Shown piece after piece: positions 1-26,797 of a stretch of DNA of 26,797 bases (the stretch's first letter is position 1; each line of letters begins with the position of its first letter). Origin of the DNA: a virus. The notes beneath the pieces were generated by a model, which had not been told where the DNA came from, did not search any database, and saw only the letters and a program-made list of their open reading frames with translations. Location: positions 1 to 26,797 of the IMG/VR virus record IMGVR_UViG_3300021478_000302; one strand, given 5' to 3'. Made by a program: the position numbers and the translations under genes.

Positions 1-95
1 TCGTCGTCGCGAGCGCGATCGATCACAAGGGCCGAGGTGCGGTGTGTGCCTATCCTGAATGCGGCGGCGACTGCGAGGAATGCCGCCATGCCTGA
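1..95 (+). CDS. 3' end of a Cys-rich protein (partial, truncated by window start)
   Basis: The third reading frame is open from base 3 to a TGA at 93-95. It encodes about 30 residues ending CAYPECGGDCEECRHA, a cluster of four cysteines and a histidine that looks like a small metal-binding tail. The stop overlaps the ATG of the next gene at 88, and that gene's GAGGAA ribosome site lies inside the Glu-Glu-Cys codons. This tight overlap is the pattern seen between real genes elsewhere in the window and is the main support. Function is unknown, and the 5' part is outside the window. Confidence 0.5.
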   Translation, partial: VVASAIDHKGRGAVCAYPECGGDCEECRHA

Positions 96-273
96 CACTG
101 AGCGCCGCGTGGTCGCCGTGCCGCCGGATGGCCTGGGCGAGATCGAGGCTGCGGTGATGGCGTCCGAGGCGCCGGCCGTGATCCTTCTGGACCGGGCATC
201 GATGCGGCTGCTGCTGCGCTACGTCCGGGCGCTGGAGCGCGAGCGCGAGCGGGACGTGGGGAGCTTCTGGTAG
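88..273 (+). CDS. hypothetical small protein (61 aa)
   Basis: The ATG at 88 is preceded by GAGGAA at 75-80 with 7-base spacing. This is better than the GTG at 37, which has no clear ribosome site and lies deep inside the upstream gene. The protein has a hydrophobic middle (residues 28-34, APAVILL) followed by a basic, helix-prone C-terminus rich in Arg and Glu. It could be a short soluble regulatory helix protein. No family is recognised. Its TAG (271-273) overlaps the GTG start of the next gene, so the two are probably translationally coupled. Confidence 0.6.
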   Translation: MPDTERRVVAVPPDGLGEIEAAVMASEAPAVILLDRASMRLLLRYVRALERERERDVGSFW

Positions 274-521
274 TGGCGTGCTGCCAGTGGATCAGGCTAC
301 CGGGCGGCGGCACGGCCATTGTGTGCGGTGGCCGGCACAAGTCGAAGCCATGCGCCCTGTGCGGCCGGCCATCGACCCTGCTGTGCGATTACCCGGTCGG
401 CAAGGGGAAGACCTGCGACCGCGCGTTGTGCCGGCTCTGCGCCGTGCCCCAGGCGTCCGACCTCGATTGGTGTAAGACGCACGAGCCGCTCCCGCTGTTC
501 GCGTCCACCACACCGCGCTAG
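273..521 (+). CDS. zinc-finger-like small phage protein (82 aa)
   Basis: The GTG start overlaps the stop of the previous gene (TAGTG), with GGGGAG about 9 bases upstream. There is no other start codon in frame near the N-terminus. The protein has C3-C4 and C18, then C27-x2-C30, C38, C48, C53-x2-C56 and C67-x2-H70. This regular spacing suggests two zinc sites in a small cross-braced fold. Similar Cys-rich proteins of about 80 residues occur in the early regions of tailed phages, usually without assigned function. A role in nucleic-acid or protein binding is only inferred from the Cys pattern. Confidence 0.75.
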   Translation: MACCQWIRLPGGGTAIVCGGRHKSKPCALCGRPSTLLCDYPVGKGKTCDRALCRLCAVPQASDLDWCKTHEPLPLFASTTPR

Positions 522-608
522 GTCCGCCGCCCGCGCCGTGCTACGGTGCGCGACCGCCTCCGGACACCCGACACCGTGGCCCAGCCGCAACGTCGTGCCG
601 AGGCCGCG

Positions 609-683
609 ATGGCTCAGATCACCGCGACCGGACTCGCGTCCGCCCCGATCGTTTCCGGGCGGTTCTACTTGACTCCGCAATGA
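609..683 (+). CDS. possible 24-aa leader peptide before the NusG-like gene
   Basis: An ATG at 609 has GAGG five bases upstream and reads MAQITATGLASAPIVSGRFY followed by four more residues to a TGA at 681-683. This overlaps the ATG at 680 of the next gene in an ATGA junction. The ribosome site and overlap suggest a translated leader that couples into the NusG-like gene, which otherwise lacks a clear Shine-Dalgarno sequence. There is no family match and the length is very short, so it may be chance. The stretch 522-608 before it shows nothing recognisable. Confidence 0.3.
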   Translation: MAQITATGLASAPIVSGRFYLTPQ

Positions 684-1222
684 GCGCGGGCCCATACCGA
701 CCGCCGCACGATCACGGGGCTGCCTCCGCTATCGCCCCCATGTCGTGCGGCTCGCGTAGTGGACCACGCTGGTTCTGCGCCTGGACGCACCCGGGTGGCG
801 AGTTCCGCGCCGAGCTGCACTTGGTGGAGCTCGGTTTCACGGTTTACCTGCCGCTCCACCTCGATCGCCGGTTCCAGCGCGAGATCGGCCACGGCCACAT
901 CGGGCCGATGTTCCCGAGCTATCTGTTCCTGTCCCTGAACCTCGCCAGCGATCAATGGCGCCGGATTTATCGCGTGCGCGGCATTGCCGGGCTGATCGGT
1001 GAGACGACCGCCAGGCCGACGCCCCTTGATGCCGGCGTGATCGAGGAGCTGATCGGCCGGACCTCACCGCGGCGCATCGTGGACGATCCGGGCTCGGCCG
1101 CGTTCCCCGACCCGGGCGCGCCACGCAAGCACTGGCAAAGCCTCTCCGGGCTCTCAGGCAAGGCACGCGGCGAGCTGCTGATGCGCATGTTTGGCCGCGA
1201 GGTTGTGGCCGAAGCTGCTTAG
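680..1222 (+). CDS. NusG-like (NGN domain) transcription antitermination protein, no KOW
   Basis: Residues about 30-105 match the NusG N-terminal domain pattern: an RWFCAWTHP strand, then a helix and a GFTVYLPL strand, a basic loop, GPMFPSYLFLSL, WRRIYRVRGIAGLIG, and a final Pro-Thr-Pro before a helix (DAGVIEELIG). In NusG and RfaH this domain binds the RNA polymerase clamp helices and favours processive elongation. The usual C-terminal KOW domain is not recognisable: the tail is only about 50 residues, ending ARGELLMRMFGREVVAEAA. The start at 680 is favoured by the ATGA overlap with a possible leader peptide; ATG 740 would also keep the whole domain. Its place before the late genes suggests a late antiterminator (inference). 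Confidence 0.8.
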   Translation: MSAGPYRPPHDHGAASAIAPMSCGSRSGPRWFCAWTHPGGEFRAELHLVELGFTVYLPLHLDRRFQREIGHGHIGPMFPSYLFLSLNLASDQWRRIYRVRGIAGLIGETTARPTPLDAGVIEELIGRTSPRRIVDDPGSAAFPDPGAPRKHWQSLSGLSGKARGELLMRMFGREVVAEAA

Positions 1223-1248
1223 CGGCAAGAATACAGACGCACGATGCC

Positions 1249-1266
1249 CGCTCAAACGAGCGTTTG
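1249..1266. terminator. small overlapping dyads in a convergent intergenic gap
   Basis: The 73-bp gap between the NusG-like gene (ending 1222) and the convergent minus-strand gene (ending 1296) contains CGCTC-AAAC-GAGCG (1249-1262) followed by TTT. It overlaps a second dyad, CAAACG-AG-CGTTTG (1253-1266). The position suits a bidirectional terminator, but the stem is only five base pairs and the T tract is short. It could equally be an operator or chance. Confidence 0.25.
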
Positions 1267-1295
1267 CAGGCGTGCCAACGAAGTATCCTGTTACC

Positions 1296-1460
1296 TCACC
1301 CGTCAGTTCCACCGATCATATCGGCGAACCTTTCCGCGCGTCGCCAAGCCTCATCTCGCCGCTTCTCGACTGCTGCATCGGTCTGGACTGGATGCGCCTT
1401 GGCGTAGGCAATCAGGCTCGCAATCGTTGGCGTGTCGGCTTCTTGCTTGTCATTTGACAT
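1296..1460 (-). CDS. hypothetical 54-aa protein
   Basis: The minus-strand ATG at 1460 has AAGGAG eight bases upstream, one of the best ribosome sites in the window. The longer upstream extension of this frame runs through the neighbouring gene and was rejected. The protein is charged and probably largely helical, with one amphipathic helix (ASLIAYAKAHP) and a second rich in Arg, Glu and Ala (AAVEKRRDEAWRRAERFADM). No family is recognised. It lies 22 bases downstream of another 54-aa minus-strand gene, so the two form a small operon running against the late genes. Its 3' end converges on the NusG-like gene. Confidence 0.65.
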   Translation of the reverse strand: MSNDKQEADTPTIASLIAYAKAHPVQTDAAVEKRRDEAWRRAERFADMIGGTDG

Positions 1461-1482
1461 ATCGGCCACTCCTTCAATCGGA

Positions 1483-1647
1483 TTACCGCTGCGTCTCTGC
1501 CAGCGTCTTGTGGCACATCTCGATGACCTCTTTCGGCAAGACTGCGCCGACCATCTCATTCGGCCGGCAGGCTCCGGTGGTGTAATCAACTTGGTCGAGC
1601 AGGGTCAGTAGGGATGTTCGTAGGCGATCGGCGGCGTCATCTGGCAT
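1483..1647 (-). CDS. hypothetical 54-aa protein
   Basis: The start at 1647 is chosen because TTGGAG lies nine bases upstream. ATG 1656 (adding MIP) would place that ribosome site directly against the start codon, and longer forms add a Gly/Arg-rich stretch. The protein begins MPDDAADRLRTSLLTLLDQV and ends EVIEMCHKTLAETQR, with predicted helices at both ends and a central turn-rich segment (DYTTGACRPNEM). No family is recognised. It is the first gene of a two-gene minus-strand unit. The 213 bases between it and the integrase should hold its promoter. Confidence 0.6.
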   Translation of the reverse strand: MPDDAADRLRTSLLTLLDQVDYTTGACRPNEMVGAVLPKEVIEMCHKTLAETQR

Positions 1648-1860
1648 TGGGATCATCTCCAAACGGTCGTTTACGCCCATCCATCCAGTTCTGCCGGCGC
1701 GTGTCACTCGCCCTGCGTGCGTCGGCAGGGCGGCGGTCTCGCTTGGACGGCCCTCGGATCGGCTCCTCCAGGCGACCCGTCCGCCGCCGGATTTGCTTAC
1801 CGCGCCTTATGGCGGGGTGCCCGAATCAGCGTCCATACCGTCCAGATAAGGCCGATTATA
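1648..1860. other. non-coding divergent region between the minus-strand pair and the integrase
   Basis: This 213-base stretch separates two divergently read units. It must hold the promoter for the minus pair and perhaps one for the integrase. The 10-mer CCGTCCAGAT occurs at 1838-1847 and again at 1898-1907, 60 bases apart, the second copy inside the integrase N-terminal codons. An A+T-rich patch (GATTATATTG) sits at 1854-1863. A frame continuous with the integrase is open back to 1717, but its product is Gly/Pro/Ala-rich and does not look like recombinase sequence. No convincing -35/-10 pair was found on either strand. Confidence 0.35.
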
Positions 1861-2742
1861 TTGCATTCGCAGGCTCTACTTTCCGCCTCTATTCCGTCCG
1901 TCCAGATCGCCCCCCAGGCGACATCAGACGCCGACATGGTGACGCTGTGGCTCCGCAACTATCGCTCGGCCAACACCCGCACCGCCTATGCGTCTGACAT
2001 TCAGGCGTTCATGCGCTTCGTGGTCAAACCTTTGCGAGTCGTCACGCTTGGCGACGTTCAGGACTTCGGCGCGAGCCTGGTGCACATGGCACCGGCTACC
2101 GTTGGTCGACGTCTCTCCGCCGTTAAATCCCTGATCGCGATGGCTCACCGGCTCGGCTATCTGGCGTTCGACGTTGGGGCGCCGGTGCAGCTACCCGCGA
2201 TCAAGGACACGCTGGCAGAGCGAATCCTGACCGAATGGGAAACCCAGCGTCTACTCTCGATGGAGCGCAACCCGCGATACGCCGCGCTGCTGCGCACGAT
2301 CTACGGAGCCGGCCTTCGTATCAGCGAGGCGTGTGGACTCTGCTGGCGCGACCTGATCCCACGCGACGACGGCGGCCAGATGACCGTGTTCGGCAAGGGC
2401 GGGAAGACGCGCATAATTCTACTTCCGGCGCAGCTTTGGGACCGAATTTCGGCGCTTCGTGGCCGGTTTGGGCCGGATGACGCCGTGTTTCGCCCAAGAA
2501 CGGGCGGCCACTTCGACCCGTCGATGGTGCACCGGATCGTCAAGGCGGCGGCGCGGCGTGCCAAATTGTCGCCCGCTGTTTCAGCGCATTACTTGCGGCA
2601 CTCGCACTGTTCGCATGCACTCGATCGCGGTGCTCCCGTGCACGTCGTGCAAACGACGCTCGGCCATGCGTCCTTGACCACGACTACAAGATACAGCCAT
2701 GCACGCCCTGGCGATTCAAGTGCGCGCTATTTGAATGCGTAA
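1861..2742 (+). CDS. int: tyrosine-family site-specific integrase
   Basis: Catalyses phage integration and excision by strand exchange through a phosphotyrosine intermediate. With the TTG start at 1861 (AAGG nine bases upstream), an N-terminal SAM-like core-binding domain (VTLWLRNYRSANTRTAY) covers about residues 25-115 and the catalytic domain follows. All catalytic residues are visible: R153 in GLRISEA, K182 in GKGGKTR, H243 and R246 in HYLRHS, H269 in GHAS, and Y278 in TRYSHA. At about 290 residues it is XerC/D-sized and lacks a separate arm-binding domain. The start is uncertain: ATG 1936 gives a 268-aa form that cuts into the first helix. It marks the phage as temperate. No excisionase is seen nearby. 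Confidence 0.9.
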   Translation: MHSQALLSASIPSVQIAPQATSDADMVTLWLRNYRSANTRTAYASDIQAFMRFVVKPLRVVTLGDVQDFGASLVHMAPATVGRRLSAVKSLIAMAHRLGYLAFDVGAPVQLPAIKDTLAERILTEWETQRLLSMERNPRYAALLRTIYGAGLRISEACGLCWRDLIPRDDGGQMTVFGKGGKTRIILLPAQLWDRISALRGRFGPDDAVFRPRTGGHFDPSMVHRIVKAAARRAKLSPAVSAHYLRHSHCSHALDRGAPVHVVQTTLGHASLTTTTRYSHARPGDSSARYLNA

Positions 2743-2884
2743 GTACTAAGTACGCCGCGCGTGTCAAATCCCGCACGCTACGATCGCACATTGCGCGTCG
2801 CCTGATCGGGCGTCGGGGCGCGCTCCGGCGAATACTTGGCCAGTCGCGCCCGCCCGCACGCGCGCGAGGCCGGTTTCCGGGCCG
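2743..2884. other. non-coding gap after the integrase; candidate attP region
   Basis: These 142 bases have no supported gene. Immediately after the integrase stop is a direct repeat AAGTAC-T-AAGTAC (2741-2753). Further on is a GC-rich bulged hairpin with outer arms GCGCG (2793-2797) and CGCGC (2819-2823) and inner arms CGCC (2799-2802) and GGCG (2809-2812), without a T tract. Position next to the integrase makes it a candidate attachment site or a terminator for the two converging genes. Neither is proven. Confidence 0.3.
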
Positions 2885-3103
2885 TTATTGCGACCGTCCG
2901 CCTAGCCGTTCGATCACATAATCCAGGAACTCGCACCCGTCTGGCGCACCGGCGACATACGCCGCGAGGCGTTGCGGATCGAATCGGACACCTTCGACCA
3001 GTTGCAGCAGTTGGGCGTCGCGCCACTCCTGCGAATGCTCGGCGACGGGGACCGCCATTTCCGGTACATCGGCCGCGTCGAACAGCATTGGCTGAACGTG
3101 CAT
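2885..3103 (-). CDS. hypothetical 72-aa protein
   Basis: The ATG at 3103 on the minus strand is preceded by AAGGGAGAGG, with the GGAG core about eight bases away. The upstream extension to 3163 has no better site. The protein is acidic, beginning MHVQPMLFDAADVPEM and ending in helices (RLAAYVAG, EFLDYVIERLGG). No family is recognised. It stands alone, running opposite to the integrase upstream and the methyltransferase downstream, with only 38 bases between its start and the methyltransferase ATG. The two divergent starts must share that gap for their ribosome sites. Confidence 0.65.
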   Translation of the reverse strand: MHVQPMLFDAADVPEMAVPVAEHSQEWRDAQLLQLVEGVRFDPQRLAAYVAGAPDGCEFLDYVIERLGGRSQ

Positions 3104-3141
3104 CCCGCCTCTCCCTTCCGCCGCACCGGAGTCTAGCGCGC

Positions 3142-4389
3142 ATGTCCGCAGCCGCAACCGCAACGCGACGGGTCAAGACTGGCGGGCGTGTTCGTGGCGT
3201 TCCCAATAAGCCGAAAGCCGCGCCGTCCGGTGCGCAGACGCCGTACGGTGACTCACTCGTCAAGCTGCGCCCCTACAAACTGACGCGCGTTGCCGACCTG
3301 GTGCCCGATCCGCGCAACCCGATGCAGCACGCGCCGGATCAGGTGAACCTGCTCGAAAAGCTCGTGCGCGAGTTCAAATGGACCGACCCGGTTCTGATGG
3401 ACGAGAACCGCGGCATTCTGGCTGGGCATGGCCGCGTCATGGCCGCGAAGCAGATGGGGCTGATCGAGGTGCCGACCCTGACGATTGCCGGCCTGAGCGA
3501 TGCGCAGAAGCTGGCGTACATCATGGCGGACAACGAGTCGGCGCGTCGTTCGACGTGGGACCAGGATCTGCTGCGGCTCGGCTTCCTGGAGCTTGGCGAG
3601 CTCGGCGGCATTGACATGGAGATGACAGGGTTCGCGTTGCCCGAGATCGGCCGCCTCCTTGGCCCCGACGCGGGCAACACCGACCCGGACGATGCGCCGG
3701 CTGTGCAGGCGGTCGCGGTGTCGCGGTTGGGCGATGTGTGGATCATGGGGCGGCATCGCCTGTACGCGGCCGACTGCCGGGACGTGCTGCCGACGCTGGC
3801 GGGCGTGGACGCATGCGTGACCGATCCGCCGTATGGCATTGGCGACCTTATGCACGGCGGGACATGGGGTGCAGCAAAGAAGTACGCCGACTTTCGCGCA
3901 TGGGACGTAGCACCGTCAGATGAGACGATGGCCGCGCTGTTCGCCTTTCCGAAGGCGATTGTATGGGGCGGCAACTACTTTCGAGTGCCTTCATCGCGAT
4001 GCTGGTTGGTCTGGGAAAAGACGAACTCGATCGAAACCGGAGCAGACTGCGAGTTGGCATGGACGAATTTCGATCGCCCTGCCAAGTCGTTTAGCTTCGG
4101 GCATGGCGTGCATACGACCGGGCATCCAACACAAAAGCCCGTGCAGTTGGTTTCCTGGTGCCTGGAATTCACACCGGACGCGAAGACGATCCTAGATCCC
4201 TACGCCGGCAGTGGCACGACCATCATTGCGTGCGAGCAGACCGGCCGCGCGTGCGTAGCGATTGAGGTGGCGCCGCAGTACACCGACGTGGCAATCCGGC
4301 GCTGGCAATCGTTCTCCGGCGGCACTGCCATCCACGAACCCACCGGCCGACCCTTCGCCGCCATCGCCGCCGAGCGCGCGCCCGCATGA
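3142..4389 (+). CDS. ParB-like / DNA adenine-N6 methyltransferase fusion
   Basis: 415 residues; the start ATG 3142 has CGGAG ten bases upstream. The upstream open stretch to 2836 covers the opposing 72-aa gene and was rejected. Residues about 45-150 are a ParB/Srx-type domain (DPRNP, then a helix, then ILAGHGRVMAAKQMG and AYIMADNESA). The C-terminal part is an S-adenosylmethionine methyltransferase with catalytic motif IV DPPYGIG at 228-234, HPTQKP near 328, and motif I DPYAGSGTT at 352-360. Motif IV before motif I is the beta-class order, and DPPY is typical of adenine-N6 enzymes. Such fusions are common in phages, where they are thought to mark phage DNA against host restriction. The recognition site is unknown. 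Confidence 0.88.
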   Translation: MSAAATATRRVKTGGRVRGVPNKPKAAPSGAQTPYGDSLVKLRPYKLTRVADLVPDPRNPMQHAPDQVNLLEKLVREFKWTDPVLMDENRGILAGHGRVMAAKQMGLIEVPTLTIAGLSDAQKLAYIMADNESARRSTWDQDLLRLGFLELGELGGIDMEMTGFALPEIGRLLGPDAGNTDPDDAPAVQAVAVSRLGDVWIMGRHRLYAADCRDVLPTLAGVDACVTDPPYGIGDLMHGGTWGAAKKYADFRAWDVAPSDETMAALFAFPKAIVWGGNYFRVPSSRCWLVWEKTNSIETGADCELAWTNFDRPAKSFSFGHGVHTTGHPTQKPVQLVSWCLEFTPDAKTILDPYAGSGTTIIACEQTGRACVAIEVAPQYTDVAIRRWQSFSGGTAIHEPTGRPFAAIAAERAPA

Positions 4390-4673
4390 AACGTGCCGAG
4401 TTCCGATGTTTAGGCTGTGGCCACGAATGGTCTGCGCCTTCAGGCCCCGTTGAATGTCCCCGGTGCCTGCATCTCTATGTCAAATGGACGAACTACGAGG
4501 CGCACGCCATCGCTGCCGAGCGCGCTAACGAGGCAGCGCACCCGTTGTTGACAACGGCTTACCCCGTCGCTCACAACAAGTACCGGGAACACGGCGTGAA
4601 CGCGGCCCCCGCTACCGGGATTCTACCGTCCGCTCCCGCTGCCACGCCAGATAAGCCCGATCGTCACCCGTGA
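4386..4673 (+). CDS. zinc-ribbon protein (95 aa)
   Basis: The ATG overlaps the methyltransferase stop (ATGA), so translation is probably coupled. The N-terminus is a clean zinc ribbon: C8-x2-C11 (CLGCGHEW) and C24-x2-C27 (CPRCLHLYVKW). An Ala-rich helix and a Pro/Ala-rich tail follow. Similar small ribbon proteins sit upstream of phage terminase genes, with no firm function; nucleic-acid binding is inferred from the fold. The last 62 bases are overlapped by the 3' end of the convergent minus-strand gene ending at 4612, so the disordered tail may be secondary to that overlap. Confidence 0.75.
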   Translation: MKRAEFRCLGCGHEWSAPSGPVECPRCLHLYVKWTNYEAHAIAAERANEAAHPLLTTAYPVAHNKYREHGVNAAPATGILPSAPAATPDKPDRHP

Positions 4674-4812
4674 GAGTGGCCCGGCTGACAAACGGCGCGC
4701 CGGTCTCGATCGCACCCGTCTCGCGGTGAAAATCGCATAGGCCGGTGAAGTGATTGCACACGTCGCCGCACATGCGGCAGAGCACGTTGGGGCCGTTCTC
4801 GATAAGCCGCAT
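4612..4812 (-). CDS. zinc-knuckle-like small protein (66 aa)
   Basis: The minus-strand ATG at 4812 has GGGGAGG five bases upstream, an excellent ribosome site. The longer frame back to 5019 was rejected. Residues C12, C15, C19, C26 and H29 (LCRMCGDVCNHFTGLCDFH) form a compact metal-binding cluster, followed by a polar stretch and a helix ending YLAWQRERTVESR. The function is unknown. Its 3' end overlaps the convergent zinc-ribbon gene by 62 bases. Its start lies only 25 bases from the divergent plus gene at 4838. Confidence 0.7.
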   Translation of the reverse strand: MRLIENGPNVLCRMCGDVCNHFTGLCDFHRETGAIETGAPFVSRATLTGDDRAYLAWQRERTVESR

Positions 4813-4837
4813 GTCAACCTCCCCAGGATCATCCGCG

Positions 4838-5227
4838 ATGCCTCTAGACTCGACCGGAACCACGCACCGCGCAACCCGCGCCATCAGCGCCGCGGACACG
4901 TGCGCCCTGACGTACCACCTCGCCGCAGTCCAAAAGCGTACTGCCACGTCCGACAAGGACCGCGCCACGCGCGAGTGCGTGCGGCTCGGCGTGCTGTTCG
5001 ACCATGAGAAGCACCCCAAGCCGGCCGGTTACGAGGGCGTGGTGTATCGCGGCGCGGCCGTGACGATCTCGCTGAAAGTCGGCCAGCCCGGCGATGCGCT
5101 GGACGTGGAGTCGTTCCTCGAATCGCTTGCCGAGTACCTGACGCCCGGCGTCATCAAGCGCCTGGTCGCGCGGCACCGGAGCGCGACGGCGGCTCCGCAC
5201 ACGTTCACGAGTTCACTGGTCGCGTAG
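4838..5227 (+). CDS. hypothetical phage protein (129 aa)
   Basis: ATG 4838 follows an AGGA nine bases upstream; this ribosome site lies next to that of the divergent gene ending at 4612. Upstream in-frame starts would overlap that gene's coding region. The protein has an N-terminal helical part (ALTYHLAAVQKRTATSDKDR), a central beta-like stretch (YEGVVYRGAAVTISLKVGQP) and a C-terminal helical part (ESFLESLAEYLTPGVIKRLV). It reads as a folded mixed alpha/beta protein. No family is recognised with confidence. It lies two genes before the small terminase, a typical place for small recombination or packaging accessory genes. Confidence 0.65.
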   Translation: MPLDSTGTTHRATRAISAADTCALTYHLAAVQKRTATSDKDRATRECVRLGVLFDHEKHPKPAGYEGVVYRGAAVTISLKVGQPGDALDVESFLESLAEYLTPGVIKRLVARHRSATAAPHTFTSSLVA

Positions 5228-5455
5228 CGCCGCATCGATCATAGCTTTCCAGGCGTCGATAGCTATGGTTTCCCTGGTTTCGTCTTGCAGGTAACGGACG
5301 TTACGCATTCCTTTTGCAACCTTCGTAACCATCGCCTCGGTCGGATCGCGCATCGCGGCGATGGCGGCACGGGCCGTCTTCTCGCATTGCTCACTATTTC
5401 CACAACCATGCTCCATCAGCAGGTCGCAGATACGATCCACCATTTCCGACGCCAT
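5213..5455 (-). CDS. hypothetical helical phage protein (80 aa)
   Basis: ATG 5455 on the minus strand is chosen because GGAGG lies five bases upstream; ATG 5467 lacks a site. The sequence is all helical, with a pair of Cys in the middle (HGCGNSEQCEKTA), then RDPTEAMV and a C-terminal AIDAWKAMIDAAL. The combination of a DPTEAM segment with a WKAMIDAAL ending is common in small phage and prophage proteins of alpha- and betaproteobacteria that have no known function (recalled from the family pattern, not searched). It overlaps the end of the preceding plus gene by 15 bases and starts 32 bases before the small terminase. Confidence 0.75.
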   Translation of the reverse strand: MASEMVDRICDLLMEHGCGNSEQCEKTARAAIAAMRDPTEAMVTKVAKGMRNVRYLQDETRETIAIDAWKAMIDAALRDQ

Positions 5456-5487
5456 CCGCCCCTCCATCGCTCAACCCAGGATACCGC

Positions 5488-6027
5488 ATGCCGGCCCGCA
5501 AGCCGAAACCCCGCCGCCGCGCCGCACGCAAGCCGCCCGCACCGCCGCCGCCCGTTGCCGCGCCACCGAAGATGGGCCAGCCGCCGTTCGTGCCGACCGA
5601 CCAGGATCGCCAGCTCGTGCGCGTGATGGTCTCCGGCGGCATCGAGGCATGGGCCATCTGCGAATGCCTCAGCCGCAAGATCAGCAAAGGCACGCTGCGC
5701 AAGCACTTCAGGCGCGAGATTGCCACCGGTGCCGGCGAAGCCAACGCGGCGGTGATCGCCTCGCTGCACAAGATGGCGGTCGGCCAGCGCGCACGTCCGG
5801 CGCAGGTCATCGGCGGCGTGCAGTACCACGCGCAATCCGAGATCAAACCGGAAGTCCGCGCGGCGCAATGGTGGACCCAGGCGCGCATGGGGTGGAAAGA
5901 GCCGCCGACGCTGATCGGCAACGCCGACCCAGATACGCCGTTCGCCGTGTCGTTCCGCTGGGCGGACGCGACGCCGCCGGCAACGGAGCCTGATGCACCA
6001 GAAGACGCGCCAGCAACCGACCCGTGA
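5488..6027 (+). CDS. terS: small terminase subunit-like DNA-binding protein
   Basis: 179 residues; ATG 5488 has AGGA six bases upstream. The N-terminal 30 residues are Arg/Lys/Pro-rich and disordered. Residues about 36-80 form a helix-turn-helix (DQDRQLVRVMVSGGIEAWAI, then a turn and SKGTLRKHFRREI), followed by a helix (ANAAVIASLHKMA) and AAQWWTQARMGWKEPP. This matches the small DNA-binding subunits found directly before large terminases, which select the packaging site and stimulate the ATPase. The acidic C-terminus overlaps the start of the large subunit by 35 bases, implying coupled, stoichiometric synthesis. The pac or cos site was not identified. Confidence 0.8.
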   Translation: MPARKPKPRRRAARKPPAPPPPVAAPPKMGQPPFVPTDQDRQLVRVMVSGGIEAWAICECLSRKISKGTLRKHFRREIATGAGEANAAVIASLHKMAVGQRARPAQVIGGVQYHAQSEIKPEVRAAQWWTQARMGWKEPPTLIGNADPDTPFAVSFRWADATPPATEPDAPEDAPATDP

Positions 6028-7318
6028 GATCGTCCTGCCGTTCGCGCCGCGTTTCTGGCAGCGGGCGCTGATCGATGACCAGGCACTGCGCATCGTCGCT
6101 GTTGTGCACCGTCGAGCCGGCAAGTCGCTCGGTCTGCTTTGGAAAGGCTTTAAGCGCGCACTGACTGAGCCGAAGCCGTTGCCGCGTGCCGTGCATATCC
6201 TCCCGACCGCAGTCATGTGGAAACGAACCGGGCTATGGGATGCAACCATGCTGGCATCGATGGCAATTCCCGGCGCCTCGATTGCGAAGGCCGACATGGC
6301 AATCCGCTTTCCGAACGGCGGGATATTTCAGTGCGGCGGCGCGGACAATCCGGACTCGTGGCGCGGCGGATATGCGGACATCGTGACAGTGGACGAATAT
6401 GATGACACGCCGCCGAGCATGGTCCCGCTGGTGATCGAACCGATGCTGGCGGATCGCGAGGGCACGCTGGTTCGCTCAGGCACGCCAAAGGGGCGCGGAC
6501 TGCTGCAAGCCGCATTCGACCGCGCCGGCAAGTCATCCGGTTATAGCCGCTATCTGCTCGATTACACGCGGACCAATGCGCTCAGTGCGAAGGCGATCAA
6601 GCGATTGCGCGAGGAAATGACGGAGGAAGAATTCGCCCAGGAGTTGGAGTGCAGCTTCGACTCGCCAAACTCCGGCTCGTATTACGGCAAATGGATGGAC
6701 GCGGCGCAGCGCGAGGGCCGCATTACCCGCGTGCTCTACGACCCGGCACTGCCTGTGTTCACATCGTGGGACCTCGGCATTGCAGACTATGGCGCGGTCT
6801 GGTCATTCCAAATTTCTCCCCGTGGCGAGTGGCGATGGCTGAAGTACTACCAGGATAACGGCGTCGGCCTGGACATCTACGCCAAGAACATCCTGGCCGA
6901 GCCCTACGTCTACAAGCGCCACATACTGCCGCACGACGTAGAAGTGCGCGAGTTGTCGCAACAAGGGCGCTCCCGCCGCCAATACCTGCTCGGCCTTGGC
7001 GTGCGGCCGATCCAGGTTGTTGCCGCGTCAAACCCGGCCGATCGCGTCGCGGCAATGCGAGCGATCCTACCGAAATCATACTTTGACGCGGAGGGCTGCG
7101 ACGTGGGTATCAAGATGCTGCGCGCATATCGCCGCCAATGGAACGAGAAGATGGGCGTATGGCGTGCCGAGCCCGTGCATGACGAGGCAAGCCACGGCGC
7201 GGACGCCGCTGGCACGGGTGCACAAGGTGCTACCGATCCGCAGGCCGAGAAGCCGAAAGCCGCCACGCCGCCACGCGAGCACAGCGAGCGCGGCGCGAAC
7301 GTATGGATGGGGGCGTGA
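5993..7318 (+). CDS. terL: terminase large subunit (ATPase/nuclease)
   Basis: Packaging motor, 441 residues. ATPase motifs are clear: Walker A HRRAGKS at 39-45, Walker B VTVDEYDD with catalytic Asp-Glu near 134-135, and coupling motif SGTPKGRG near 162. The nuclease domain starts with SWDLG near 259 and carries later acidic positions in HDVEV and HDEASHGADA (about 397). The last 40 residues are Ala/Pro-rich and probably flexible. The enzyme cuts concatemeric DNA and pumps it through the portal. The start overlaps terS, with GGAG just upstream. The stop overlaps the next ATG (TGATG). Confidence 0.93.
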   Translation: MHQKTRQQPTREIVLPFAPRFWQRALIDDQALRIVAVVHRRAGKSLGLLWKGFKRALTEPKPLPRAVHILPTAVMWKRTGLWDATMLASMAIPGASIAKADMAIRFPNGGIFQCGGADNPDSWRGGYADIVTVDEYDDTPPSMVPLVIEPMLADREGTLVRSGTPKGRGLLQAAFDRAGKSSGYSRYLLDYTRTNALSAKAIKRLREEMTEEEFAQELECSFDSPNSGSYYGKWMDAAQREGRITRVLYDPALPVFTSWDLGIADYGAVWSFQISPRGEWRWLKYYQDNGVGLDIYAKNILAEPYVYKRHILPHDVEVRELSQQGRSRRQYLLGLGVRPIQVVAASNPADRVAAMRAILPKSYFDAEGCDVGIKMLRAYRRQWNEKMGVWRAEPVHDEASHGADAAGTGAQGATDPQAEKPKAATPPREHSERGANVWMGA

Positions 7319-7656
7319 TGGCAACGCCGTTCAATTACCTAGGGCCACCGCCTCAGGCCGGTTTTATCGGCATGTTATCGCGGCTGCGTCCCGGACAGGC
7401 CAACGCCGATCCCTCAATGGTTGCGTCGCCGTATGCCAATGGCGGCGATGCGATGCCGAACGCTGACCTTGGAAACCTAAATCAGATGCCAGGGCAAGTT
7501 GTGAGCGGCTGGTTGCAGGCGGGTCTCGCTCCCGAGCATCTAGCAACATTGTGGCAAATCCCGGCGTGGCGCGACCACTTGATGCAGCAGTTCGGTAATC
7601 AGCAAGGTGCCAACCCTAACTGGCTTGCGGCAGGCACCGCACGGACGGGGACGTGA
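7318..7656 (+). CDS. hypothetical protein between terminase and portal (112 aa)
   Basis: The ATG overlaps the large-terminase stop (TGATG), and its own stop overlaps a further ATG at 7656, so it lies in a coupled chain. The protein is rich in Asn, Gln, Pro and Gly, with a C-terminal helical segment (VVSGWLQAGLAPEHLATLWQ and WRDHLMQQFG). No family is recognised. Small genes at this position in P22-like genomes are often poorly conserved, and some are minor virion components; that role here is only inferred from position. Confidence 0.65.
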   Translation: MATPFNYLGPPPQAGFIGMLSRLRPGQANADPSMVASPYANGGDAMPNADLGNLNQMPGQVVSGWLQAGLAPEHLATLWQIPAWRDHLMQQFGNQQGANPNWLAAGTARTGT

Positions 7657-7790
7657 TGGCGCAGACTATTACCGTGACGATCTCCATCCATCCGATAATG
7701 ATGGACGCACCGGGCTACTTCGACCCCCGATGGAAGGCGAAACCACTGCCGAGGCGCGTGCGGTTCGCGCGAGTGAGCAGGCGCGCCTAG
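7656..7790 (+). CDS. possible 44-aa small protein overlapping the portal start
   Basis: ATG 7656 overlaps the preceding stop (TGATG), and the frame runs to TAG at 7788-7790. The product begins MAQTITVTISIHPIMMDAPG and continues YFDPRWKAKPLPRR before a basic tail. It looks more protein-like (alternating beta strand, aromatic turn) than the portal frame read in the same bases, which encodes Arg/Asp-rich sequence before 7730. Its stop overlaps an in-frame portal GTG at 7790 (TAGTG). This is either a real coupling gene or a chance frame, and it bears on where the portal starts. Confidence 0.42.
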   Translation: MAQTITVTISIHPIMMDAPGYFDPRWKAKPLPRRVRFARVSRRA

Positions 7791-9979
7791 TGGCCCGAAC
7801 GCGCGTAAGAGCCGGCGACGCGGAGATACTTCGCGAGGCGAAAGCGCGATGGGAGCGTTGCCATACTTGGTACGCCACGGCCACCGCCAACGCCAAGGCC
7901 GACTCAAAATTCTCGGCCGGCGATCAGTACAACAACTGGCAATGGGACCAGACGGTGCAGAAGGCGCGCGGCGACCGGCCGTGTCTCACGCACAACAAGG
8001 TCCGCCAGCATAACCTGCAAATCATTAACGACGCACGCCAGCACAAGGCCCAGATAAAAGTCACGCCAACCGGCGGCCGGGCAACATACGAGGCGGCGCA
8101 AATCTTCTCCGGTATCATCCGGCGTATCGAATACCAGTCGAAGGCGATTGACGCATACAGCACGGCGTTTTTTCATCAAGTGGATGCCGGCTACGGCGTG
8201 ATCGGCGTCGAGACCGACTTTGCCGACGAAGAGTCGTTCGATCAGGAGATATACGTCCGCCGGAAGAACAAGCCGCGCACCATCTATTTTGACCCGGATG
8301 CCCGCGACTATGACAAGGCGGACGGGCGCTTCGCATTCGAGTTCAACGACACGCCGCGCGACCTGTACGAAGCCGAGAACGGCAAGTCTGACAGCCCAAT
8401 AAACACGTTCGACAATACCGACGACTGGAGCGACAAGGATCACGTCCGTGAGGCGAAATACTGGCGCCGGTCGAATGACAACGACACGCTGCACCTGATG
8501 ACGGACGGCTCGACCATACGCGAAAGCGACATGGCGGACGGCGAGCTGGAGGCGCGCAAGCCGGACATCGTGAAGTCGCGGGAAATATCGGCGCCGGAAG
8601 TCGAATGCTTTCATATTGTCGGCAACCGGATCGATAAGCGTCAGGCGTGGCTCGGGAAATATATTCCCCTTGTCCCGGTGATCGGCGAGGAGACGGTGAT
8701 CGACAACGTGATGGACCTGAAGGGCCATACCCGCGCGCTGATCGGTGCGCAGCAGATGTACAACTACTGGTCCTCGCAGGCGGTCGAACAGGTGGCGTTG
8801 CAGACTAAATCGCCATGGACCGCTTCGACGCGTGCCACCGAGGGGCACACGAACCAATGGGATAGCGCAAACACGGCATCGTGGTCTGTGCTATATTACA
8901 ATGATATCGACGATAACGGCCAGCCAATCGAGCGGCCCACTCGTGTTGATCCGCCCGTCATGGCGCAAGCATTCCTCCAGGGCATGAACATTGCCCGCGA
9001 GGACATGATGATGGTCTCCGGCCAGTATCAGGCCGAGATGGGCCAGCCGTCCAATGAACGCAGCGGCGTGGCAATCCAGCAGCGCCAGCGGCAGGGCGAT
9101 AACGCGACGTACCATTTCGTGGATAACCAGGCCAAGGCGATCCGGCAAGTTGGAAGAATTCTGCTCGATCTGATACCCAAGATTTACGATGTGGCACGTG
9201 TGACCAAGATCATGGCGGAGGACGGCAGCGATTCGGACGTGCATATCGTGCCAAACGCGCCGGATGCGCACCAGCATGTCGTGATGACGCCGAACGGTCC
9301 TCAGCCGGTAACACCGCAGCAGGCGGATGCGATCGACGCCGACCCGGACCAGCCGAACGCGCAGGTCATCTTCAACCCGACGGTTGGATCGTACGACGTT
9401 GAGGCGGATGTGGGGCCGCCGTTCGGCACGCAGCGGCAGGAAGCGGCCAACGCGTTCTCGCAAATCATGCAGCAGAACCCCGCCGCGTTTCAGGTGGTCG
9501 GCGACTTCTGGGCGCAGAATTCTGACTTTCCCGGCGCGGACGAGTTGGCAGAACGGCTCCGGCGCGGATTGCCGCCGCAGTACAAGGCCGGCGCGCCCGA
9601 TCCGGCGGTGCAGCAGCTCCAGCAGGCGATGCAGCAATCGCAGGCGCAGGCCCATGAGCTCCTGGGCAAAGCGGATGGGGAGATCGCGGCGCTGAAACAG
9701 CAACTCCAAACGGCGCAGCTCGCGGCGAAGGACAAGGGCGCGGGTAACGAGATCGCGGACTACCAGGCGGAAACCGAGCGGCTGAAGGCGGTTGCGGCGG
9801 CCGATCCGGTTGCGGCGCAGGTTATCATCCGGTCGCTGTTGTCGGGTATGCTCGGCATGCCGGCGCTTCCGGTGATGCAGGAACATTCGGCGGCCGACGC
9901 GGAACACGCCCAGGCCATTGCACCGCCGGAGCCAGCGGGAGCAAATGGTGCGGGCAACGGAGCGGAGGCTGGGCCATGA
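7730..9979 (+). CDS. P22-type portal protein
   Basis: Dodecameric portal through which DNA enters and leaves the head. ATG 7730 gives 749 residues, close to the 725 of P22 gp1; GTG 7790 would give 729. Family features: an N-terminal helix (EILREAKARWERC), RPCLTHNKVRQHNLQIINDA, IIRRIEYQSKAIDAY, a GYGVIGVETDF strand with SFDQEIYV, TIYFDPDARDYDKADGRFAF, and the crown-side region around GQYQAEMGQPSNERSGVAIQ. The C-terminal 150 residues contain a Gln/Ala coiled coil (VQQLQQAMQQSQAQAHELLG and on), like the barrel of P22 portal. The stop overlaps the next ATG (ATGA). No clear ribosome site precedes 7730, so the exact start is open. Confidence 0.9.
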   Translation: MEGETTAEARAVRASEQARLVARTRVRAGDAEILREAKARWERCHTWYATATANAKADSKFSAGDQYNNWQWDQTVQKARGDRPCLTHNKVRQHNLQIINDARQHKAQIKVTPTGGRATYEAAQIFSGIIRRIEYQSKAIDAYSTAFFHQVDAGYGVIGVETDFADEESFDQEIYVRRKNKPRTIYFDPDARDYDKADGRFAFEFNDTPRDLYEAENGKSDSPINTFDNTDDWSDKDHVREAKYWRRSNDNDTLHLMTDGSTIRESDMADGELEARKPDIVKSREISAPEVECFHIVGNRIDKRQAWLGKYIPLVPVIGEETVIDNVMDLKGHTRALIGAQQMYNYWSSQAVEQVALQTKSPWTASTRATEGHTNQWDSANTASWSVLYYNDIDDNGQPIERPTRVDPPVMAQAFLQGMNIAREDMMMVSGQYQAEMGQPSNERSGVAIQQRQRQGDNATYHFVDNQAKAIRQVGRILLDLIPKIYDVARVTKIMAEDGSDSDVHIVPNAPDAHQHVVMTPNGPQPVTPQQADAIDADPDQPNAQVIFNPTVGSYDVEADVGPPFGTQRQEAANAFSQIMQQNPAAFQVVGDFWAQNSDFPGADELAERLRRGLPPQYKAGAPDPAVQQLQQAMQQSQAQAHELLGKADGEIAALKQQLQTAQLAAKDKGAGNEIADYQAETERLKAVAAADPVAAQVIIRSLLSGMLGMPALPVMQEHSAADAEHAQAIAPPEPAGANGAGNGAEAGP

Positions 9980-10146
9980 GTGAGGATAACACCGAGGGCA
10001 ACCGTTTGGAGTGCCTGCGTATGGCGACCCTCACATTTCGGGACGCCGGTGCAGAGGAGATCTTAACAGCGGCTCGGGCGTTCTACGCCTTCGTTTCCGG
10101 GACCGACTGCGAGGCACCGAACGACCCGGCCGCGCCGCAGCAGTAG
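9976..10146 (+). CDS. small phage protein (56 aa)
   Basis: The ATG overlaps the portal stop (ATGA). The product is MSEDNTEGNRLECLRMATLT followed by a helix (DAGAEEILTAARAFYAFVSG) and a Pro/Ala tail. The pattern of Asn-Arg-Leu-Glu-Cys-Leu at the start, Glu-Glu-Ile-aa-aa-Ala-Arg in the middle and Phe-Val-Ser-Gly at the end recurs in small proteins of tailed phages of alphaproteobacteria (recalled, not searched). Function is unknown. It is too short for many gene finders, but the coupling and protein-like sequence support it. Confidence 0.72.
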   Translation: MSEDNTEGNRLECLRMATLTFRDAGAEEILTAARAFYAFVSGTDCEAPNDPAAPQQ

Positions 10147-10155
10147 GAGTCGCCG

Positions 10156-10335
10156 ATGGACCTGATTATCATCCTCCTCGTGGTGCTAATACTGTTCGGC
10201 GGCGGTTACGGCTATCGCACCGGCGCGGTGAGCTTCGGCGGCGGCAACCTGCTCGGTATCGTGCTGATCGTACTGGTCGTGCTGTTGCTGTTCGGCGGCC
10301 TCGCCGGCCCGCGCCTCGGTCTGTATCGGTGGTGA
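10156..10335 (+). CDS. two-transmembrane small protein, DUF3309-like (59 aa)
   Basis: ATG 10156 has AGGAG six bases upstream. The 59-residue product has two strongly hydrophobic segments, residues 2-14 (DLIIILLVVLILF) and 32-47 (LLGIVLIVLVVLLLFG), joined by a Gly-rich loop GGGYGYRTGAVSFGGG. This layout resembles DUF3309, small membrane proteins widespread in proteobacteria. In a phage it could be a holin-like or superinfection-related peptide, but it sits in the head gene cluster and no endolysin is adjacent, so neither is claimed. Its stop overlaps the ATG of the next gene. Confidence 0.7.
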   Translation: MDLIIILLVVLILFGGGYGYRTGAVSFGGGNLLGIVLIVLVVLLLFGGLAGPRLGLYRW

Positions 10336-10679
10336 TGATGGACGAGAAGCAACGTCCGATGCCTGCAACCGCTTCAGAATTCTTCGCACTTATGACGGCA
10401 TACAACGACTTGAGTGCACGTCTGACCTCGATCGAGCAAGGCCTGGCGCGCGCGGATGCCGCCGCCACAATCCAAAGCGAGACGATGGAACCGACGCACC
10501 GGCTTGTCTTCTCGCTTATGACGGCATTCAACGACTGGAATGCACGCCTGACCGCAATCGAGCAACGTCTGGCACGCGATGACGCCGCCGGCGCGATACA
10601 GCGCGGGACGATGCACCGATCCGACCCGGATTTCGACAGTGGCGCATTCCGCGTCATCGAAGGAGACGACCCCAAATGA
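10335..10679 (+). CDS. coiled-coil protein built from two tandem copies (114 aa)
   Basis: The ATG at 10335 overlaps the previous stop (TGATG); ATG 10338 follows at once. The protein contains two 42-residue-spaced copies of one module: LMTAYNDLSARLTSIEQGLA and LMTAFNDWNARLTAIEQRLA, each followed by an Ala-rich continuation ending in a Thr-Met. Heptad-like Leu/Ile positions suggest a short helical hairpin or coiled coil. The acidic C-terminus (FRVIEGDDPK) overlaps the next ATG (ATGA). There is no family match. Position between portal and scaffold suggests a head-assembly or accessory role, by inference only. Confidence 0.68.
   Translation: MMDEKQRPMPATASEFFALMTAYNDLSARLTSIEQGLARADAAATIQSETMEPTHRLVFSLMTAFNDWNARLTAIEQRLARDDAAGAIQRGTMHRSDPDFDSGAFRVIEGDDPK
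10389..10613 (+). repeat. diverged tandem duplication inside the 10335-10679 gene
   Basis: Bases 10389-10487 and 10515-10613 align without gaps at a 126-base offset (42 codons). Both begin CTTATGACGGCAT and both end in ACGATG. Differences are spread along the copies, so the duplication is not recent. The reading frame is kept throughout. Confidence 0.85.
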
Positions 10680-11005
10680 GCACCACGAAAGACGCACCCG
10701 ACGAGCCCGCCGACGCCGCACCCGTCGACACCACGCACGACCTGACCACGGTGGAGGGCAACCGCGCTGCGGTCGCCGACGCGGTAGGCATCCGGGCTTC
10801 CGTGGCCGCGATGTGCGCCACCGTGGTGCGCCTGGTGCACCTGAGCCACACGACCGGCGACCGCGCGCACGCGCAGGCGCTGCACGACGACATGCGCGAC
10901 AACCCCGACGCCTGGGCCGACGCGGTGGAAGCCACGCCGGAGAAGGCGGAGCGCAGGTCGGCGGCCGATCGCGTCGGCGGCGGGGCGCAGAGGAGCCAGC
11001 GTTAA
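10676..11005 (+). CDS. hypothetical acidic protein (109 aa)
   Basis: The ATG overlaps the previous stop (ATGA). The first 25 residues are Asp/Ala/Pro-rich and probably disordered. A helical core follows (VEGNRAAVADAVGIRASVAA and ATVVRLVHLSHTTGDRAHAQ), then DNPDAWADAVEATPEKAERR and a Gly/Arg tail. No family is recognised. It is the last gene before the scaffold on this strand. Its TAA (11003-11005) shares the palindrome TTAA with the stop of the convergent minus-strand gene. Confidence 0.62.
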   Translation: MSTTKDAPDEPADAAPVDTTHDLTTVEGNRAAVADAVGIRASVAAMCATVVRLVHLSHTTGDRAHAQALHDDMRDNPDAWADAVEATPEKAERRSAADRVGGGAQRSQR

Positions 11006-11217
11006 CGTTGTATCGTCACGCGCCACGTCCGGCCGCCCGTTTGCCGCCAGTAAATGCCGGGCGGAACGGCCATCGTATTCCACGTCAGGAATGACGCATT
11101 CGCATTGGCGTACACCACCTGCGACTGGCGTAGCTGCTGATCGGTCGCATTCTGTTGTGCCGCCGGGCTGACGCAAACGGGCGCACCGAACAACGCGCCG
11201 AATAGACCGTCAATCAT
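11002..11217 (-). CDS. hypothetical small protein with hydrophobic N-terminus (71 aa)
   Basis: The minus-strand ATG at 11217 has GGAGG five bases upstream, which picks it over longer forms of the frame. The protein starts MIDGLFGALFGAPVCVSPAA, short for a membrane segment but possibly membrane-associated or a weak secretion signal, then a Gln/Asn-rich region. It ends in a beta-like stretch (VPPGIYWRQTGGRTWRVTIQ). No family is recognised. It sits alone between two plus-strand head genes, with its stop nested in the neighbour's stop and its start 30 bases before the scaffold gene. Confidence 0.6.
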   Translation of the reverse strand: MIDGLFGALFGAPVCVSPAAQQNATDQQLRQSQVVYANANASFLTWNTMAVPPGIYWRQTGGRTWRVTIQR

Positions 11218-11247
11218 CACGACCTCCAACCACCACATGAGCATACC

Positions 11248-11994
11248 ATGAGCGAGACCGAAACCGCCCCGCCGGGCGGCGCGCAAGCGGAACCGGCTGC
11301 GGCTACCGTCGATCCGAACGCGCCCGGAACTGAAGGCGCTGCGGCTACCGAGACCGAGACCAAAGCTGAGCCTACCGAGGCCGAAGTCAAGCAAAGCCGG
11401 ATCGAGCGGCGCATTGCCGCGATGTCCGCGCGTCTATCCGCCGGCGAGCAGGAACGCGCCCGGCTTGCCGGCGAGAACGAGCGGCTGCGCTCCGGCGCAA
11501 CCCATGAACCGGACCCCAACCGCGCGCTCACACAGGACGACATAAAGCGTGCGCGCGCGGAAGGCGAACAACAGGGCGCGGTCAGGGCGCGCGTGGAGCG
11601 GTTCCACGAGCAGGGGCGGGCGTCATACCCGGACTGGACGGAACGCTGCCAGTCGCTCATGGCGATGGGCGCCGATAGCGGACTGGCCGAGTTGCTGGTC
11701 GAGACACCGGACGGCGCCAAGGTCGCGGCTGCGCTTGCTGACGATCCCGAGGCGCTGGAGGCGATTGCGGGGCTTCGCTCGGAACGCTCGCGGGCGATTG
11801 CGCTGGGCAAATTCGCGGCGGAAATGCGGGACAAGCCGGCGCCGGCCGCGCGGCGTGTCTCGAACGCACCGGCGCCGATCCGGCAGTTAAACGGCGCGAG
11901 CGCGCGGGCGGAGTTCAATGAATTCACCGCGACGGCCGAGCAACTGACCGCATACTACGCGAAGCAGCTCCGAGAGAAGCGCGGACTTAACTAG
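11248..11994 (+). CDS. head scaffold protein
   Basis: 248 residues between portal and coat genes, where P22-like phages carry the scaffold (gp8). It is highly charged and helical: a disordered acidic N-terminus (about 1-45), helices with coiled-coil character (RIERRIAAMSARLSAGEQER), a middle helical part and a basic C-terminal end (LTAYYAKQLREKRGLN), comparable to the basic helix-turn-helix by which P22 scaffold binds coat protein. Scaffolds diverge quickly, so the call rests on position, size and composition. The ribosome site is weak. The stop shares a CTAG palindrome with the convergent gene at 11991. Confidence 0.78.
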   Translation: MSETETAPPGGAQAEPAAATVDPNAPGTEGAAATETETKAEPTEAEVKQSRIERRIAAMSARLSAGEQERARLAGENERLRSGATHEPDPNRALTQDDIKRARAEGEQQGAVRARVERFHEQGRASYPDWTERCQSLMAMGADSGLAELLVETPDGAKVAAALADDPEALEAIAGLRSERSRAIALGKFAAEMRDKPAPAARRVSNAPAPIRQLNGASARAEFNEFTATAEQLTAYYAKQLREKRGLN

Positions 11995-12143
11995 TCGCGC
12001 CACGTTAGCTCGAAGGCGACCCACCACAAACCCACGCCCTCCCACCACGGCTCTCCATAGAAAATAGCCAAACCTACGGAGATACAAACCCCAACAAGAA
12101 ACAACGCAGGTCCGGGGGTGCTATTATCATCGGACTCTACCAT
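11991..12143 (-). CDS. single-pass membrane peptide (50 aa)
   Basis: The minus-strand ATG at 12143 has GGAGG five bases upstream. The product begins with a polar stretch (MVESDDNSTPG), then a clear hydrophobic helix of about 18 residues (PALFLVGVCISVGLAIFY) and a Trp-rich tail (GEPWWEGVGLWWVAFELTW). It is likely an inner-membrane protein. Its base composition is visibly more A/T-rich than the neighbours. It is antisense to the late genes and lies directly between scaffold and coat. Small membrane peptides of phages can act in superinfection exclusion, lysis control or host interference; which, if any, applies here is unknown. Confidence 0.68.
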   Translation of the reverse strand: MVESDDNSTPGPALFLVGVCISVGLAIFYGEPWWEGVGLWWVAFELTWRD

Positions 12144-12221
12144 AAGTGCCTCCAAACCGCCGCGCCCGGTATATGGCGCTGTGTCGTGCCCATCCTGCCG
12201 CTGCGGCTACCCGAATTCCGC

Positions 12222-12278
12222 GACAGAGACCAGCCCCGAGAACGCCATGCGCGTGAGGGGCGCCCCCGTATCTCTGTC
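12222..12278 (+). promoter_or_regulatory. structured leader upstream of the coat protein gene
   Basis: A perfect 8-base inverted repeat, GACAGAGA (12222-12229) and TCTCTGTC (12271-12278), encloses a second one, GCCCC (12233-12237) and GGGGC (12257-12261), with a possible inner CGC/GCG. The structure ends just before the coat ribosome site GAAAGGG (12281-12287). It could stabilise the coat mRNA or keep the ribosome site open. The rest of the 152-base gap (12144-12295) shows no gene and no convincing promoter. Confidence 0.45.
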
Positions 12279-12295
12279 ACGAAAGGGCCGCACCC

Positions 12296-13486
12296 ATGGC
12301 CACGAACGCCACCAATACGCTTATCACTCCAAACATGCTTACCGCGAAAACCCTTGCGATACTGCACCAGAAGCTCAACTTCGTCGGCAGTATCAACAAG
12401 GAGTACGACGACAGTTTCGCGCAGTCCGGCGCCAAGATCGGCCAATCGCTGCGCATCCGCATTCCGAACCAGTACACCATCCGCCAGAACACCATGACGC
12501 TCAGCCCGCAGAACACGGTGGAACAGAACGTCACCCTCACCGTGTCGAACGTCTCCGGCGTGGATATGGCGTTCAACACGACCGATCTCACGATGAGCAT
12601 GGATCGCTTTACCGAGCGGTACATCGAGCCGGCCGCAGCGATCATCGCGGCCGATATCGAGAGCCGGTCGATCCTTTCGTTCAACCAGGTCTATAACCAG
12701 ATCAACGGCCAGGGCGCGGCGCAGACGTTCAAGAATGTTTTGACCTCGCGCAAGCTGCTGCTGGACAATCTCGCACCGCAGTCGAAGCAGTGGCAGCTCC
12801 GCATCAACACGCAAGACAACGTGGACATGGTGGACAGCCTCAAAGGCTTGTTCCAGTCCAGCCAGAAGATCGCCTCGCAGTACACCGACGGCGTAATGGG
12901 CTACACGGCCGGCTTTGAATGGGCCGAGAACACGCACCTTTCGCAGTATACGCGCGGCGCGGGAACCGGCGCTTACACCGTCAATTCGCTGGCGACCAAC
13001 CAACTCGTGGTGCAAGTCGGCACCGGCGCGAGCTCGATCGGCGACGTGTTCACGGTTGCCGGCGTGTTCCGCGTGCATCCCGAGACCAAGGCGAGCACCG
13101 GCGTATTGCAGCAATTCGTCAACCTGAGCACCAACGCGGGCGGCGCGGCAACCTGGACGATCTCGCCAACGCCCGTCGCTTCCGGCGCGTTGCAGAACGT
13201 CTCGGTCCTGCCGGCCAACGGCAATGCCATCACGTTCGCGGGCACAGCGAGCACCGCCTCGGGCATTAGTCTGGCGTATCACCCGGACTTTGCCACGTTC
13301 GCGTCCGCCGATCTGGAAATGCCGCGCGGCGTGGATATGGCGTCACGCGCGCAACAGGATGGCATCAGCATCCGGTTGGTGCGGCAGTACGACATCAACA
13401 ATGACTTTTTACCGACTCGCCTCGATGTACTTTGGGGAATTTCCGTGATCCGTCCGCAACTCGCGGTGCGCCTCGCGGCCAACTGA
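12296..13486 (+). CDS. major capsid protein, P22 gp5 family
   Basis: 396 residues; ATG 12296 has AAAGGG about eight bases upstream. The start MATNATNTLITPNMLTAKTL is typical of P22-type coat proteins. The HK97-fold features follow: an N-arm, IGQSLRIRIPNQYTI, VSGVDMAFNTTDLTMSMDRF and a long spine-like helical region (YIEPAAAIIAADIE). A beta-rich inserted region lies around residues 220-325 (TGAYTVNSLATNQLVVQVG and on), followed by the C-terminal strands (ISIRLVRQYDINNDFLPTRL). P22 gp5 is 430 residues, so this is slightly shorter. It should be the most abundant virion protein, which fits the structured leader and downstream hairpin that flank it. Confidence 0.92.
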   Translation: MATNATNTLITPNMLTAKTLAILHQKLNFVGSINKEYDDSFAQSGAKIGQSLRIRIPNQYTIRQNTMTLSPQNTVEQNVTLTVSNVSGVDMAFNTTDLTMSMDRFTERYIEPAAAIIAADIESRSILSFNQVYNQINGQGAAQTFKNVLTSRKLLLDNLAPQSKQWQLRINTQDNVDMVDSLKGLFQSSQKIASQYTDGVMGYTAGFEWAENTHLSQYTRGAGTGAYTVNSLATNQLVVQVGTGASSIGDVFTVAGVFRVHPETKASTGVLQQFVNLSTNAGGAATWTISPTPVASGALQNVSVLPANGNAITFAGTASTASGISLAYHPDFATFASADLEMPRGVDMASRAQQDGISIRLVRQYDINNDFLPTRLDVLWGISVIRPQLAVRLAAN

Positions 13487-13501
13487 TTGACACCATAGCG
13501 A

Positions 13502-13521
13502 CCGGCTGAGCAATCGGCCGG
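13502..13521 (+). terminator. hairpin with GNRA tetraloop just after the coat gene
   Basis: CCGGCTGA (13502-13509) pairs with TCGGCCGG (13514-13521) through eight pairs, one of them G-U, closed by a GCAA tetraloop. It begins 16 bases after the coat stop and precedes the next ribosome site. Only a weak T tract follows (CATTTCAT). Best read as a partial terminator or 3' stability element that raises coat expression over downstream genes. Confidence 0.6.
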
Positions 13522-13545
13522 CCTCGCATTTCATAGGAACACACC

Positions 13546-13896
13546 ATGGCCCTCGATCGCGGATACCGCTTGTACAGCGGCGAAGAAATAGCGCGCGGAA
13601 CCGGCTGCGGAGCGGTGCGCGTTGTCGTGCCGCTTACCACTGCCACCGTCGTCATGACGGAAACAAACCCCGCGTTGCAGGTCAAACCAGCCGGCACGAT
13701 CGCCGCGCTCACCGTTCTGTTGCCGCCGATCAACGCCATGGGCGACGGCGGCTGCGTTTTGATATCCTTTTCGCAGATCGTCACGTCGCTGGTGGTCCAG
13801 GACAGCAATGCCGGCGCGGTCGAGACTTCGGCGGGCGCGGTCAGCCGCTCCAACGAGTACCGCGTCGTGCAAGGCGCTTGGGTCCGGTGGAACTGA
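13546..13896 (+). CDS. beta-rich virion protein downstream of coat (116 aa)
   Basis: ATG 13546 has AGGA upstream (TAGGAACACACC). The sequence alternates hydrophobic and polar residues: VRVVVPLTTATVVM, IAALTVLLPPI, CVLISFSQIVTSLVVQD, and ends NEYRVVQGAWVRWN. The last part resembles a small beta domain that recurs in phage fibre and particle-surface proteins, ending in a Tyr-arg-x-x-x-gly-x-Trp strand. A capsid decoration or head-surface role is plausible from position directly after the coat gene, but it is inference. It is followed four bases later by the gp4-like gene. Confidence 0.6.
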   Translation: MALDRGYRLYSGEEIARGTGCGAVRVVVPLTTATVVMTETNPALQVKPAGTIAALTVLLPPINAMGDGGCVLISFSQIVTSLVVQDSNAGAVETSAGAVSRSNEYRVVQGAWVRWN

Positions 13897-13900
13897 GCGA

Positions 13901-15604
13901 GTGACGATCGCAAACAACATAATCGGGCTTGCCCTGCGCAACTCGGGCGTCAACGGCGTGGGGCAAACCGCGACCGCCGAGGACTCGCAGGACGCGCTCG
14001 TACTGCTGAACGACATGATCCTCCAGTGGAACCTGGAGCGGACCATCCGTGCCGTGCCGACCGTGCTTGCCACGTTCCCGGACCTGGCTACCGACGTGCC
14101 GTCATGGACGCCCAACGAAAACGCGCTTCTCACGTGCCTCAGCGGGCGGCTGCGCTCGGCCTATGGCATGCCGCCAGACGATCTTATCACCCAGATGGCG
14201 GTGACCGCGGCGCAGCTCCTCAACGCCAACGTCCGCCAAACCAACCCGCCGGTCGGTCTCGCTGCCAACGACGGAACCGGCTACGGCCTGGTCTATCTGG
14301 CGCTGCGTGCCGCCGGCCGTGTGACCGATCAGCAGAACGTCACGCAGACCAGCCAGGACGTGACTGACGCTACCTCGATGCTCCGGGAAATGCTGGACGA
14401 ATGGCGCCTGGAACGCACCGTCAAGGTGATCCCCGGCACGCTGCCGGTGCTTACCGACATGACGGCGGCATTCGCGCCCGCGCTTGCTGCCGGTGTGGCG
14501 AACGCCATCGTCCTCTCGCTCGCGACCCGGCTGCGCGATGCGTTCGGCCTGCCGGAGAACAAGTCGCAGGCCGATCGTGCGGATCGTGCCGTCGCGCTGA
14601 TCCAGGCCAACAATCAGCAGCAGCGCGCGCCCATTCACGGCGGCATCCCGACAACGTGCGCCCAGGTCGCATTCCTGGCGCTCCGGGCGGCCGGGCGCAT
14701 CAATGACGCGCAGAGCGTGGCGGACGGCTCCGCCGACGCCGACGCGGTGTTGTCGCTGCTGTCCGGCATGGTGGCGCAGTGGCAGCGCAGGCGATGGCTG
14801 GTCTGGTCGCTCGCCGATACCGCCGTCCAATCGACCAACGCCGCAAGCTACACCGTGGGGCCAACCGGCGACTTTGCGATCCCGCGGCCGGATCGGATCG
14901 ATTCCGCGTTCGCGCGGTTGCAAACCGGCACCAATACCATGTCGTTTATGCTGTCCTACCTGCCTACCGATCCGACCGGACTCGGCGGCGGCGCGCTGTG
15001 GAACAACGGCGGCGTCGTTATGATCGTACCGGGCGGCACGATGCCGACGAGCCCCGCCGGACTCAACCCAGGGCAGACATGGAATAACGGCGGCGTGATG
15101 ATGGTCGTTAGCGGCACGGCGCAAGGGCTTGGCGTCGGATTTCTCGATATTCCTCTTGGCATTATCGAATCCCGTGAGGATTACAACCGGATCACATTGA
15201 AGGGCCTCAGCACCTTCCCGGCGCATGTCTGGTACGACAGCGCGTTTCCGGTCGGCGTGCTGCATCCTTATCCCATCGTGCCGACCGGCTTCGAGATTCA
15301 CATCGCGACCAAGAGCGCGCTCCCGGTCTACACCACGCTAACCCAGGCGCTCGGCGTGCCCGCCGAGTACGTCGAGGCTATGACCACCAACCTGCCGTTG
15401 CGGATCATGGCGCTCGATCCGAAGGGGCCGCAGCCGACGCCGAATCAGATCGGCCTGGCACGCGCCGCTCTCAACACGCTGCGTATGGCCAACATCCAAG
15501 TATCCGAGCTGCACATGCCCGCCAACCTGCCGGGGCGCGGGCGCGGCAGTGGCGTGGCGGCCGGATCGTCTCCCGGATTCATGAGCGGGGGCATGGCATG
15601 GTGA
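13901..15604 (+). CDS. gp4-like head completion / packaged-DNA stabilisation protein, three-domain form
   Basis: The GTG at 13901 starts directly on the first domain (TIANNIIGLALRNSG). P22 gp4, about 166 residues, plugs the portal and starts the tail. This protein has 567 residues and three consecutive gp4-like units about 127 residues apart: ALRNSGVNGVGQTATAEDSQ near 10, LALRAAGRVTDQQNVTQTSQ near 130, and LALRAAGRINDAQSVADGSA near 257. Each is followed by a helix ending in an aromatic-rich 'QW' or 'EW' (LLNDMILQWNLERT, LREMLDEWRLERT, LSGMVAQWQRRRW). The third unit holds the usual C-terminal part and an insertion with two WNNGGV repeats near 366 and 394. Order after the coat gene supports the call. 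Confidence 0.82.
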   Translation: MTIANNIIGLALRNSGVNGVGQTATAEDSQDALVLLNDMILQWNLERTIRAVPTVLATFPDLATDVPSWTPNENALLTCLSGRLRSAYGMPPDDLITQMAVTAAQLLNANVRQTNPPVGLAANDGTGYGLVYLALRAAGRVTDQQNVTQTSQDVTDATSMLREMLDEWRLERTVKVIPGTLPVLTDMTAAFAPALAAGVANAIVLSLATRLRDAFGLPENKSQADRADRAVALIQANNQQQRAPIHGGIPTTCAQVAFLALRAAGRINDAQSVADGSADADAVLSLLSGMVAQWQRRRWLVWSLADTAVQSTNAASYTVGPTGDFAIPRPDRIDSAFARLQTGTNTMSFMLSYLPTDPTGLGGGALWNNGGVVMIVPGGTMPTSPAGLNPGQTWNNGGVMMVVSGTAQGLGVGFLDIPLGIIESREDYNRITLKGLSTFPAHVWYDSAFPVGVLHPYPIVPTGFEIHIATKSALPVYTTLTQALGVPAEYVEAMTTNLPLRIMALDPKGPQPTPNQIGLARAALNTLRMANIQVSELHMPANLPGRGRGSGVAAGSSPGFMSGGMAW

Positions 15605-17205
15605 TGCGCTCATGGCGCTGGCCGCTGCTATGGGCTGTGCTGTTCTGCACGCTCGCGGCGGTCAACCTCGGAACACCTTCATTCCTGACCATCGGGGGCG
15701 ATACCGCTGCGGGAATCGACGCGCGAAGTTCGCAATACGCCGGTGGTATGAAGTGCGACGGCGCGACGAACGACACTGCGGCGCTCCAGGCGGCGGCGAT
15801 CGCGGGGGACATGAATCACGGCGCGAGAAGGGTGTTGATACCACCCGGAGACTGCAAGTTCACCGGGATTACGGTGCACGCTCCAGTGACGGTGCAGTGT
15901 GCCGGCCGTAACGCGACCACACTCGATCTGATCCCCGGCACGGCCAACGCATATGTCACGATAGCTATCACCTCGACGGATGTTCCAGTCGCGCCACCTG
16001 GGAATTTTGCCTATGTCGATTTCATCGAGTGCCAGTTAACCTCTGCATCAAATGCCGATGGTCCAGGCCAGGGCACCGCGCACGGTTTCTACGTCAAGGG
16101 CCTAACCAATCCGACTCCGGCCACTGTCGTTGTCGAGCTGATCCGCGACAAGATCGCCAACGTGCCGGGCGATTGCGTCCACTATGACCAAACCGGCGGC
16201 GGGCTGTCGTGGAAAGGTAACTTCAAGGGCGAAGGCTCGACCTGCGAGCAGCCCGGCGGCAACGGCCTGTCGTGCAATTCCGGCTCCGACTGGCAGTGGT
16301 GGGAGGGGCAGGTCTGGGGCGCGACGCTCAATAACTTCCAGTTCTCCGGCTGCTCGAATATGCAGATACACGGGGTAAATACGTTCTCTGCATTGCTGGC
16401 CGATATCTCGCTGTTCAACTCCGACATGCAGTGGATCGGCGGCGTCATCGACACGACCGGCACGGATAACATAGTAGTGGGCAATTCAGGCGGCCAGCCC
16501 GTGGACATCATTGGGGCCTTTATCCGCCAGCCCGGCCAGACCGCTACCAACAGCTATAGCAACTTCCGCTTCCAGGTCACAAACACCGGGAGCGTCTACT
16601 GCACGGGCTGTCGGATAACCAATCCGGATACGGCGCTCCCCAACGGCAACACGCCGCTCAAGGTTGCCAACTTTGTGGCCGGCAACACCGGCCAACTCAT
16701 CATCGACGGCACCTCGCGCGTCGAAGGCCAGGACTGGCTGGCGGCAGCCGTGAGCAACGCGCCGGACAGCATTATGAGCGCCACGGGGCGCACCAACTGG
16801 CCGCGCCAGATTGCGATCGAAAGCAACACACAGTTTGACGGCTTCGTGGTGCGCAGTCAGTCCGGCGGCAGCACATGGCTCCCGGTCGCCAAACTAATGG
16901 GTTCGGATGCGAACAACGACGCCGGCGCCGTTCAGATGCTCACAAACAACGCGATCCGCGGGTTCCTGACATCGAGCGGCGAGAGCTTCCTGCCGTCGTT
17001 TGGCACCGGCTTCGACAACCCAGGCATTCCCAGCACCGCGATGGGCCTCACCAAGATGGCAGCGGACAGCGCGGCACCTGGCGCGGGCGTGCTGAAGCTG
17101 GAGGCGACGGCAGGCACCAATGCGGGCACATGCAAGATCATCGCCTATGCGGGGACCAGCGCGACGCCTGTCACGATTGCCGATAACGTCGGCAGTGGTT
17201 GTTAG
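15598..17205 (+). CDS. right-handed beta-helix (pectate-lyase-like) spike protein with signal-like N-terminus
   Basis: 535 residues. After the N-terminus, residues 51-115 match the pectate-lyase-type entry of phage spikes: CDGATNDTAALQAAAIAG, then RRVLIPPGDCKFTGITV. A long run of short beta strands with Asn and Gly turns follows, then a C-terminal domain (LKLEATAGTNAG and on). Such spikes bind or cut host surface polysaccharide. The first 25 residues (MVMRSWRWPLLWAVLFCTLA) look like a signal peptide or membrane anchor, unusual for a virion protein. The start may be ATG 15598 or ATG 15604, both overlapping the previous stop. Catalytic residues cannot be assigned by eye. Confidence 0.78.
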   Translation: MVMRSWRWPLLWAVLFCTLAAVNLGTPSFLTIGGDTAAGIDARSSQYAGGMKCDGATNDTAALQAAAIAGDMNHGARRVLIPPGDCKFTGITVHAPVTVQCAGRNATTLDLIPGTANAYVTIAITSTDVPVAPPGNFAYVDFIECQLTSASNADGPGQGTAHGFYVKGLTNPTPATVVVELIRDKIANVPGDCVHYDQTGGGLSWKGNFKGEGSTCEQPGGNGLSCNSGSDWQWWEGQVWGATLNNFQFSGCSNMQIHGVNTFSALLADISLFNSDMQWIGGVIDTTGTDNIVVGNSGGQPVDIIGAFIRQPGQTATNSYSNFRFQVTNTGSVYCTGCRITNPDTALPNGNTPLKVANFVAGNTGQLIIDGTSRVEGQDWLAAAVSNAPDSIMSATGRTNWPRQIAIESNTQFDGFVVRSQSGGSTWLPVAKLMGSDANNDAGAVQMLTNNAIRGFLTSSGESFLPSFGTGFDNPGIPSTAMGLTKMAADSAAPGAGVLKLEATAGTNAGTCKIIAYAGTSATPVTIADNVGSGC

Positions 17206-17211
17206 CCTTCA

Positions 17212-18675
17212 GTGACCCGCGTTGCACTCACCGGCGGGGCCTACAGCGCGCGCAGCGTGATCGCGGCGGCGCAGCGGCAGGTCAATCTGTATTCCGAGCC
17301 TATGCCCGCCGCGCAAGGCGAGCCGGCGCAGGCTGCGCTGTACCCGACACCTGGGCTGACGCTCCAGGCGACTGCGCCAACCGGGCCGATCCGCGGCGGC
17401 CTGACCGCAAGCAATGGCGTAGCCTATGTGGCTGGCGGCCCGTGGATCTATGCGATCGGCGCCGGCTGGACCTTTACGCCAGTATTCCCGCTGAGCGGTG
17501 GCATCAATACGCCGGTCGGCATGGCGGACGATGGTATCTATCTGGTGGTGACGGACGGAACCTCGCGCGCCGGGGTCATTACGCTAGGCACGAACTCGAT
17601 CAACACGCTGGCCGCGCCACCCTTCGCCGGGTCTGACTTCGTGGATTACCTTGATACGTTTTTCATCTTCAACCTGCCCGGCACGCCGCAGTTCTTCATT
17701 TCCAATTCGCTGACCGTCGCGCTTGATCCGCTGGACTTCGCCAACAAGGAAGCCGCCGCCGACAACCTGGTGCGCGCGGTCGTCGCCAAGCGCGAGGTGT
17801 GGCTGATCGGCGAGAAGGCAACCGAGGTCTGGTATAACACCGGCGCGACCGATATCGGCGCGGGCTCTTTCCCGTTTTCCTCCATGCCCGGCGTTTTCGT
17901 TGATCGGGGCACCATAGCGAAATACAGCATCGCCGAGATCGATAACGCGGTGTACTGGCTGAGCCAGGATCGGCGTGGCAAGGGTATCGTCGTCAAAGGC
18001 TCCGGCTATCAGGTCGAGCGCATTTCGACGTTCGCGATGGAGGCCGAGCTTACCCGCTATCCCACGCTCCGGGATGCCATGGGAATGACATGCCAGATTG
18101 CCGGGCATCAGTTCTACATCCTGACTTTTCCGAGCGCCGACAAGACGTGGTGCTTTGATATCAGCACCAGCCGCCCAGGTGATCCGCGCTGGCATGAGCT
18201 CGTCTGGCTCGACAGCAACGGAGCCGAGCACCGGCACCGCGCCGGCTGCGCCTTTACGGCGTTCGACGCGGTGATAATCGGCGATTGGCAGAACGGTAAT
18301 CTGTACACGCTCGATCTGGAGAACGGCACTGACAACGGCGCGCCGATCAAGCGCAGCCGCGCGTTTCCCCATCTGATCGAGGACGGCAAGCGGGTGACGT
18401 ACTGGCAATTCCTCGCGGACATGGAGGCCGGAGCGGGCGGCGGCACAACGGCCGCGCCGTTTACGGTTTTTCTGGATTGGTCCGACGACCGCGGCCACAC
18501 ATTCGGCAATCCGGTCGGCCAGGCGCTGTTTGCGGCGGGAGAGTACCGGACCAGCATGCAATGGCAGCGGCTCGGCATGGCGCGTGATCGCGTGTTCCGT
18601 CTGACCTGGAGTGTCAACGTGCCGCACACCGCGCTGCAAGGCGCGTGGATTGAAGCGCAGCCGGCGCAAAGCTGA
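17212..18675 (+). CDS. gp10-like tail hub / packaged-DNA stabilisation protein
   Basis: 487 residues from GTG 17212, matching P22 gp10 in length (472). The start has the family pattern GGAYSARSVIAAAQRQVNLY followed by a Pro-rich YPTPGL, then repeated beta blades (ASNGVAYVAGGPWIYAIG, ADDGIYLVVTDG, VAKREVWLIGEKATEVWYNT, AVYWLSQDRRGKGIV), as expected for a beta-propeller hub. The C-terminus has FLDWSDDRGHTFG and MARDRVFRLTWS. In P22 gp10 sits under gp4 and carries needle and spikes. The stop overlaps the next ATG (TGATG). The gene is separated from the gp4-like gene by the spike gene, which differs from P22 order. Confidence 0.85.
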   Translation: MTRVALTGGAYSARSVIAAAQRQVNLYSEPMPAAQGEPAQAALYPTPGLTLQATAPTGPIRGGLTASNGVAYVAGGPWIYAIGAGWTFTPVFPLSGGINTPVGMADDGIYLVVTDGTSRAGVITLGTNSINTLAAPPFAGSDFVDYLDTFFIFNLPGTPQFFISNSLTVALDPLDFANKEAAADNLVRAVVAKREVWLIGEKATEVWYNTGATDIGAGSFPFSSMPGVFVDRGTIAKYSIAEIDNAVYWLSQDRRGKGIVVKGSGYQVERISTFAMEAELTRYPTLRDAMGMTCQIAGHQFYILTFPSADKTWCFDISTSRPGDPRWHELVWLDSNGAEHRHRAGCAFTAFDAVIIGDWQNGNLYTLDLENGTDNGAPIKRSRAFPHLIEDGKRVTYWQFLADMEAGAGGGTTAAPFTVFLDWSDDRGHTFGNPVGQALFAAGEYRTSMQWQRLGMARDRVFRLTWSVNVPHTALQGAWIEAQPAQS

Positions 18676-19493
18676 TGAGCGTCCTCCTCCCCTCAGCCGA
18701 GCTGCAATTCGCCGACGCCAACGGCCATCCGTATGCCGGCGGCACGCTGGAGACCTACATCACCGGCACCACGACGCCGAAAACGACCTGGATCGATCCG
18801 GGCGGCATCGGCACCAACACGCAGCCGATCCGGCTGGACTCTGCCGGCCGCTGCATCCTCTACGGCGACGGCGCCTATCGCCTGATCCTGCGCGATGCAA
18901 ACGGCGTGCTGGTCTGGGATCAGCCCAGCTCGACGCTGGTATCCGTAGCGATGGCGCCGGTCTGCCTCGCGCCGACGATCGCTGCGGCGCAGGTATTGCT
19001 CGGGATCGATCCGACGTTGGCCGCCGATATTGCCGCGGAGGCGACGGCGCGCGCTGCGGGTGATGCCGTGAACGCGGCAGCGATTGCGGCGGAAATCACG
19101 GCGCGCAATGCCGCCATCGCGGTTGAGGCGGCGCGGGCGCTGGCGGCGGAGGGCGTCACCAACACCAACCTTGCGAACGCCGAAACGACGCTGCTTGCGG
19201 CCATTGCCGCGCTTGGCATCGGTGGCGCGGGCCCGGTATCGGTGCGCACCGGAACCGGCACGGCTGACTCGCTCGGATATGCCAGCGTCGCGTTCTCGCC
19301 GGTGTTTCCGGCAAGACGGCTGACGATAACCGCGATCGGGACGGGGATGTACAACGGCTTCAATTTCCAGTCGTGGGATAGTCCGCTCTCGTGGCCGTCC
19401 AACGCTACGACATCATTCTCACTAATGACGCTCGGCGACACGCCGAACCCCGTTCCATTCGCCACATTTGAATGGCAGGCAACCGGCTTCTGA
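18675..19493 (+). CDS. tail fibre protein (272 aa)
   Basis: Residues 1-85 are a head/tail-attachment domain common in podovirus fibres: LQFADANGHPYAGGTLETYI, TGTTTPKTTWIDPGG, then RLDSAGRCILYGDGAYRLIL and LVWDQ. The middle (about 110-180) is an Ala/Glu coiled coil (AEATARAAGDAVNAAAIAAE and so on). The C-terminal 80 residues form a beta domain ending FATFEWQATGF, resembling the gp53-like tip domain of some fibres that binds receptors. The coupled start overlaps the hub stop (TGATG) and its stop overlaps the next ATG. Probably a trimer. The receptor is unknown. Confidence 0.8.
   Translation: MSVLLPSAELQFADANGHPYAGGTLETYITGTTTPKTTWIDPGGIGTNTQPIRLDSAGRCILYGDGAYRLILRDANGVLVWDQPSSTLVSVAMAPVCLAPTIAAAQVLLGIDPTLAADIAAEATARAAGDAVNAAAIAAEITARNAAIAVEAARALAAEGVTNTNLANAETTLLAAIAALGIGGAGPVSVRTGTGTADSLGYASVAFSPVFPARRLTITAIGTGMYNGFNFQSWDSPLSWPSNATTSFSLMTLGDTPNPVPFATFEWQATGF
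19098..19120 (+). repeat. 23-bp exact repeat, copy 1, in the tail fibre coiled coil
   Basis: This 23-base segment, coding for Thr-Ala-Arg-Asn-Ala-Ala-Ile-Ala, is identical to 19832-19854 in the next gene, 734 bases away and read in the same frame. Flanking codons are similar but not identical. Confidence 0.8.
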
Positions 19494-19990
19494 TGGCAAC
19501 GGCCAATACCGGATTTCCGTCTGCGCCGATGGTTGATCCGGCCACCGGCGAGTTGACGACGGCATGGCGCATGTTCCTGCTCGCGATGTGGTCGCGCACC
19601 GGCTCGGCGGTTGGCGTTGTGTCAACGCCCGGCGGTGGGGCATCGCCTGCCGCGCTGGCAGCCGAGACCGCCGCGCGTGCCGCCGGAGATGCCGCGCTCG
19701 GCACGCTGGCATCGTCCAATGCCGCGGCAATCGGAACTGAAGCGACGACGCGGGCAACCCACGACACGGCGCTGGCAACCTCGCTCGCGGCCGAGGCGGC
19801 GGCGCGGACGCATGCCGATACCGTCGAAGTAACGGCGCGCAATGCCGCCATCGCCACCGAGCGCACGGGACGTATCGCAGTAGACACCGCGCTGGCACTG
19901 GTCCGCCCGCTGGTGCTGCTGGTCACGGGCGCGGTGCCCGTTGACATCGTATGCACAGCCAACGGGGAGCCGGTCTATGTCACCGTTTGA
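19493..19990 (+). CDS. coiled-coil tail protein (165 aa)
   Basis: The ATG overlaps the fibre stop (TGATG). The N-terminus (MATANTGFPSAPMVDPATGE followed by LTTAWRMFLLAMWSRTG) is a known opening of small phage tail proteins that carry a Trp-x-x-Phe-Leu helix. Residues 60-135 are an Ala-rich coiled coil (LAAETAARAAGDAALG, LAAEAAARTHADTVEV), sharing a nearly identical module with the preceding fibre. The C-terminus is hydrophobic (ALVRPLVLLVTGAVPVDI). It could be a short fibre, or the needle-like element (P22 gp26 is also a coiled coil, encoded just after gp10); these are inferences. Confidence 0.7.
   Translation: MATANTGFPSAPMVDPATGELTTAWRMFLLAMWSRTGSAVGVVSTPGGGASPAALAAETAARAAGDAALGTLASSNAAAIGTEATTRATHDTALATSLAAEAAARTHADTVEVTARNAAIATERTGRIAVDTALALVRPLVLLVTGAVPVDIVCTANGEPVYVTV
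19832..19854 (+). repeat. 23-bp exact repeat, copy 2, in the coiled-coil protein
   Basis: Matches 19098-19120 exactly. It lies in the coiled coil of the 165-aa protein, where it also reads TARNAAIA. Confidence 0.8.
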
Positions 19991-19993
19991 CGC

Positions 19994-20308
19994 ATGACGC
20001 TGCTCACGGATGTTCTGGCGCGCGGTCTGGCAGCGGCGCGGCCGGTTGCGCCGACGCCGCCGGCCGGCACGGTTGCCGCCTATCTCGCGACTGATACCGG
20101 CGTCCTATCCGTGTGGGACGGCACGCAATGGGTATCGGGCACCTACGCAGGCGGCGCTACCGCCAACCCTGACTGGACAACTGGCGCTGGCGCACCCGCA
20201 GCGACGAAGCCCGTGGGAAGCCTGTACAGCCGCGTCGGCGGCGCAGTGGGGGCAACCCTCTATGTATCCCGCGGCGCTGGCGTTTGGGCCGCAGTGGCGG
20301 GCGTCTGA
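19994..20308 (+). CDS. small tail-associated protein (104 aa)
   Basis: ATG 19994 lies four bases after the previous stop. The protein has an Ala/Pro-rich N-terminus (ARPVAPTPPAGT), a beta hairpin reading TDTGVLSVWDGTQWVSG, and a C-terminal motif PVGSLYSRVGGAVGATLYVS followed by GAGVWAAVAGV. The Gly-Ser-x-Tyr-x-Arg and Thr-Leu-Tyr-Val motif with a terminal Trp strand is common in small phage tail and fibre-associated proteins. It probably adds a beta domain to the fibre complex. Confidence 0.68.
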   Translation: MTLLTDVLARGLAAARPVAPTPPAGTVAAYLATDTGVLSVWDGTQWVSGTYAGGATANPDWTTGAGAPAATKPVGSLYSRVGGAVGATLYVSRGAGVWAAVAGV

Positions 20309-20340
20309 CTGCCGTTTCGCACCAGCACTAGGACACATCC

Positions 20341-21648
20341 ATGCCGTTGCCCATCAATCCCGATCCCGGCTTTGTCATCCAGGATCTGCCGCCTGTATCG
20401 GCGTCGATCGTGCGTTCGATCCCGCGCAGTCTGAGCCTGATGCGGACATGGATGCCAAGCTGCGGGGCGTTCGGCACGGTCGGCGCGTTGCAGACCACCG
20501 TATCGGTACAGTGGGGGCTTGAAGCCGGGTTCGATATGGTCCGGCTCATCTATTCCAACGATACCGCGACCCCGTACACCGTGATGCGAGCGGCCGTATC
20601 TCCAAGCTCGGCAATCGGCGATGGGCATTCGCCGGTCAACGCGGCCGGCGCAAACGACTTTACGATGTTCTCAACGGTCTACTTCAACAACGCCGGCCTC
20701 GATGTCTCGCCGCAGGATCAGACGACGTGGGGCAGCGGAACCACGACGCTCCCGGTGCCAGCCAATCCCGGCACAGCCAGCCAACCGATACGGCGGTTCT
20801 CGGATTGGACACCTATGCTGTCACTTGATCGCACTGACGGAGGGACAAACCCGCTGCTGATGTCGCGTACGCTCACCGACGCAACGGGAACTTATCGCTA
20901 TGCCCTGGCTGCGAATGGAACATGGGCGCCGGTAGCAAATGGCCGCACGATCATGGCGTACCAGAAAACGAGCGTTGATAGCGTTACGGTTCCCGCCCTG
21001 CTCGCCGCTCCGGGACAATCAGGCGTCAGAGCCCCGGATGGCATTCAGTATATTTCCCGCGTTCCAGGCTTCTCCGTCCTCGGCGTTGGCGACAGCCTGA
21101 CATCAGGCGGAGGATCATCGGCGACGAATAATTCGTGGGGCTGGACCGCGAGCGCCGCGCTTTCCACTCCGGCCCGGCCGATCACATTCTGGAATGAGGG
21201 ATGGGTCGGTCAGGTCACATCCGACTTTTTCCCAAACGGCTATGTCGCCTTCAAAGCATGCAAGCCTGATGTCGTCACGATCGCCGTCTGGTCGCCGAAT
21301 GACGGCCTTACGCAAGCAGCAGCCGACGCCGGCTGGTCTCGCGCCATGGCGTTCTGCGATTACGTCATGCGGCAGGGAGCGGTTCCCGTGCTCATGGGTC
21401 CGTGTCCGTGGCAGCTCATCACCACCGTGCCGCAGGACGCCGCGCGGCTTAGCACGCGAACGCGGATGCTCCAGGCGCAGGCATATGGCGTGAACGTGCT
21501 CGACTGGGAGCCAGTACTAGGGACTGGCGCTAGTCCTAACCGCATCCAACCGGCACTGCTGAATGTGAACCACCCCAACGACGCCGGCAACGCGCTGATG
21601 GACTCGGCAGTGTTCCGCCCGGTTCTCGCCAACATCCTGCGTGCGTAA
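20341..21648 (+). CDS. SGNH/GDSL-type hydrolase, tail-associated esterase
   Basis: 435 residues; ATG 20341 has AGGA seven bases upstream. Residues 1-235 are beta-rich and look like a virion-attachment or carbohydrate-binding part. The C-terminal 190 residues are an SGNH hydrolase: block I GVGDSLTSGG with Asp251-Ser252 (nucleophile), a block II Gly in NEGWVGQVT, block III Asn320 in WSPNDG, and block V His411 in VNHPND. The usual Asp three residues before the His is Asn408 here. Phage SGNH enzymes often remove acetyl or other acyl groups from capsule or O-antigen during adsorption. That substrate class is inferred from the tail position. The stop overlaps the next ATG (TAATG). Confidence 0.82.
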   Translation: MPLPINPDPGFVIQDLPPVSASIVRSIPRSLSLMRTWMPSCGAFGTVGALQTTVSVQWGLEAGFDMVRLIYSNDTATPYTVMRAAVSPSSAIGDGHSPVNAAGANDFTMFSTVYFNNAGLDVSPQDQTTWGSGTTTLPVPANPGTASQPIRRFSDWTPMLSLDRTDGGTNPLLMSRTLTDATGTYRYALAANGTWAPVANGRTIMAYQKTSVDSVTVPALLAAPGQSGVRAPDGIQYISRVPGFSVLGVGDSLTSGGGSSATNNSWGWTASAALSTPARPITFWNEGWVGQVTSDFFPNGYVAFKACKPDVVTIAVWSPNDGLTQAAADAGWSRAMAFCDYVMRQGAVPVLMGPCPWQLITTVPQDAARLSTRTRMLQAQAYGVNVLDWEPVLGTGASPNRIQPALLNVNHPNDAGNALMDSAVFRPVLANILRA

Positions 21649-22211
21649 TGCGCAACTTCGTCCAGATCGCGGCCGGCGTTGACGTGCTGCCGCTGCTGTT
21701 CGCGGTCCAGCGCAATCCGCAGCTCTGGAACGCCGATCGCTTCCGCACGACCTATCCCGGCTCGCCGCATACCGAGGTGGACGACATCCTGATCCGCTTC
21801 TCCGCACCGCGCGACGATCGTACGGTCGCGACGGTGATCGAGGACGAAGCGCCGGTCTGGCATCCCGCGGCGACCATTCTCCCGTGGCAGGGCATTGTGC
21901 TCGATCTGATGCGGCGCCTCGGGGCGTACAACCTGGATCGACTGATGATTACCCGGCTCGCGCCCGGAGCGCGGATCGATGCGCATGCGGACAACGAAGG
22001 CGACTATGCGATGGCACGCTACCGCGCCCGCTTCCACGTCGTCCTGCAAGGTCTGCCTGGCTCTCTGTATCACAACGGAGACGAGACCGTGCAAATGCTC
22101 AGCGGCAGCGTTTGGACGTTCACGCCGTCGCTCGTCCACATGATCGAGAACAACTCGGCTGATGACCGCATGCACCTGATTGTCGATCTGTGCCTGATGC
22201 CCGGACTCTGA
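21648..22211 (+). CDS. 2OG-Fe(II) oxygenase / aspartyl beta-hydroxylase-like protein
   Basis: 187 residues, coupled to the SGNH gene. The C-terminal half has the double-stranded beta-helix pattern: LDRLMITRLAPGARIDAHAD with His113 and Asp115 as candidate iron ligands, RFHVVLQG, a strand VQMLSGSVWTFTP, His164 in LVHMIENNS as the distal iron ligand, and Arg174 in RMHLIVDL as a candidate 2-oxoglutarate partner. This is the ligand set of aspartyl/asparaginyl beta-hydroxylase-like enzymes. The substrate could be a virion protein or a host component; no direct clue is visible. The end overlaps the GNAT gene by 22 bases. Confidence 0.72.
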   Translation: MRNFVQIAAGVDVLPLLFAVQRNPQLWNADRFRTTYPGSPHTEVDDILIRFSAPRDDRTVATVIEDEAPVWHPAATILPWQGIVLDLMRRLGAYNLDRLMITRLAPGARIDAHADNEGDYAMARYRARFHVVLQGLPGSLYHNGDETVQMLSGSVWTFTPSLVHMIENNSADDRMHLIVDLCLMPGL

Positions 22212-22672
22212 GCGCGCAGATTGAGCCATACGCCGTCGCGCTGCCGGAACTGCTACCGCTATATCCCGATCACTGGCGCGAAGTCGCGCTAGACCAGGAA
22301 CACCCCGAGGCCGCGCTTGCACCTCAGTTCCACGTCTACGCGGCGCGCGATGCGGCCGGCGAGCTGGTTCTTGCCACGCTGCGGGACCGGGGCGCGGTTG
22401 TCGGGTACTTCCTGTGTTTCGTGGCGGCCGGCCTCCACTACGCCGGTTGCCTCACCGCGCACATGGATATCGTCTACGTGCACCCGAGCGTGCGCGGCCG
22501 GCATGGCGGAATGCGCCTGATCCGCTGCATGAAACGCGAACTGATCCGGCGCGGCGTCAAACGATGGATTGCCGGCGAGAAGATCGGCCGCAGCGGCGGG
22601 CTCGGTCGGCTGTACGAGATCGCCGGCTTCCGGCCGGTGGAGACGCATTACTCAATCTGGATTGGATCGTAG
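22190..22672 (+). CDS. GNAT-family N-acetyltransferase
   Basis: 160 residues from GTG 22190. The fold order is visible: an N-terminal helix pair, strands FHVYAARDAAGELVLATLRD and GAVVGYFLCFVAAG, the strand MDIVYVHPSVRGRHGGMRLI containing the acetyl-CoA pyrophosphate loop (Arg-Gly-Arg-His-Gly-Gly), a helix (RCMKRELIRRG), VKRWIAGE, and the final LGRLYEIAGFRPVETHYSIW strand. GNAT genes occur at this place, between tail fibres and ejection proteins, in several podoviruses, with unknown acceptors. The true start is uncertain because no ribosome site is seen; coupling from the overlap is likely. Confidence 0.82.
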   Translation: MPDARTLSAQIEPYAVALPELLPLYPDHWREVALDQEHPEAALAPQFHVYAARDAAGELVLATLRDRGAVVGYFLCFVAAGLHYAGCLTAHMDIVYVHPSVRGRHGGMRLIRCMKRELIRRGVKRWIAGEKIGRSGGLGRLYEIAGFRPVETHYSIWIGS

Positions 22673-22673
22673 C

Positions 22674-23489
22674 ATGGTACTCGCCGCCATCGGCGCTGGC
22701 GCTGGCGTCATCGGCGCGGCCGGATCATTGATCGGCGGCTCAAAAGCCGCGTCGGCCGACACGCAGGCCGCGCAGCTCGCTCAGCAACGCTTCGATACGA
22801 CGCGCGGAGACCTGTCGCCTTTCGTCAAAGCCGGTACGGGCGTGCTGCCGGACCTTACATCGCTCGCGCAATCGGGACCATTCGGGCCGGGCGGAGCGAA
22901 TTACCTCAGCATGGCCGAGAACAACCTACCCGGCACGATGACGCAGCAGGACCTGGAAAAGACGCCGGGTTATCAGTTCAACCTCTCGCAAGGTCTGAAG
23001 GCCACGCAATCGTCGGCAGCGGCGCGCGGACTCGGGGTATCGGGAGCGGCAATGAAGGGCGCGGCGACGTTCGCGACCGGGCTTGCGGACTCGACGTATC
23101 AAAACCAGTTCGCCAATCAGCAGACGCGGTATTCCGATATCCTCGGGCTCAACACCACGCAGCAAGGCAACCTCGCGGCGCAGTTCGGGCGGCTTCAGGG
23201 CGTGGCATCACTTGGCGAGAACGCGGGGGCGCAGACCGGGACGATCGGTGCGAACCTCGCGAGCACGGGCGGCAATGCGCTAATCCAGGGCGGACTGGCG
23301 AGTGCGGCGGGCACGGTTGGCGCGGGTAGCGCAATAACCGGAGCCGGGCAGAACTTTCTCGGCAACTCGATACTCCAGCAGATGATCGGCGGTGGCGGAA
23401 CGGGCGGCTTCGGCGCGCCATCGGCCCAAACGGTCAGCAATGTAGGGCAGATTGCGCCGTTCAGCGGCGGCATCATTCAGGGTCAGTAG
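22674..23489 (+). CDS. DNA ejection (transfer) protein, gp7/gp14-like
   Basis: ATG 22674 starts one base after the GNAT stop. The 271-residue protein has a Gly/Ala-rich hydrophobic N-terminus (VLAAIGAGAGVIGAAGSLIG), then AQQRFDTTRGDLSPFVKAG, PGYQFNLSQGLKATQSSAAA and RGLGVSGAAMKGAATFATGL, followed by a helix region with ANQQTRYSDILGL. This block order is common in phage 'DNA transfer' or injection proteins that leave the virion first and help form a channel in the host envelope. The Gly-rich C-terminus is low in complexity. Which P22 counterpart it matches cannot be decided by eye. Confidence 0.75.
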   Translation: MVLAAIGAGAGVIGAAGSLIGGSKAASADTQAAQLAQQRFDTTRGDLSPFVKAGTGVLPDLTSLAQSGPFGPGGANYLSMAENNLPGTMTQQDLEKTPGYQFNLSQGLKATQSSAAARGLGVSGAAMKGAATFATGLADSTYQNQFANQQTRYSDILGLNTTQQGNLAAQFGRLQGVASLGENAGAQTGTIGANLASTGGNALIQGGLASAAGTVGAGSAITGAGQNFLGNSILQQMIGGGGTGGFGAPSAQTVSNVGQIAPFSGGIIQGQ

Positions 23490-23498
23490 GAACACACG

Positions 23499-25298
23499 AT
23501 GTCCGGCAATATCCTAGACGCCGTGCGCGGCGGCGATGTCCTCAGCTCGATCGCGCATCCGGCGCAGATCAACGTGCTGGGCGCTTACGGCGACGCGGCG
23601 CGGGCGGCGGCCGGCATTTGGGCGAACCGGCAGAACCAGGCCAACCAGCTCGCGGGGCAGGCGCAACTGGCCGGCATCGATGCGAACGGCCAGTACCAGC
23701 CGAACGTGGCCAACACGGCGCTTGCGAATGCCGGTCCCGGCGCGGCGCTGGCGGCCGGTGCGACGCTCGAAAGCGGGCAACGTCTCGGCACGGCGGGCAC
23801 CGCGCAGGGTATCGCGATTAACGGTTTGATCGCGAAGTCTGTGGCGCCGCTGATCGATCCGTCACTCACACCGGATGACCAATTCCATGCGGCACTTGGC
23901 GACGTGGCGCAGCGGCTCATCAGCTCGGGGGTGCCGGCGGCGGCGGTGACAAAGGGGCTGGCGAATCTGTCCAATGATCCGACAACGGCGCGCAGGCAGT
24001 TGGAGGTGATGCGGCAGGGTATGCTGCCACCGGAAATGCAGCAGCCGAACATTTACGGCGCGAAGGGCACGCAGACCGACCCAACGGGCGCCACGAGCGG
24101 GACGAGTCAAAGTCCGCGGACTGGCGTGGTGACTGCGGTGCAACCGCCCGGCACCGGGGCACCACTTGGCCCATCGCCCGAGTTCTCCCAGACGCAGGTT
24201 ACGTGGAAGGACAAGAACGGCGTCACGCAACAGGGTACGAACGCCACCTATCAGCAGGAGTTGGCGAAGGGGAACGCGGTCGGGGCAGCGACGCCTTCGG
24301 GGCCGACGCCTCCAGTGCCGCCAGCGCCGGGCTCGCCGACCCTTCCAGGCGGATATCAGGCACGCCCAGGAACCGCGCCAGCAGCAGGAGGAGGCACCCC
24401 CGCGCCCGCCGCACCCCCAGCGTCCGCAACGCCGGCAGGGACTGGTGGCGTTCCCTACGGGCCGCCTGTGAACGGCCAGCCTCCGCTGCCCGCGATACGG
24501 CCACAAGCCACGCCCCAAGGCCCCACGGCAACGCCATCCCCCGCGCCTCCATCGCCGCAGCCGTCGACCGGAGCAACCAGCATACCCGGCCCGGCGCCGG
24601 GCGTCGTCGAAGCGCAGCAAAACGACGTGAAAGCTTACCAGGAAGGGCAGGCCGGTATTCAGGTCCACCAACGCAATGTTCAGAACCTCGATACGGCTAT
24701 GCAGGCGCTGCAACTGACACAGACCGGGCGATCCACCGAAGCCGTCCACAACTTCTATTCGTTCCTGAAGGCGCAGGGCATTACCCCGCCCTTCGGCGAC
24801 GCGAACGTTACGGAGTACGACGTTGCCCGCAAAGCTATGACAGCGTTCGCAGCACAGGCCGCGGGAGCGGGCGGCACCGACTTGTCCCGCCTGATGAGCA
24901 CTGACGCGAACGCCAATGTCCACATTGACCAGGACGCGGCGATGCACGTCATCAAGCAGAATATCGGCTGGGAGAATCAGCAGATATCCATGAACAAGGA
25001 GGCTCCGGCAGGCGGCAAGGGCTACCACGAGCACGTTGGAAATTTCCCGACCAGCACCGTACCGGAAGCATTCGCGTGGAATCGTCTGTCATCGGATGAG
25101 CGGCAGGCGGTCATTGATCGACAGGCGAAGATCGAAGGCGGCAGCGAGGCGCTGCAAAAGTCTCTAGAGATGGCATATCGGAACAACGCTATTCCTATCC
25201 CCAAGAAACCGGCGGCTTCAACTCCGGCACCGTCCACCACGCCCGGCAAGCAGTCTATGGCCGTGCCGCCGCAGCAGAACCTATTGGCCATGGCGTAA
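23499..25298 (+). CDS. ejection / internal virion protein with Pro-rich linker (599 aa)
   Basis: ATG 23499 has AGGA (TAGGAACACACG) upstream. Three parts are visible: an Ala/Asn/Gln-rich helical N-terminus (about 1-200, e.g. AARAAAGIWANRQNQANQLA), a long low-complexity Pro/Ala/Thr/Gly linker (about 230-370), and a helical C-terminal part (about 375-570) containing VQNLDTAMQALQLTQTGRST and AVHNFYSFLKAQGI. The layout and position fit an inner virion protein ejected with the DNA, comparable in place to P22 gp20. Direct family recognition is weak. The linker suggests the two folded parts need to pass through a narrow channel. Confidence 0.68.
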   Translation: MSGNILDAVRGGDVLSSIAHPAQINVLGAYGDAARAAAGIWANRQNQANQLAGQAQLAGIDANGQYQPNVANTALANAGPGAALAAGATLESGQRLGTAGTAQGIAINGLIAKSVAPLIDPSLTPDDQFHAALGDVAQRLISSGVPAAAVTKGLANLSNDPTTARRQLEVMRQGMLPPEMQQPNIYGAKGTQTDPTGATSGTSQSPRTGVVTAVQPPGTGAPLGPSPEFSQTQVTWKDKNGVTQQGTNATYQQELAKGNAVGAATPSGPTPPVPPAPGSPTLPGGYQARPGTAPAAGGGTPAPAAPPASATPAGTGGVPYGPPVNGQPPLPAIRPQATPQGPTATPSPAPPSPQPSTGATSIPGPAPGVVEAQQNDVKAYQEGQAGIQVHQRNVQNLDTAMQALQLTQTGRSTEAVHNFYSFLKAQGITPPFGDANVTEYDVARKAMTAFAAQAAGAGGTDLSRLMSTDANANVHIDQDAAMHVIKQNIGWENQQISMNKEAPAGGKGYHEHVGNFPTSTVPEAFAWNRLSSDERQAVIDRQAKIEGGSEALQKSLEMAYRNNAIPIPKKPAASTPAPSTTPGKQSMAVPPQQNLLAMA

Positions 25299-25303
25299 TT
25301 GCC

Positions 25304-25771
25304 GTGCCAAACAATACCTATGATGATCTATTCGATGCGTGGGGGCGGGCGCTCAATGTCAATCCCCAGCTCGGCAAGACCGTTTTTCATATGGAAAGCA
25401 GCGGCGGAAAGAACACCGGCAAGAGCCTGCCGGAAGATCCTGACAGCCCGATCGGTCCGATGCAGATGCGGCCAAGCACGGCGGCGGGTATCGCCAAAAG
25501 CATGAACATCACGGGACCGATCGATCTCCAGGACATGCGCTTCGTTGTTCCGCTGGCTATGCGCTATCTGGCAGACGGTCTGAACGCGACGCAATCAGGC
25601 AATGGTGCCCTCGCCTATTACTACAGTGGCAGCGCCGATCCGGCCGCATGGGGGCGGAAGACACAGGCTTATGTTGCCAAGGGGCAGGCGCTGTATCCCA
25701 CAATGGCGTTGACGCCAGCACAATCGCAACAGACGCAACAGGCGGCCGACGCTCCGCCGGAGCAGCCATAA
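25304..25771 (+). CDS. virion-associated lytic transglycosylase (SLT domain)
   Basis: 155 residues from GTG 25304. The SLT/lysozyme-like fold is indicated by VFHMESSGGKNTG, in which the Glu of HMESSGG is the likely catalytic acid. It is followed by SPIGPMQMRPSTA (the Gly-x-Met-Gln motif), MRYLADGLNA and ALAYYYSG. It should cut peptidoglycan glycan strands during DNA entry. The C-terminus is Gln/Ala/Pro-rich. It lies between two ejection protein genes, and its stop overlaps the next ATG (TAATG). An endolysin role is less likely, because no holin or spanin gene is adjacent. Confidence 0.83.
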   Translation: MPNNTYDDLFDAWGRALNVNPQLGKTVFHMESSGGKNTGKSLPEDPDSPIGPMQMRPSTAAGIAKSMNITGPIDLQDMRFVVPLAMRYLADGLNATQSGNGALAYYYSGSADPAAWGRKTQAYVAKGQALYPTMALTPAQSQQTQQAADAPPEQP

Positions 25772-26797
25772 TGGCCGACCTTTCCGGCGCGGACATCATC
25801 AAACTATACGGCAACGACCCGGCTGGAACGTCTTCGTCCGATGCGCCAGCGCCAGCGCCTATGTCGGGTGCTGATATTATCCAGCGGTATCAGGAAGCGG
25901 ATAAGGTGGCGGCGGCTGATAAGGTCAAAGCTGGCGCCGAAACGGTCGCGCGTGCGTCGGAGCCTGATCCCTACAGCCAGTTGCCGCCCGATCCGGCGGC
26001 CTTGGCGCCGAATACTGGCGCACCCACACTTCAGGGCGTCCGGAACCTGCTTGACAATCCGCAGTACGTCTATGGCGCTCCATCAGAAGCAGTTCCGGGA
26101 ACCGCGCTGGCGCCCGCCTCTGCTGTCGTAGCTAATATGCTTTCCCCCTTCGCACATGACCGCACAACGGGCGAAACGCATTTAGCATTGCCAAACATTG
26201 TCAGGCAGCCATTGCTTGGAGCGATTGATATAGCGCGGGGCGACTTCGCCACGATTGATCCGAGTGGCAATCCGCTGTCCGTGCGGCCTACCCCGGAAGC
26301 ACTTGCCTTCTCCGGGTTGGCAGCATCGCCAGTGCGTCTCGGGACTGGCGCTCCCGTGCCGTCCAGTATCACCGCACGCGAGGCGCCGCTTTCGCCTGAG
26401 TTCACGGCGATGCCGGTTGGTGCGGCGACCGCTGACCGCCCTGGAGCCACGATCCCGCCGGGACCGACCGAGCCAAACCCTTATGCGGCAGGCGTCACGC
26501 CGCCGATACCTGCTCCACCAGCGACTTCCGCGGCTGCCAAGGATATTGCATCGGGATTCTACAAAACGGCCGAGCAGAACAATGCAGAGATAACCCCGGC
26601 AGCGGCTAACGCTTTCTACAACAAGATCGCGGGAAAGCAGCCGCAAACCGAGCATGGGCAGGCAACCGGCGGCACGGACGATGCTACCGCTCTGATAGAC
26701 CGATGGCAGAGCCTGCGCGACAAACCTATTCCGGTAAAAGCCGCTCAGGAGATGGACGAACAACTTGGAGACCTGATCGACAAGCATTTCGACAAGA
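25771..26797 (+). CDS. large ejection protein, N-terminal part (runs off the window)
   Basis: ATG 25771 overlaps the transglycosylase stop, and the frame stays open for 342 codons to the window end. The N-terminus carries a repeated motif, SGADIIKLY at 5-13 and SGADIIQRY at 32-40, separated by a Pro/Ala linker. A Pro/Gly/Ala-rich region follows with short hydrophobic stretches. From about 250 on it becomes helical (SGFYKTAEQNNAEITPAAAN, LIDRWQSLRDKPIPVKAAQE). Position as the last virion gene and composition suggest a gp16-like ejection protein. The C-terminal domain that would settle this is outside the window. Confidence 0.7.
   Translation, partial: MADLSGADIIKLYGNDPAGTSSSDAPAPAPMSGADIIQRYQEADKVAAADKVKAGAETVARASEPDPYSQLPPDPAALAPNTGAPTLQGVRNLLDNPQYVYGAPSEAVPGTALAPASAVVANMLSPFAHDRTTGETHLALPNIVRQPLLGAIDIARGDFATIDPSGNPLSVRPTPEALAFSGLAASPVRLGTGAPVPSSITAREAPLSPEFTAMPVGAATADRPGATIPPGPTEPNPYAAGVTPPIPAPPATSAAAKDIASGFYKTAEQNNAEITPAAANAFYNKIAGKQPQTEHGQATGGTDDATALIDRWQSLRDKPIPVKAAQEMDEQLGDLIDKHFDK

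Follow-up and report, generated by a model that had tools for sequence, protein, structure and literature searches.

Small counter-oriented ORFs in the intergenic gaps of an uncultivated phage genome as probable accessory genes

Short ORFs which run against the neighboring phage genes may be genes in their own right, antisense elements or chance frames, and seven of them raise this question in the DNA studied here. The window, i.e., the whole stretch that was analyzed, is a 26,797-base IMG/VR virus record of an uncultivated phage and possibly a fragment. Its plus-strand genes code for a NusG-like antiterminator, a tyrosine integrase, a ParB-methyltransferase fusion, the small and the large terminase (TerL), portal, scaffold and a major capsid protein matching PHROG 283, which we take to be of the P22 type. 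With a probability of roughly three in four, at least five of the seven minus-strand ORFs (m1 to m7) are real small counter-oriented accessory genes, which were gained as units and lie one per gap, with m2 and m1 as a two-gene unit. The classification as accessory genes (morons), which the initial annotation had offered, is favored by collinear flanks, presence or absence as units, two proven protein families and a lower GC content.

The TerL of the phage shows less than 60% identity to every one of 50,697 phage records. In IMG/VR, 20 contigs encode a TerL which is 56–77% identical to that of the window, and a search with the capsid protein yielded 80 loci. In GTDB genomes, neither a related TerL (pattern scan) nor prophage relatives via the m2 family were found.

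Positions of the seven minus-strand ORFs

All seven ORFs of 50 to 80 residues called in the initial annotation are present with exact coordinates, each starting with ATG. The ORF m2 (1483–1647) encodes 54 amino acids, has the Shine-Dalgarno (SD) sequence GGAG and belongs to a conserved small phage protein family (LLDQVDYTTGACRPNE-VGAVLP-EVI). It is followed after 22 nt by m1 (1296–1460; 54 amino acids, SD AAGGAG), the likely second gene of the unit, and the two look like one operon. The acidic 72-residue product of m3 (2885–3103; SD GGAG) is encoded next to the methyltransferase gene. The ORF m4 (4612–4812; SD GGAGGT) encodes 66 amino acids including four cysteines and lies beside a plus-strand start at 4838. 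The 80-residue product of m5 (5213–5455; SD GGAGG) belongs to an all-helical phage protein family (ARAAIAAMRDPTEAM...AMIDAAL). Among the head genes, m6 (11002–11217; 71 amino acids, SD GGAGGT) is flanked by the gene at 10676–11005 and the scaffold gene, and m7 (11991–12143; 50 amino acids, SD GGAGG) by the scaffold gene and the capsid leader. A Cys-rich protein and a membrane peptide had been noticed in the set, which agrees with the four cysteines of m4 and the single hydrophobic segment of m7 (19-residue mean 2.09).

Five of the starts had been described as lying 25–40 nt from a divergent plus-strand start. This holds for four of them, namely m3 (38 nt to the methyltransferase), m4 (25 nt), m5 (32 nt) and m6 (30 nt to the scaffold), but not for m2 (69 or 288 nt) and m7 (152 nt). 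The spacing of m5 hinges on the small terminase start at 5488, the first ~25 residues of which lack homology support. Likewise, the ORFs do run on the opposite strand, but m1 to m4 adjoin the NusG-like gene, the integrase and the methyltransferase rather than late structural genes.

The ORFs are located in intergenic gaps and overlap plus-strand genes only tail to tail, by 62 nt (m4), 15 nt (m5) and 4 nt each (m6 and m7). The gene at 10676–11005 and m6 have the palindromic stop TTAA in common, the scaffold gene and m7 the palindromic stop CTAG. In the favored reading, each minus-strand gene would have been acquired as one unit in the space between two collinear neighbors on the plus strand and would fit closely against them. 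On one side the genes meet tail to tail, with a palindromic stop of 4 nt common to two of the pairs; on the opposite side, four of the seven lie almost head to head with their neighbor.

Translation starts, coding signal and protein families

A purine-rich SD sequence at good spacing had been noted for each ORF, and it was found 4–9 nt from the ATG in all seven. The accompanying remark that these sites are better than those of the plus-strand genes is borne out, as they score above those of 26 plus genes (Mann-Whitney p = 0.00025). When all called genes are taken together, the mean SD score was 1.43 on the minus and 0.92 on the plus strand; this comparison is not independent evidence, since SD strength had entered into the gene calling. 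A strong SD sequence is expected of a gene which faces away from the plus-strand operons, since it must initiate alone, without translational coupling. A distance of at most 10 nt between the preceding stop and the start is seen for 239 of the 538 core plus genes of the relatives; such genes could couple their translation, which a lone counter-oriented gene could not.

With the plus genes held fixed, six gaps of more than 100 nt separate them in the window. In all six there is a minus-strand ORF with an ATG start, an SD sequence and a length of 45 codons or more; a plus-strand ORF of that kind occurs in none. Dinucleotide shuffling gave chances of 0.35, 0.13, 0.05, 0.09, 0.06, and 0.08 per gap, with a product of ~1e-6. 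Among the gaps of the relatives (160–420 nt), 11 of 151 (7%) contain such a minus-strand ORF, and several of the 11 are real genes.

For each of the seven ORFs, the own frame came first of six in a codon model, for which 518 long genes had served as the training set. The scores are modest overall and close to zero for m1 and m7, and the own frame leads only narrowly in m1, m3, and m7 (by just 0.1 in m3). The pooled GC content at the three codon positions (0.64/0.46/0.68) corresponds to a coding pattern. On average the ORFs have a GC content of 0.595 compared with 0.643 for the window (P = 0.0014), a difference which is clear singly only for m5 and m7.

A search of the 50,697 phage records with all seven proteins (tblastn) gave no match, and nothing above cut-off was found in Pfam, PHROGs, NCBIfam, and PADLOC, apart from a weak match of m5 to PHROG 37244 (E = 0.0026). 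The homology scans run gave no relatives of m1, m3, m4, and m6, nor were any of m7 found among the phage records and the contigs of the relatives. A tblastn match of m4 in L014/L015 (E 0.006–0.03) was rejected as chance, as it spans 36 residues and lacks the cysteine pattern of m4. The case for m1, m3, m4, m6, and m7 rests on their anatomy, and m1 and m7 are the least secure of the seven.

That some of the ORFs, most likely m1 and m7, arose by chance in a genome with 64% GC, with m7 being in truth a plus-strand promoter region before the capsid leader, stands somewhat short of even odds. Long minus-strand ORFs are common, the first gap has a chance of 0.35, the coding scores of m1 and m7 point the same way, and m7 harbors on the plus strand an extended −10-like site, TGCTATTAT, at 12119–12127. 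Against this, the site is missing at the equivalent place in 66 other leaders, and m7 combines an ATG with GGAGG and an exact CTAG stop overlap. Moreover, the scaffold-capsid junction of the relative L013, the one occupied by m7, carries a counter-oriented gene, which likewise has GGAGG and overlaps at the stop by 4 nt. The position of m1 directly after m2, with the SD sequence AAGGAG, also speaks against chance.

For m2, relatives with 70% and 68% identity are encoded on two unrelated phage contigs (L119 and L120), in both cases opposite to tail or terminase genes. In the comparison with L119, codon positions 1, 2, and 3 are 70, 86, and 28% identical, and 21 synonymous codon changes face 13 nonsynonymous ones (pN 0.19, pS saturated). 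From these changes m2 is judged to be under strong purifying selection. The synonymous bias expected of a conserved minus frame is thus present in m2. The predicted structure of m2 was too weak for a structure search.

For m5, 17 relatives with ~30–47% identity were found, which have ARAAIAAMR-x-T and a C-terminal DAAL motif in common; none was found in 20 related phage genomes. The AlphaFold model is all helical (mean pLDDT 90.7, pTM 0.73) and is nearest to the uncharacterized BFVD phage proteins A0A6J5R3B9 and A0A6J5P7D4, while no resembling solved structure was found. In motifs, length and helical fold m5 agrees with the small phage protein family like PHROG 37244, but it differs in standing alone opposite to terminase genes, and the PHROG match is weak. 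Both m2 and m5 are proven protein families.

Expression signals and the capsid leader

Independent expression of the ORFs had been proposed, and this is supported in part: each has a strong SD sequence of its own, but the window offers only weak promoter-like sites, and no terminator-like site was found at any junction by a consensus scan, which may miss other types. The motif TANNNT occurs 22–26 nt upstream of m3 (TAGACT, 26 nt), m5 and m6 (TATGCT, 22 nt), i.e., in three of seven, compared with 8.7% of all ATGs and one of 26 plus genes. Full promoter scores of the window's minus-strand ORFs are not above background, and a sigma-70 promoter common to the whole set is not supported. Under the favored reading, an own promoter near the head-to-head gap would drive each minus-strand gene apart from the plus-strand operons and late-gene control, and the products would probably be dispensable modulators of host or phage.

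The second role that had been considered, antisense regulation of late genes, is not supported, since none of the ORFs covers the ribosome site or the body of a plus-strand gene. It could apply only via untranslated read-through RNA. Such minus-strand transcripts would begin in or close to each head-to-head gap, continue without termination across the preceding plus gene and damp its expression, e.g., in the lysogen, with the ORFs being secondary. The lack of terminator-like sites at the convergent junctions is in line with this, and where m6 and m7 overlap the neighboring stop by 4 nt, no terminator fits between the stops. However, m2 and m5 are selected as proteins and have their relatives in unrelated phage contexts, gene bodies are avoided by the ORFs, and the late genes are kept in relatives which lack the minus-strand genes, so that this reading is improbable. 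Even more so is a coordinated antisense layer of unterminated minus-strand transcripts which holds the head genes down; if it existed, accessory-gene and capsid expression would exclude each other through the leader overlap at 12143–12295.

The capsid leader beside m7 contains a conserved element at 12155–12185, which lies 12 nt from the start codon of m7 and ~140 nt upstream of the capsid start. Relatives with a capsid protein identity of only ~61–81% have it with 100% identity over 27–31 nt, and in L003 it is present in two copies. The element fits an H-type pseudoknot, ACCG-CC-GCGCC-CGGT-ATAT-GGCGC, followed by TGTGTCGTGCC. A pseudoknot module 110–200 nt upstream of the capsid start was found in 58 of 68 leaders and in 11–15 after shuffling of whole leaders, which is the fairer control because the modules were chosen by pairing. 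In 14 ungapped modules, 126 of 126 pair cells are standard and 19 double changes were counted, compared with 5.5 in shuffled and one in slid alignments. Downstream of the pseudoknot and before the SD sequence, a hairpin with a conserved AAGA/UGA internal loop is located. No match at E ≤ 1 was obtained in Rfam 15, and no paper on capsid-leader pseudoknots in phages was found in the literature searched. The leader, with its covarying, often tandem, predicted pseudoknots, thus appears to be undescribed, and it may merit separate study more than the seven genes. At 12143–12295, the minus-strand start region overlaps the DNA of this leader. As a general capsid promoter TGCTATTAT was rejected, as it was found in the window only.

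Relatives and comparison with known systems

Gene maps of the relatives, drawn with a simple custom gene caller, show that terminase, portal, scaffold, capsid and downstream genes keep their order and strand. Counter-oriented genes are sporadic at the junctions between portal and scaffold (4 of 50 loci: the window, L003, L072, and L076) and between scaffold and capsid (3 of 64: the window, L013, and L079), and more of them lie in the interval from NusG to terminase (the window, L002, L003, L012, L020, and L027). A comparison of related phages had been suggested for presence or absence as a unit between collinear flanks, and the maps and the junction census reveal this pattern. At the position of m4, L002 carries a different gene of 66 codons, which also contains cysteine codons, has the same SD sequence and starts 14 nt from the homologous plus-strand start.

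The minus-strand gene at 17629–17826 of L003 has minus-strand orthologues upstream of the scaffold gene in L052, L053, L072, L074, and L078. In the five aligned genes the SD sequence AAGGA is located at 7 nt, the tail-to-tail overlap with the upstream plus gene is 31–41 nt, and a conserved promoter-like TGCTAT lies ~70 nt upstream (90th–99th percentile of the promoter score). The dN/dS ratio is ~0.3–0.6. The gene is found in six relatives, and therefore small counter-oriented genes located among head genes do exist in this phage group and can be maintained there. That the minus-strand genes are what is left of a single leftward early operon, split up later by the insertion of plus genes, is scarcely credible: the runs of minus-strand genes from NusG to terminase in L003, L012, L020, and L027 would suit it, but the plus-strand order around the gaps is conserved where relatives lack minus genes, m6 and m7 split head genes which are adjacent in most relatives, and only m2 and m1 are adjacent among the seven.

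Gap occupancy, SD strength and purifying selection can thus separate short counter-oriented ORFs, which might readily be taken for noise, from chance in a high-GC phage genome, and three small families to which no function is assigned are added (m2, m5, and the L003-type gene). In this uncultivated phage group, the portal-scaffold-capsid junctions stand out as sites of gain and loss of small genes, homing endonucleases and introns around an unusual structured capsid leader.

Homing endonucleases and introns near capsid genes are one known system for comparison. The scaffold-capsid junction of L079 has taken up a counter-oriented GIY-YIG gene (PF01541, E = 9e-9), that of L022 has a GIY-YIG-like ORF, and the capsid gene of L025 carries a group I intron. 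In contrast, none of the seven ORFs encodes an endonuclease or reaches the cut-off in Pfam, NCBIfam or PADLOC.

Closer is the likeness to phage morons, single-gene acquisitions often with their own promoter and terminator (PMC2147016), and to prophage accessory loci such as STMMW_20121 of prophage ST64B, which is antisense to lytic genes with an own promoter, a mark of such loci (PMC7067206). As there, small single genes lie opposite lytic genes, between collinear genes and with variable presence. The genes of the window differ in that their promoters are candidates only and no terminators were found, and they are therefore called moron-like. They also differ in number: seven in 11 kb with every gap filled is unusual within this phage group, but does not make them a novel type of element.

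The structured leader of the capsid gene

The major capsid gene of the window, whose product is of the P22 type (PHROG 283), is preceded by a structured leader at 12155-12295 (+), for which pseudoknots and a hairpin were predicted. Approximately 60 leaders of this kind were identified in related phages, e.g., at 19309-19500 in contig L003 and in the 200 nt ahead of position 9995 in contig L059. Across the window and these relatives, the leader contains between one and three modules of an H-type pseudoknot whose stems covary, followed by a hairpin that has a conserved AAGA/UGA internal loop and lies 5′ of the Shine-Dalgarno site. An Rfam search of the leader returned nothing at E<=1.

Upstream of the leader, inside the counter-oriented small ORF m7, an extended -10-like sequence, TGCTATTAT, is located at 12119-12127 (+). 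Its chance expectation is 0.035 per leader, and it was not found in the leaders of the relatives.

Further genes of the window phage and its relatives

A counter-oriented orthologous gene is located upstream of the scaffold gene on the minus strand of five related contigs (L003, 17629-17826; L072, 4736-4924; L052, 815-1006; L053, 8460-8651; L078, 6400-6591). Its dN/dS is about 0.3-0.5, and a promoter-like TGCTAT element is conserved approximately 70 nt upstream. In the window, a single gene at 3142-4389 (+) combines a ParB-like domain with a DNA methyltransferase domain.

Introns and mobile genes around the capsid gene

The capsid gene of contig L025 harbors a group I intron (1278-2037; RF00028, 64.7 bits), which carries an HNH-like ORF; L024 contains this same contig region at about 5790-6560. 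In nine further loci (L030-L034, L089, L090, L092, and L093) the matches to the 396-residue capsid protein stretch over about 1510-1534 nt, so that the gene is interrupted by an insertion of approximately 320 nt, for which an Rfam scan of L030, L031, and L089 gave no match. Between scaffold and capsid, GIY-YIG endonuclease genes are located in L022 (1375-2208, +; recognized by eye from the ORF) and L079 (9118-9816, -; Pfam). These two genes have opposite orientations; the junction is a mobile-gene hot spot.
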